Assembly: GCA_017383125.1 (NCBI GenBank)
Contig: JAFNYY010000042.1
Location: 1 to 52,967, forward strand
Direction of reading: 5' to 3'
Length of the DNA stretch: 52,967 nt
Origin: Schwartzia sp. (in: firmicutes)
GTDB taxonomy: Bacteria; Bacillota; Negativicutes; Selenomonadales; Selenomonadaceae
How positions within the stretch are numbered: the stretch's first letter is position 1; each line of letters opens with the position of its first letter. The position numbers were made by a program, and so were the translations under genes. Positions 1-52,967 of this stretch are shown piece after piece. The notes beneath the pieces are model-generated. The model was not told where the DNA came from and ran no database searches. It worked only from the letters and a program-made list of their open reading frames with translations.

Positions 1-1013
1 ATGGTTGCCTCGTTTATGCGGATGAGAGGCTGAGCATCTATTCCGTTGGCATACCGGACGACGGTACCGATCATTCCGTTGGAAAGGAGTACTCTGGAGC
101 CGAGGAATGCCATCTTTATCTTTGTGATGAAGGGGATGCAGACATTCGGGTCAAGCTTGGAGTACATGAGCTTTGCAATTTCCTCGATGGCGGCGAAAGG
201 AGTTATGCGACGCTCGCCCTCGACCTCGGTGGTGAGGTTGTCATAGAAATCTGCCAAAGCAACGATTCTGGCGTAACGATGAATTCTTTCCCCCTTAAGC
301 CCCAGAGGATAACCAGAGCCGTCCATGCATTCGTGATGCTGCATGGCTGTTTCTACAACACCGGCAGGGAGATTCGGACAGGCACGGAGAATCTTAGACG
401 CCTCCATGGTGTGGGACATATAATCATCAAGCTGTTCCTCGGGGACAGCAATTCCGCGCATTGTTCCAAGCTCGGGTGGCAGTTTGGACTTGCCGATATC
501 GTGGAGGAAACCGGCAAGGATGATGTCCTGTACCTCGGCTGGCTTGAATTCCATCCATTTACCGATTACACCGGAAAGGATAGCTACCCGGAGCGAGTGA
601 TTGTACACATCGCTGGCGAGATGATTAATCTCGAAGATATGGTCAATTACGCCGCTGTCATGTGCGAGGGGATAGAGATTTTCATGGACAAGGCACTTGG
701 TCTCGTAAACGGACTGCTCATCCCCACCCTTGGTCAGAGTATCAATCATCCCCTTGGCGGTGTTGACAACCTCCTTATACTCGCTGATGAATGCATCAGC
801 GGGATTGAAGAGGGCGGCAACACTGAGGAAGTTGCTGCTGAGCTCGTATTCATCCTTGATGTAGATAAAGGGTACATCAAGAGTAGTGAGGCGCTTGATA
901 TGCGAGGGAGTAAGTTCGGTGTTCTCGGCAAGCACTACGATGAGATCATCGTTGACGATAGTGCGGGCAAGAATCATACCGGGCTTTAAATCTGTAACTG
1001 AAACGGAACGCAA
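1..1013 (-). CDS. HD-GYP domain protein, likely c-di-GMP phosphodiesterase (3' end outside window)
   Basis: About 337 codons are visible; the C-terminus lies beyond base 1. The TTG start at 1013-1011 is chosen because AAGGAGG lies 7 nt upstream and the reading frame is continuous from there. The N-terminal ~110 residues look like a regulatory domain. The HD pair is H171-D172 in HDIGKSKLPPEL, and the HD-GYP signature HHECMDGSGYP is at residues 226-236. Proteins of this family hydrolyse cyclic-di-GMP and usually act in the cytoplasm. A GGDEF cyclase lies 46 kb away at 46806 but nothing links the two directly. It is divergent from the nitroreductase operon. The HD-GYP call is firm; actual enzyme activity is inferred. 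Confidence 0.93.
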   Translation of the reverse strand, partial: MRSVSVTDLKPGMILARTIVNDDLIVVLAENTELTPSHIKRLTTLDVPFIYIKDEYELSSNFLSVAALFNPADAFISEYKEVVNTAKGMIDTLTKGGDEQSVYETKCLVHENLYPLAHDSGVIDHIFEINHLASDVYNHSLRVAILSGVIGKWMEFKPAEVQDIILAGFLHDIGKSKLPPELGTMRGIAVPEEQLDDYMSHTMEASKILRACPNLPAGVVETAMQHHECMDGSGYPLGLKGERIHRYARIVALADFYDNLTTEVEGERRITPFAAIEEIAKLMYSKLDPNVCIPFITKIKMAFLGSRVLLSNGMIGTVVRYANGIDAQPLIRINEAT

Positions 1014-1077
1014 GGCGATTCCTCCTTATTGGGGAAAGGATACAATCCCCCACTTAGCATCATTAGTTATCTAAATT

Positions 1078-1107
1078 ATTCTATATTATATAACATTTTT
1101 TTGTCAA
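1078..1107 (-). promoter_or_regulatory. Promoter of the HD-GYP gene
   Basis: On the - strand TTGACA (1107-1102) is followed after 18 nt by TAGAAT (1083-1078). The region between is AT-rich. It lies about 65 nt upstream of the TTG start. Confidence 0.6.
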
Positions 1108-1173
1108 TCGGGAGATTTATTTTATTTTGTCGTATAAATTGAGTCCTATTTCCTGTAGGCAAGACCTTTAGAC

Positions 1174-1201
1174 TTGACAACTTCGGTTACATGCTTACAA
1201 T
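1174..1201 (+). promoter_or_regulatory. Promoter of the nitroreductase-rbgA-rnhB operon
   Basis: A perfect TTGACA (1174-1179) is followed after 16 nt by TACAAT (1196-1201). It is divergent from the HD-GYP promoter, and the first start codon lies 80 nt downstream. Confidence 0.65.
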
Positions 1202-1281
1202 ATGAAGCTAGGAAAGTGTTTTTTCTAGGATATAAATGACTGCCGTCTGAAGGGTCGGCAGGATTGTCAGGAGGAAGAAAA

Positions 1282-1821
1282 ATGAAGGAAGCATTGATGA
1301 ACAATGAAACTGTCAAGGTGCTAATGGAGCGCCGCAGCGTAAAAAAATATAAGAGTGAGCAGATAAAGGATGAGGAGCTGGAGACCATTATCGAGGGTGC
1401 CCGCTATACTGCCAGTGGACACAATTATCAGCCGGTTAAAGTTGTCGTGATTCAGGACAAGGCTACCCGCGACCAGCTTTCTCAGATGAACGCAAAGATT
1501 CTCGGGGCTTCGATTGATCCATTCTACAATGCTCCTACTGTGCTGGTAGTCATTGCTGAAAAATCAAGCCCGACTTACATCGAGGACGGTGCCCTTGTTT
1601 TAGGTAATCTTATGAATGCCGCACATGCCATCGGAGTTGATTCCTGCTGGATTAACCGTGCTAAGGAAACCTTCGAAACCGAGGAAGGTAAGGCTCTTCT
1701 GAAGAAGTGGGGCATTGAGGGCGACTACGCAGGCATTGGCAACTGTATTCTCGGCTATCGGGACGGTGAGTATCCGAAGGCTCCGGCCCGCCGCGGTGAG
1801 TATGCCGTTTATGTGAAGTAA
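1282..1821 (+). CDS. Nitroreductase-family flavoprotein
   Basis: 179 residues. The ATG at 1282 is preceded by AGGAGG at 1269-1274; an in-frame GTG/ATG-type start further upstream would lie in the Shine-Dalgarno region. The N-terminus has the family pattern ERRSVKKY (FMN phosphate contact). It continues with ARYTASGHNYQPVKVVVI, then the GVDSCWI and GNCILGYRDG segments near the C-terminus. Such proteins bind FMN and reduce nitro compounds or quinones with NAD(P)H; the natural substrate cannot be read from sequence. Length is at the short end for the family (about 170-220). The stop codon is one base from the rbgA start, so the two are co-transcribed. Confidence 0.9.
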   Translation: MKEALMNNETVKVLMERRSVKKYKSEQIKDEELETIIEGARYTASGHNYQPVKVVVIQDKATRDQLSQMNAKILGASIDPFYNAPTVLVVIAEKSSPTYIEDGALVLGNLMNAAHAIGVDSCWINRAKETFETEEGKALLKKWGIEGDYAGIGNCILGYRDGEYPKAPARRGEYAVYVK

Positions 1822-1822
1822 T

Positions 1823-2806
1823 ATGGCAGATATAAAAGAAGCGGCCGACGCACTTTCTGTTACATCGGAAGGCCTGCCTACTATCGTCTGGTACCCGGGG
1901 CACATGGCGAAGGCGAAACGGCTCATCTCCGATAACCTGAAGCTGGTAGATGTGGTCATTGAACTTGTCGATGCCCGTATTCCGGTAGCAAGTGCCAATC
2001 CGATGCTGAAGGAGCTTATTGGCAGAAAGCCGCGCCTGATTGTTCTGAACAAGATGGATTTGGCCTCACCGGCGATAACAAAGGCATGGGTCAGTTATTA
2101 TAGAAGTCAGGATATTGCTGCTGTGGCGGTAGATGCGGCTCAGGGACGCGGTATCAAGGAACTGGTAAAGCTGACGGCGAAGCTGGCAGCGGGGAAAACC
2201 AATCGTCTGGAGAATAAAGGAGCCAAGGCCCGAGCACCGAGAGCGATGGTACTTGGCATACCGAATGTAGGTAAGTCATCTCTCATTAATCGGCTGGCTG
2301 GGAAGGTGAAGGCCAAGGCGGAAAACCGCCCGGGCGTCACCAGAGCAAAGCAGTGGATTCATATTGAAGGTGGCTTTGATCTTTTGGATATGCCCGGTAT
2401 CCTTTGGCCGAAGTTTGATGATCCCATGGTTGGGCTGCACTTGTCCTATACAGGTGCAATCAGTGATGAGGCAATTGATACCGAACCGGTGGTGCTGCGG
2501 CTTATCGGCTGGCTGAGGGAGAATTTTTCCCGGGACTTGATAAACCGCTATAAGCTGGAACTGGGAGGCGGCGAAAGCCTGCCGGAGGACAATGTGGAAC
2601 TGCTGGAGCTTATCGGCCGTAAGCGGGGCCATTTGGAAAAGGGCGGAATTGTCAATCATGACAAGACCAAGAAGCTGCTGCTGAAGGAGTTCCGGGCCGG
2701 ACTCATCGGCAAATACACGCTTGATTTACCCCCCGATAAGCCGGAAGTACAGGAAACCGAGGCGGAAAATAATGGCACAGGCAGCAAGGAAGACAGCAGA
2801 GATTGA
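1823..2806 (+). CDS. rbgA: Ribosome biogenesis GTPase RbgA (YlqF)
   Basis: 327 residues. Circularly permuted GTPase: the G4 motif NKMD (residues 76-79) comes before G1 GIPNVGKS (145-152) and G3 DMPG (189-192), the order typical of the YlqF/YawG family. The N-terminal WYPGHMAKA block (residues 23-31) is diagnostic. RbgA acts in late assembly of the 50S subunit. The C-terminal ~90 residues form the helical region that contacts rRNA, followed by an acidic tail. The start is one base after the nitroreductase stop, and the end overlaps rnhB by 35 bases. The order rbgA-rnhB-ylqG-ylqH is the same as in Bacillus. Confidence 0.97.
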   Translation: MADIKEAADALSVTSEGLPTIVWYPGHMAKAKRLISDNLKLVDVVIELVDARIPVASANPMLKELIGRKPRLIVLNKMDLASPAITKAWVSYYRSQDIAAVAVDAAQGRGIKELVKLTAKLAAGKTNRLENKGAKARAPRAMVLGIPNVGKSSLINRLAGKVKAKAENRPGVTRAKQWIHIEGGFDLLDMPGILWPKFDDPMVGLHLSYTGAISDEAIDTEPVVLRLIGWLRENFSRDLINRYKLELGGGESLPEDNVELLELIGRKRGHLEKGGIVNHDKTKKLLLKEFRAGLIGKYTLDLPPDKPEVQETEAENNGTGSKEDSRD

Positions 2807-3578
2807 GGCACTGCTGCAGGAAGCTCTGGACAGCGGGCGCACACTGGAAGCGGCTGTGATAGCCGAGCTTACTGCTGACAGCCGGGCTTCGGTGGCAAAG
2901 CTGCTCCGCCGCTATGACAAGGAACTGGCTGAGCGTCAGCGACTGAAGGAGCTGTACTATTACGAGTATGAGGCCCAGCAAGAAGGTGCAGCCTATATAG
3001 CTGGTGTAGATGAAGCAGGCCGTGGGCCGCTTGCCGGACCGGTGGTTGTTGCGGCTGCGATTCTTCCAGTTGGGCTGTATATACCGAAGCTTAACGATTC
3101 CAAGAAGCTTTCCGCGAAGGTTAGGGATGAGCTGTTTGATATTATAAAGGACCAGGCCATCGCATACAGCATCGCGGTTATTGACGAGAAGACTATCGAT
3201 CGTGATAACATTTATCGTGCTACTGTAGGAGGAATGTATCAGGCGATAGCAGGCCTGGAGCCGCAGCCCCAGAAGGTACTGATTGATGCGGTTCCTTTGG
3301 ACAAGCTGGCTATGCCATCACTCTCCCTGATAAAGGGTGATGCTAAGTCCGCTTCCATTGCGGCAGCTTCGGTGCTGGCAAAGGTGACCCGTGACCGTCT
3401 CATGGAGGGGTACGATCGGGAATATCCTGAGTATGGGTTTGCCAGGCACAAGGGCTATGGGACTGCAGATCACATGGCGGCGTTGAAAAAGTATGGGCCG
3501 TGTCCCATACATCGGCGTTCATTTGCTCCCGTTTCGGATTATGAGGGAACGGGGCCGTATTGCAGTCAGAAGATATAG
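2772..3578 (+). CDS. rnhB: Ribonuclease HII
   Basis: 268 residues. The chosen ATG at 2772 lies inside the end of rbgA (35-nt overlap) with a GAGGCGG purine stretch upstream. An open frame continues back to 2721, but that extension is read inside rbgA and has no ribosome site. The catalytic block GVDEAGRGPLAGPVV starts at residue 78 with D80-E81. The KGDAKSASIAAASVLAKVTRD segment follows. The ~70-residue charged helical N-terminal extension is seen in Firmicute RNase HII. The enzyme cleaves RNA in RNA-DNA hybrids and removes misincorporated ribonucleotides. Confidence 0.97.
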   Translation: MAQAARKTAEIEALLQEALDSGRTLEAAVIAELTADSRASVAKLLRRYDKELAERQRLKELYYYEYEAQQEGAAYIAGVDEAGRGPLAGPVVVAAAILPVGLYIPKLNDSKKLSAKVRDELFDIIKDQAIAYSIAVIDEKTIDRDNIYRATVGGMYQAIAGLEPQPQKVLIDAVPLDKLAMPSLSLIKGDAKSASIAAASVLAKVTRDRLMEGYDREYPEYGFARHKGYGTADHMAALKKYGPCPIHRRSFAPVSDYEGTGPYCSQKI

Positions 3579-3644
3579 AGGAAATTCAGGGACTAAGAGG
3601 TTTCCTCGGATTGAAAACAGACAAGGATTGTCAGGAGTATTATC

Positions 3645-5645
3645 ATGCCATTGGAAACAAGCGCCGCCACACAAGCAGGCGGTATACGCCCGATAGAGCG
3701 CCCCAGCGGTTCGCAGCCGTCGTCTCGTACTGCGGCGGTTCGTTCGCCATTTGCCCCGGAGACGAATGTCAGCATTCGTAACTCTATTTCAGACATGGCA
3801 GGGGTATTGCTGCGTATTTCCGGCGAGGCTGAGGATGTAGCCGAGGGCATGACACCTGATGTTCAGCGTCTTGTAAACAATATAATGAAGAATTCCTTTT
3901 CCCTGGGAGAAACTCTGGGGAAAAATCTCGGCAGTACCGTAGAGAGCCAGCGGTTTGCTATGGATCAGCTGAATACGCTATCCCGTCTGTTGACTCAGAT
4001 GGGAAATCTGGCTCGTCAGACATCATTTGGTGAGCTGTCCCAGCCGCTGGCGACTATCTTGTCTCAGTTAAAGAATGCAGCAGCACAGGAAAACAGTAAT
4101 CTTGAGCCGGTGCTGCTCCATAAGCTATCCTACGAGCTGCTTGACCGTAAGGAGCCGGATGTAATACCGGCAGAACTGCTTGAAATTCTTAGCCAGCCGC
4201 CGGTGGTCAGCGGAGGAGAGATTCCGGCATCCGATGGGTCAAGCCTCGGCTTTCTGAAGCAGCTGGTGGCGTACTTCATGCCGGCTACCCCCCGAGAAGA
4301 GGCGCAGCTTCAAGCCGAAAGCAACGGAGTGAATCAGCAGCCAGGCGGAAGAAGTGAAGAGCCGACTGGACAACAGGGGACAGCGGCAGAAAAAGGGATT
4401 GAAACATCTGACCGCGGCGCGGTACAGCAGCCTGACACTCCGGAAGAGGGAACTCAGCCAGGCGTGAGGGATAAGAGCCTGCAGGGGCAGACTAGAGGCT
4501 CAGCAGGTCAGCAGACTACTTTACCTTCCGGACAGACCTCGGAGAAGGCTGCTGCCGGAGATAGACCGGCAGTCGGCAGCTTCGTGGGGAGTCCGGCAGA
4601 GGTACAGGATGAGCAGAAACCTGCAGACAGAAGTCAGCAGCTGCTGAATGATCTCGGCAGACCCTTCCGTCCTTCAGCAAATACTGGGCTACAGAATCTT
4701 AATGCAAGTCGTCTGGCCAAAAGCTTCGACGGAGTACTTCGGGATATTACCGGCAAACCTATTGAGGCCAATGAAAATCCGGCAGCAAGATTAGCAAGAT
4801 TGTCGGCTGAGAGTATGGCTGAGCGGCGCAGCAACAGCCCAGCGGCCAATCGACCATCTTCGGCGATGAACAGCCATGTTTTTTTCCGGCAGCCAGCTAT
4901 AGAGAATTCCGTCCGTACGATGGAGGCTATGAAGGGGCTGGCACAGCTCCTCTCAAAGGATGAGACCGTCAGTGAAAGCGACCGTCAGCTTCTTTTGAGT
5001 TTTGTAAACGGCGAGGAAGAAATAATAAATGAAAAGGATGCCCGCCAGCTGAATCTTTTGCTGCGGCTTTGCCAGAAGAATCTGCCGGCATCCGTCCAGC
5101 AGGCAGCTATACAGCAGAACCTTCCGGCTCTGCCAAGACTGTGGGCGTTTATGCAGCTTTGCGACCTGGCAACACTGAAGGATACAAAGTCCCGCCGGCT
5201 CCGTAATGCAGGACGGGATATTGCCGAGTTTGCCGGGACTGTGAAAGAGTCAATGGCCGGTACGGCCAGAATGACTCAGAGCGGTCAGCGGGCAATGTCG
5301 TTTATGCTGCCGCTTTATATGGGAGAGGAAGCGCAGAGCTATCCATGTTATGTGTCGGTATTCGATGAGGAAAGCTATCCGGAGAACGAGTACGGAGAAG
5401 AGGATAAGGACGGGGAAAAGCAGCATGAGACATGGCTTCGGTTCTGTGTGCTGACAGAGAACATCGGAGCGGTGGAGATAACATGCCGCCTCTACGAGGG
5501 CAAGAAACTAGATGTGAGAGTGTTCTTCTCTTCCTCTGCTGCGGTAGGAGAGTTCCGGGATTATATTCCAGAGTTTGTCCATTCATTTGATGAGTCACCG
5601 CTGGAGCTGGTTGGACTGAAGCTGGGGGTGGCAAAGGCTAAATGA
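3645..5645 (+). CDS. YlqG-like protein with FliK-type C-terminal domain
   Basis: 666 residues; AGGAG at 3633-3637 supports the ATG at 3645. Residues ~1-210 are helical. Residues ~215-335 are a low-complexity Q/G/E/P-rich linker. The C-terminal ~120 residues (mixed beta, ending in VGLKLGVAKAK) resemble the export-switch domain of flagellar hook-length control proteins. Position after rnhB and before an FlhB-C-like protein matches Bacillus ylqG, whose function is not established. No flagellar gene lies in the window. The stop overlaps the next start (ATGATGA arrangement, 4 nt), so translation is probably coupled. FliK likeness is by pattern; actual partner and role are unknown. Confidence 0.7.
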   Translation: MPLETSAATQAGGIRPIERPSGSQPSSRTAAVRSPFAPETNVSIRNSISDMAGVLLRISGEAEDVAEGMTPDVQRLVNNIMKNSFSLGETLGKNLGSTVESQRFAMDQLNTLSRLLTQMGNLARQTSFGELSQPLATILSQLKNAAAQENSNLEPVLLHKLSYELLDRKEPDVIPAELLEILSQPPVVSGGEIPASDGSSLGFLKQLVAYFMPATPREEAQLQAESNGVNQQPGGRSEEPTGQQGTAAEKGIETSDRGAVQQPDTPEEGTQPGVRDKSLQGQTRGSAGQQTTLPSGQTSEKAAAGDRPAVGSFVGSPAEVQDEQKPADRSQQLLNDLGRPFRPSANTGLQNLNASRLAKSFDGVLRDITGKPIEANENPAARLARLSAESMAERRSNSPAANRPSSAMNSHVFFRQPAIENSVRTMEAMKGLAQLLSKDETVSESDRQLLLSFVNGEEEIINEKDARQLNLLLRLCQKNLPASVQQAAIQQNLPALPRLWAFMQLCDLATLKDTKSRRLRNAGRDIAEFAGTVKESMAGTARMTQSGQRAMSFMLPLYMGEEAQSYPCYVSVFDEESYPENEYGEEDKDGEKQHETWLRFCVLTENIGAVEITCRLYEGKKLDVRVFFSSSAAVGEFRDYIPEFVHSFDESPLELVGLKLGVAKAK

Positions 5646-5998
5646 TGGAGGATAATATCAGAAAACGGTTAGAGCATACACCTGCCGAGGAACCGGAAAC
5701 GGACGAGACTGCGCCAAAGAAAGCGGTTGCGCTGAAATATGACCCGGGGACGAATGTTGCCCCGAAAATCGTGGCAAAGGGGCAGGGCTATGTAGCAGAG
5801 AATATTCTGAATCTTGCGCAGCAGAATGCACTGCCGGTCTATCAGAATAAGACTCTTGTCAATATGCTGATGGCCCTTGACATTGATAAAGAAATTCCGC
5901 CTGAGCTTTATACTACTGTGGCAGAGGTGCTGGCCTATGTCTATCGTATAGATTCCAAAGCCGGCAAAAATAAAAAGAGAGATTTTGGTAACTTATAA
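5642..5998 (+). CDS. FlhB C-terminal-domain-like protein (YlqH / EscU-YscU-HrcU family)
   Basis: 118 residues. From residue 27 on, the sequence follows the cytoplasmic tail of the flagellar export switch FlhB: AVALKYDPG, APKIVAKGQGYVAE, ALPVYQNKTLV, EIPPELYTTVAEVLAYVY. The membrane part of FlhB is absent. The self-cleavage motif NPTH that should sit just before AVALKYD is replaced by TAPKK, so the classic autocleavage switch is not expected. A second ATG directly follows the first. It overlaps ylqG by 4 bases and abuts the next gene. This stand-alone form is known beside rbgA-rnhB in Firmicutes; the molecular role is not established. Confidence 0.85.
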   Translation: MMEDNIRKRLEHTPAEEPETDETAPKKAVALKYDPGTNVAPKIVAKGQGYVAENILNLAQQNALPVYQNKTLVNMLMALDIDKEIPPELYTTVAEVLAYVYRIDSKAGKNKKRDFGNL

Positions 5999-6751
5999 AT
6001 GAAGACTGTAGATATTCTTGGAGTTCCCGTAGCCACCTATACCATGAAGGAGGCTCGGGATACCATTGCCCGGCAGCTTAAGGACGGACGAAAGACGCGA
6101 GGAGAGAAAGCCCCCTGGCTCGTTGCTACTGCCAATGCAGAAATGATAATGATGGCTACCGGAAATCCGGCATTGATGGAAGTGTTGAACGGTGCCGATT
6201 TGGTAGTGCCGGATGGAGCCGGAACAGTCTGGGCAGCCCATGAGTTGGGCTACAGGATGCCGGAGCGGGTTGCAGGCTATGATCTTGTGCAGGAACTGCT
6301 GAAAATTGCTCCGGCTAAGGAGAACGGATTTAAGGTGTTTTTCTTCGGCTCTGCCCCCGGAGTGGCGGAAGGCGCAAAGGCGAAGGCCGAGGCTCTATAT
6401 CCTGGGGTACAGGTCGTAGGCTGCCACAACGGATTTTTTTCGGAAGCGGATGAGCAGGAGATAGTCAGGGAGATAAATGATTCGGGAGCAGATTTGCTCC
6501 TCTGCGCTCTCGGTGTGCCAAAGCAGGAGCTGTGGATACGGAAATATTTGCCGGAGCTTAAGGTTTCCGCTGCGATAGGAGTAGGCGGTACCCTCGATGT
6601 CATGGCAGGAACCATGAAGCGGGCGCCTCTCTGGATGCAGAAGGCAAAGCTTGAATGGGCATACAGGGTCATCCTGCAGCCTAGCCGCATCGGCAGACTG
6701 GCGGCGCTGCCCCGGTTTGTTCTGGCTGTAAAGAGGGCAAAACGAAGATAA
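5999..6751 (+). CDS. WecG/TagA/CpsF-family glycosyltransferase (GT26)
   Basis: 250 residues. The ATG directly follows the ylqH stop. Family features: TANAEMIMMA near residue 43, DLVVPDGAGTVWAA near 67, VFFFGSAPGVAE near 112, LLCALGVPKQELWI near 160, and GVGGTLDVMAGTMKRAP near 195. This family transfers N-acetylmannosamine(-uronate)-type sugars onto undecaprenyl-diphosphate-linked GlcNAc at the inner membrane, for teichoic acid linkage units or surface polysaccharide. No wall-polymer genes lie nearby, so donor and product are open. The C-terminal region is basic (RAKRR), consistent with membrane-surface attachment. Confidence 0.92.
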   Translation: MKTVDILGVPVATYTMKEARDTIARQLKDGRKTRGEKAPWLVATANAEMIMMATGNPALMEVLNGADLVVPDGAGTVWAAHELGYRMPERVAGYDLVQELLKIAPAKENGFKVFFFGSAPGVAEGAKAKAEALYPGVQVVGCHNGFFSEADEQEIVREINDSGADLLLCALGVPKQELWIRKYLPELKVSAAIGVGGTLDVMAGTMKRAPLWMQKAKLEWAYRVILQPSRIGRLAALPRFVLAVKRAKRR

Positions 6752-6752
6752 C

Positions 6753-6782
6753 TGGACAAATTTGTTCAGATTGCTGTATAAT
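6753..6782 (+). promoter_or_regulatory. Promoter of psd-pssA-GT2 operon
   Basis: TGGACA (6753-6758), an 18-nt spacer and a perfect TATAAT (6777-6782) lie directly after the glycosyltransferase stop and 53 nt before psd. Confidence 0.6.
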
Positions 6783-6835
6783 AACAAGGTTAGTGCTTTT
6801 TATTGAAAATAATAATTTAGAAAGGAATTTCGGGA

Positions 6836-7462
6836 ATGATAGTCCGTGAAGGGTATCCTTTCGTCCTGGGGAGCTTTGCCGCAGCTGCCGGTTTGGGAGC
6901 GTGGCTTGGACCATCCTGGGCAATTTTCCCGGCAGTGCTGGGTTCTTATTTTGCATACTTTTTCCGCAATCCGGAGCGTGAGATACCTGCAGATGATTCT
7001 GTATTGGTAGCTCCGGCAGATGGAAAGGTAATGGATATTGTACCGGTGGAGGATGATGATTTCGTCAAGGAGCCGGCCAACAAGGTTATTATTTTCCTGT
7101 CAGTATTCGATGTTCATGTAAACCGCAGTCCCATGTCAGGTGAAATTAAGTGCCAGCGGTATTCCTGCGGGCATTTTCATCCGGCATTTGATGACAATGT
7201 AGGTGCCGTAAACGAGAGACATTTGCTTGGCATAGCCAATGACCGTCTCCGCATCACCGTTACTCAGATTGCCGGACTGCTGGCTCGGCGTATTGTTTCC
7301 TGGGTAACTCTTGATGACCGTTTGGAGAAGGGGCAGCGGTACGGCCTCATCAAGTTTGGTTCCTGTACTGAGGTTGTAATGCCTAAGTCCGTAGAGGTTA
7401 CAGTAAAAAAGGGTGACAAGGTCGTAGGCGGTGTCACCGTCATCGGGAGGATTAAAGAATGA
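6836..7462 (+). CDS. psd: Phosphatidylserine decarboxylase (short, archaeal/Sinorhizobium type)
   Basis: 208 residues, the length of the short Psd class. AAGGAA upstream supports the ATG. Two hydrophobic stretches (about residues 8-24 and 28-43) anchor it to the inner membrane. APADGKV (59-65) and FLSVFDVHVNRSP (87-99) are conserved. The self-processing site FGS has G175-S176; cleavage there makes the pyruvoyl group on the serine. The enzyme converts phosphatidylserine to phosphatidylethanolamine. Its end overlaps pssA by 4 bases, so both steps of PE synthesis are made from one message. Confidence 0.96.
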   Translation: MIVREGYPFVLGSFAAAAGLGAWLGPSWAIFPAVLGSYFAYFFRNPEREIPADDSVLVAPADGKVMDIVPVEDDDFVKEPANKVIIFLSVFDVHVNRSPMSGEIKCQRYSCGHFHPAFDDNVGAVNERHLLGIANDRLRITVTQIAGLLARRIVSWVTLDDRLEKGQRYGLIKFGSCTEVVMPKSVEVTVKKGDKVVGGVTVIGRIKE

Positions 7463-8166
7463 ACTGGAAACCGTTGATACCCAATGGACTGACAAGCACG
7501 AATCTAATCATGGGTGTATGCTCCATCATGTGCAGCATGAAGGGGGATATTTTCTGGGGTGCAGTCTGTATTCTGCTGGCTCTTGTTGCTGATGGTCTCG
7601 ATGGCAGAGCCGCTCGTGCTCTCGGCGTATCCGGTGAGCTTGGCAAGGAACTTGACTCCCTCTGCGATCTTGTGTCCTTCGGTGTTGCCCCGGGCATTCT
7701 TGCCCATCAGTTTGTCTTGATTGATTATGGCTATGTCGGTTGGTTTGTCCCGCTGCTCTTTGCAGTTTGCGGCTGCTTCCGTTTGGCCCGTTTCAATGTA
7801 ATGGCGGCCGAGGTTCACGGCTACTTCATGGGTGTGGCTATTCCTGCCGGCGCCTGTTTTGTTGCCACTTCTACACTGCTCTTTTTGGGTATGGGCTTTG
7901 ATCCCCATAAGCTCGGCTTCATCTATCCAGTTGTGATGAGTATCGTCGGTCTCCTTATGGTTAGCACTATTCATTATCCGGATTTCAAAGGTGCCGGGGA
8001 GAAGGTTTATATGCCGGCAAAGATTTTTGCTGCAGTTATGTTTGCCTCCATTGTTTACATCGGCCGTGAGGCAGTTGTTCCCGCCGTACTCTTTGCTATT
8101 TTTGCCACATACGATGTTTTTGGCATCGTCAATACTATTTGCGGCAGCGTATCCGGTGACAAATAA
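7459..8166 (+). CDS. pssA: CDP-diacylglycerol-serine O-phosphatidyltransferase
   Basis: 235 residues, polytopic membrane protein. The CDP-alcohol phosphotransferase motif D-x2-DG-x2-AR-x8-G-x3-D-x3-D fits exactly: D45, D48, G49, A52, R53, G62, D66, D70. About six to eight hydrophobic segments follow. It makes phosphatidylserine from CDP-diacylglycerol and serine, which psd then decarboxylates. ATG overlaps the psd stop by 4 nt. This is the integral-membrane type found in Bacillus and many other bacteria, not the E. coli PLD-like type. Confidence 0.96.
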   Translation: MNWKPLIPNGLTSTNLIMGVCSIMCSMKGDIFWGAVCILLALVADGLDGRAARALGVSGELGKELDSLCDLVSFGVAPGILAHQFVLIDYGYVGWFVPLLFAVCGCFRLARFNVMAAEVHGYFMGVAIPAGACFVATSTLLFLGMGFDPHKLGFIYPVVMSIVGLLMVSTIHYPDFKGAGEKVYMPAKIFAAVMFASIVYIGREAVVPAVLFAIFATYDVFGIVNTICGSVSGDK

Positions 8167-8196
8167 TCACCGGCAGCTGTGATAACGGAGCTAATC

Positions 8197-9438
8197 ATGA
8201 ATTTCCCTCTTGACATTGTGATGGTACCCCTTCAGGGTTTTATTCTTCTGTTTACCATCTATTATTTTGTCATTGGTTTCTGCGGTCTTTGGCGTAAGCA
8301 TGAGGATAAGATTCTTACTCCTTCAAAGACTTTCGCCCTGATTGTCGCTGCTCACAATGAGCATGCTGTTATCGCTCAGCTCATCGACAATCTGACCGAG
8401 CTGAAATATCCCCGTGAGCTTTATGATATCTTTGTCATTGCCGATAACTGCAGCGATGACACGGCTGAGATTGCTCGAGCTCATGGCGCCATTGTTCATG
8501 AGCGCTTCAGCGATGTGGGCAAAGGCAAGGGCTTCGCTATGGAGTGGATGTTTGACCGCCTGTTTAAGATGGAGCGTCAGTACGATGCAATTGCCGTATT
8601 TGATGCCGATAATCTTGTTCATCCAAACTTCCTGCTGGAGATGAACAATCGGCTGCTGAAGGGCGATAAGGTCATTCAGGGTTATCTGGATGCAAAGAAT
8701 CCATACGACACCTGGGTAGCCGGAACATTTGCCATTGCTTTTTGGGTTATTGACCATGTTTGGCATCTGGCAAAGACAAATATTGGTCTGTCCTCTGTAC
8801 TTGGCGGTACCGGTATGGTTATTACTACCGACGTTCTGAAGAAGAATGGATGGGGAGCTACCTGTCTGACTGAAGATATGGAATTCACCATGAAGTCCCT
8901 CTGCGATGGTATAAAGACCACCTGGGCGCATGATGCAATCGTATGGGACGAAAAGCCTCTGACCTTTAAGGCGTCGTGGAATCAGCGCAAGCGCTGGGCG
9001 CAGGGCCAGTTTGATGTGGCCCATCGATTCATTCCCCGGATGCTGAAGGAGGGTATCCGCCGTCGTGATATTCGTATTCTGGATGGTTGTTTCCACCTGA
9101 TTCAGCCTCATTTTATGATGATATCCACGATGTTCGTTATCCTGTCGTATGTTCAGATGGGATTGGGACAGCAGTTCTTTACGAATATCTATTATTTCCT
9201 GCCGGCGGAGCTTTTCTCGGTGATTACCCTTGGACAGTATCTGCTGCCGGTAATTATTCTGCTGAAGATAAAAGTCAAGCCGAAGGCATGGCTTTATCTC
9301 CTGCTTTATCCGGTGTTCATCTACTCATGGATACCCATTATTTTCCTTGGCTTTATTCATAGAAATGAGCATGAGTGGAGTCACACCCAACATACTAGAG
9401 CCATTGGATTCAATGAATTTGTAGGCGAAAACAAATAG
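8197..9438 (+). CDS. Membrane GT2-family glycosyltransferase
   Basis: 413 residues from the ATG at 8197, which has ACGGAG about 8 nt upstream; an in-frame GTG at 8179 lacks a good ribosome site. There is one N-terminal membrane segment (about 10-30), then the GT-A domain: ALIVAAHNE at 47-55, DADN at 136-139 (metal/nucleotide-sugar site), TED at 225-227 (base) and QRKRW at 263-267. The last signature places it with processive or polyprenyl-type GT2 enzymes. Three to four C-terminal membrane segments follow. Sugar and acceptor are unknown. It follows pssA by 30 bases and probably shares its promoter, which suggests an envelope glycan or glycolipid role. Confidence 0.9.
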   Translation: MNFPLDIVMVPLQGFILLFTIYYFVIGFCGLWRKHEDKILTPSKTFALIVAAHNEHAVIAQLIDNLTELKYPRELYDIFVIADNCSDDTAEIARAHGAIVHERFSDVGKGKGFAMEWMFDRLFKMERQYDAIAVFDADNLVHPNFLLEMNNRLLKGDKVIQGYLDAKNPYDTWVAGTFAIAFWVIDHVWHLAKTNIGLSSVLGGTGMVITTDVLKKNGWGATCLTEDMEFTMKSLCDGIKTTWAHDAIVWDEKPLTFKASWNQRKRWAQGQFDVAHRFIPRMLKEGIRRRDIRILDGCFHLIQPHFMMISTMFVILSYVQMGLGQQFFTNIYYFLPAELFSVITLGQYLLPVIILLKIKVKPKAWLYLLLYPVFIYSWIPIIFLGFIHRNEHEWSHTQHTRAIGFNEFVGENK

Positions 9439-9443
9439 TTTAG

Positions 9444-9475
9444 AGACGACTGCTGACGGCGGTCGTCTTCTTTCC
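9444..9475 (+). terminator. Hairpin between GT2 gene and queD, terminator-like
   Basis: A 10-bp stem (9444-9453 with 9459-9468, one G-U pair) closes a 5-nt loop TGACG and is followed by TCTTTCC. The U-tract is weak, so it may be only partly effective. Confidence 0.5.
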
Positions 9476-9491
9476 GCAAGGAGAATTTCTC

Positions 9492-9860
9492 ATGTACTTA
9501 CTCACCGTAAAAGAAGATTTTGATGCGGCTCATCGTGTCGTCGGGTACCCAGGAAAATGCGATAAGCTTCACGGCCATTGCTGGACGGTTGAGGTATCTG
9601 TTACCGGTAATCAGCTTGACGAGCTGGGTATGGTAGTAGACTTTAAATATCTGAAGGCAAAGGTTCGGGATGTGCTTAATATATACGATCACCGTTATCT
9701 GAACGAGCTTCCGGATTTCTCCGGTAAGAATCCTACTGCCGAGAATATTGCCTCTGTGATTTACCATCGGATTGCTGATGGGCTGGGGAATGATGCGGCT
9801 GTGAAGCAGGTTACTGTGTGGGAGTCTCCCGGCTCCAGTGTGACCTACAGCGAGGAATAA
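9492..9860 (+). CDS. queD: 6-carboxy-5,6,7,8-tetrahydropterin synthase QueD
   Basis: 122 residues, standard length. Zinc-ligand histidines are visible as H14, H27 and H29 (FDAAHRV, LHGHCW), with C23 as the catalytic cysteine position. The ending WESPGSSVTYSE carries the conserved glutamate of the pterin site. QueD converts 7,8-dihydroneopterin triphosphate to carboxytetrahydropterin, the first committed step of queuosine/preQ0 synthesis. AAGGAG at 9478-9483 precedes the ATG. queE follows 2 bases after the stop. QueC and QueF are not in the window. Confidence 0.96.
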   Translation: MYLLTVKEDFDAAHRVVGYPGKCDKLHGHCWTVEVSVTGNQLDELGMVVDFKYLKAKVRDVLNIYDHRYLNELPDFSGKNPTAENIASVIYHRIADGLGNDAAVKQVTVWESPGSSVTYSEE

Positions 9861-9862
9861 TC

Positions 9863-10645
9863 ATGAATATGATAAATGATCGTATCAATACTCTGCTGAA
9901 CGGACAGAAGCTTGCCACGGAATCAATCATTGAAATTTTCTCTTCCATTCAGGGAGAGGGAAAATATGTGGGATACCGCCAGGCGTTTCTCCGTTTCGAA
10001 GGATGCAATCTGTCTTGCGACTATTGCGATACAGAGCATCGCGTTGGCAGTCATCGTTACTGCCGTGTGGAGCTGAATCCTGGCAGTCATCGTCAGCTGG
10101 AGATACCGAATCCTCTGACTCCGGCAGCTGTTGCGGAGTATGTGAACAATTTTGCTGACATTACTCCTCATCAGGCGCTTTCCCTTACCGGCGGTGAGCC
10201 TCTTCTGCATACGAAATTTATTACGGAGCTTGCGCCTTTGGTACGGCTGCCGCTTCTTTTGGAGACGAACGGTACGCTGGGTCCTCGCCTCAAAAAGGTT
10301 CTGCCTCTTATATCCATTATCTCAATGGATATTAAGCTTCCCAGCATGGTTGGACAGGAGCTTTGGGGTGAACATGGCGTATTTATGGAGATTGCCCGGG
10401 AAAAGGATCTCTATGTAAAGCTGGTTATAGAGAGAGAGTCCTCCACATCGGAAATCAGCAAAGCTATCAGCCTGATTGCTTCAGTTGACCGTTCCATACC
10501 GCTCATCCTTCAGCCGGTGACTCCCCACGGACACTGCAAGGCTCCGTCAGCTGATTTAATGCTGAAGGCTCAGGAGATGGCACTCGGACCGCTCCGTGAT
10601 GTTCGCGTTATCCCGCAGACCCATGTGATGATGGGGCAGAGGTAA
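9863..10645 (+). CDS. queE: 7-carboxy-7-deazaguanine synthase QueE (radical SAM)
   Basis: 260 residues from the ATG at 9863. The frame extends upstream into queD, but that part is out of context. The radical-SAM cluster motif is C48-x3-C52-x2-C55 in FEGCNLSCDYCD. The SIQGEGKYVG segment just before it and LSLTGGEPLL (SAM contact) are typical. The C-terminal PQTHVMMG matches QueE. It rearranges carboxytetrahydropterin to the 7-deazaguanine core. It is slightly longer than the usual 210-245 residues because of a ~20-residue insertion after the third cysteine. Confidence 0.95.
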   Translation: MNMINDRINTLLNGQKLATESIIEIFSSIQGEGKYVGYRQAFLRFEGCNLSCDYCDTEHRVGSHRYCRVELNPGSHRQLEIPNPLTPAAVAEYVNNFADITPHQALSLTGGEPLLHTKFITELAPLVRLPLLLETNGTLGPRLKKVLPLISIISMDIKLPSMVGQELWGEHGVFMEIAREKDLYVKLVIERESSTSEISKAISLIASVDRSIPLILQPVTPHGHCKAPSADLMLKAQEMALGPLRDVRVIPQTHVMMGQR

Positions 10646-10682
10646 CAGGAATAGTATTCAACCTAAGTAAGGGAAAACCGCT

Positions 10683-12401
10683 GTGCTGGTTCACTTCATA
10701 AATGACTGTATTATAATGAAGAAGTTTTTATACTATACGGCTGCAACTCATAGATTTTTGCGGCGAAATCTCGCGTTTATAACCGAGTTCTTTTTTGCGT
10801 CCTTTCTTTCCTTTGCCTGGTATCTGGTAAAGGGGGAGAGAACGGATGTGATGATCTGCTACGGCTTTACTTTGTTTTTCGCCGTTATGCTCATTACCAG
10901 ATTGATTAACTGTATAGACAACGACTGGAAAAGAACAGCACTGAAGGGAATACTCCTTATTGTCACCGTACCGGTGGGAATTTTGGAGCTGTTTGTCATG
11001 TACAATTACGGAGCCGTTTTGGGAGCCGGTGTTGTGGGGGCGCTGCTGGAAACAAATTTTAATGAATCAGTTGAATTTCTGCGGATGTATGTGGGGCCGC
11101 TGGAGGTTTTTTATGCGGCAGCGCTGCTGATTTTTATCTACCAGTTTCATCGCCGGAAGCTTTGGCTTAGAGTGCCGTGGAGCGGTAGGACAGCGGCAAG
11201 GATTACGGCAGTTTTTCTCCTTATAGCTTCCGTTTATACCGTCCGTATGGTAACTGAATATTATGAGATTTTTTACCGGCCGTTCCTGCCTTTGCATCGT
11301 TTCGTTCTGGCATTGGATGTGGCGGTTGAAAATATGCTTGCCTATAATGAGCTGAGAAAAGAAGCGGTAACCGAAATCAGGCTTACCCGCAATGATAGCA
11401 GTATCAGAGATGTTGTTTTCATCCTTGGCGAATCGACAAATCGAAATCACATGAGTCTGTACGGATACTATCTGTTGAATACTCCGCTCCTTCAGGAATT
11501 GAAGGATAAGGAGGAGATCGCCGTATACACAGATGTGGTAAGTCCGCACTCCAATACGATACCTGTACTGCAGAAGCTGTTTACCTTCAGCCACAATGAG
11601 TCTGATAAGCCATGGTACAAGTACAACAATCTGATTGACATAATGAACGCTGCCGGCTATAAAACGCATTGGCTTTCAAATCAGGAAAGCTCCGGCATTT
11701 GGGGAAATGTTGCTCAGTATTACGGAGAGCGCAGCGATGTTCATCGCTACACAAGACTGAGAGAGTCGCGTGAGGATGAGGGAATCCTTGATGAGGAATT
11801 GTTTCCGCTTATCGATGAAGCGATTGCCAATCGTGACGACAAGAAAAACTTCTTCGTTATTCACCTGATGGGCGGACACGGTCTTTACTATAACCGTTAT
11901 CCCTATTCCTTCCATAAGTTTACAGAGAAGGATATAAAGCTGAATGTCAATGAGTCACATAAGCTGATTGTTGCTGAGTATGACAACGCACTTTATTACA
12001 ACGATTACGTTGTCACCGAGATTATCAATAGATTTCGTGATACGGAGGCGCTTGTTATCTATCTGCCTGACCATGGAGAGGCAGTGTATGATGAAGGAGC
12101 AGGTTTTGCCGGTCACATTGAAGAAAATGCCAATCGTCACATGATAGAGGTACCTCTGATTTTCTGGGCGTCTGAGAAATTCCGGGAAAAATATCCGGAT
12201 AATTGGGCAAGAATTGTCAGCTGTACTGACCGGCCGTATATGACCGATGATATGATTCACACGGTACTTGATCTGGTTGATGTAGCTACTGAGGATTATG
12301 AGCCGGGCCGTTCAATCGTAAACAGCCGTTTCGATTACGACAGGATAAGAATATTTGACGGTGCCGACTATGACCGCGAAATTAAGGAAGACCACGAATA
12401 A
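10683..12401 (+). CDS. Phosphoethanolamine transferase (EptA/CptA-type, alkaline phosphatase fold)
   Basis: 572 residues if read from GTG 10683, with AAGGG 9 nt upstream. The alternative ATG at 10716 (MKKFLYY) has no visible ribosome site. Five membrane segments occupy roughly residues 30-190. The periplasmic domain carries FILGESTNRNHMSLYGY with E250 and the nucleophile T252. Further metal-site blocks are HLMGGHG, YLPDHGE and HIEENANRHMIEVPLIFW. The enzyme moves phosphoethanolamine from PE to lipid A or core sugars in the outer leaflet, so it would draw on PE from the psd-pssA operon upstream. The acceptor is not known. A TATAAT at 10712-10717 overlaps the alternative start and is not taken as its promoter. 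Confidence 0.9.
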   Translation: MLVHFINDCIIMKKFLYYTAATHRFLRRNLAFITEFFFASFLSFAWYLVKGERTDVMICYGFTLFFAVMLITRLINCIDNDWKRTALKGILLIVTVPVGILELFVMYNYGAVLGAGVVGALLETNFNESVEFLRMYVGPLEVFYAAALLIFIYQFHRRKLWLRVPWSGRTAARITAVFLLIASVYTVRMVTEYYEIFYRPFLPLHRFVLALDVAVENMLAYNELRKEAVTEIRLTRNDSSIRDVVFILGESTNRNHMSLYGYYLLNTPLLQELKDKEEIAVYTDVVSPHSNTIPVLQKLFTFSHNESDKPWYKYNNLIDIMNAAGYKTHWLSNQESSGIWGNVAQYYGERSDVHRYTRLRESREDEGILDEELFPLIDEAIANRDDKKNFFVIHLMGGHGLYYNRYPYSFHKFTEKDIKLNVNESHKLIVAEYDNALYYNDYVVTEIINRFRDTEALVIYLPDHGEAVYDEGAGFAGHIEENANRHMIEVPLIFWASEKFREKYPDNWARIVSCTDRPYMTDDMIHTVLDLVDVATEDYEPGRSIVNSRFDYDRIRIFDGADYDREIKEDHE

Positions 12402-12459
12402 TAGAGTATGAAATTTCTAAAAGGAATCAATGAATGTTTCCCGGATGAGGGAAAACTGA

Positions 12460-12465
12460 TATAAT
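12460..12465 (+). promoter_or_regulatory. Possible -10 element upstream of flippase gene
   Basis: A perfect TATAAT lies 45 nt upstream of the GTG start. The matching -35 (TTTCCC at 12437-12442, 17 nt away) is poor, so the promoter is uncertain. Confidence 0.35.
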
Positions 12466-12510
12466 ATTCTTTTAGCAGTTATGTGCATTTGTCGAAAGGA
12501 GGGGATATTG

Positions 12511-14211
12511 GTGTCAGAAAAAGAAGTGAGTAACACAGAAGAAGAGAAGAGCGGCATTGGAGCCGAATCACTGATGAAGGGTACCTTTATCCTCACTCTG
12601 GCCGGTATCGTGGTAAAGGTCATCGGTGCGCTGAACTGGATGTTTGTTTCCCGCGTCCTGGGAGGCGAGGGCATCGGTCTTTATCAGATGGCTTTCCCTA
12701 TATACTTCTTTGCTTTGTCCGTGTCTACTGCCGGCGTTCCGGTAGCTATCTCTATTATCACGGCTGAGAGAGTCGCAGTACGCGATATATTCGGAGCGAA
12801 GCGGGTATTCAGACTTTCAATGTGGCTTATGGTTATTACCGGCCTCATCTTCTCAGCGTTGACATATTTTGGTGCCGAGTGGCTCATCGAGTGGCGCTTC
12901 ATTCGCGATCCCCGTGCCTATAGTGCTGTTGTTGCTCTTGCACCGGCGGTTTTCTTCGTAACGATTATTGCCAGCTCTCGCGGATATCTTCAAGGCTGGC
13001 AGTGGATGACACCGACGGCTGTATCTCAGATATATGAGCAGATTTTCCGGGTAGTGACAATGGTGCTGCTGGCTGAGCTGTTCCTTCCCTACGGTCTGGA
13101 ATATGCGGCCGCAGGTGCCAGCCTCGGTGCTTTGGCGGGGGCAGTCATTGCGGTTATTGTTCTTGTCTGGTATCACATAAAACTGAACCGTAACATTGAG
13201 CGTGAGTTTACCCCTGAAGAGTTGCTGCCTCGTGAGGACGAGTATGAGACATCTGCCCTGAAGATATTAAAGCGTATTTTTGATTTGGCATTGCCGGTTT
13301 CCGTTACAAGTATCATGCTGCCGGTTGTATCAAATCTTGATTTGGTTATTGTTCCCCAGCGCCTTGAGGTAGCTGGCTATACAGTAGCCGAGTCTACGGA
13401 GCTTTTTGGATATCTTACCGGTATGGCGGTTCCCCTTATCAATCTGGCGACGATTATGACGGCCTCGCTGGCGGTAAGTATTATACCGGTTTTGTCCGAG
13501 GCAAAGGCACTTGGCAATGTGGCGAAGGTTTATGAGAGCACGGCCAGCTCCATGCGAATTTCAAACTTCGTATGCTTCCCGGCCTTCGTTGTAGTTCTTG
13601 TTTTGGCAGAGCCGATAGCTACGCTTTTCTATAATGCTCCGTCGGCCGGTCCGGCAGTAGCTTCCTGCTCGATCAGTATAGTCCTGCTAGGCCTTCATCA
13701 GGTTTCTACCGGTATACTGCAGGGATTGGGTCACACCAATATCCCCATGATAAATATGATTATCGCTGCGGCGGTAAAGGTGATGCTGAACTGGACTCTG
13801 ACGGCAGATCCGCGGCTTGGTATAATGGGTGCTGCATACGCTACGGCGGCAGACATGGGAGTGGCGGCATTTATAAACATCTACTTCATAAACAAGTATA
13901 TAGGCTACAAAATGGAAATAGGCAAGCTGGTGAAAACTGTTGCTGCATCGGTCGTAATGGCAGGGGCAACCTGGTGGAGTTTCCAGCAGCTGTTTGCCGT
14001 GATGCCTTCCAATACAATAGCGACATTCGGGGCAGTATTCTTTGGCTGTGCCATCTATATTGCTGTTATGATTATTATAGGTGGTATTGACGAAAAGGAT
14101 ATGGAGCAGGTGCCAATCCTTGGTCGTCATACAATCAAACTGCTGCGCCGCATCGGAGTGTTTAAGGAAAAGCCGGCAGAAGCTGCCGACAGCAGCGGGG
14201 AGAGACAGTAA
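12511..14211 (+). CDS. SpoVB/MurJ-like polysaccharide or lipid II flippase (MOP superfamily)
   Basis: 566 residues from GTG 12511, preceded by AAAGGAGGGG at 12495-12504. Fourteen or so hydrophobic segments are spread over the length. The opening block LMKGTFILTLAGIVVKVIGALNWM and the SRVLGGEGIGLYQMAFPIYFF segment are typical of the SpoVB branch in Firmicutes. These proteins move lipid-linked wall precursors or polysaccharide units across the inner membrane. A sporulation role cannot be assumed. The lipid kinase that follows overlaps by one base, so the pair is co-translated. Confidence 0.9.
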   Translation: MSEKEVSNTEEEKSGIGAESLMKGTFILTLAGIVVKVIGALNWMFVSRVLGGEGIGLYQMAFPIYFFALSVSTAGVPVAISIITAERVAVRDIFGAKRVFRLSMWLMVITGLIFSALTYFGAEWLIEWRFIRDPRAYSAVVALAPAVFFVTIIASSRGYLQGWQWMTPTAVSQIYEQIFRVVTMVLLAELFLPYGLEYAAAGASLGALAGAVIAVIVLVWYHIKLNRNIEREFTPEELLPREDEYETSALKILKRIFDLALPVSVTSIMLPVVSNLDLVIVPQRLEVAGYTVAESTELFGYLTGMAVPLINLATIMTASLAVSIIPVLSEAKALGNVAKVYESTASSMRISNFVCFPAFVVVLVLAEPIATLFYNAPSAGPAVASCSISIVLLGLHQVSTGILQGLGHTNIPMINMIIAAAVKVMLNWTLTADPRLGIMGAAYATAADMGVAAFINIYFINKYIGYKMEIGKLVKTVAASVVMAGATWWSFQQLFAVMPSNTIATFGAVFFGCAIYIAVMIIIGGIDEKDMEQVPILGRHTIKLLRRIGVFKEKPAEAADSSGERQ

Positions 14212-15107
14212 TGAAGCGACGGAAGATTGTTCTCATGTACAACCCTGTCTCTGGTCATGCTAGGTTCAAATACAGACTTGATGAAATAACCGAAATCTGT
14301 CAGAAGAATGGGGCAATTCTGATCCCCTATCGGACGGAAAAGGAAAATCCGGAGCTGCCGGATTTTTTGCGGGAGGTTGACCCGGATGGCATTATCGCTG
14401 CCGGAGGAGACGGAACTCTGCACCATTCTATCGATTTGCTGCTGAGAAATGGTATAAGCAAACCGGTGGGCGTCATCGGCAGCGGAACCTCCAACGACTT
14501 TGCCACTTATCTTGGAGTACATAATCGCCTGAAGGAATATGTGGGAAAAATAGCGGCGGGGACGGCCAGCATCAGAGAAATAGATACCGGCTGTGCCAAT
14601 GGACATTACTTCATCAATGTCGCTTCGGCCGGAATGCTTACTGATGTTCCCCACAAGGTGAATACTAAGCTGAAAAATACCTTCGGTAAGCTGGCGTACT
14701 ATGTCAGCGGTCTTAAGGAAGTAGCAAAATTTAAGCCGTTGCCCGTTACCATTGAAACCGAAGGTAAAATATATCACGAGGATACATTCCTCTTCGTCAT
14801 AATAAACAGCGATGCGGTAGGCAGCTTTCGTAATGTGGTCGGCGGTGTTGCTGTAGATGACGGCCTTCTTGACCTGCTCCTCGTCAGATGGGGAAGTCCG
14901 GCGGAGCTTATGAGCCTGACGGCATCACTTGCCGGCGGCAAGGGTATCGGTGGGGCGAAAAATGTCCTGCATCTCCAGTCGGACAGATTTATGATTACCA
15001 CAGACAGCGGTGGGGCGGTAGAGAGTGACCTTGATGGCGAAATAGGACCGAGGTTTCCGCTGGAAATTACCGCGAAGCAGCGGGCCGTGAGATTTTTTTG
15101 CCTGTGA
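14211..15107 (+). CDS. Diacylglycerol/lipid kinase (DagK/YegS family)
   Basis: 298 residues. The nucleotide-binding motif GGDGT is at residues 65-69, after IIAAG. MYNPVSGHARFK at 9-20 and GVIGSGTSNDFA around 90 are the other family blocks. The GVAVDDGLLDLLLV segment near 220 is the metal/structural site of the second domain. It phosphorylates diacylglycerol or a related lipid at the membrane surface. Coupling to a flippase gene suggests recycling of lipid released by envelope synthesis, including diacylglycerol left by phosphoglycerol or phosphoethanolamine transfer; this is inference. Confidence 0.92.
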   Translation: MKRRKIVLMYNPVSGHARFKYRLDEITEICQKNGAILIPYRTEKENPELPDFLREVDPDGIIAAGGDGTLHHSIDLLLRNGISKPVGVIGSGTSNDFATYLGVHNRLKEYVGKIAAGTASIREIDTGCANGHYFINVASAGMLTDVPHKVNTKLKNTFGKLAYYVSGLKEVAKFKPLPVTIETEGKIYHEDTFLFVIINSDAVGSFRNVVGGVAVDDGLLDLLLVRWGSPAELMSLTASLAGGKGIGGAKNVLHLQSDRFMITTDSGGAVESDLDGEIGPRFPLEITAKQRAVRFFCL

Positions 15108-15131
15108 CTGTATCTATCGGGGAGATTAAAA

Positions 15132-16190
15132 ATGGAGAAAACGATTTTTGATATTCCGACAGTTACCCTCGATGATGAGAACAGTGCGCTTCTCATTATA
15201 GACCAGACTCTGCTTCCCGGTGAGCTGAAGCAGATTGCCCTAAAAGAGCAGCCGGAAATTCACGAGGCAATTTACAAGCTGCGGGTCAGAGGGGCTCCGG
15301 CCATCGGCGTTGCAGCAGCACATGGCATATATCTGGCCGCTAAGGCGATTGATATTGAGGATGCGGCAGATTTTGCTGCTGCATTTCTAAAGGCACGGGA
15401 TTATCTGAAGAGCGCTAGACCGACGGCGGTAAATCTTGCTTGGGCGTTGGAACGGATGACTCGTGTAATGCTGGAGTCTCTGGATGATGGAATACCTGCG
15501 GTAAAGGCAGCACTTCTGAAAGAAGCTGTCGACATTCAGCGGGAGGATGAGGAGACCTGTAAGGCTATCGGTGAGTACGGACTCAGTCTACTGAAGCCCG
15601 GTGACGGTCTGCTCACTCATTGCAACGCCGGTCAGCTGGCTACCTGCCGTTACGGTACAGCTACTGCACCTATGTACCTGGGACACGAGCGTGGATACGG
15701 GTTCCGGATTTTCTGTGATGAAACCCGTCCTCTGCTTCAGGGAGCGAGACTTACCGCTACTGAGCTCAGCAGTGCCGGAATGGACGTTACCCTTATCTGT
15801 GACAACATGGCAGCCACAGTTTTGAAAAAAGGCCTGATAGACGCTATTTTTGTTGGCTGTGATCGGGTGGCTATGAACGGAGATACTGCCAATAAGATTG
15901 GTACCATGCCGTTGGCTATAGCAGCAAAGCGCTTCGGAGTACCGTTCTATGTCTGTGCGCCGACCTCGACTATTGATCCGGATGCAGCAACCGGTGACGG
16001 TATTGTCATCGAGGAACGGCCGGCAGAGGAAGTAAGTGATATGTGGTACAGGTCGCGGATGACCGGTGACAAGGTTAAGGTGTTTAATCCCGCCTTTGAT
16101 GTCACCGACGCGGAACTGATTACCGCTTTTGTGACGGAAAAGGGAATACTTAAGCCGCCTTTTGGTATATCTCTGGCTTCCGTAAAGTAA
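15132..16190 (+). CDS. mtnA: S-methyl-5-thioribose-1-phosphate isomerase
   Basis: 352 residues. The catalytic cysteine is C164 in THCNAG and the catalytic aspartate D244 in GCDRVAMNGDTANKIGT, matching the C160/D240 pair of Bacillus MtnA. KLRVRGAPAIGVAAAHG at 49-66 is the substrate loop. It converts methylthioribose-1-phosphate to methylthioribulose-1-phosphate in methionine salvage. GGGGAG precedes the ATG. No other salvage gene (mtnK, mtnB, mtnN) lies in the window, so the pathway must be completed elsewhere. Distinguished from the related eIF2B subunits by the THCNAG block. Confidence 0.96.
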   Translation: MEKTIFDIPTVTLDDENSALLIIDQTLLPGELKQIALKEQPEIHEAIYKLRVRGAPAIGVAAAHGIYLAAKAIDIEDAADFAAAFLKARDYLKSARPTAVNLAWALERMTRVMLESLDDGIPAVKAALLKEAVDIQREDEETCKAIGEYGLSLLKPGDGLLTHCNAGQLATCRYGTATAPMYLGHERGYGFRIFCDETRPLLQGARLTATELSSAGMDVTLICDNMAATVLKKGLIDAIFVGCDRVAMNGDTANKIGTMPLAIAAKRFGVPFYVCAPTSTIDPDAATGDGIVIEERPAEEVSDMWYRSRMTGDKVKVFNPAFDVTDAELITAFVTEKGILKPPFGISLASVK

Positions 16191-16197
16191 CAAGTTC

Positions 16198-16226
16198 TTG
16201 ACCGTTTTCGGCAGGCAGGTTATAAT
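16198..16226 (+). promoter_or_regulatory. Promoter of yebC
   Basis: TTGACC (16198-16203), a 17-nt spacer and a perfect TATAAT (16221-16226) lie directly after the mtnA stop. Confidence 0.75.
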
Positions 16227-16288
16227 AAATCATTGATTTTTGAACATTATGCGGGCATTTAGCTACGCTGAAAAGGAGAGTTTCTTTC

Positions 16289-17020
16289 ATGTCAGGACAT
16301 TCCAAATGGGCAAACATTAAGCGCAAAAAAGGTGCAAACGATGCCATCCGCGGTAAGATTACCACTAAGATTGGCCGTGAAATTACTATTGCTGTTCGCA
16401 TGGGCGGACCGGATCCTATCGGCAACATGCGTCTGAAGCTGGCTCTTTCCAAGGCAAAGGCCAATAACATTCCGAAGGAAAACATTCAGCGTGCTATTGC
16501 AAAGGGGCAGGGTGCTGCTGACGGGAGCAATTACGAAGAGTTCACCTATGAGGGCTACGGCCCCGGCGGCATTGCCGTACTGCTGGATATCATGACTGAT
16601 AACCGCAATCGTACTGCTGCCGATGTTCGTCATCTTTTCTCCAAGCATGGCGGCAACATGGGTCAGGATGGCTGCGTAGCCTGGATGTTCAAGAAGAAGG
16701 CAGTGTTCGTTGTAGAGCGTGAGACCTTCGATGACGAGGATGAACTGATGAACCTCGTTCTTGAAGCAGGAGCTGAAGACTTCGAGGCAATGGATGATGC
16801 TTTTGAAATCACCGCTGCTCCTGAGGACTTCGAGGCTGTTGCCAATGCTCTCGAGGAGAAGGGTATTGAGACGGCGTCTGCAGAGGTTACCATGGTACCG
16901 GACAACACCGTTCATCTTGAAGGCAAGGACGCCGAGAAGATGTTGGCACTTGTAGATGCTCTGGAAGAAAATGATGATGTCCAGAATGTTTACGCCAACT
17001 ACGAAATTGACGGCGAGTGA
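16289..17020 (+). CDS. YebC/TACO1-family protein
   Basis: 243 residues, the normal length. The N-terminus GHSKWANIKRKKGAND is the family hallmark, followed by MRLKLALSKAKANNIPKENIQRAIAKGQG and GPGGIAVLLDIMTDNRNRTA. The last third is strongly acidic. The family has been described as a transcription regulator and, in more recent work, as a ribosome-associated factor that helps translation through difficult proline stretches. It has its own promoter and terminator, so it is a single-gene unit. AAAGGAG lies 9 nt before the ATG. Confidence 0.96.
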   Translation: MSGHSKWANIKRKKGANDAIRGKITTKIGREITIAVRMGGPDPIGNMRLKLALSKAKANNIPKENIQRAIAKGQGAADGSNYEEFTYEGYGPGGIAVLLDIMTDNRNRTAADVRHLFSKHGGNMGQDGCVAWMFKKKAVFVVERETFDDEDELMNLVLEAGAEDFEAMDDAFEITAAPEDFEAVANALEEKGIETASAEVTMVPDNTVHLEGKDAEKMLALVDALEENDDVQNVYANYEIDGE

Positions 17021-17036
17021 TTTATAGAATAATCTG

Positions 17037-17063
17037 ACGCCCCCGCCATCGGGGGCGTTTTTA
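17037..17063 (+). terminator. Terminator after yebC
   Basis: A 9-bp perfect GC-rich stem (17037-17045 with 17050-17058), a CCAT loop and a run of Ts follow the yebC stop by 16 nt. Confidence 0.9.
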
Positions 17064-17099
17064 AATGACTGACTACGATGGCTGCGAAGGGAGCCAAAA

Positions 17100-18347
17100 A
17101 TGAAGCAGCGTAACTCATGGCGAAAGAATGTGTACATTCTGGCGGTCTGCAATTCTTTTACTGCCGCCAGCTATACGATGATAGTACCGTTTCTGCCGCT
17201 TTATCTCATGGAGCTTGGGGCCGATGAATCAGATGTAGCGGTTTACTCGGGCTTCGTCTACGCTGTGACATTTCTTATCGCCGCCATCATGGCACCGTTC
17301 TGGGGGAAACTGGCTGACGCCCGCGGTAAAAAAATAATGGGAATGCGGGCCGTTGTTATGCTGGCAATCACTTACCTGGTGGGAGGCTTCGTATCATCTC
17401 CTGAGGGATTGTTTGGGATGCGTATCATACAGGGCTTTGCCAATGGCTTTATGCCGATGGCAATGACCATGGGGTCGTGTTTTTCACCGCAGAAGGAAAT
17501 TGGCTACGGTCTGGGCATTATTCATTCAGGGGTGATTTTCGGTTCGGTTGTGGGGCCTCTTATCGGTGGTCTGGTATCCCATCTGGTGGGGATGCGAAAC
17601 AGCTTCTATGTTGCCGGCGGAGCATTGGTATTCCTCAGCTTCCTTTACTGGTTCCTTATGGATGAGCCGCCTACGGCGGAAGAGAGAGCTGTCAGAGATG
17701 GTGAACCCTTGCCCAATCCGGAAGACCTGCAGGGGAAGACAGGAACGAAGAAGACTGGTATAATAGAGGATATTACCTACGCCTTTGGAAATAAACGATT
17801 GATGGCAATCCTCTTTATTATCTTCAGTACCAATCTGGCCAATTATACTCTCCAGCCGGTAATAGCACTGCATGTCGGCACTTTATTGGGCTCTAAAGAG
17901 GATGTATCTCTTATTTCCGGATTTGTTTTTGGACTTGGCGGATTGTCCGGAGCTATTGCCGCGGCTAATTGGGGCAAGTTTGGACAGCGCAGGGGCTTCT
18001 TTCGGGCACTTGCCTATGCTTTCGGTGGTGCCGGCATCTTTACGGTGGCTCAGTTTTTTGCTCCGGATGTATATGTGTTTGGAGCATTGCAGTTCCTTTT
18101 CGGACTGTTCTTTATGGGGGCAAATCCGGCATCGGCTTCGCTTCTGGCCCAGTCAGCTCCGGCAGAATTTCAGGGCAGAGCCTTCGGCCTGTCGTCTACG
18201 GCAAATCAGCTCGGCGGTATGGTTGGCCCGCTTCTTGCGGGATTTGTTGCCGTCGGTGTAGGTGTAGCACCGTTATTTATCTTCACAGGAACCGCGCTCC
18301 TGCTTTACGGAGCCGTTATGTGGCATTATCGAGAGAAGGAGCAGTAA
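17100..18347 (+). CDS. MFS transporter (12-TM, multidrug/sugar efflux type)
   Basis: 415 residues with two six-helix halves separated by a ~40-residue hydrophilic loop (about 190-230, rich in E, P and K). The loop-2/3 signature is FWGKLADARGKKIMG. GIIHSGVIFGSVVGPLIGG in helix 5 resembles motif C of drug-proton antiporters. The sequence suggests proton-driven export, but the substrate cannot be read. GGGAG upstream supports the ATG. A small membrane protein gene starts 2 bases after the stop. Confidence 0.9.
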   Translation: MKQRNSWRKNVYILAVCNSFTAASYTMIVPFLPLYLMELGADESDVAVYSGFVYAVTFLIAAIMAPFWGKLADARGKKIMGMRAVVMLAITYLVGGFVSSPEGLFGMRIIQGFANGFMPMAMTMGSCFSPQKEIGYGLGIIHSGVIFGSVVGPLIGGLVSHLVGMRNSFYVAGGALVFLSFLYWFLMDEPPTAEERAVRDGEPLPNPEDLQGKTGTKKTGIIEDITYAFGNKRLMAILFIIFSTNLANYTLQPVIALHVGTLLGSKEDVSLISGFVFGLGGLSGAIAAANWGKFGQRRGFFRALAYAFGGAGIFTVAQFFAPDVYVFGALQFLFGLFFMGANPASASLLAQSAPAEFQGRAFGLSSTANQLGGMVGPLLAGFVAVGVGVAPLFIFTGTALLLYGAVMWHYREKEQ

Positions 18348-18349
18348 AA

Positions 18350-18556
18350 ATGAACGAGACAATGATTCTGTATTGTGTTGCTGCAGTTATGTCGACCCTT
18401 GGCGGAATAGTTCTCTTTAAAGAGGCTCGCAAGCGGAAAAAAGCAATAGCCGAGGCTGAGGCGGAGTTCAAGGCCGAAGATGAGGCAGCAAAGCTGGCAA
18501 AGGAACAGCCCAGGGAGAAGAAAAAGCGGCCTAAGAGCCACGGAAAACGCCACTGA
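18350..18556 (+). CDS. Small single-span membrane protein with basic tail
   Basis: 68 residues. The ATG at 18350 is preceded by GAAGGAG at the very end of the transporter gene. Residues 4-23 are hydrophobic. The rest is a charged helix (KAIAEAEAEFKAEDEAAK) and a Lys/Arg/His-rich end. The tail should face the cytoplasm. The tight link to the MFS gene suggests an accessory subunit or stabiliser, but there is no direct evidence. Not recognised as a named family. Confidence 0.7.
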   Translation: MNETMILYCVAAVMSTLGGIVLFKEARKRKKAIAEAEAEFKAEDEAAKLAKEQPREKKKRPKSHGKRH

Positions 18557-18635
18557 ATGTGTGCAGCAGGGATATGAAAAAGATAAATGTTGTTTCATGC
18601 ATAATTTATTTTATAAAAAATCTTTATGATTGATA

Positions 18636-18664
18636 TTGACAATAATTAATGCGTGTGCTACTAT
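18636..18664 (+). promoter_or_regulatory. Promoter of the cobalamin-riboswitch transcript
   Basis: A perfect TTGACA (18636-18641), a 17-nt spacer and TACTAT (18659-18664). The riboswitch begins about 35 nt downstream of the expected start point. Confidence 0.7.
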
Positions 18665-18704
18665 GAGCGTGTTGCAGGAAATGTAACGAAAACAGAATAC
18701 TGAG

Positions 18705-18856
18705 AGCTAGGTGTCGTAGACTTAATAGATAAGCCGGTAAAGCCGGCACGGTCCCGCCACTGTAACGAGGAGCGAATCTGCAGAGCGAAAGCAAGCCACT
18801 GTACATCGGGAAGGCGCAGGTGAGCGATGAATCGGAGTCAGGAGAACTGCCTAGCT
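18705..18856 (+). ncRNA. Cobalamin (B12) riboswitch aptamer
   Basis: The conserved core is plain: GGTCCCGCCACTGTAA at about 18751-18766, then AGCCACTG, GGGAAGGCG, and the B12 box AGTCAGGAGAACTGCC ending at 18851. AGCTAGG (18705-18711) pairs with CCTAGCT (18850-18856) to close the P1 stem. CGCAGGT (18815-18821) could also pair with ACCTGCG (18871-18877), linking the aptamer to the downstream region. Such RNAs usually lower expression of B12 synthesis or uptake genes when cobalamin is bound. Here no such gene follows directly; the next genes are a DnaA-N-like protein and a MutA-like protein beyond several terminators. Confidence 0.93.
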
Positions 18857-18937
18857 GACATCGTCGATTGACCTGCGAGTGATGGGTAGAGGATGCAATA
18901 ACTGAGGTGCTGTACATTGCAGCATTTTCGGTGTACA

Positions 18938-18980
18938 GCTCTTTCCCGCAGGTTTCGGCAGGGAAGGGGCCTTTTTATTT
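18938..18980 (+). terminator. Riboswitch expression-platform terminator
   Basis: A 10-bp stem (18938-18947 with 18961-18970, including two G-U pairs) is followed by CTTTTTATTT. Upstream, GCTGTACA (18909-18916) can pair with TGTACAGC (18932-18939), which shares two bases with the terminator stem. The two hairpins could therefore compete, as expected of an attenuator. Confidence 0.75.
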
Positions 18981-19069
18981 GTCGGAGAATTTCTCCATGG
19001 TTTCAGCTTCTATGGAGAAGTTATTGCTCATACATTTCATTCAGTCCTGTGTATTGCTGCAATGCAGCT

Positions 19070-19105
19070 CTCCCCGGGCTTGCCCCGGGGAGCCCTCCTC
19101 TTTTT
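19070..19105 (+). terminator. GC-rich hairpin with T-run in second unit
   Basis: A perfect 9-bp stem (19070-19078 with 19084-19092) with loop CTTGC is followed by CCCTCCTCTTTTT. The T-run begins 8 nt after the stem, so termination may be weaker than normal. Confidence 0.6.
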
Positions 19106-19208
19106 GTCAAAAGGTTTCTCCATGGTATCAGCTTCTGTGGAGAAGCATTGCTCATATTTATTTTCCTAGTGGCTACTGTGTAGCAGCCGTCGAGGATTTC
19201 CCGGTGGC

Positions 19209-19243
19209 AAAGGAATCGTCAGCTGGCGCTTCCTTAATTTTTT
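19209..19243 (+). terminator. Terminator closing the riboswitch region
   Basis: AAGGAA pairs with TTCCTT around an inner CG/CG step with one mismatch, and TAATTTTTT follows. It would end any RNA that reads through the two upstream units. Confidence 0.55.
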
Positions 19244-19266
19244 CCAACAAACGCTGAAAAGCGTGT

Positions 19267-19272
19267 TATAAT
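19267..19272 (+). promoter_or_regulatory. -10 element for the DnaA-N-like gene
   Basis: A perfect TATAAT, but no good -35 at 16-18 nt (best is TTTCCA-like). The expected start point is about 10 nt before a terminator-type hairpin. Confidence 0.45.
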
Positions 19273-19290
19273 ATGCGAAGAACTGAAAAG

Positions 19291-19320
19291 CAGCCGTTCA
19301 TTATTATCGGCTGTTTTTTT
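19291..19320 (+). terminator. Hairpin with T7 run in the leader of the DnaA-N-like gene
   Basis: CAGCCG (19291-19296) pairs with CGGCTG (19308-19313), preceded by AAAAG and followed by seven Ts. It lies between the -10 at 19267 and the coding start. It is either the terminator of upstream transcription or a leader attenuator. Confidence 0.75.
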
Positions 19321-19352
19321 GCAGATTAAAAAGGATGAAGGGTGGAACAAAA

Positions 19353-19691
19353 GTGGATAACAATAAGCAGCAGACCGCAAAATCGGTTATCAATAATGCA
19401 ACAGAAGATTGGGCACCTAACCCCCACACCAGAATGGTCAAGCTTACTCCAATCGAGGAGCGTATAAAAGAGGAACGGCCGGAGCTGTCTGAGGGAATGA
19501 CCCGTTTGCGGGAAATACTGGGCGAGGATACATATCAGAAGAGAATATCATCGCTGGTGAATATCACTCGTAGCGGAGAGACACTTATGGTCGTTACCAG
19601 CTCCTTCCTGGAGCGTTCTATGCTGGAGCGTGACTGCATTCCCGCGCTGAAGGAAGCCTTTGGTGTTTCAAAGGTTCGGGTTGTAGTCTGA
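19353..19691 (+). CDS. Small protein resembling the DnaA N-terminal domain
   Basis: 112 residues from GTG 19353, with AAGGGTGG about 7 nt upstream. An ATG at 19335 would add six residues but has AAAAAGG only one base away. The last ~65 residues follow the DnaA domain I pattern: RLREILGEDTYQKRISSL, then a beta hairpin GETLMVVTSSF, then ERDCIPALKEAFGVSKVRVVV. In DnaA this domain binds partner proteins and DnaB and does not bind DNA. The first ~50 residues are polar. There is no AAA+ or DNA-binding part. Function is unknown; it probably forms a unit with the MutA-like gene 42 bases downstream. Confidence 0.6.
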   Translation: MDNNKQQTAKSVINNATEDWAPNPHTRMVKLTPIEERIKEERPELSEGMTRLREILGEDTYQKRISSLVNITRSGETLMVVTSSFLERSMLERDCIPALKEAFGVSKVRVVV

Positions 19692-19733
19692 TTCGGTACT
19701 GCTTCGTAAATAATTTTGTGAGGTCATACAGTC

Positions 19734-21473
19734 ATGGAAAAGAAAACCGATGGATTCTCTGTAGAGGACAGCATAGTCCTGGCAGAGGTGCCGATTACCG
19801 CTGTGCTGCCGCAGGAGTTTAATGTTCAGGCAATCTGGGCTCGTGAACGGGGAGCTGCGATGATAAATTTCCGTCTGGACAGAGCTACCCGTCATGGACA
19901 GGATGCCGAGGCGCTGGACACGGATGATGTCAGACACGGAGGACTCTCCCTTTCCACTCTTGCAGATTTACACAAGGCATTCACAGCCCTGCGGCCGGAG
20001 GAACGGCCGATATTTGTGGCCGCGGGAGCAGAGGGAGCTCCTGTTTTGGGTATGTTTTCGGCATTGCTGTCAGCCAACGGTCAGGCTGACTCTGCTCTGC
20101 GAGGAACAATCGGTGCTGATCCTTTGGGCGTTTTGGCATCCGAGGGAACACTTCCCATGGATATAGATTCTCTTTACGACGAAATGGCGGCTACCGTGCT
20201 TTGGGCGGATGAGAATATGCCGGAGCTGAGAACGGTGCTTGTCGATATGGTGCCTTATCATGCGGCAGGAGCTGCAGCGGCCCGGGAGATTGGCTATGCT
20301 GCCGCAACTGTGGAAGAGTACATGAAGGAGCTGGTTAAGCGCGGGGTGCCGGTGGATATGTTTATGCGCCACCTGACAGTATCCTTCGCTGAAGGAATAG
20401 ACTCCGGTTTGGACAAGGCAAAGATTGATGCTGCGGCGGCGATTATCGGCAGAGTTGCACAGGGATGCGCCGGCGTTCAGTTTGTTGTTTTGCCCCGACA
20501 GAAAGCAATGTACCCTGCATCTATGGTTTTAGGTACGATTCGGGAGCGTGTCGTTGACGAGTATATTCTCAGCGGTATGAACGATATTTCCCGGGCGGCG
20601 GATGTTACCGGAAGTCTTACGGAAATCGGCATGGCGAATCTTGAAGCAGTGAGGGAGAGCGGTGGTATTCTCCGTCTCTTGTCGGATGGAGTCGTTCAGC
20701 AGTGTATAGCGGACGACCTCAACAAAAGACTAAACCGCTGGGCAGAGCGTCTGGATAATGCAGAGACTCCACTGGCACCGCGCCGCCGCTCAGCTTTCTA
20801 TGGTGTTGATACTCAGAGAATCCTGTGGCAGCGGGATCGTGATATAAGCGAATACCGGGCTGATATTGATGAGGCAGTGAGTGCGGCCAGCATTCTTGAA
20901 CTGGAGCATACAGAACAGAGCAGCAGCGAATTGCTAACGGCAGTGAAGAAGGCTTATCTTTCCGGTGCAACCATCGGTGATGTTGTTATTGCTCTCCATC
21001 GGGGAGAGGATGATTTCTTTATTGATTCCACGCTGCCCCGCCATAAGGCTTCGGCAGAGTTCCTGAAGCTTCGCCGCTTTGTATCCGGTTTTGTGAAGGA
21101 TTATAGCGAAAAGCCTCTGATTTATCTGGCTCGTCTGTCAGCGGAGCTGAGCCGTTGCGATAAGGGAGTAGAGACTCAGCTGGAGCGAGTAATGGCCCCT
21201 GCCGGGCTGGCTTTTGTCGGCGAGGAATTCTTCTCGGCCAAGGACGCGGCGGAGCATGCTCTGAGAAGCGGTGCACAGGTAATCGCCTTTGCAGCTTCTC
21301 CGGAGATGGAGTATGCAATAGAGGAGGCTGCCGCCGAAGTCAGAGAACAGGGCGCGGATATGTTTATCATCGGCGTAGGAAATATTGAGCGCACCGATAA
21401 TATCGACTGCGTGTTTAATTCTACCTCCTCCTGCCTGACGCTTCTCGGTTGGACAGAACGGGATGAATATTGA
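19734..21473 (+). CDS. Methylmalonyl-CoA mutase small-subunit (MutA)-like protein
   Basis: 579 residues against about 620-640 for the family. Recognisable blocks: GTIGADPLGVLASEGTLP near 125, the ADENMPELRTVLVDMVPYHAAGAAA stretch near 165, ATVEEYMKELVKRG near 190, and VSFAEGIDSGLDKAKIDAAAAIIGRVAQ near 215. The C-terminal ~100 residues are a Rossmann-like domain without the DxHxxG cobalamin motif, as expected of MutA. The DPAGGSYYVE-type block of active mutases is degenerate (AADVTGSLTEIGM). MutA supports the B12-binding MutB, which is usually the next gene; here MutB is absent and a terminator follows. It may be a divergent small subunit or a regulatory paralogue. Confidence 0.75.
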   Translation: MEKKTDGFSVEDSIVLAEVPITAVLPQEFNVQAIWARERGAAMINFRLDRATRHGQDAEALDTDDVRHGGLSLSTLADLHKAFTALRPEERPIFVAAGAEGAPVLGMFSALLSANGQADSALRGTIGADPLGVLASEGTLPMDIDSLYDEMAATVLWADENMPELRTVLVDMVPYHAAGAAAAREIGYAAATVEEYMKELVKRGVPVDMFMRHLTVSFAEGIDSGLDKAKIDAAAAIIGRVAQGCAGVQFVVLPRQKAMYPASMVLGTIRERVVDEYILSGMNDISRAADVTGSLTEIGMANLEAVRESGGILRLLSDGVVQQCIADDLNKRLNRWAERLDNAETPLAPRRRSAFYGVDTQRILWQRDRDISEYRADIDEAVSAASILELEHTEQSSSELLTAVKKAYLSGATIGDVVIALHRGEDDFFIDSTLPRHKASAEFLKLRRFVSGFVKDYSEKPLIYLARLSAELSRCDKGVETQLERVMAPAGLAFVGEEFFSAKDAAEHALRSGAQVIAFAASPEMEYAIEEAAAEVREQGADMFIIGVGNIERTDNIDCVFNSTSSCLTLLGWTERDEY

Positions 21474-21540
21474 TTTTTTCCTGTGATGGCAGATATATTG
21501 TTTGCCGTCATAGGAAATTACAAGGATATAGTGATGAAAG

Positions 21541-21580
21541 GCGGATTGAGCTGAGTTGATGTTCAATTCGCTTTTTATTT
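21541..21580 (+). terminator. Terminator after the MutA-like gene
   Basis: GCGGATTGA (21541-21549) pairs with TCAATTCGC (21563-21571), one G-U pair, followed by TTTTTATTT. Confidence 0.75.
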
Positions 21581-21583
21581 TAG

Positions 21584-21612
21584 TTGACATTTATAGAATT
21601 ATAGGGTAATAT
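21584..21612 (+). promoter_or_regulatory. Promoter of cbiK
   Basis: A perfect TTGACA (21584-21589), a 17-nt spacer and TAATAT (21607-21612). The leader to the ATG is about 105 nt. Confidence 0.75.
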
Positions 21613-21722
21613 TTATACATAACATCTATAGCATATAATCATAAATAAATTGGATTGATTATGTGCTTTGGACTGGCGTTTTATGTAGTCCAGTAAACAA
21701 GTAAGAAGGAGCGATCACTAAA

Positions 21723-22718
21723 ATGAAGGAATGGAAAAAAGCGTTGGCGATTACTATGGCATCTGTTACAATTGGCGGTTTCGGTGCAGCTGCAGAGGCT
21801 GCTGGCTATGAGCTGAATCCAGAAGTAAAGACCGCAACTCCTGCTCTTCAGCAGGCAGCGCAGATTGGCGTCCTGAAGTACACCAATCCGGATGAGGAAA
21901 TGCAGGCTAAGGCTGATAAGGATGCCATCATCGTTATGAGCTTCGGTACTACCTATAAGGAGACCCGTGAGAAGACTATCAATGCAACTGTTGAGGCAAT
22001 CAAGGCTGCAAATCCGGGCAAGAAGGTTGTAACGGCTTTCACCTCCCATATTATTATTGACCGCGTAGCCGCTAAGGAAGGCATTAAGTATCCGACTCCG
22101 GAGGAAGCCTGCCAGCAGCTGGCTGATGAAGGCTATACCCGTGTAGCAATGTGCTCCCTTGATACATTCCCGGGTATGGAGTACGCTTACAAGGTAGCTG
22201 TATTCAATCAGTACAAGAGCCTTTTCAAGAAGGCTTCCATGGCTACTCCGCTTATGTACTGGATGGGTCAGGAAGAGCAGACTGATGAGGTAGCTGAGTT
22301 CGCTGAGGCAATCAAGACCCAGTTCCCGACCATCGGCAAGAAGGACGCCGTTCTCCTGCTGGCTCATGGTACTGTACATCCTTCCAATGCATACTATTCC
22401 GTGCTTCAGTATCGCCTCGATGCTTTGAAGGCAGGCAATGTGTATGTCTATACTGTCGAGGGCTGGCCGAACCTCGAGACTGTCATTGAGCAGCTCAAGG
22501 CAAAGAAGATACAGAATGTTACCCTTCAGCCGATGATGATGGTTGCCGGCGACCATGCAAATAACGATATGGCCGGTGACGAGGATGATTCCCATAAGAG
22601 CATTCTCGAGAAGGAGGGCTTCAAGGTCAGCACTTACATTCATGGTATCGGTGAGAATGAGGCAGTCCGTGCCCTCTATGTAAAACATGCTGTCGAGGCT
22701 GTTGAAGCTTTGAAGTAA
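21723..22718 (+). CDS. cbiK: Exported CbiK-type sirohydrochlorin cobaltochelatase
   Basis: 331 residues. The first ~27 are a classic signal peptide (KK, hydrophobic core, AAAEA just before the mature protein), so it acts outside the inner membrane, like the periplasmic CbiK of Desulfovibrio. Metal ligands by family spacing are H215 (LLAHGTVHP), E246 (YTVEGWP) and H278 (VAGDHANNDMAGDE). MSFGTTYKETREKT at 72-85 is the N-terminal lobe block. CbiK inserts Co2+ into sirohydrochlorin in the anaerobic B12 route; the exported form may instead handle haem or metal. AAGGAG precedes the ATG. It has its own promoter and terminator. Confidence 0.93.
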   Translation: MKEWKKALAITMASVTIGGFGAAAEAAGYELNPEVKTATPALQQAAQIGVLKYTNPDEEMQAKADKDAIIVMSFGTTYKETREKTINATVEAIKAANPGKKVVTAFTSHIIIDRVAAKEGIKYPTPEEACQQLADEGYTRVAMCSLDTFPGMEYAYKVAVFNQYKSLFKKASMATPLMYWMGQEEQTDEVAEFAEAIKTQFPTIGKKDAVLLLAHGTVHPSNAYYSVLQYRLDALKAGNVYVYTVEGWPNLETVIEQLKAKKIQNVTLQPMMMVAGDHANNDMAGDEDDSHKSILEKEGFKVSTYIHGIGENEAVRALYVKHAVEAVEALK

Positions 22719-22762
22719 TTTGAAATCCTGAAATCGATTGTCAGGCGTACTGGCATATATTA

Positions 22763-22790
22763 AGAGCCGTGCAAACGCACGGCTCTTTTT
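22763..22790 (+). terminator. Terminator after cbiK
   Basis: A perfect 10-bp stem AGAGCCGTGC/GCACGGCTCT with loop AAAC, followed by TTTT. Confidence 0.92.
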
Positions 22791-22961
22791 GTATGTATGG
22801 GAGTCTTACAGCTTCATTGAATATGGCGGCGATGATGCAATAAGTTTTCTTTTGGAATCTGCAGGAATTTTAGTGAAATGTGTTGTATGACAATATTGTA
22901 TTGATAGATATAAGAAACGGGGGATTATAAGGTGGAAGTGAAAGACTAAAAGAAAAACTAC

Positions 22962-23066
22962 ATGGATCCTGATAAGGAGTACGACGAAATAAACGGCTAT
23001 GTTATCGGTTTGATATGCTACCCCCAAAGTAGACCATGGAAATATCCAAATCTACTTTGGGGGTAG
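22962..23066 (+). pseudogene. Possible gene remnant, 34-codon frame ending inside the palindrome
   Basis: The frame begins MDPDKEYDEINGYVIGLI. This resembles the start of the CorC/HlyC transporter-associated domain (acidic-YDT-GGYVL pattern), but only about 18 residues match and no helices or CBS domains are nearby. The last third is encoded by the palindrome. There is no Shine-Dalgarno site. It is probably a decayed fragment; chance similarity is quite possible. Confidence 0.25.
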
Positions 23067-23079
23067 CATATCATTTTTG
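23011..23079. repeat. 23-bp perfect inverted repeat with 17-nt loop
   Basis: The arms 23011-23033 and 23051-23073 are exact reverse complements, with core CTACCCCCAAAGTAGA. The loop holds CCATGG and a small TGGA/TCCA stem. TTTTTG follows on the + strand, so it could end transcription rightward. It may also stop the - strand aminotransferase message, though no T-run follows in that direction. Length and perfection exceed the other terminators in the window. Confidence 0.85.
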
Positions 23080-23108
23080 CCCGTCCCTTCTCGTCATTTA
23101 TTGCAAAG

Positions 23109-24293
23109 TTACCGTACGTGGTTTTTCAGGAAGTTCTCTATGCGGTTAAGGGCCTCGGCAATCTGGTCAAGGCTGGTGGCATAGGAGCAGCGGATATAGC
23201 CTTCACCGCAGGAGCCAAAGGCGGTACCGGGGACGAGGGCCACATGCTCGGAGGTGAGGAGCTTCTCAGCAAAGTCGTTACTGGAGAGCCCGGTGGAGCT
23301 GATGTCCGGGAAGATGTAGAAGGCGCCCTTTGGCTCGAAGGCAGGAAGGCCGAGCTTGTTGAAGCCGTCATAGATGAATTTGCGGCGACGGTCGTACTCA
23401 GCCAGCATTTTCAGACGATATTTTTCGCCGCGGCGGAGAGCTTCAACAGCTGCTACCTGTGCGGTGATGGGTGCGCACAGGATAGTATACTGATGAATCT
23501 TTGTCATGGCGGCGATGATAGCAGGGTTGGCAATGGCGTAGCCGATGCGCCATCCGGTCATGGCATAGGCTTTGGAGAAGCCGTTAAGAAGGATGGTGCG
23601 CTCTGCCATGCCGGGGAGGGCAGCAAAGGAAACATGGGGCTCGCTGCCGTAGGTGAGGTCACCGTATATTTCGTCGCTGATGACGATAAGGTCGTGACGC
23701 TCGGCGAAGTCGGCAATCTTCTGAAGCTCTGCCCGGGGCATGATTGCACCGGTGGGGTTGTTAGGATAGCCGATGAGAAGAGCTTTTGTTTTGTCGGTTA
23801 CATGAGCCTCGAGATCTTCGACGGTGACGCGGAATTCGTTCTCGATGCGGGAGGGGACTGCTACCGGTACACCGCCGGCCAGAGCGGCACAGGCACCGTA
23901 GGATACATAGCAGGGCTCCGGAATGAGGATTTCGTCGCCGGGGCCGAGGATGGAGCGCATGGCAATGTCGAGGGCCTCGCTGACACCGACGGTGACGAGA
24001 ACATCATCGGCAGTGGGACCAACCAGTCCGTCCACCTCTGCGTGATGGCGGATTATTTCCTCGCGAAGCTCCAAAAGACCTTTGTTGGAGGTGTAGGAAG
24101 TATAGCCCTGCTCCAGTCCGTAGACGCAGCTTTCACGGATGGTCCAGGGAGTAACGAAGTCAGGCTCACCGACGCCGAGAGAGATGACGTCGTCCATAGT
24201 GGCGGCGATGTCAAAGAATTTGCGGATGCCGGAAGGGGCGATGGAATTTACAGCAGGAGATAGGCGATCCTCCCATTTTTTCATATCACTCAT
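23109..24293 (-). CDS. PLP-dependent class I/II aminotransferase
   Basis: 394 residues, usual length for the aspartate/aromatic fold-type I group. The PLP lysine is K241 in NGFSKAYAMTGWRIGY. YPNNPTG at 176-182, SDEIYGDL at 206-213 and the C-terminal RCSYA arginine block complete the family pattern. Closest by look to PatA/AspC-like enzymes of Firmicutes; the amino donor is not readable. The start shares one base with the stop of the upstream Lrp gene (TGATG), so the two are translationally coupled and lie behind a T-box leader. The substrate is therefore probably tied to the amino acid sensed by that leader. Confidence 0.92.
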   Translation of the reverse strand: MSDMKKWEDRLSPAVNSIAPSGIRKFFDIAATMDDVISLGVGEPDFVTPWTIRESCVYGLEQGYTSYTSNKGLLELREEIIRHHAEVDGLVGPTADDVLVTVGVSEALDIAMRSILGPGDEILIPEPCYVSYGACAALAGGVPVAVPSRIENEFRVTVEDLEAHVTDKTKALLIGYPNNPTGAIMPRAELQKIADFAERHDLIVISDEIYGDLTYGSEPHVSFAALPGMAERTILLNGFSKAYAMTGWRIGYAIANPAIIAAMTKIHQYTILCAPITAQVAAVEALRRGEKYRLKMLAEYDRRRKFIYDGFNKLGLPAFEPKGAFYIFPDISSTGLSSNDFAEKLLTSEHVALVPGTAFGSCGEGYIRCSYATSLDQIAEALNRIENFLKNHVR

Positions 24294-24772
24294 CAGGGAG
24301 TCACCACCAGTCTGCGATCTTTTTCTTTGTTGCCGAGGATGATGTGATCCTTCTTGTAGGTCTTCAGCATAAAGTGAGTACGGGTGCCGGTTACTCCGTC
24401 AATAGTTGCCAGACGGGTAGCGATGAAGTTGGACACATCCTTCAGGGAGCTGCCTTCGATGATTACCAGCAGGTCGAAGCTGCCGCTCATAAGGTATACG
24501 GTGCGAACCTCTTCGAAGCGGTAGATGCGCTCGGAAATGGCGTCAAAGCCTACCTCGCGCTCAGGGGTGAGGTTTACCTCGATGATAGCGGTTACTCCGT
24601 CACCACCGAGCTTCTCGCGGTCGATAATTGTGTTGTAGCCAAGGATGACCTGATCTCTTTCCAGCTGGGCGATTTCTTTTTCGACCTCATATTCGCTGCG
24701 CTTCAGGATGGAAGCCAGCTCACTTACGGGACGGCGTGCGTCCGTTTCAAGTAATTCAAGTAATTCTGTCAT
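24293..24772 (-). CDS. Lrp/AsnC-family transcriptional regulator
   Basis: 159 residues. ATG at 24772 is chosen because GGAGG lies directly upstream (24785-24781). The longer frame to 24835 would read through the T-box terminator. Residues 1-60 are a winged helix (ELASILKRSEYEVEKEIAQLERDQVILGY). Residues 65-145 are the RAM ligand-binding domain (TAIIEVNL, VRTVYLMSGSFDLLVIIEG). A C-terminal basic tail follows. Lrp-type proteins sense amino acids and usually control nearby genes. Here the target is likely the coupled aminotransferase, with amino-acid control at two levels: T-box and RAM domain. Confidence 0.92.
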   Translation of the reverse strand: MTELLELLETDARRPVSELASILKRSEYEVEKEIAQLERDQVILGYNTIIDREKLGGDGVTAIIEVNLTPEREVGFDAISERIYRFEEVRTVYLMSGSFDLLVIIEGSSLKDVSNFIATRLATIDGVTGTRTHFMLKTYKKDHIILGNKEKDRRLVVTP

Positions 24773-24785
24773 GTTTTTTTCCTCC

Positions 24786-24990
24786 AAAATAAAAATCCCC
24801 GTCCTGTAAAGGACGAGGTTAACCCGCGGTACCACCTTTGTTGGATAACTCTAAAAAGAGCATCCGCTCAATAGCCTCAGCGCGGCCAACGGTGAGATTT
24901 CTCCCACATGCTCCCGAGGGGCCCGCATTTTTCCCTTTGACGATTCGCACCAGACATCGTCTCTCTGAAAAAGTTGTAAAATGCTTCTTT
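24786..24990 (-). ncRNA. T-box leader controlling lrp and aminotransferase
   Basis: On the - strand the T-box sequence GGTGGTACCGCGG (24836-24824) is followed by a terminator: CCTCGTCC/GGACGGGG and TTTTTATTTT (24818-24786). Upstream, CAGAGAG and GGTGCGAA with a GACGAT/ATCGTC stem match stem I of T-box RNAs. Uncharged tRNA binding would block the terminator and allow expression. The specifier codon is not certain: candidates are ATG (24928-24926), TGC (24927-24925) and GGG (24935-24933). The stem I region is short compared with typical T-boxes. Confidence 0.92.
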
Positions 24991-24996
24991 CGGTCA

Positions 24997-25025
24997 TTGC
25001 ATATCCGATGTATTTTGGATAAAAT
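24997..25025 (+). promoter_or_regulatory. Promoter of the YhcH-family gene
   Basis: TTGCAT (24997-25002), a 17-nt spacer and TAAAAT (25020-25025). Its -10 overlaps the -10 of the divergent T-box promoter. Confidence 0.6.
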
Positions 25026-25052
25026 ATAACATAAGCAATGCTGTGAATGCAA
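25023..25052 (-). promoter_or_regulatory. Promoter of the T-box transcript
   Basis: On the - strand TTGCAT (25052-25047), an 18-nt spacer and TATATT (25028-25023), or TTATAT at 17 nt. Confidence 0.55.
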
Positions 25053-25091
25053 GAGGATTTTTCTCAAAGATAAAGTGAGGAGTTTTGCGCC

Positions 25092-25577
25092 ATGTATGTT
25101 ACAACTATAAAGACAATTCACGAAAATATGCTTCCAAAGACTCCGGCAATGGAGAAAATCGTAAATTTCCTTGAAACCTTTGATTTCAAGAAACTGGTGG
25201 AAGGGGAGGATTATCCCATCGACGGCGATAATATCTTTGCCCGCATTCAGTACTACGATTCCAAGCCGGTAGAGGAATGCAAGGCTGAAAAGCATGAGCG
25301 CTACATGGATATAGTCTACATGGTAGAAGGCGTGGAAGAGATTGGCTGGTGCCCTTATTGCCCGAATATTGAGGTCACCGAGAAGTACAATGAGAAGAAC
25401 GATGTGACCTTCTACCGGGAACTGGTGCCGGAGAGCTATGTAGTAGTCGAGGCTGGGACTATCGTTGTTATTTCTACCAGCGATGTTCATCGTCCCTGTG
25501 TCCGCTACGGTGCTGAGCCCTCCAAGGTAATGAAGGTAGTAATCAAGGCCGATGCAAAGGTTTTGTTTGCAGATTGA
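25092..25577 (+). CDS. YhcH/YjgK/YiaL-family (EbgC-like) cupin protein
   Basis: 161 residues. GAGGAG lies 9 nt before the ATG. The family pattern is visible: GEDYPIDGDNIFARIQYYDSKP near 39-60, KHERYMDIVYMVEGVEEIGW near 67-86, and PHRP-like DVHRPCVRYG with a histidine near the C-terminus. Members are small beta-barrel proteins found with sialic-acid or beta-galactosidase genes; several bind metal and may act as sugar mutarotases or anomerases. No sugar genes lie next to it here, so the substrate is open. Single-gene unit divergent from the T-box operon. Confidence 0.9.
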   Translation: MYVTTIKTIHENMLPKTPAMEKIVNFLETFDFKKLVEGEDYPIDGDNIFARIQYYDSKPVEECKAEKHERYMDIVYMVEGVEEIGWCPYCPNIEVTEKYNEKNDVTFYRELVPESYVVVEAGTIVVISTSDVHRPCVRYGAEPSKVMKVVIKADAKVLFAD

Positions 25578-25595
25578 TAAAGGGAATAAGTTGCT

Positions 25596-25624
25596 TTGCA
25601 GTTTTTGAGCAATGACATTATAAA
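25596..25624 (+). promoter_or_regulatory. Promoter of purL
   Basis: TTGCAG (25596-25601), a 17-nt spacer and TATAAA (25619-25624), 19 nt before the coding start. No purine riboswitch is visible in the short leader. Confidence 0.6.
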
Positions 25625-25643
25625 CAGGGAGGAAATCTAGGTA

Positions 25644-28600
25644 ATGTCAGTCAGAAGAATTTTTGTAGAAAAGCGTCAGGGTTTCTTCGATATCCCGGCT
25701 CAGCAGCTCTGTGCCGATCTCATTGAGACCTTCCGTATTCTCGATTTGAAGGCAGTACGCATTTTCCAGCGTTACGATGTTGAGGGTCTGTCCGATGAGC
25801 AGTACGCTGCTGTGAAGAATGTAGTGTTTGCTGAGGCTCCGGTAGATGTAATCTATGAGGAAGAGCTGCCGACAATAAATAAGGGCCGTGTATTTGCTGT
25901 CGAGTATCTTCCCGGTCAGTATGATCAGCGGGCAGACTCCGCAGCTCAGTGCATTCAGCTCATAACCCAGGGCGAGCGACCAGAGATCCGTACGGCTCGT
26001 GTCTACGCGCTTGTGGGTACGGTTGATGATGAGACACTTGAGAAGGTAAAGGGCTATCTTATCAACAAGATTGAAAGCCGTGAGGCTGCCCTGAACAAGC
26101 CGGAGACCTTGCTGATGGAGGCTGTTGAACCGGCTGATGTAGAGGTGCTGGAAGGCTTTACAGCATTCTCCGAGAAGGAGCTCAGAGAGTTTGTGTCCTC
26201 CCGTGGTCTGGCTATGAGCTATGAGGATCTGGCTTTCTGTCAGAAATATTTCCGTGATGATGAGAAGCGTCAGCCGACAATCACCGAAATCAAGGTACTT
26301 GACACTTATTGGTCCGACCATTGCCGTCATACCACCTTCACCACTGCCATCGACAAGGTAGAGGTGGAAGAAGGATTTGCCTCTGACGCTATCGCCAAGG
26401 CTTATGAGAAATATCTCGAAGACCGCAGAAATGTATATGGCAGCAAGCAGCGCGATGTAACCCTCATGGATATTGCCGTAATGGGCATGAAGGAGCTGAA
26501 GCGTGAGGGCCTGCTTGATGACCTCGATGCTTCCGATGAAATCAATGCCTGCAGCATCGTAGTGCCGGCAGAAATAAACGGGGAGATTGAAGAGTGGCTC
26601 GTCATGTTCAAGAACGAGACCCACAACCATCCCACCGAGATTGAGCCTTTCGGCGGTGCAGCTACCTGTCTGGGCGGTGCTATTCGTGATCCGCTGTCCG
26701 GCCGCACTTATGTATATCAGGCGATGCGAGTCACCGGTGCAGCCGATCCCCGCACTGCCGTGAAGGATACCCTTCCGGGCAAGCTGCCCCAGAAGAAGAT
26801 TACTCAGGGCGCCGCATCCGGCTACAGCTCTTACGGCAACCAGGTTGGTCTGGCTACCGGTCAGGTGGCGGAGGTATACCATCCGGGCTTCGTAGCAAAG
26901 CGTCTGGAAATCGGTGCTGTAATAGCAGCCGCTCCCCGGATGAATGTTGTTCGCGAGGCTCCGAAGGCCGGAGATCTGGTCATTCTCGTCGGCGGTCGTA
27001 CAGGCCGTGACGGTATAGGTGGTGCTACCGGCTCCTCGAAGGGTCATACCGAGGCTTCTCTTACTGAGGCAGGAGCCGAGGTACAGAAGGGTAATCCTCC
27101 TACAGAGCGTAAGATTCAGCGTCTGTTCCGCAATCCGGAGGCAAGCCGCCTCATAAAGCGTTGCAACGATTTCGGTGCCGGCGGTGTGGCTGTAGCCATC
27201 GGTGAGCTGACCGACGGCCTGATGATAAACCTTGATAAGGTTCCGAAAAAATATGAAGGTCTTGACGGTACCGAGCTTGCTATCTCCGAGTCTCAGGAGC
27301 GCATGGCGGTAGTTGTCGGGGCTGAAGACCGTGATAAATTCATTGCCTTTGCTGATGAGGAAAACCTCGAGGCGACCGTAGTTGCGGTGGTTACCGAAAC
27401 GCCTCGCCTGCTCATGCGCTGGAGAGGCAATTATATCGTTAACCTGAGCCGTGCTTTCCTTGATACCAATGGTGTTCGTCAGCATGTCAGCGTACGGGTA
27501 GGGGCAATCTCCGGAAAAGACCGCTATCTGCATACGCTTCCCAAGGCTGTAGCCAAGGAAACAAGGGCAGAGGATGCCTGGCTGAAGAACATGGCCGATC
27601 TGAATGTCTGCAGTCAGAAGGGTCTTGTAGAGCGGTTCGACTCCTCAATAGGTGCGGCTACCGTTACAATGCCCTTCGGCGGTAAGAAGCAGCTTACTCC
27701 TTCCGAGGGCATGGTTGCCAAACTGCCGGTTACTTACGGTGAGACCGGCACTGCTACGGCCATGGCTTACGGCTTTAACCCGTATCTTATGAGCTGGAGT
27801 CCCTTCCACGGTGCTGTATATGCAATCGTAGAGGCGACGGCAAAGATGGTGGCTATGGGTGCTCCGGCTGACAGGCTCCGTCTTACCCTTCAGGAATTCT
27901 TTGAGAGCCTTGGCAAGGAGCCGTCCGTCTGGGGCAAGCCTTTTGCTGCTCTACTCGGCGCTCTCTGGGCTCAGCATGAGCTGGGTATTCCGGCTATCGG
28001 CGGCAAGGATTCCATGTCCGGAACCTTTATGGATTTGAAGGTTCCGCCTTCTCTGGCTGCTTTTGCCGTAGGCGTATTGCCGGCGGCGCAGGCTGTATCT
28101 TCCGAATTTAAGTATGCCGGAAGTACTGTTTATATGTTCACTGCCCCGAAGGATGTCAAAGATCTTCCTCTCTTTGCCCGCTATCGCAAGGCCTATGCCA
28201 AGATAAATGAGCTGATGAGAGGGCATAAGATTCTCTCGGCTTCTACTGTAAAGATGGGCGGTCTGGCGGCAGCTGTTTCCAAGATGTGCCTTGGCAACGG
28301 CATCGGCTTCCGCTTTACTGAGTGCATGGGCGACAGTGAGCTGTATCTGCCGAATTACGGTGCGGTAATATTTGAAGTGGGTGCCGGCAGCAATCTGGCT
28401 CCTGAGCTTGCAGGCCTTGACTGCAAGATTATTGGTGAGACGACGGTTGTTCCCAGCGTTGTAAACGGCAACATGGCTGTAAGCCTGCAGGAGATTCAGG
28501 ACGCCTGGACAGCACCGTTGGAAAGTATTTTCCCCACTCAGGCGAAGATAAAGGGTTCTATAAATCCATCTGTTCTTTATACAAGCGGAAACCGCATTAC

Positions 28601-29417
28601 CCGATATGCTCCTATCGCAAAGCCCCGCGTCGTAATACCGGTATTCCCGGGGACGAACTGCGAGTACGATACAGCCCGTGCCTTCGCCCGGGCCGGTGCT
28701 GAGCCGCATACTGTGATTATCCGCAATCTCACTCCGGCAGGAATTGAGGAGACCATAGAGACACTTGAGAAGGAAATCAGGAAGTCTCAGATGCTCATGT
28801 TCCCCGGCGGCTTCTCCGGCGGTGATGAGCCGGACGGCTCCGGCAAGTTCATCGTTGCAATGTTCCGCAACCCACGGCTTGCTGAGGCTGTCATGCGGCT
28901 GCTCCATCGTCAGGACGGTCTTATCCTCGGTATCTGCAACGGCTTCCAGGCACTTATAAAGCTGGGTCTTGTCCCCTATGGTGAGATTCGTGACCTGGCA
29001 ACGAATTCACCTACTTTGACCACCAATCAGATTGGCCGACATGTTTCTACTATGGTTCAGACCAAGGTTGTATCCAATCTGTCGCCCTGGTTCAACAATG
29101 TAAATGTAGGTGAGCTGCATACAATCGCTGTTTCTCACGGTGAGGGACGATTCTTCGCTGACCAGGAGGTCATTGCCCAGCTCCGTATCCGTGGTCAGAT
29201 TGCCACTCAGTATGTTGATGAGGTCGGCGAGCCTTCACTGGATATTGCGTACAACCCCAACGGCTCCGTGAATGCTATTGAGGGTATCACCAGTCCGGAT
29301 GGCCGCGTCCTCGGCAAAATGGGTCACTCTGAGCGTATCGGTGAGCATGTAGCCATGAATGTACCCGGTGTCAAGGACCAGCAGCTCTTTGAGGCCGGAG
29401 TCAAGTATTACTCTTAA
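25644..29417 (+). CDS. purL: Phosphoribosylformylglycinamidine synthase, single-chain form
   Basis: 1257 residues. This is the large, fused form, with an N-terminal PurS-like region, two AIR-synthase-like ATP domains and a C-terminal glutaminase. YWSDHCRHTTF near 225 and FKNETHNHPTEIEPFGGAATCLGG near 330 mark the synthase active site. The glutaminase has VFPGTNCEYD, FPGGFSGGDE, the nucleophile C1098 in GICNGFQ, and the SHGEGRF block. It converts FGAR to FGAM with glutamine and ATP in purine synthesis. Most Gram-positive bacteria use separate purS-purQ-purL genes. GGAGG lies upstream of the ATG. No other pur gene is in the window. Confidence 0.97.
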   Translation: MSVRRIFVEKRQGFFDIPAQQLCADLIETFRILDLKAVRIFQRYDVEGLSDEQYAAVKNVVFAEAPVDVIYEEELPTINKGRVFAVEYLPGQYDQRADSAAQCIQLITQGERPEIRTARVYALVGTVDDETLEKVKGYLINKIESREAALNKPETLLMEAVEPADVEVLEGFTAFSEKELREFVSSRGLAMSYEDLAFCQKYFRDDEKRQPTITEIKVLDTYWSDHCRHTTFTTAIDKVEVEEGFASDAIAKAYEKYLEDRRNVYGSKQRDVTLMDIAVMGMKELKREGLLDDLDASDEINACSIVVPAEINGEIEEWLVMFKNETHNHPTEIEPFGGAATCLGGAIRDPLSGRTYVYQAMRVTGAADPRTAVKDTLPGKLPQKKITQGAASGYSSYGNQVGLATGQVAEVYHPGFVAKRLEIGAVIAAAPRMNVVREAPKAGDLVILVGGRTGRDGIGGATGSSKGHTEASLTEAGAEVQKGNPPTERKIQRLFRNPEASRLIKRCNDFGAGGVAVAIGELTDGLMINLDKVPKKYEGLDGTELAISESQERMAVVVGAEDRDKFIAFADEENLEATVVAVVTETPRLLMRWRGNYIVNLSRAFLDTNGVRQHVSVRVGAISGKDRYLHTLPKAVAKETRAEDAWLKNMADLNVCSQKGLVERFDSSIGAATVTMPFGGKKQLTPSEGMVAKLPVTYGETGTATAMAYGFNPYLMSWSPFHGAVYAIVEATAKMVAMGAPADRLRLTLQEFFESLGKEPSVWGKPFAALLGALWAQHELGIPAIGGKDSMSGTFMDLKVPPSLAAFAVGVLPAAQAVSSEFKYAGSTVYMFTAPKDVKDLPLFARYRKAYAKINELMRGHKILSASTVKMGGLAAAVSKMCLGNGIGFRFTECMGDSELYLPNYGAVIFEVGAGSNLAPELAGLDCKIIGETTVVPSVVNGNMAVSLQEIQDAWTAPLESIFPTQAKIKGSINPSVLYTSGNRITRYAPIAKPRVVIPVFPGTNCEYDTARAFARAGAEPHTVIIRNLTPAGIEETIETLEKEIRKSQMLMFPGGFSGGDEPDGSGKFIVAMFRNPRLAEAVMRLLHRQDGLILGICNGFQALIKLGLVPYGEIRDLATNSPTLTTNQIGRHVSTMVQTKVVSNLSPWFNNVNVGELHTIAVSHGEGRFFADQEVIAQLRIRGQIATQYVDEVGEPSLDIAYNPNGSVNAIEGITSPDGRVLGKMGHSERIGEHVAMNVPGVKDQQLFEAGVKYYS

Positions 29418-29433
29418 AGAATCAATCAGGTGA

Positions 29434-29516
29434 GCTGTGAATAAGGTCTGACGAAAACACGCCTGTGCTCGTTAATCAACACAGCGGTTTTCTGACAGAC
29501 CGTATTCACAGCCTTT
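29434..29516 (+). terminator. Long-stem terminator after purL
   Basis: GCTGTGAATA (29434-29443) pairs with TATTCACAGC (29503-29512). GGTCTG/CAGACC and AAAAC/GTTTT extend the stem inward, and CTTTTA follows. Confidence 0.8.
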
Positions 29517-29584
29517 TACATTGACGAATAGGCGGCTATGCCGTCTATTATTCTGTTATAAAAACTCGGAAACAGGATGATAAT

Positions 29585-30028
29585 ATGCGTGCTATTGTAA
29601 CCCGAGTGTCTTCTGCCTCGGTCACTATCGAGGGAAAGACTGCCGGAGCTATCGAAAAGGGCTTTCTTGTACTCCTTGGGGTCGGTCCGGAGGATACGGA
29701 GAAGGAAGCCGACAGGCTGGTGGACAAGATAACCCATCTGCGGGTGTTCACCGATGAGAATGACAAGATGAACCTTGCGCTGGAGCAGGTGGGAGGACAG
29801 CTGCTGGTGGTGTCACAGTTCACCCTTTATGCTGACCTGAAGAGCCGCCGTCCCGGATTTTCCCATGCGGCACCGCCGTCCCTGGCAAAGCCGCTCTATG
29901 AATATTTCCTTGCCGCCTGCGAAAGGGCAGGCTTCAAACCTGAGCATGGAGAATTTGGAGCGGATATGCAGGTGGCTTCCGTAAATGACGGGCCGGTTAC
30001 GCTCATATTTGACACGGATACTCTGTAA
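29585..30028 (+). CDS. dtd: D-aminoacyl-tRNA deacylase
   Basis: 147 residues, normal length. Family motifs are SQFTLYAD near 78 and the GPVTLIFDT end with the cross-subunit Gly-Pro motif (NDGPVT). VGPEDTEKEADRLVDKITHLRVF is also typical. It removes D-amino acids, and glycine from tRNA-Ala, to protect translation. The ATG at 29585 has AGGATGATA upstream. It has little spacing from the purL terminator and lies just before the pyrophosphatase promoter. Confidence 0.96.
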   Translation: MRAIVTRVSSASVTIEGKTAGAIEKGFLVLLGVGPEDTEKEADRLVDKITHLRVFTDENDKMNLALEQVGGQLLVVSQFTLYADLKSRRPGFSHAAPPSLAKPLYEYFLAACERAGFKPEHGEFGADMQVASVNDGPVTLIFDTDTL

Positions 30029-30031
30029 ATA

Positions 30032-30059
30032 TTGCAAAAATACGGAAAAGCATTATAAT
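30032..30059 (+). promoter_or_regulatory. Promoter of the pyrophosphatase gene
   Basis: TTGCAA (30032-30037), a 16-nt spacer and a perfect TATAAT (30054-30059). Confidence 0.7.
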
Positions 30060-30100
30060 AAACAAAGAATTAACTGCATTTTGAACTTGGAGGAATACCA

Positions 30101-31750
30101 ATGCCGGAAAAGAAACCTATTTATGTCATCGGTCACCGCAATCCGGACACCGATTCCATTTGCTCTGCTATTGCCTATGCCCGCCTGAAGCAGGCTCTTG
30201 GCGTAGAGGACGTTGTAGCCGCCCGTGCAGGCGAAATCAACGCTGAAACTAAATATGCTCTTGAAACCTTCAAGGTTGACCTGCCGTATCTTTTGCAGGA
30301 TATATATCCCCGCGTCCGCGATGTAATGTTGCCCATCAGTGCTACTGTATATGAGCAGGACAGCCTTCGTCGTCTGGGCAAGGTCATGACCAGCAAGAAC
30401 CTTCGCTCCGTTGTGGTAGTGAACAATCAGGAGAAGCTGGCCGGTATCGTTTCCGTAAGTGACTTGGCTAAGCGTTATTTCCAGGAGCTTAGTCTTGTTG
30501 ACCTCTCTGATATCGATGTTACCTTCGGGGCCATTGTACAGGCCACCGACGGTACTGTTCTCGTAGGCCGTGATTCCGGCCTTATTATCAAGGGCCGTAT
30601 CATCATCACCTCCAGCTCCCAGGCTGTTCTGAAGTATGGCGTTAAGGAAGGCGATATCATCATCGTCGGTGACGGCCGCGACCAGGTAATGAAGGATGCC
30701 ATTGCCAACAAGGTTGCCTGCATTGTTATGACCGGTAACGGTCATGTATCTCCGGGCATTCAGGAGGAGGCTCGTCAGGCCGGTATCTGCATCGTCACCA
30801 CCGAGTATGACACCTACACCACCGCCCGTATCATCAACCAGTGCATGCCGGTTAACCGTATCATGCAGAAGATGCCCCTGTGCTTCAGCTCCGACGAGCT
30901 GGTAACGAATATTACCGGCACCATGGAGGAGAAGCGTTTCCGCAACTATCCGGTTCTCGATGGGGATAATCTGGTCGGTATCATCAACCGTGACCAGTTC
31001 CTCGTTCCGGAGAAGACCCGCCTGATTCTTGTTGACCACAATGAGACTGCACAGGCTGTAGAGGGTATTGATAACGGTCAGATTATTGAGATTGTCGACC
31101 ATCACCGTCTCGGCGGCATTACCACCGCTGATCCTATCTATACCCGTGAAGAGCCGGTAGGCTGCACCGCCACCATCATTGCCGGTATGTACATGGAAAA
31201 TGCTGTGGATATCCCCGAGGATACCGCCGGTATTCTCCTGTCCGCTATCATCAGCGATACCGTTCTCTTCAAGTCTCCCACAACCACCGACCGTGATCGC
31301 CGTATGGCTGAGAAGCTGGCCTCTATTGCCGGTGTTGATATCAATGAGTATGGCTTGAATATGCTGAAGGCCGGTTCCTCTGTCGCTGATATGCCGGCTT
31401 CCGAGATTGCCAAGAACGATAGCAAGGAATTCAGCATCGGTGACCGCCGTATGCTCATCGGTCAGATTTCCGTAATGGATACGGCAGAGGTCCTGGCGAA
31501 GAAGGATGAAATCATCGCCGCGATGACTGCCCTGACCGAGAATGAAGGATACAGCATGGTCATCCTGATGGTCACCGACATCATCAAGGAGGGTACCGAG
31601 CTGCTTTATGTGGGCGAGCCGAAGGATCTCATCGGTCTGGCCTTTAAGAAGGATGCCAGCGGAGATTCCATCTACCTGCCGGGTGTCATGAGCCGCAAGA
31701 AGCAGATTGTTCCGCCGCTCACTGAGGCTGGCAAGATGCTGAAGGCATAA
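30101..31750 (+). CDS. ppaC: CBS/DRTGG-regulated manganese-dependent (family II) inorganic pyrophosphatase
   Basis: 549 residues. The DHH-family start GHRNPDTDS (11-19) and VDHHRLGG near 335 hold the Mn ligands. The C-terminal DHHA2 domain ends with SRKKQ, the substrate clamp. Two CBS domains (about 72-130 and 255-305) and a DRTGG domain between them are inserted into the catalytic domain, giving the long CBS-PPase form. In this class AMP/ADP inhibit and ATP or diadenosine polyphosphates activate. It hydrolyses pyrophosphate in the cytoplasm. GGAGG lies just before the ATG. It has its own promoter and terminator. Confidence 0.95.
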   Translation: MPEKKPIYVIGHRNPDTDSICSAIAYARLKQALGVEDVVAARAGEINAETKYALETFKVDLPYLLQDIYPRVRDVMLPISATVYEQDSLRRLGKVMTSKNLRSVVVVNNQEKLAGIVSVSDLAKRYFQELSLVDLSDIDVTFGAIVQATDGTVLVGRDSGLIIKGRIIITSSSQAVLKYGVKEGDIIIVGDGRDQVMKDAIANKVACIVMTGNGHVSPGIQEEARQAGICIVTTEYDTYTTARIINQCMPVNRIMQKMPLCFSSDELVTNITGTMEEKRFRNYPVLDGDNLVGIINRDQFLVPEKTRLILVDHNETAQAVEGIDNGQIIEIVDHHRLGGITTADPIYTREEPVGCTATIIAGMYMENAVDIPEDTAGILLSAIISDTVLFKSPTTTDRDRRMAEKLASIAGVDINEYGLNMLKAGSSVADMPASEIAKNDSKEFSIGDRRMLIGQISVMDTAEVLAKKDEIIAAMTALTENEGYSMVILMVTDIIKEGTELLYVGEPKDLIGLAFKKDASGDSIYLPGVMSRKKQIVPPLTEAGKMLKA

Positions 31751-31775
31751 CATTTATATTTAGCAGACAACGCCG

Positions 31776-31812
31776 CCGGGCGCCCGCGATATGCTCGGGC
31801 GCCCGGTTTTAA
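31776..31812 (+). terminator. Terminator after the pyrophosphatase gene
   Basis: A perfect 11-bp GC stem (31776-31786 with 31796-31806), a 9-nt loop, then TTTT. Confidence 0.9.
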
Positions 31813-31867
31813 TATCGGTACTTTCGGAAAGGGCTGGCTATCAGAGCCGCAGAAGGAGATAGAGCTT

Positions 31868-32785
31868 ATGAGCATGGTTGTCATCGGAACAATCTTTGTA
31901 GATGTAAAGGGATTCCCCGCGGATGTTTATATCCCCGGCGGGAGAAATGCCGGCCGTATTGAGGAAGTACACGGCGGTGTTTCCCGCAATGTGGCAGAAA
32001 ACATTGCCCGGTCAGGATTTAATCCGACCTTCCTTAGTCTGGTAGACAACAGCGGAGCGGCTGTGGCAGTAGTATCCCGATTGGAGGCGGAAGGCGTAAA
32101 TACGAAATATATAAAGACTACTTCCGATGGCATGGGAACATGGCTGGCAATCTTTGATCATACCGGCGAGGTAGTGGCCAGCTTGTCCAAGCGGCCGAAT
32201 TTCCAGCCGCTGGCTGAGGTTATCCGTCAGCAGGGCGATGATATTTTCGGTGACTGTGACAGCATTCTGCTGGAAATCGATATAGAGGAAGCTGTGGTAA
32301 CGGAGACCTTCAAGTATGCGAAGAAATACAACAAGAAGGTTTACGCACTTATCTCTAACATGACAATAGCTCTTGAGCGAATGGAATACATCAGGGAATG
32401 TGAGTGCTTTGTCTGCAATCAGCAGGAAGCAGGAATTTTCTTCGGAGAGAATCTTGAGTCTGCTACGCCGGAGGAAATGGCGGCGATTCTCAGTGAGAAG
32501 GTCAAGGCCGCCGGAATGAAATCCATGATTGTTACCATGGCTGACAAAGGGGCTGCTTATGCTGACTGCAGCGGAAACCACGGAGTCTGCTCTGCCGAAA
32601 AGGTGAATGTGGTTGATACCACCGGAGCAGGGGACGCGTTCTTCTCCGGAATGGCGATGGGTCTCACCTGTGGAAAAACAATGGCAGAATCCTGCGCAAT
32701 CGGCACGAAGATTGCTGCTGCTGTCATCTGCACGACGGAAAATACCTGCCCGACCTTCACAAAGGCCGAGTTGGGTTTGGAATAA
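31868..32785 (+). CDS. PfkB-family carbohydrate kinase
   Basis: 305 residues. AAGGAG lies about 10 nt before the ATG; a second ATG is two codons in. GGVSRNVAENIARSG near 38 is PfkB signature 1. VDTTGAGDAFFSGMAMG near 250 is signature 2, with the catalytic aspartate in GAGDAF. The fold is ribokinase-like. The sugar or nucleoside substrate cannot be told; the compact size and GGVSRNVAENIA block resemble pseudouridine/nucleoside kinases. pcrA follows 22 bases downstream. Confidence 0.9.
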   Translation: MSMVVIGTIFVDVKGFPADVYIPGGRNAGRIEEVHGGVSRNVAENIARSGFNPTFLSLVDNSGAAVAVVSRLEAEGVNTKYIKTTSDGMGTWLAIFDHTGEVVASLSKRPNFQPLAEVIRQQGDDIFGDCDSILLEIDIEEAVVTETFKYAKKYNKKVYALISNMTIALERMEYIRECECFVCNQQEAGIFFGENLESATPEEMAAILSEKVKAAGMKSMIVTMADKGAAYADCSGNHGVCSAEKVNVVDTTGAGDAFFSGMAMGLTCGKTMAESCAIGTKIAAAVICTTENTCPTFTKAELGLE

Positions 32786-32807
32786 TTTGCATTTCAAAGG
32801 AACTTTT

Positions 32808-37341
<4,534 letters not shown>

Positions 37342-37392
37342 TAAAACGGCCTTTCTGCATACATGATTCATCGGCGCCTTCATAAATGTAAC

Positions 37393-37440
37393 GGCAGTGG
37401 AAAATGATTGAGTATTTTTCACTGCCTTATTTTTATTTAC
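37393..37440 (+). terminator. Terminator after ligA
   Basis: GGCAGTGGAAAAT pairs with ATTTTTCACTGCC (37393-37426), followed by TTATTTTTATTT. Its inner stem matches the terminators at 49038 and 52676. Confidence 0.85.
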
Positions 37441-37453
37441 TCCATGAAAACGC

Positions 37454-37482
37454 TTGAAAATTTCTTTAATCAGGGGCATAAT
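37454..37482 (+). promoter_or_regulatory. Promoter of the anchored unknown protein
   Basis: TTGAAA (37454-37459), a 17-nt spacer and CATAAT (37477-37482). Confidence 0.55.
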
Positions 37483-37546
37483 TACAGATTGAAGGACTAG
37501 CTGTTTTTTCAGATTTTTTCTGTTTATTTACGGAGGTAGAAAGGTA

Positions 37547-38602
37547 ATGATTAAACTGTCAACGGCCACAAAAATTAAACTGGCTGCCGTTGTAGTGTTT
37601 ATTCTGGCTATTGCGGCAGGCGGAGTGTACTGGTACTTCGGCTATCATATTAAGACTGCCGACTATGCGATGAAGAAGATTGAATCCTCGCTGAAGCTTC
37701 ACGATGCCGGTGATTTCCAGCACTATTACGATAAGGAATCGTTCGTGGAGAGAGTGACGGATGATGTGTCGGCGGGAATGCTGGATGACGGCACCTCGCT
37801 CAAGGGAGAAATGAGGACTGCGGTTCTGGAGTTCGTGAAGATTTTCCGTTCCCCGCTTAAGCAGAGCGTGGAGGGTATGACGAACCGCTTCATCCGTACC
37901 GGCAGCTTTTCCGGTGATGATGCTGCTGATAATATCCATATCGATTCAGCGATGCTTGTCCGCCGGCTGGGACTTGATACGGTAGAATACCGGGGAATCA
38001 AGTCCGTAGCAAATCACGATGAAAACGGAGAAAAGTATGCCATTGCCAAGGTAGCAGTGTATCAGCAGGCTGCTGATACGGAATTCCAGCTTGAGCTTAA
38101 GCTGGTGCCGGACAAGGAGGGGACATATCGCCTGACCTCTATTGAGAATCTGGCAGAATTCTTCGCCCTGACGGCGGCAAAGCGTCACGAAAGAATCGAT
38201 GAATATCTGAAGAAGACCGATACTCTGAACGAGGCTCACGATAAGAAGGTAGCTGCACTGGAGCAGCAGATGACACTGACCCTGGCATCCGGAAATCTCG
38301 GTATGCCGGCTACCCGCGAAAGGCTTCGCCGGGTGGTAGAGAATGAGCTGATGCAGGACTGGCAGGTTCGGCTTTCCGCATTGGAGGCAATCGGTGTCCC
38401 TGATGAGGTGCAGACTCTCCACAATCTTTATGTGAAGAATGCCAAGGAGAATATCGCCTATGCCAAGGATTATGCGACCTGGCTGGTTGACAAAAACGGC
38501 AGCACTATCAGCAATGCACTGAATCATCAGAAAGAGGCAAAAACTCTGGCCCGTGAAGCGGCAAAAATCAGAAAACAGATTAAGAGCAATGAAGGTATCT
38601 AA
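37547..38602 (+). CDS. Membrane-anchored protein of unknown function
   Basis: 351 residues. One N-terminal membrane span (about 9-31) is followed by an exported domain. The region ADYAMKKIESSLKLHDAGDFQHYYD resembles the repeat-like start of DUF2939 proteins, but this is weak. Residues ~60-200 are mixed alpha/beta; residues ~205-351 are charged helices and may form coiled coil. There is no catalytic motif. CGGAGG lies upstream of the ATG and the gene has a promoter of its own. maf follows 20 bases downstream, so it may be the first gene of a maf-radC unit. Confidence 0.75.
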   Translation: MIKLSTATKIKLAAVVVFILAIAAGGVYWYFGYHIKTADYAMKKIESSLKLHDAGDFQHYYDKESFVERVTDDVSAGMLDDGTSLKGEMRTAVLEFVKIFRSPLKQSVEGMTNRFIRTGSFSGDDAADNIHIDSAMLVRRLGLDTVEYRGIKSVANHDENGEKYAIAKVAVYQQAADTEFQLELKLVPDKEGTYRLTSIENLAEFFALTAAKRHERIDEYLKKTDTLNEAHDKKVAALEQQMTLTLASGNLGMPATRERLRRVVENELMQDWQVRLSALEAIGVPDEVQTLHNLYVKNAKENIAYAKDYATWLVDKNGSTISNALNHQKEAKTLAREAAKIRKQIKSNEGI

Positions 38603-38622
38603 TCTCTGAGAGGTTGTAAATA

Positions 38623-39243
38623 ATGATAATACTGGCATCCTCGTCCCCTAGGCGCACTGAGCTGCTGACGGCTGCAGGGATAAAGCATCGGGTATTGACG
38701 GAAAATACTTCGGAAATAAAAGACGGTACACCGGCAGAGGTGGTAATGGAAAATGCCCGATTGAAGGCTGAGGCTGTGGCTACGGCAATTTCCGACGGTA
38801 AATATCAGGATGAGTCTGAAAGCCTGAAGGGGCTTCCGGTACTTGGTGCTGATACGATTGTGGCTTTGGAGTCTGAGGCCGACGATGGTGCTTTCCGCAT
38901 CTTTGGCAAGCCAAAGGGTGAGGGAGAGGCCCGTGAAATGCTGATGACTCTTTCCGGCCGGACTCATTCCGTGTACACCGGAATCTGTCTCATCAGGGAC
39001 GGACAGGAATATACGGCCGTGGACATGACAGCGGTGCATTTCCTTCCCTTGACTCGGGAGTCTATTGACCGGTATATTGTCAGCGGCGAATGGCAGGGCA
39101 AGGCAGGAGCCTATGCGGTGCAGGGAAGGGCGATGGCCTTCGTAGACCGCTTGGAAGGCTCTGCGGCAAATGTCATCGGCCTGCCGGTACATGCCCTCGT
39201 GGCTTTGGCAGAAGAAAACGGGATGAATCTCTATGGGGATTAA
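38623..39243 (+). CDS. maf: Maf-family nucleoside triphosphate pyrophosphatase
   Basis: 206 residues. The N-terminus IILASSSPRRTELL is the substrate motif. VLGADTIVALE (catalytic aspartate in GADT), FGKPKGEGEAREML, LSGRTHSVYTG and GEWQGKAGAYAVQG complete the family set. Such enzymes hydrolyse modified or canonical pyrimidine NTPs; in Bacillus Maf also affects septation. The stop overlaps the radC start by 11 bases. Position upstream of radC-mreBCD is the classic Firmicute arrangement. Confidence 0.95.
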   Translation: MIILASSSPRRTELLTAAGIKHRVLTENTSEIKDGTPAEVVMENARLKAEAVATAISDGKYQDESESLKGLPVLGADTIVALESEADDGAFRIFGKPKGEGEAREMLMTLSGRTHSVYTGICLIRDGQEYTAVDMTAVHFLPLTRESIDRYIVSGEWQGKAGAYAVQGRAMAFVDRLEGSAANVIGLPVHALVALAEENGMNLYGD

Positions 39244-39928
39244 GATATCAGATATGCCTGCACAGGAGATGCCACGGGAGAAGCTTATACGCCGTGGGCC
39301 TGAGGCTCTGACGGATGCCGAACTGCTGGCTATTCTGCTGGGATCAGGTACGAGCCGTCATTCTGTTCCTGAACTGGCCCAGATGATTATTAACGAGCAG
39401 GGAAGCGATGGACTGACAGGCCTGGCTAGACTGGGCTATGGGGAGCTGAAGCAGCTTCACGGTCTTGGCGAGGCAAAGGCAACGAAGCTTTTGGCAGCGC
39501 TGGAGCTTGGTAAACGCTCGATACGCCCTGTCAACCTGCCGGTAAAGATTCAGTCCTCGGCTGACGCTGTTGGATACTTTCTGCAGCGCTTTGCGGAGCT
39601 GGATTTGACGGTGGAAAACTTTTTGGTACTGTCCCTTGACTCTCAACTTCATCCGATTAGCTGCCGCCGTATCAGCAACGGTACGGTGAATATGACTGTA
39701 GCGCATCCCCGGGAGGTAATGCGTGAGGTCATTCGGGCCGCTGCGTCGTCCTTTCTAGTGGCGCACAATCACCCATCGGGAGATATGAGACCTAGCAGCG
39801 ACGATCTGCTGCTGACAAAGCGGTTGGTCAAGGCAGGGGAAACAATGATGATTCCGCTGGCAGACCACATAATCGTTTCCGGCAGGGAGTATGTATCTCT
39901 CAGAGATGAGGGAATAATCGAAGACTAG
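39233..39928 (+). CDS. radC: RadC/JAB1-MPN domain protein
   Basis: 231 residues. The N-terminal half has a helix-hairpin-helix element (LKQLHGLGEAKATKLLAALELGKR). The C-terminal JAMM metal motif is VAHNHPSGDMRPSSDD, with H-x-H-x10-D spacing intact. PREKLIRRGPEALTDAELLAILLGSG opens the protein as in all RadC. Despite the name, a repair role is doubtful and the peptidase-like activity is not shown. It overlaps maf and is followed by the mreB promoter. Confidence 0.95.
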   Translation: MGIKISDMPAQEMPREKLIRRGPEALTDAELLAILLGSGTSRHSVPELAQMIINEQGSDGLTGLARLGYGELKQLHGLGEAKATKLLAALELGKRSIRPVNLPVKIQSSADAVGYFLQRFAELDLTVENFLVLSLDSQLHPISCRRISNGTVNMTVAHPREVMREVIRAAASSFLVAHNHPSGDMRPSSDDLLLTKRLVKAGETMMIPLADHIIVSGREYVSLRDEGIIED

Positions 39929-39963
39929 ACTGTAAAATATGTTGCGGTCATCTGTGATTTTCA

Positions 39964-39992
39964 TTGCAGAACAGATAAAAAAATAGTAAAAT
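39964..39992 (+). promoter_or_regulatory. Promoter of the mreBCD-PBP2 operon
   Basis: TTGCAG (39964-39969), a 17-nt spacer and TAAAAT (39987-39992), 40 nt before mreB. Confidence 0.65.
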
Positions 39993-40031
39993 ATATGGGA
40001 ATTTTTTTGAAAACAGGAAGGGGAATTTGAA

Positions 40032-41072
40032 ATGTGGAGTCTGTTTGACGCACTTTCTCGCGATATGGGTATAGATTTGGGTACAGCAAATACGCTGGTC
40101 CATGTGAAGGGTAAAGGTATTGTCCTTCGTGAGCCTTCTGTCGTAGCAATCAAGAGTGAAACCGGTGAGGTTCTTGCCGTAGGTGAAGAAGCCAAGCGTA
40201 TGATTGGCCGTACTCCCGGTAGCATTCGGGCTATCCGTCCTATGAAGGATGGCGTTATTGCTGATTTTGATGTTACTCAGGCCATGCTGAAGTATTTCAT
40301 CCGCAAGGCGATGAATGCCCGTTCCTTTGTTCGTCCCCGTGTCGTCGTAGGTGTTCCTTCCGGGGTTACCGAGGTCGAGAAGCGTGCCGTTATCGATGCG
40401 GCTCAGCAGGCAGGCGCCCGTGAGGCGTACCTTATCGAGGAGCCGATGGCTGCCGCTATCGGTGCCGGTCTTCCGGTCGAAGATGCTACCGGAAGCATGG
40501 TCGTAGATATCGGCGGCGGCACCACCGAAATCGCCGTTATTTCTCTCGGCGGCATCGTTACCAGCCGCTCTATCCGCATCGGCGGCGATGAGCTGGATTC
40601 TTCCATTGTCCAGTATGTCAAGCGTAAGTACAACCTGATGATTGGTGACCGCACCGCTGAAGAAATAAAGGTTACTATCGGTGCTGCAATCGTAGACCCC
40701 AACAACGACAAGACCATGGAAATCCGCGGTCGTGACCTTGTAACCGGTCTGCCGAAGAATCTGAATATCCATGCCAGTGAAATCCGCGAGGCGTTGGACG
40801 AGCCTATTTATAAGATTATTGATGCAGTCAAGGGTACCCTTGAGAAGACTCCTCCTGAGCTGGCGGCCGATGTAATGGATCACGGCATCATGATGACCGG
40901 CGGCGGAGCTCTCCTGACGAACTTCGACCGTCTCCTCAGCCATGAGACCGGAATACCGGTGCTGGTGTCCGAGGATGCGCTCTCCTGTGTAGGTGAGGGT
41001 ACCGGCCGAGCTCTGGAGAATATCGATCTACTGAAGCGGGTTGTAATGACTGCAAATAAGATTCGTCATTGA
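40032..41072 (+). CDS. mreB: Rod-shape actin homologue MreB
   Basis: 346 residues, normal length. Actin-fold ATP site: [19 protein letters not shown] (phosphate 1), [19 protein letters not shown] (phosphate 2) and [18 protein letters not shown] (adenosine). It polymerises under the inner membrane and guides lateral wall synthesis. AGGAAGGGGA precedes the ATG. First gene of the mreB-mreC-mreD-mrdA unit. Confidence 0.98.
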
Positions 41073-41092
41073 TTCACGGATAGCTTAAAACC

Positions 41093-42010
41093 ATGAGTAA
41101 AATCAAAAATGACGAGCATAGCGGTCGTGCCGCGCTGATTTTGGCAGTCGTGTTCGTCGGTGTTTTCTGCAGCGTGTTCTTTGCCGATAAGGGGCGCTTT
41201 GAGCTGCCCTTTTCAACTCCCTCTCTGATGACTGTGTTTGCTCCGTTTCAGCGGGCGGCGTCCTGGGTCGGGGGCAAATATCAGGATATAACTTCAGATG
41301 TCTGGGATATGATCACTCTCCATGAGCAGAACAAGATGCTACGCAATGAGGTGCGGGAGCTTCGTGAGCAGAACCGCAAGGCAGCGGAATATGCCGCCGA
41401 AAACAGCCGCCTGAGAGAACTGCTTGGCTACAAAAATTCTGCCGGACAGTTTGACCTGATGATTTGCAGTGTCATCGGCCGTGAGGCGGCGACCTGGACA
41501 AGTGTAATCACGGTCAACAAGGGCAGCAATGACGGGATAAAAAAGAATATGGCCGCGGTGACGAATCACGGGCTTATCGGTCATGTCACCGAGGTGGGAC
41601 CTGTTTCCTGCCGGATTGAGCTTGTGACGGATCCCCGTGCGGCGGTTGCCGTTCTTGACCAGCGTTCCCGCATAGCCGGTATTGTTCAGGGTGACATCGC
41701 TGATATCTACCGGGCCAGAATGGTAAACATTCCCCGCAGTGCGGATGTGGCGGTTGGAGATACCATAGTTACCAGCGGATTTGGCGGCATTTATCCGAAG
41801 GGTCTGGTAGTTGGTACCGTCTCTGAGGTGAAAAATGATGCCGGCGGACTGCTGAAGTATGCCATCCTTGAGTCTTCCGCAGACCTTCAGAAACTGGAGG
41901 ATGTGGCGATTATCATTGCTTCCCGGGAATCGGCGCCTGAGCCGCTTACCCCTCAGGCAGTGACTCCGGGAACGGAGAACCTTGATTCCTACAACGGTGG
42001 ACGGCCATGA
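41093..42010 (+). CDS. mreC: Rod shape-determining protein MreC
   Basis: 305 residues. One N-terminal membrane span (about 13-30), a coiled coil (EQNKMLRNEVRELREQNRKAAEYAAENSRLRELL, about 82-116), then the periplasmic double beta-barrel (VITVNKGSNDGIKKNM, GIVQGDIADIYRARMVNIPRSADVAVGDTIVTSGFGGIYPKGLVVG). It scaffolds PBP2 and the elongation machinery. The final ~25 residues are P/T-rich. mreD overlaps by 4 bases. Confidence 0.96.
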   Translation: MSKIKNDEHSGRAALILAVVFVGVFCSVFFADKGRFELPFSTPSLMTVFAPFQRAASWVGGKYQDITSDVWDMITLHEQNKMLRNEVRELREQNRKAAEYAAENSRLRELLGYKNSAGQFDLMICSVIGREAATWTSVITVNKGSNDGIKKNMAAVTNHGLIGHVTEVGPVSCRIELVTDPRAAVAVLDQRSRIAGIVQGDIADIYRARMVNIPRSADVAVGDTIVTSGFGGIYPKGLVVGTVSEVKNDAGGLLKYAILESSADLQKLEDVAIIIASRESAPEPLTPQAVTPGTENLDSYNGGRP

Positions 42011-42516
42011 AGCAGCTCGGTGTGTGGGCTGCTGCGGTCATCAGCCTTTTCGTATTGGAAGTATCTCTCATGCCTTACTTTGCCTTTCGAGGCGTAGGGC
42101 CTGATTTTCTGCTTATCTTTGCGGTGTCTCTTACGATTCTGCAGGGGACTCGTCTTGGCGTTTTTTCCGCCTTTTGTTTTGGTCTGTTGGAGGACATCGT
42201 AACCGGCAGCTTTTTCGGAGTACATACTTTGGCAAAGATGACAGCAGCTTTTGTCTGCGGCCTTCTCTGCAACAGAGTTTTCCGCGAACAGACGGTTTTG
42301 CCGCTGGTAAGCTCACTGGGAGCCGCGGCAATTCAATATAGCGTTATTTTGGGAATGGTGTATCTGCTGGGGTATAATCCGAGTGTTTCTTCTACTGTAG
42401 GAGATATACTTCTGCCCCGGATGGTGTATAATTTCATTTTTGCCCTGCCGATACATCGGCTGGTAATCATGCTCTGCGATAACTATTGGCCGGGGCAGCG
42501 TTCAAAAGAATCGTAA
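42007..42516 (+). CDS. mreD: Rod shape-determining protein MreD
   Basis: 169 residues with five to six membrane spans. The helix-3 segment LGVFSAFCFGLLEDIVTGSFFGVHTLAKMTAAFVCG carries the D-x-x-x-G-x-x-x-G pattern of MreD. It is an inner-membrane partner of MreC and PBP2. The ATG overlaps the mreC stop. Confidence 0.93.
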   Translation: MKQLGVWAAAVISLFVLEVSLMPYFAFRGVGPDFLLIFAVSLTILQGTRLGVFSAFCFGLLEDIVTGSFFGVHTLAKMTAAFVCGLLCNRVFREQTVLPLVSSLGAAAIQYSVILGMVYLLGYNPSVSSTVGDILLPRMVYNFIFALPIHRLVIMLCDNYWPGQRSKES

Positions 42517-42530
42517 GCTGTATTTTTGAT

Positions 42531-42550
42531 AGGACACCTGCGGGTGTCCT
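42531..42550 (+). other. Hairpin between mreD and PBP2 gene
   Basis: AGGACACC (42531-42538) pairs perfectly with GGTGTCCT (42543-42550) around TGCG. No T-run follows on the 3' side (AATTTC), while a T-run precedes it. It may attenuate or stabilise the mRNA inside the operon rather than end it. Confidence 0.6.
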
Positions 42551-42574
42551 AATTTCAACATAAGGAGTAGAGTC

Positions 42575-44659
42575 GTGGCTAACGAATACGAAGGCCGGCT
42601 GCGGGTCCTTGGTATCGTTGTTATCCTGATTATTTCTGCACTTATTCTGAGAGCAGGCTATCTGCAGGTATACAACGGCGAATACTATTCCCGTCTGGCG
42701 GACGGCAACAGAATACGCGTTATTCCGTACACTGCACCTCGTGGACTTTTCTACGATCGTCATGGGGAAAGCCTTGTCTCAAATCGTCCGGGTTTTACTG
42801 TCAGCCTGATGCCGCTTAATTCTCCGGTAAGTGATGATGTGGTGAACCGGCTGGCGAAGCTGCTGAATGTGCCGGCTCAGGATATCAAGGAGAGAATCGG
42901 TGTCGCTGAGGGTGTAGACCCGATACGCATTAAATATGATGTGAGCTTGGAGATAATCTCCATTATCGAGGAGCAGAAGGACTTGTTCCCTGGTGTTATC
43001 ATCGAGGTTCAGCCCATTAGAAAATATATAAACAACCAGCTGGCAGCGCATGCCCTCGGCTATGTTGCGGAAATTTCCGATGATGAACTGGAAGCGAAAA
43101 AGGATCAGGATTACCGCATCGGTGATATCATCGGCAAATACGGTTTGGAACGATTCTATGATAAGGAACTGAGAGGACTTCGCGGCGGCCGTCAGGTAGA
43201 GGTAGATGTAGCTGGTACACCGGTGCAGATTCTCGGCAGCAAGGATGCTGTTCCCGGCAATGATATTTATCTGACTATCGATAAGAGAATACAGGAGGCC
43301 ACCGAAAGGGCTGTCGACGGTGTGCTGGCACATCTGGATACGCAGGGTGCCGCAGCGGTCGTCATGAATCCCCAGACCGGTGAAGTGCAGGCTATGGTCA
43401 GCCGACCTACCTTTGATCCTAACAAGTTTATCAATGGTATAAGCCAGAAGGATTGGCAGGAAATTATAGAGAATCCTTTTTATACCATGGATAACAAGGT
43501 AATCAGCGGCGAATATCCGCCGGGCTCAACCTTCAAAATCATCACCGGTACGGCAGCACTTAATGAAGGAAAGGTAACCCCAGATGAAAAGATTTTAGAT
43601 AACGGTGTGTACTGGATTGACGAAAAGACAAATGCTGCGGGAGAAGTTCTCGGCTGGATAAACTTTGCGGAAGCCATGGCGCACTCCGATAATATTTATT
43701 TCTATGAGATGGGTTATCGTCTTGGCATTGACAATCTGGAAAAATATGCCCGGATGTTCGGCCTTGGACGCAAGACCGGTATAAATCTGCCCTTCGAGAG
43801 CGAGGGACTGGTGGCAAACAGGAAGTATAAGCAGGAGGTCTTTGAAGACGAGTGGTATATTTCCGAGACACTCGACGCCGCTATCGGACAGGGCTTCAAT
43901 CTGGTAACGCCGCTGCAGGCAGCAATGGTTATGAGCCAGATGGCAACCGGCGGCAAGTGCTACCGGCCCTACCTTGTAGATAAAATCGTCGCACCGGACG
44001 GTACTGTGGTGAAAAAATTTGAACCCACACTGGACCACGAACTTGAGGTGCCGGACAATATTATCCGCCTTGTACAGAACAGTCTGAACGATGTAACGAA
44101 CTATGGTACCGCGGCCTCCTTCTTTGGCTCCGGATTCCCGGTTAAAATTGCCGGTAAAACTGGTACGGCGGAGAATCCCCAGGGTCGTGACCACGGCTGG
44201 TTCGTTGCTTACGGCCCCTTTGAGAACCCCAATGTAGTAGTGGCGGTAATCGTTGAGCAGGGTGGCTTCGGTGCCAGCTCGGCGGTGCCTATCGGTCGGG
44301 AAATTCTCTCGGCAATATTCAATCCTCCGGAATCGGTTCAGACTGATAAGAAGGCAGCTGATAATCCGGGAACGGACCACAGGGATGGCGTGAAGCCTGC
44401 TGTGGGGAATGGAACCGGTTCTGTGGGAACGGAACGGGGAGCTGCAGCTGACGGCGGCAGTTATCAGGCAGAAGAATCCGGCAGACAGTCAACTGGCGAT
44501 GTTTCTCAGCCTGCTGTCGGAAGTGAAAAGCAGGAAAAGCAGGAGCCTGAGCATCTGCCGAAGCGCCGCTCTGCTCCGGAGCCGCGACAAAAGCCCGCAC
44601 CGGCCCCCAAGCCTCCGGCTGTTCCAAAGCCGGCATCTACGGCAGGAAAGGAAAACTAA
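42575..44659 (+). CDS. mrdA: Penicillin-binding protein 2 (elongation transpeptidase)
   Basis: 694 residues from GTG 42575, with AAGGAG about 9 nt upstream. There is an N-terminal anchor (about 8-27), then the pedestal domain (APRGLFYDRHGESLVSNRPGF) and the transpeptidase. Active-site motifs are S318-TFK321 (SxxK), S371-D-N and K528-TG. It cross-links lateral wall peptidoglycan with MreBCD. The last ~110 residues are a low-complexity tail rich in G, E, Q, then P, K and A, not typical of the family core. RodA is not in the window. Confidence 0.96.
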   Translation: MANEYEGRLRVLGIVVILIISALILRAGYLQVYNGEYYSRLADGNRIRVIPYTAPRGLFYDRHGESLVSNRPGFTVSLMPLNSPVSDDVVNRLAKLLNVPAQDIKERIGVAEGVDPIRIKYDVSLEIISIIEEQKDLFPGVIIEVQPIRKYINNQLAAHALGYVAEISDDELEAKKDQDYRIGDIIGKYGLERFYDKELRGLRGGRQVEVDVAGTPVQILGSKDAVPGNDIYLTIDKRIQEATERAVDGVLAHLDTQGAAAVVMNPQTGEVQAMVSRPTFDPNKFINGISQKDWQEIIENPFYTMDNKVISGEYPPGSTFKIITGTAALNEGKVTPDEKILDNGVYWIDEKTNAAGEVLGWINFAEAMAHSDNIYFYEMGYRLGIDNLEKYARMFGLGRKTGINLPFESEGLVANRKYKQEVFEDEWYISETLDAAIGQGFNLVTPLQAAMVMSQMATGGKCYRPYLVDKIVAPDGTVVKKFEPTLDHELEVPDNIIRLVQNSLNDVTNYGTAASFFGSGFPVKIAGKTGTAENPQGRDHGWFVAYGPFENPNVVVAVIVEQGGFGASSAVPIGREILSAIFNPPESVQTDKKAADNPGTDHRDGVKPAVGNGTGSVGTERGAAADGGSYQAEESGRQSTGDVSQPAVGSEKQEKQEPEHLPKRRSAPEPRQKPAPAPKPPAVPKPASTAGKEN

Positions 44660-44677
44660 GCGGTTAAATAAAAAGAC

Positions 44678-44732
44678 AATTCCCTCAAATCTACTGAAAG
44701 ACAATCTTTAGGAAGATTTGAGGGAATTTTGC
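44678..44732 (+). terminator. Terminator after the PBP2 gene
   Basis: A perfect 15-bp stem (44678-44692 with 44714-44728) carries A-rich and T-rich ends, so it could work in both directions. The 3' T-run is short (TTTTG). Confidence 0.8.
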
Positions 44733-44827
44733 TGTAATGAAAGCTTCTGCCAAGTGACAGGCGAGCGGTGAAGAGAAAGGTCGATTCACAAATGGCCGCC
44801 GTGGAATGCAAATAGGAAGAAATAACC

Positions 44828-44857
44828 TTGCAATTTCTTGAATGTCTGCATTATAAT
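44828..44857 (+). promoter_or_regulatory. Promoter of minCDE
   Basis: TTGCAA (44828-44833), an 18-nt spacer and a perfect TATAAT (44852-44857), 58 nt before minC. Confidence 0.65.
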
Positions 44858-44915
44858 ACAAGAGGTTAAAAATAAATATGTTTTGGTGAGTATTTCTTTA
44901 TAAGGATATATTATT

Positions 44916-45689
44916 ATGAGTGAAGAGCTTGTAAAGTTTAAAGGCAGCGCTGCAGGTCTTCAGCTGACAATTGCAGCGGGTGCTGATATAGAGGATGTCC
45001 TCAGCGAGCTCCGTGACAAATTGGAGTCGGAGTGGGGCAGCAGATTTTTCCGGCGGGGTACGCTGGTTCTTCTCATGCCCGGGGTGATACCGCAGGAGGA
45101 CGAGGAAAGGTTTACCAAGCTGTTCCGTCAGCACGGCGTGTTCTTTAGAGTGGAGGACGCCGAGGCGGAGCTGCGGGAAACGAGGGCAAGACAGGCGGCC
45201 TATGCTCAGGCTGTCGCAGTGCCGCAGCCGACAGTAGAGAGTACACCGGTGACGGCAGCACCTGAGCCTGTAAGTGCACCTGCTGTGCAGGCACCTCCAC
45301 CGGTAGCCTTCAACGCAAATGAAGTACCTCAGCCGCTGGCTACTGCTGCGGAACCGGGTACTGTTCCCATGAAGGTAGTTAACCGGACGGTGCGGAGCGG
45401 TGAGAGTATTTCCTCCCGCGGCGGCGTTCTCATTGTCGGCAATGTAAATGCCGGTGCTGAAATTATTGCCGGCGGCTCCATTGATATCAGAGGAGTCTGC
45501 AAGGGACTTGTCCATGCAGGAGCCTACGGAGACAGGACGGCGGTCATCGTTGCCGACTGCCTGATGCCGGTGCAGATACGAATCGCCGATATAATCGCCC
45601 AGTCTCCGGAAGGGATGGTCAGACCGACAAAGGCTGAGCGTGCGCAGATAAGAGATAATGCAATCGTCATAGAGACCATAGAAAGGTAG
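44916..45689 (+). CDS. minC: Septum-site determining protein MinC
   Basis: 257 residues. The N-terminal domain (1-100, VKFKGSAAGLQLTI, RRGTLVLLMPG) inhibits FtsZ assembly. A ~60-residue A/P/V-rich linker follows. The C-terminal beta-helix (RSGESISSRGGVLIVGNVNAGAEIIAGGSIDIRG, LVHAGAYGD) binds MinD. It blocks division away from midcell. minD starts 8 bases after the stop. Confidence 0.96.
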   Translation: MSEELVKFKGSAAGLQLTIAAGADIEDVLSELRDKLESEWGSRFFRRGTLVLLMPGVIPQEDEERFTKLFRQHGVFFRVEDAEAELRETRARQAAYAQAVAVPQPTVESTPVTAAPEPVSAPAVQAPPPVAFNANEVPQPLATAAEPGTVPMKVVNRTVRSGESISSRGGVLIVGNVNAGAEIIAGGSIDIRGVCKGLVHAGAYGDRTAVIVADCLMPVQIRIADIIAQSPEGMVRPTKAERAQIRDNAIVIETIER

Positions 45690-45697
45690 GAATATAA

Positions 45698-46483
45698 ATG
45701 AGTGAAGTAATCGTCGTAACCTCAGGAAAGGGCGGCGTTGGCAAGACTACCACCACTGCCAATATCGGTATGGGACTGGCAGCCAGAGGAAAAAAGGTTG
45801 TATTGGTTGATACCGATACCGGTCTCCGCAATCTCGACCTGCTCCTGGGTCTGGAGCGCCGTATCGTGTATACGCTGGTGGATGTAATCCAGCAGCGTGT
45901 AGGCTATCGTCAGGCACTGGTTCGTCATAAAAAATATGAAAATCTCTATCTTCTTGCTACCAGTCAGATAGCGGACAAAACTGCTATCACTCCGTCTCAG
46001 ATGGCAGAGCTGGTTAAGAATATGAGGGATGATTTTGACTATATTCTCATCGACTGCCCGGCTGGTATTGAGCAGGGCTTCCAGACCGCTGTTGTCGGTG
46101 CTGACTGGGCCCTTGTCATCACCATGCCGGAGGTGGCTGCAGTCCGTGACGCCGACAAGATTATCGGAAAGCTGCTGGCTGATGAGAAGAAGGTAAAGCT
46201 TGTAGTAAACCGTATCCGTCCGGAGATTGTCGCAAGAGGCGATATGCTGACGATGGAGGATATCGACGATACTCTGGGTGTTGAGCGTATCGGTCACATT
46301 CCTGATGATGCAACTGTTATTGATGCTGCCAACATTGGTGTGCCGGTAGTGGAGAATGAAAACTCTCAGGCCGGTAAGGCATACCGCAATCTGGTCGGCC
46401 GCATTATGGGCGAATCGATTCCTTTTATGGAGTTCTCCGGCCCCAGCTTCTTTGATCGTCTCAAGGCACTTTTTGGCCGCTGA
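45698..46483 (+). CDS. minD: Septum-site determining ATPase MinD
   Basis: 261 residues. The deviant Walker A motif GKGGVGKTT is at residues 10-18, with the signature lysine K11. DTDTGLRNLDLLLG and DYILIDCPAGIEQG follow. The C-terminal FFDRLKALFGR is the amphipathic membrane-targeting helix. It carries MinC to the membrane and is released by MinE. minE starts 16 bases downstream after AAGGAGG. Confidence 0.98.
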   Translation: MSEVIVVTSGKGGVGKTTTTANIGMGLAARGKKVVLVDTDTGLRNLDLLLGLERRIVYTLVDVIQQRVGYRQALVRHKKYENLYLLATSQIADKTAITPSQMAELVKNMRDDFDYILIDCPAGIEQGFQTAVVGADWALVITMPEVAAVRDADKIIGKLLADEKKVKLVVNRIRPEIVARGDMLTMEDIDDTLGVERIGHIPDDATVIDAANIGVPVVENENSQAGKAYRNLVGRIMGESIPFMEFSGPSFFDRLKALFGR

Positions 46484-46499
46484 TAAGGAGGAATTGTTG

Positions 46500-46778
46500 A
46501 TGTTTGATTCTCTTTTCGGCTTGTTCGGCGGCAAATCAAAATCTTCTCACGAAATCGCCAGAGACAGACTGAAGGTTGTCCTCGTTCACGATCGTGCCAG
46601 CATCAGCCCCGAGGTAATGGAGCGGATGCGGGAGGAAATTCTGCAGGTAATTTCAAAATATATGGATGTTGACAGGAAGTCTATGGATATCGGACTTGAA
46701 ACTCAGGACGATGCCGTAGCGGTAGTAGCCAATATTCCTATTCGCAACTACAAGCATCCGGGAAATCGCCGGAACTGA
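46500..46778 (+). CDS. minE: Cell-division topological specificity factor MinE
   Basis: 92 residues from ATG 46500, 7 nt after AAGGAGG. An open frame reaching back to 46356 is read inside minD and is not used. MFDSLFGLFGG is the N-terminal membrane helix. SHEIARDRLKVVLVHDRASISPEVMERMREEIL is the anti-MinCD and dimerisation region. The presence of minE means a pole-to-pole oscillating system, unlike the DivIVA-based one of Bacillus. Confidence 0.96.
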   Translation: MFDSLFGLFGGKSKSSHEIARDRLKVVLVHDRASISPEVMERMREEILQVISKYMDVDRKSMDIGLETQDDAVAVVANIPIRNYKHPGNRRN

Positions 46779-46805
46779 AAATATAATTTTTGAGAGGGCG
46801 AAGGA

Positions 46806-49031
46806 ATGGTCACTGTTAGAAGTAGCAGATTGACGCAAGACTTATATTTCAGCAGCAAGCAGGCAACGGCCCGTCTGTTTGTTGCTGTTTTATTTATATT
46901 AGCTTCGGTTACCTTTTTTGCCGGTTCACCGATGGTAGAAGCCGAAGAAAAAATCGTGCGGGTTGGCTATTTTACTGACAATGACGCATACGAGACCGGA
47001 TATGCCGATGATGTCCCTAAAAGCGGCTATGCTTATGCTTATATTCAGGAGATAGCAAAGCATACCGGATGGAGATATAAGTATGTATACGGCAGTCATG
47101 ACGAACTGTTGGCTAAGCTTGACAGGGGAGAGGTGGATATAATGGGAGGAATCTCCCCTCAGAAGGGAGATGACGCTCATATATCGTTCCCCAGTATGCC
47201 AATGGGACGAGAGGATTATCATGTGCTGGTCCACGATGACAGACCCGTTGAAAACATGGGAAGTCCTCAGGCACTGGAGGGGTTGCGCATTGGCGTGCAG
47301 TCCAACAGCACCGCCGAGATTATGCTGCGGGAATTCGTCCAGAAGCATAATATAAACTGCGAGATCATTTCCTTGATGAGCTCCTTTGCCCGCATGGAAA
47401 TGTTCCGCCATCGGCGGTTGGATGCAGTCGCTGTGGTAGAGTACAACATGATGGAGGGCGTCAAAAGCGTTGTCAACTACGGCGGCGTCCGTCTGTTCCT
47501 CTGCGTTTCCGGCAGCAGACCGGACCTGCTGGCGGAGCTGAACAAGGCTCAGGAGGAAATATTTACCCATCGGCCTTCCTTTGACAAAAGCCTTCACGAG
47601 CAATATCTGAGTAAGCAGTATGTCCGGCAGGGTCTTAACCAGCAGGAGAAGGACTGGCTGCACAGTCACCACATAAGAATCGGCTGCTTGAAGGATTTTC
47701 TTCCTTACAGTGGCTATGACAATCACAGTGGACAGTGGGCAGGAGTTGTTGCAATTGCTGCCGAGAAGCTTAGGGAGTTCACCGGCTGCGAAGTAAGTCT
47801 TATGCCTTTCGACAGTCAGCCGGAGCTGATTGAGGCCTTGAAGCAGGGATATTTGGAGGCGGCCTTTCCGGTATATAACGATTTGTGGTATGCGGAGCAG
47901 GATGATGTTTTCAGCACCGGGAAATTTGCTTCTGACCGGACAGCAATAGCATACAAGGGAGACTATAGGGGAAATATCTACAAGAAAATCGGCATTGTTA
48001 AGCTTACCGCACCGGCGATGAGTATTATGCGGGATATGTTCCCGAGGTCCGAGTTTCATGAATACAACACACTGGCGGATTGCCTTGAGGCGGTTGAGCA
48101 TGAGGAGGTCGGTTGCATAGTTGGCAGCGGCGGTGTTTTGTACCGTTACCTTGATCAGACCCAAGACTTCAGTAATCTGCATATAATCAATGCCGGAAAT
48201 ATTGATTATGGTTTTGTCACCAGGCGGGAAAACAGAATTTTTTACGGCATTTTGAGTCGCTGCCTTGCAGGGATAAGCACCAATGATATAAACGATTCCA
48301 TCATCAGCAGCACCTATGTTGCTACTGATTATTCTGTGGCCAGTTTCATCAGACACAACAGCGGCAAGTTTACGATTGGCTTCTGCGTGTTCATTCTGCT
48401 GCTGATCTTGAACTTCTATGTATATTGGCAGCGCACCAAAAAGCATAATTCGGAGATGGCAGCTGCTTTGGCACTAGAGGAGAAGTACAGCCATCAGCTG
48501 AAAACTGCAAACGAAAGACTACAGCGTCAGATGGACATCATCAGAACCCAGGAGGGTATTATCACCGTTGATGCTTTGACTCAGGTAAATAACCGCTATC
48601 AGCTGGAAAAATATACCGGCGAGCTGTTTTCTGCCTATGACCCGGCGGATGGAGAAAAGATTTATCTTGCCATCAGTGATTTGAACAAATTCAAGTCGAT
48701 AAACGATAACTATGGACACAAAGAGGGCGACAAGGCACTGGTGACAGTGGCATCCGCCATGAAGTCGGCCTGCGGAGGGTCAGAGGCGTTCCTGGCCAGG
48801 TACGGCGGCGATGAGTTTGTCATCATTGTGAAGTCGAAGGATGACAGCATTATAAAGAGCATTTGCCGTAAGGTGGATGAAACCCTTGCCAAAGCCAGTG
48901 AGGGGCTTCCTTATGTGCTGTCTACAAGCTTTGGCGTGGCTGAGTACGATGACCCGACTGAGCCGTTCGAAAAGCTGTTCCGTCGTGCGGACAATGAGCT
49001 TTACAAGGCAAAGGATTCGGGCAAGCAATAA
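46806..49031 (+). CDS. Membrane diguanylate cyclase with two periplasmic solute-binding (SBP3-type) sensor domains
   Basis: 741 residues. A signal/anchor lies at about 22-45. Two type-3 solute-binding modules follow (about 50-275, starting IVRVGYFTDNDAYE, and 290-505, starting HIRIGCLKDFLPYSGYD). One membrane span (about 515-535), a short coiled coil and a GGDEF domain come next, with GGDEF at 667-671 in ARYGGDEF. The RxxD inhibitory site five residues upstream is not evident. It would make cyclic-di-GMP in response to a periplasmic ligand, probably an amino acid by module type. It follows minE by 27 bases and may be co-transcribed. GAAGGA precedes the ATG. Confidence 0.93.
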   Translation: MVTVRSSRLTQDLYFSSKQATARLFVAVLFILASVTFFAGSPMVEAEEKIVRVGYFTDNDAYETGYADDVPKSGYAYAYIQEIAKHTGWRYKYVYGSHDELLAKLDRGEVDIMGGISPQKGDDAHISFPSMPMGREDYHVLVHDDRPVENMGSPQALEGLRIGVQSNSTAEIMLREFVQKHNINCEIISLMSSFARMEMFRHRRLDAVAVVEYNMMEGVKSVVNYGGVRLFLCVSGSRPDLLAELNKAQEEIFTHRPSFDKSLHEQYLSKQYVRQGLNQQEKDWLHSHHIRIGCLKDFLPYSGYDNHSGQWAGVVAIAAEKLREFTGCEVSLMPFDSQPELIEALKQGYLEAAFPVYNDLWYAEQDDVFSTGKFASDRTAIAYKGDYRGNIYKKIGIVKLTAPAMSIMRDMFPRSEFHEYNTLADCLEAVEHEEVGCIVGSGGVLYRYLDQTQDFSNLHIINAGNIDYGFVTRRENRIFYGILSRCLAGISTNDINDSIISSTYVATDYSVASFIRHNSGKFTIGFCVFILLLILNFYVYWQRTKKHNSEMAAALALEEKYSHQLKTANERLQRQMDIIRTQEGIITVDALTQVNNRYQLEKYTGELFSAYDPADGEKIYLAISDLNKFKSINDNYGHKEGDKALVTVASAMKSACGGSEAFLARYGGDEFVIIVKSKDDSIIKSICRKVDETLAKASEGLPYVLSTSFGVAEYDDPTEPFEKLFRRADNELYKAKDSGKQ

Positions 49032-49037
49032 GAGTCA

Positions 49038-49079
49038 AGAGCTGTGGAAAATGAGTAATCGTTTTTCACAGCTCTTTAG
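49038..49079 (+). terminator. Terminator after the diguanylate cyclase gene
   Basis: AGAGCTGTG (49038-49046) pairs with CACAGCTCT (49067-49075). The inner GAAAATGA/TCGTTTTT extends it to about 17 bp with wobble pairs. TTTAG follows. Confidence 0.85.
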
Positions 49080-49102
49080 TTAATGAATTCTTGTCAAACT
49101 AC

Positions 49103-49131
49103 TTGTTTGTGAAGTAATCTTTGGGTATAAT
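49103..49131 (+). promoter_or_regulatory. Promoter of pheST
   Basis: TTGTTT (49103-49108), a 17-nt spacer and a perfect TATAAT (49126-49131). No T-box is visible in the 55-nt leader, unlike many Firmicute pheS genes. Confidence 0.65.
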
Positions 49132-49185
49132 ATATTTTTGATGTTTTGTAAATTTTCGGCGATATGCCACTTGAGGAGGATATAC

Positions 49186-50214
49186 ATGGAAGAGAAAATC
49201 GCGCAGCTTACCAAAGAGGCTGCGGAGCTCATCAAGAACAAAGCTCAGACTCTGCCGGAGCTCAATGATATCCGGGTTCGTTTCCTGGGTAAAAAGGGTG
49301 AAATCACCGGCATGCTGAAGAGCCTCGGCCAGTTGGCACCGGAGGAGCGTCCGAAGTTCGGTCAGGTAGTCAATCAGGCTCGTTCCCAGCTGGAAGAAAT
49401 GATTGCGGCAAGAACCGCCGAGCTGAAGGCCGAAGAGCTGAAGCAGAAGCTTGCCGACGAGAGAATTGATGTTACCCTGCCGGGCCGCCCTCTGTGGACC
49501 GGCCATTTCCATCCGCTGACTCAGACTCTGAACCGTATCAAGTCCATCTTCATGGATATGGGCTTTACTATCGAGGACGGCCCCGAGGTGGAATCCGATT
49601 ACTACAACTTCGAGGCACTTAATCTGCCTAAGGATCATCCCGCCCGCGATATGCAGGATTCCTTCTATATCACAGAGGACATCCTTATGCGTACCCAGAC
49701 CTCTCCGGTACAGGCCCGTACCATGGAGGCTCACGAGCCCAACAGCCCGATTCGTATGATTGCCCCGGGCCGGGTTTATCGCCGTGATGATTACGATGCT
49801 ACCCACTCTCCCATGTTCACTCAGGTTGAGGGTCTCGTCATTGACGAGGGTATTACCTTTGCCGATTTGAAGGGCACTCTTGAGCTGTTCCTCCACAAGA
49901 TTTTCAGCGAGGATGTAGGCGTTCGCTTCCGTCCCAGCTTCTTCCCCTTTACCGAGCCCAGTGCTGAAGTAGATATTTCCTGCGTTATGTGTCACGGCAA
50001 AGGCTGTCGGGTCTGTAAGGGCACCGGCTGGCTGGAAATTCTCGGTTCCGGCATGGTTCATCCCCATGTATTGGAGATGAGCGGCTATGACCCGAAGAAG
50101 GTCTCCGGTTTTGCCTTTGGTCTCGGCGTTGAGCGTATAGCAATGCTTTCTTACGGAATTGATGACCTCCGCCTTTTCTATGACAATGATGTTCGCTTCC
50201 TGTCCCAGTTCTGA
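49186..50214 (+). CDS. pheS: Phenylalanyl-tRNA synthetase alpha subunit
   Basis: 342 residues from ATG 49186, with GAGGAGG 9 nt upstream. The frame continues back to 49138 without a ribosome site. Class II motifs: motif 2 [46 protein letters not shown], and motif 3 [18 protein letters not shown]. The N-terminal ~85 residues are the tRNA-contacting coiled coil. [18 protein letters not shown] insertion provides a small zinc-finger-like loop. It forms an alpha2-beta2 enzyme with PheT, 12 bases downstream. Confidence 0.98.
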
Positions 50215-50226
50215 GAGGTGATATAG

Positions 50227-52665
50227 ATGCAGGTTTCTATTAAATGGCTTAAAGATTATATAGATTTCACTGAGACTGCCGAGGAGCTGGCTGAAAAGCT
50301 GACCCGTGCCGGCGTTCCGGTAGAGAATGTTATTCGGGCAGACAAGGGCCTGGAAAAGGTCGTTACCGGCCGTGTAGACGAAATCGTTCGTCATCCCGAC
50401 TCTGACCATATGTTCATCTGCACCATGAATGTGGGAGATGACAAGCCTCTGACCATCGTTACCGGTGCTCAGAATGTTCATCAGGGCGATATTGTACCGG
50501 TTGCCCTTGTCGGCGCAGACCTTCCCTGCGGCAAGAAGATTGCAAAATCCAAGCTTCGCGGTGTAGCCTCTGCCGGTATGCTCTGTTCCGCCGATGAAAT
50601 CAAGATTGATACTACAGGTTTTACCGAGGAGCAGCTGAACGGTATTTATATCCTGTCTGCAGACCTTCCGGTTGGTCGTCCCATTGCCGAGGTTCTCGGT
50701 CTGGATGACGCAGTGCTGGAGTTTGAGCTTACGGCAAACCGTGCCGATTGCTTCAGCGTAATCGGTATTGTCCGTGAGATTGCAGCTCTCACCGGCAATC
50801 AGCCCAAGTGGCCGGAAATCAAGGTCACCGAGGATGATGCAGCAAAGGCTGTCGATATGATTAATATCGCTGTCGACGATCCTGACCTCTGCTCCCGTTT
50901 CTCAGCCCGAGTGCTGAAAAATGTAAAGATTGGTCCCTCTCCGGCTTGGATGCGTACCCGTCTCGAAGGGGCAGGAATCCGCTCCATCAGCAATGTAGTC
51001 GATGTAACCAACTTTGTAATGGTTGAGCTCGGTCAGCCCATGCACGCCTACGATTACGACGAGATTGCCGGTCAGTCTCTTACCGCCCGTCGAGCTAATG
51101 CCGGCGAGGAGCTTCATACCCTCGATGATTCCTCCCGTCTTGCCAAGGGCGGTGAGCTGGTCATCGCCGATGCCGAAAAGGCCGCCGGTCTGGCCGGTGT
51201 AATGGGTGGTCTGGAAACCGAAATCACCGAAAAGACTACTACCGTCGTTTTGGAGGCTGCCTCCTTCTTCGGCCCCTCCATTCGTCGTACCTCTCGCTCC
51301 ATCGGACTTCATTCCGAGGCTTCCGGCCGTTTCGAGCGTGGTATTGATGTAGAGCATACTATTCGTGCCCTTGACCGTGCAGCCCAGCTTCTTCAGGATA
51401 TGGGTGCCTGCACTGTTGCCCAGGGTGTTATCGATGTATATCCGGCTCCGAAAGAGCAGCCCGTTGTTTCCTTTACTGCGGAGCAGATTAACAAGCGTCT
51501 CGGTACCGATATTCCCGCTGAGGAAATCCTTCGGATTCTGGCCTCCCTCGATATTGAGGTCAAGGATTTGGGCAATGGCAATTATGAAGCAGTTTCTCCT
51601 ACCTGGAGAAAGGATATTGCCCTCATGGAGGACATTTCTGAGGAAATCGCCCGTATTTACAGCTACGATAATATCCGTGCTACTCTCCCCAAGGGCGGCG
51701 TAATGCTGGCCCGTCAGAGCGAGGAACAGAATCTTGTAGATAAGATTACGGAGGCTCTGGTAGCTCAGGGTATGCTGGAGACTCGCTCCTTCAGCTTCCA
51801 GCATCCTGATATGTGCGACAAGCTGAATGTTCCTGCTGACAGCATTCTCCGCACCATGATTCCTATCATGAACCCGCTGTCTGATGATTATCCCAATGTT
51901 CGCACCTGCATTCTCACCACTCTTTTTGAGACTGTTCTTCGGAATTTTGCCCGGAAGAACGAGGATGTCCGCGTATTCGAAATCGGCCCTGTCTTCTTCC
52001 CGAAGGCTCTGCCGGTAACCGAGCTGCCCGACCAGAAGCTGAAGCTGGCCGGTGTAATCTCCGGTCGCCGCTATCCGCAGAATTGGACTGGCAGCAACGA
52101 GATGGTTGACTTCTACGATGCGAAGGGTATCGTTGAAAGCCTCCTGGATGCCATCGGAATCCGTGATTGTGCCGTTGAAGCCGGCGAGCATTTCTGCCTC
52201 CATCCGGGCAAGACCGCCGTATTCAAGAAGGGCCGCGAGGTCATCGCCACTGTTGGCGAGGTTCATCCGCAGGTCATGGAAAACCTCGGCACCAAAAAGA
52301 AGATGTACATGTTTGTCTTGACTGATATCAAGACTCTCCTGAAATATACCGGCAAGAAGACGAAGTTTACCCAGCTGCCGAAGTATCCGGCCGTTGAGCG
52401 CGACCTTGCTCTCACCGTTGCCGATGATGTTTCTGCCGGACTTATCGCCCGCACCATCACCAAGCAGGGCGGCAAGTATCTCCAGAGCGTAAACCTCTTC
52501 GACCTTTACACCGGCAAGCAGCTTGGTGAAGGCAAGAAGAGTCTGGCATTCTCTCTCAAGTTCCGGGCCGCTGACCGTACCCTCACCGATGAGGAAGTCG
52601 ATGTAGCATTCAATGCTATTGTTGAATCGGTAGCAAAGAGCTTCGGCGCTGAGCTTCGTAAATGA
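50227..52665 (+). CDS. pheT: Phenylalanyl-tRNA synthetase beta subunit
   Basis: 812 residues. The order of domains is complete: EMAP-like tRNA-binding domain (about 40-150), B3/4 editing domain (about 205-380, with FERGIDVEHTIRALDRA), B5 (about 400-470), the catalytic-like domain, and the C-terminal FDX-ACB anticodon-binding domain (YPAVERDLALTV to the end). GAGGTGATATAG precedes the ATG. The editing domain removes mischarged tyrosine. Confidence 0.98.
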   Translation: MQVSIKWLKDYIDFTETAEELAEKLTRAGVPVENVIRADKGLEKVVTGRVDEIVRHPDSDHMFICTMNVGDDKPLTIVTGAQNVHQGDIVPVALVGADLPCGKKIAKSKLRGVASAGMLCSADEIKIDTTGFTEEQLNGIYILSADLPVGRPIAEVLGLDDAVLEFELTANRADCFSVIGIVREIAALTGNQPKWPEIKVTEDDAAKAVDMINIAVDDPDLCSRFSARVLKNVKIGPSPAWMRTRLEGAGIRSISNVVDVTNFVMVELGQPMHAYDYDEIAGQSLTARRANAGEELHTLDDSSRLAKGGELVIADAEKAAGLAGVMGGLETEITEKTTTVVLEAASFFGPSIRRTSRSIGLHSEASGRFERGIDVEHTIRALDRAAQLLQDMGACTVAQGVIDVYPAPKEQPVVSFTAEQINKRLGTDIPAEEILRILASLDIEVKDLGNGNYEAVSPTWRKDIALMEDISEEIARIYSYDNIRATLPKGGVMLARQSEEQNLVDKITEALVAQGMLETRSFSFQHPDMCDKLNVPADSILRTMIPIMNPLSDDYPNVRTCILTTLFETVLRNFARKNEDVRVFEIGPVFFPKALPVTELPDQKLKLAGVISGRRYPQNWTGSNEMVDFYDAKGIVESLLDAIGIRDCAVEAGEHFCLHPGKTAVFKKGREVIATVGEVHPQVMENLGTKKKMYMFVLTDIKTLLKYTGKKTKFTQLPKYPAVERDLALTVADDVSAGLIARTITKQGGKYLQSVNLFDLYTGKQLGEGKKSLAFSLKFRAADRTLTDEEVDVAFNAIVESVAKSFGAELRK

Positions 52666-52675
52666 TGCAAAACAG

Positions 52676-52721
52676 GGCCTGTGAAAAAATGAGTATTCAT
52701 TTTCTCACAGGCCCTTCCTCT
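52676..52721 (+). terminator. Terminator after pheT
   Basis: GGGCCTGTGA (52676-52685) pairs with TCACAGGCCC (52706-52715); AAAATGA/TCATTTT extends it. TTCCTC follows, a weak T-run. Confidence 0.8.
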
Positions 52722-52790
52722 ATATAGTTGCGAAGAAAAAAGTCTGTAAGAAAACCGTTTATCTGCGTCGGTACTTGGCGACCTGCAAGT

Positions 52791-52967
52791 AAGACTAACT
52801 CACTTAATAAGTCCGAGCAAAGCGAAGGACGAATTTAGTGAGTGTCATGCATGCGACCTTAGCGACTGCCGAGTGTAACGACGGCAGAGCTTAGGGAGTC
52901 GCAAAGACTAACTCACTTAATAAGTCCGAGCGTAGCGACGGACGAATTTAGTGAGTGTCATGCATGC
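52791..52967. repeat. Two 64-nt dyad repeats flanking a second palindrome
   Basis: Copy 1 is 52791-52854 and copy 2 is 52904-52967; 61 of 64 bases agree, period 113. Each copy folds through ACTCACT/AGTGAGT and GTCC/GGAC, and ends in ATGCATGC. The 49 bases between them, with the flanking GC, form another dyad: GCGAC/GTCGC outside and CTGCCG/CGGCAG inside. Copy 2 ends at the last base of the window, so the array may continue. Confidence 0.85.

Follow-up and report, generated by a model that had tools for sequence, protein, structure and literature searches.

Regulatory RNAs placed behind a riboswitch, or derived from one, have already been described. In Listeria, AspocR is a B12-riboswitch-controlled antisense RNA to pocR that is encoded opposite its target, and SreA is a SAM riboswitch acting in trans on the prfA mRNA (PMC8079631). 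In the case of Rli55 and EutX, a B12 riboswitch lies upstream of a noncoding RNA of ~450 nt that restrains a B12-dependent pathway at low B12 (PMC8079631, PMC6317780).

In this work we analysed a stretch of 52,967 nt, referred to as the window, from Schwartzia sp. (Selenomonadaceae; GenBank assembly GCA_017383125.1, contig JAFNYY010000042.1), whose positions are used throughout. We confirmed at one locus a complete cobalamin riboswitch followed by a terminator and by two tandem structured units (Table 1). From the comparison with related genomes we consider it probable that this locus produces a B12-riboswitch-controlled antisense RNA, which would block the translation of a mutase gene, here named mcmA, at low B12.

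Table 1. Features of the riboswitch locus and of the genes behind it (positions in the window)
Feature	Position	Strand	Basis
Promoter TTGACA-17-TACTAT, TG before -10	18636..18664	+	Consensus match
Cobalamin riboswitch aptamer	18692..18868	+	RF00174, 88.5 bits, E 1.4e-20
Putative antiterminator strand GGGUAGAGG	18884..18892	+	Complementary to 18939-18947 by sequence reading
First terminator T1, CUCUUUCCC..GGGAAGGGG + U5	18939..18976	+	Sequence reading; predicted B12-dependent stop
Unit 1 core: GUCGGAGAA, hairpin P1 (18991-19019), conserved strand	18978..19047	+	R1, 55.4 bits, E 7.8e-8
Putative antisense strand of unit 1, UUAUUGCUCAUACAUUUCAUUCAGUCCU	19021..19048	+	Predicted -18.8 kcal/mol with G001 mcmA start
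Terminator T2 closing unit 1, CUCCCCGGGCUUGCCCCGGGGAG + U-tract	19069..19105	+	Hairpin and U-tract in sequence
Unit 2 core, hairpin P1 at 19116-19144	19103..19168	+	R1, 52.9 bits, E 2.5e-7
Putative antisense strand of unit 2, GCAUUGCUCAUAUUUAUUUUCCUAGUGG	19145..19172	+	Predicted pairing with mcmA start codon and Shine-Dalgarno
Terminator T3 closing unit 2, AAGGAA..UUCCUU A UUUUUU	19210..19243	+	Sequence reading
Candidate extended -10 promoter TGTTATAAT for downstream genes	19264..19272	+	Inferred from sequence; G001 form TGATATAAT
118-aa protein gene	19335-19691	+	Co-directional with cassette
Methylmalonyl-CoA mutase paralogue	19734-21473	+	Pfam PF01642
cbiK cobaltochelatase	21723-22718	+	Pfam PF06180

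A first-pass annotation, made from the letters of the window, had claimed here a promoter, a full B12 aptamer, a competing antiterminator/terminator pair and a gene-free stretch with tandem structured units and further terminator hairpins, and all these elements were found again. Precisely, the promoter is a match of a kind expected once at about chance level, yet it lies where a promoter should be, with a predicted transcription start at ~18671; its TTGACA and its -10 are kept in a sister genome (G001, a Selenomonadaceae MAG), in which the whole 711-nt region matches the window at 91%. The score of the aptamer is well above the gathering cut-off of 31.5 bits and the match covers the full-length model (positions 1-189), RF00174 being the sole Rfam match within the window. 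By sequence reading, the competition between antiterminator and terminator (GGGGAAGGGG : CUCUUUUCC : GGAAAAGAG) recurs in other genera, and the 110 nt preceding the first unit contain a terminator-like hairpin in 53 of 84 loci, against 4% in shuffles. No gene was found in the region 18870-19330, where the ORF at 18907-19257 (116 aa) has no Pfam match and changes frame between the unit copies. A leader peptide encoded in the unit was rejected as well, the frame across the conserved strand varying by copy and by species. The units correspond to a tandem 43-nt repeat (18978-19020 and 19103-19145, 84% identity, spacing 125) within a region, 18870-19330, whose fold has a z of -5.35 relative to shuffles, and both were recovered by a covariance model, R1, that was built without the window copies.

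DNA matches to the part downstream from the aptamer were found beside B12 riboswitches of other genera. When aligned, the unit consists of GUCGAAAGGUUUU, the hairpin P1 of variable sequence, a conserved single strand (GCAUUGCUCAUACAUUUCAUUC), a second hairpin and a terminator. The covariance search that had been suggested for this part found R1 matches in 99 of 151 Selenomonadaceae genomes, belonging to 18 of 30 genera, with one to three copies per locus, so that the region is conserved. In a sample of the class Negativicutes 42 of 250 genomes matched, sporadically and including five families beyond the Selenomonadaceae, and in a sample of the phylum (348 genomes) the matches were confined to members of the Selenomonadaceae. 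Over 83 distinct sequences, 96.5% of the cells of P1 are paired and nine of its ten pairs are changed on both sides, with a covariation of 0.707 vs 0.327 when shuffled and at most 0.16 when slid; its loop shows no sequence conservation. A comparison of the unit with the 4227 families of Rfam 15 gave no match, the best other one being sX14 (14.8 bits vs a cut-off of 80, E 4.1); the unit is a novel RNA element, not represented in that release. Within 130 nt past the last unit, 68 of the 84 loci have a terminator-like hairpin (6% in shuffles), and in the predicted folds the conserved strand is unpaired more often than the remainder (0.56 vs 0.39; 63 of 82 loci). As predicted in this way, an anatomy with no gene, an exposed strand and its own terminator is that of an RNA gene.

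Two further contacts of the unit were considered and not retained. A pairing of CAUUGCUC, in the conserved strand, with GAGYGAUG just 3′ of the aptamer makes eight pairs in the common types and shows zero compensatory changes; a long-range helix AGAACUGAAUG:CAUUCAGUUCU around T1 and P1 is clear in some genera only, and the overall difference between cognate and swapped partners is not significant. In g3, g10, g16 and g41 (genera are numbered in this way), AACUGAAUG of this proposed helix recurs before the mcmA start. We also observed that the loop of the terminator after the units is often GUGGAG or GUGGAA across genera despite a differing stem (e.g. L003, L018, L032, L057, L087 and L133); this loop could possibly be a protein site or a second contact.

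Almost all units sit ~150-500 nt 3′ of a B12 riboswitch (RF00174), while, conversely, many B12 riboswitches are found without a unit. The exceptions are L074 and L077 of genus g7, with a weak unit standing on its own, and L084, which has a truncated aptamer. At L074 and L077 the unit and its terminator are flanked by a gene encoding an AraC-like regulator and by a convergent gene, and in the neighbourhood there is a gene whose product has a Tat signal and resembles a hydrogenase small subunit. As regards L084 and L085 (G068, contig C8, ~1,868,900 and ~1,883,700), ~15 kb separate the intact from the truncated riboswitch and unit; the intact copy is followed by a convergent, putative recombinase-like gene, and the truncated one stands before serS. 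A mobile, apparently integrative, element thus seems to have inserted at the RNA gene of G068.

The genes behind the cassette were sorted at 84 loci and follow two regimes, with either a B12-related or an unrelated or convergent neighbour. No B12-related gene is found behind the cassette in g12 (8/8 loci), g41 (6/6), g17 (3/3) and g3 (5/6), where the next gene is unrelated (e.g. serS or aspartase-like, named from sequence) or convergent, often within 40-180 nt of the cassette and sometimes merely 40-90 nt away. In these genera the riboswitch therefore appears to have no target in cis, and aptamer and unit are still intact. In the other regime the cassette is followed by mutA (g9, g10, g16, f13, f17), by cbiK, alone or after the 118-aa gene (g1, g3, g7, g13, g15, g20, g24, g46), by a CitMHS-like transporter (g5, g10, g16, g21), or by the 118-aa gene, the mutase paralogue and/or cbiK (g7, g15, g20, g23).

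The window belongs to this second regime, with the 118-aa gene, the mutase paralogue and cbiK (19335..22718) in the same order in G001. The 118-aa protein has no match in Pfam, NCBIfam or PDB, and may resemble the N-terminal domain of DnaA; it occurs in five genera, adjoining the paralogue in g1 and g23 and cbiK in g1, g7, g15 and g20. The paralogue is diverged, its PF01642 match being limited to residues 26-242. About 20 nt after TGTTATAAT there is a further terminator hairpin (GCAGCCG..CGGCUG followed by U7) before the 118-aa gene, also kept in G001, and this promoter and hairpin (19264-19321) are possibly a second small attenuator. The claim that the riboswitch has no protein target was too strong for the window, in which the next genes are B12-related and co-directional, yet a separate candidate extended -10 promoter lies in between; the cassette may have an alternative or additional cis role on these three genes.

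Genome-wide, near-perfect matches (0-1 mismatch) to 17-nt antisense sites of the conserved strand were almost all the units themselves. The strand holds repeated CAU (anti-start) motifs, and a partial complementarity to mutA starts, noticed by reading, prompted a ranking of targets. In three genomes whose cassette has an unrelated neighbour gene, mutA ranked 2/202, 2/205 and 19/295 among the gene starts, and the third-best start of G048 was that of a 548-aa acyl-CoA mutase large subunit (TIGR00641), the gene here named mcmA. Its operon encodes a CoA-transferase-like protein, mcmA, a 131-aa B12-binding subunit, MeaB, an epimerase and a carboxylase/decarboxylase subunit (names from sequence motifs); read in this way, it is the operon of the succinate-to-propionate pathway, and mcmA is an adenosylcobalamin-dependent methylmalonyl-CoA mutase subunit, 86-100% identical across the family.

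Ranked against 702 gene starts (copy-number corrected), the mcmA start falls in the top 10% in all 17 genera tested and in the top 5% in 12; these background starts were taken from three genomes, in which genes were called approximately. Since the assembly containing the window, 84% complete, yielded no mcmA, the window RNA was tested against the mcmA of G001: the strand of unit 2 pairs with it at a predicted -23.9 kcal/mol, in the 0.85th percentile of the 702 starts, and none of 200 shuffled linkers was as good. In G001 the unit (C9:238305) and mcmA (C9:487070) lie apart, so that the target is not opposite the RNA gene. Importantly, the match is specific to cognate pairs. In 23 of 24 genomes the own RNA pairs with the own mcmA better than RNAs of other genera do (-21.6 vs -17.8 kcal/mol, Wilcoxon p 6.6e-6); when the RNAs were permuted among genera, with one genome per genus, the observed value was never reached in 20 draws of 2000 permutations (p < 0.0005), and the Shine-Dalgarno half alone gave p <= 0.001 in the genus-level permutation, all these p-values being optimistic because the genomes are related.

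Compensatory changes are consistent with the same pairing. In G024, AUGAGU of mcmA faces ACUCAU of the RNA; in g3 a CAAC:GUUG vs CAAU:AUUG change distinguishes G048, G068 and G081 (AUGAGCAAC with GUUGCUCAU) from G003 (AUGAGCAAU with AUUGCUCAU); and in g16, G108 has CACU:AGUG where G133 has CAAU:AUUG. A second block, (GA)ACUGAAUGAA, directly upstream of the mcmA Shine-Dalgarno, pairs with UUUCAUUCAGU(UC) of the RNA in g3, g10, g16 and g41, where the flanks have diverged. The pairing is weak in g11 and g17. The mcmA start AUGAGCAAUG is also kept where no unit was detected, and in those genomes the linkers taken together pair on average at least as strongly; this half of the match hence predates, or is independent of, the RNA, and coevolution is argued from the changes and from the upstream half. 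A target-like site, AACUGAAUGA, is found before mcmA in G042, G043 and G065 (L348, L362, L361), in which no unit was detected, which predicts diverged units missed by the model. In terms of sequence complementarity, the conserved strand and the mcmA translation start form an antisense match that is cognate-specific.

In the same cognate and permutation tests mutA gave p values of 0.02-0.07, and metH, considered as a control target, was rejected (cognate-swap and permutation p 0.31-0.35). As a general target mutA was rejected too, the pairing being good in g12, g41, g46, G003, G133 and G072 and not in g1, g7, g15, g20, g23 and g24. In g12, which lacks mcmA, mutA is likely to be the target instead, judging from the pairing. 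No RF00174 match was found before mcmA at the 10 loci checked nor before the g12 mutA in three genomes, and in six other genomes mutA is preceded by a B12 riboswitch (L199, L200, L205, L206, L216, L224); the RNA therefore matches those mutase genes that have no cis riboswitch. We also observed that in many Selenomonadaceae a B12 riboswitch lies directly upstream of mutA, which encodes the small subunit of the B12-dependent methylmalonyl-CoA mutase. Since this position is unusual for the gene of a B12-using enzyme, these riboswitches may be ON switches.

Comparison of the sequences establishes the aptamer, the structure of the unit, their tight linkage, cassettes without a related gene and the cognate-specific complementarity to mcmA, and the mechanism that we propose is as follows. 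With B12 present, the riboswitch would allow T1 to form and transcription would stop at ~18980, leaving a short RNA; with B12 scarce, transcription would run through one or more units and end at T2 or T3. Each unit would then expose the conserved strand between its two hairpins, and the strand would cover the Shine-Dalgarno and start codon of the mcmA mRNA (in g12, without mcmA, probably those of the mutA mRNA), so blocking translation. A riboswitch that is off with B12 would in this manner be inverted, the B12-dependent enzyme being made only when B12 is available (B12 sparing). We infer the transcript ends, the translational repression, the direction of the switch and the action in trans, the last two on the basis of how the locus is arranged and by analogy with AspocR, Rli55 and EutX, whose RNAs are terminated by B12. 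The idea of a B12-controlled noncoding RNA, put forward in the first-pass annotation, gains support from the conservation, the covariation, the cassettes without a related gene and the predicted antisense target.

A different reading would see the riboswitch and the unit terminators as a two-stage leader that controls, one stage after the other, the co-directional genes behind it (mutA, cbiK, the transporter, the mutase paralogue); read-through would depend on a second signal or on a protein bound by the unit, and any pairing with mcmA would be secondary. B12-related genes (mutA, cbiK, the CitMHS-like transporter) do recur behind the cassette in many genera, and at L007 cbiK begins ~25 nt past T2, which leaves no room for a promoter and makes cis control likely there. 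As a general explanation we regard this reading as rather unlikely, since whole genera have no related gene behind the cassette, reading found no conserved partner able to undo T2, several species, the window included, have candidate promoters past the last terminator, and the cognate-specific match with mcmA is left unexplained. By analogy with SreA, one RNA may also act both in cis and in trans.

The tandem hairpins behind a B12 riboswitch recall Rli55 and EutX (PMC8079631, PMC6317780), and the units might accordingly sequester an RNA-binding protein at low B12. We give little credit to such a decoy: the P1 loop is not conserved, what is conserved is a single strand with an anti-start-codon sequence, and units without riboswitch are almost absent, so that no set of protein-regulated mRNAs carrying the motif is seen. 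The likeness to Rli55 that had been suggested thus holds for a riboswitch-controlled regulatory RNA and not for its action, which is predicted to be mRNA base pairing rather than protein sequestration. That the locus is a relic, or a row of redundant terminators left after the loss of a target gene, as had also been suggested, could be argued from the cassettes without a related gene and from the truncated riboswitch beside one of the units of G068; it is contradicted by the family-wide conservation, and with covariation of P1, a near-invariant strand and intact aptamers across genera we find it hardly credible. Returning to the antisense RNA, its extension to a family-wide, trans-acting, vitamin-sparing regulon, in which tandem modules shut off methylmalonyl-CoA mutase when B12 is low, and in some genera mutA or further B12 enzymes, inverting the riboswitch and letting B12 supply set propionate production, is a reading that we favour with some reserve.

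If true, a riboswitch would work here in a new mode, through a mobile antisense module acting on the distant mRNA of an enzyme that uses the riboswitch's own ligand, and a new conserved RNA family would be added. B12 supply would be linked to methylmalonyl-CoA mutase, the key step of propionate formation in rumen and gut Selenomonadaceae, whose response to B12 shortage would become a directly testable question, and database entries of 'orphan' B12 riboswitches could in fact be RNA genes.

A noncoding RNA behind the switch with a terminator of its own, as in riboswitch-controlled regulatory RNAs, is present at this locus, and so are, by prediction, the accessible strand complementary to a translation start and the co-variation typical of base-pairing sRNAs. 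In searchable papers we found no description of this RNA in Selenomonas or Negativicutes, nor of a B12-sparing sRNA. With Rli55 and EutX the locus shares the B12 riboswitch upstream of a noncoding RNA; those RNAs bind the response regulator EutV via ANTAR elements, which are dual hairpins with conserved loops, whereas here a conserved single strand is complementary to an mRNA start. With SreA it would share the base pairing of a riboswitch-derived RNA with another mRNA, but there the ligand-terminated aptamer RNA pairs, while here we propose a strand beyond the terminator, made only without ligand. AspocR is similar in that B12 terminates the RNA and a longer RNA, made at low B12, represses a B12-linked function, probably by pairing (PMC8079631). 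In contrast to AspocR, the predicted target lies elsewhere in the genome, the pairing stretch of ~20 nt belongs to a structured module present in repeats, and what is targeted is the B12 enzyme itself instead of a regulator. RyhB-type sparing RNAs are made at cofactor scarcity and repress enzymes that use the cofactor; the RNA described here would likewise be made when its cofactor is scarce, but RyhB is controlled by the Fur repressor and this RNA by a riboswitch in the same transcript. The kind is thus already known from AspocR, Rli55 and EutX, and the novelty lies in the RNA family and its build from tandem modules, in the predicted distant mRNA target and in the proposed sparing of a ligand-dependent enzyme.
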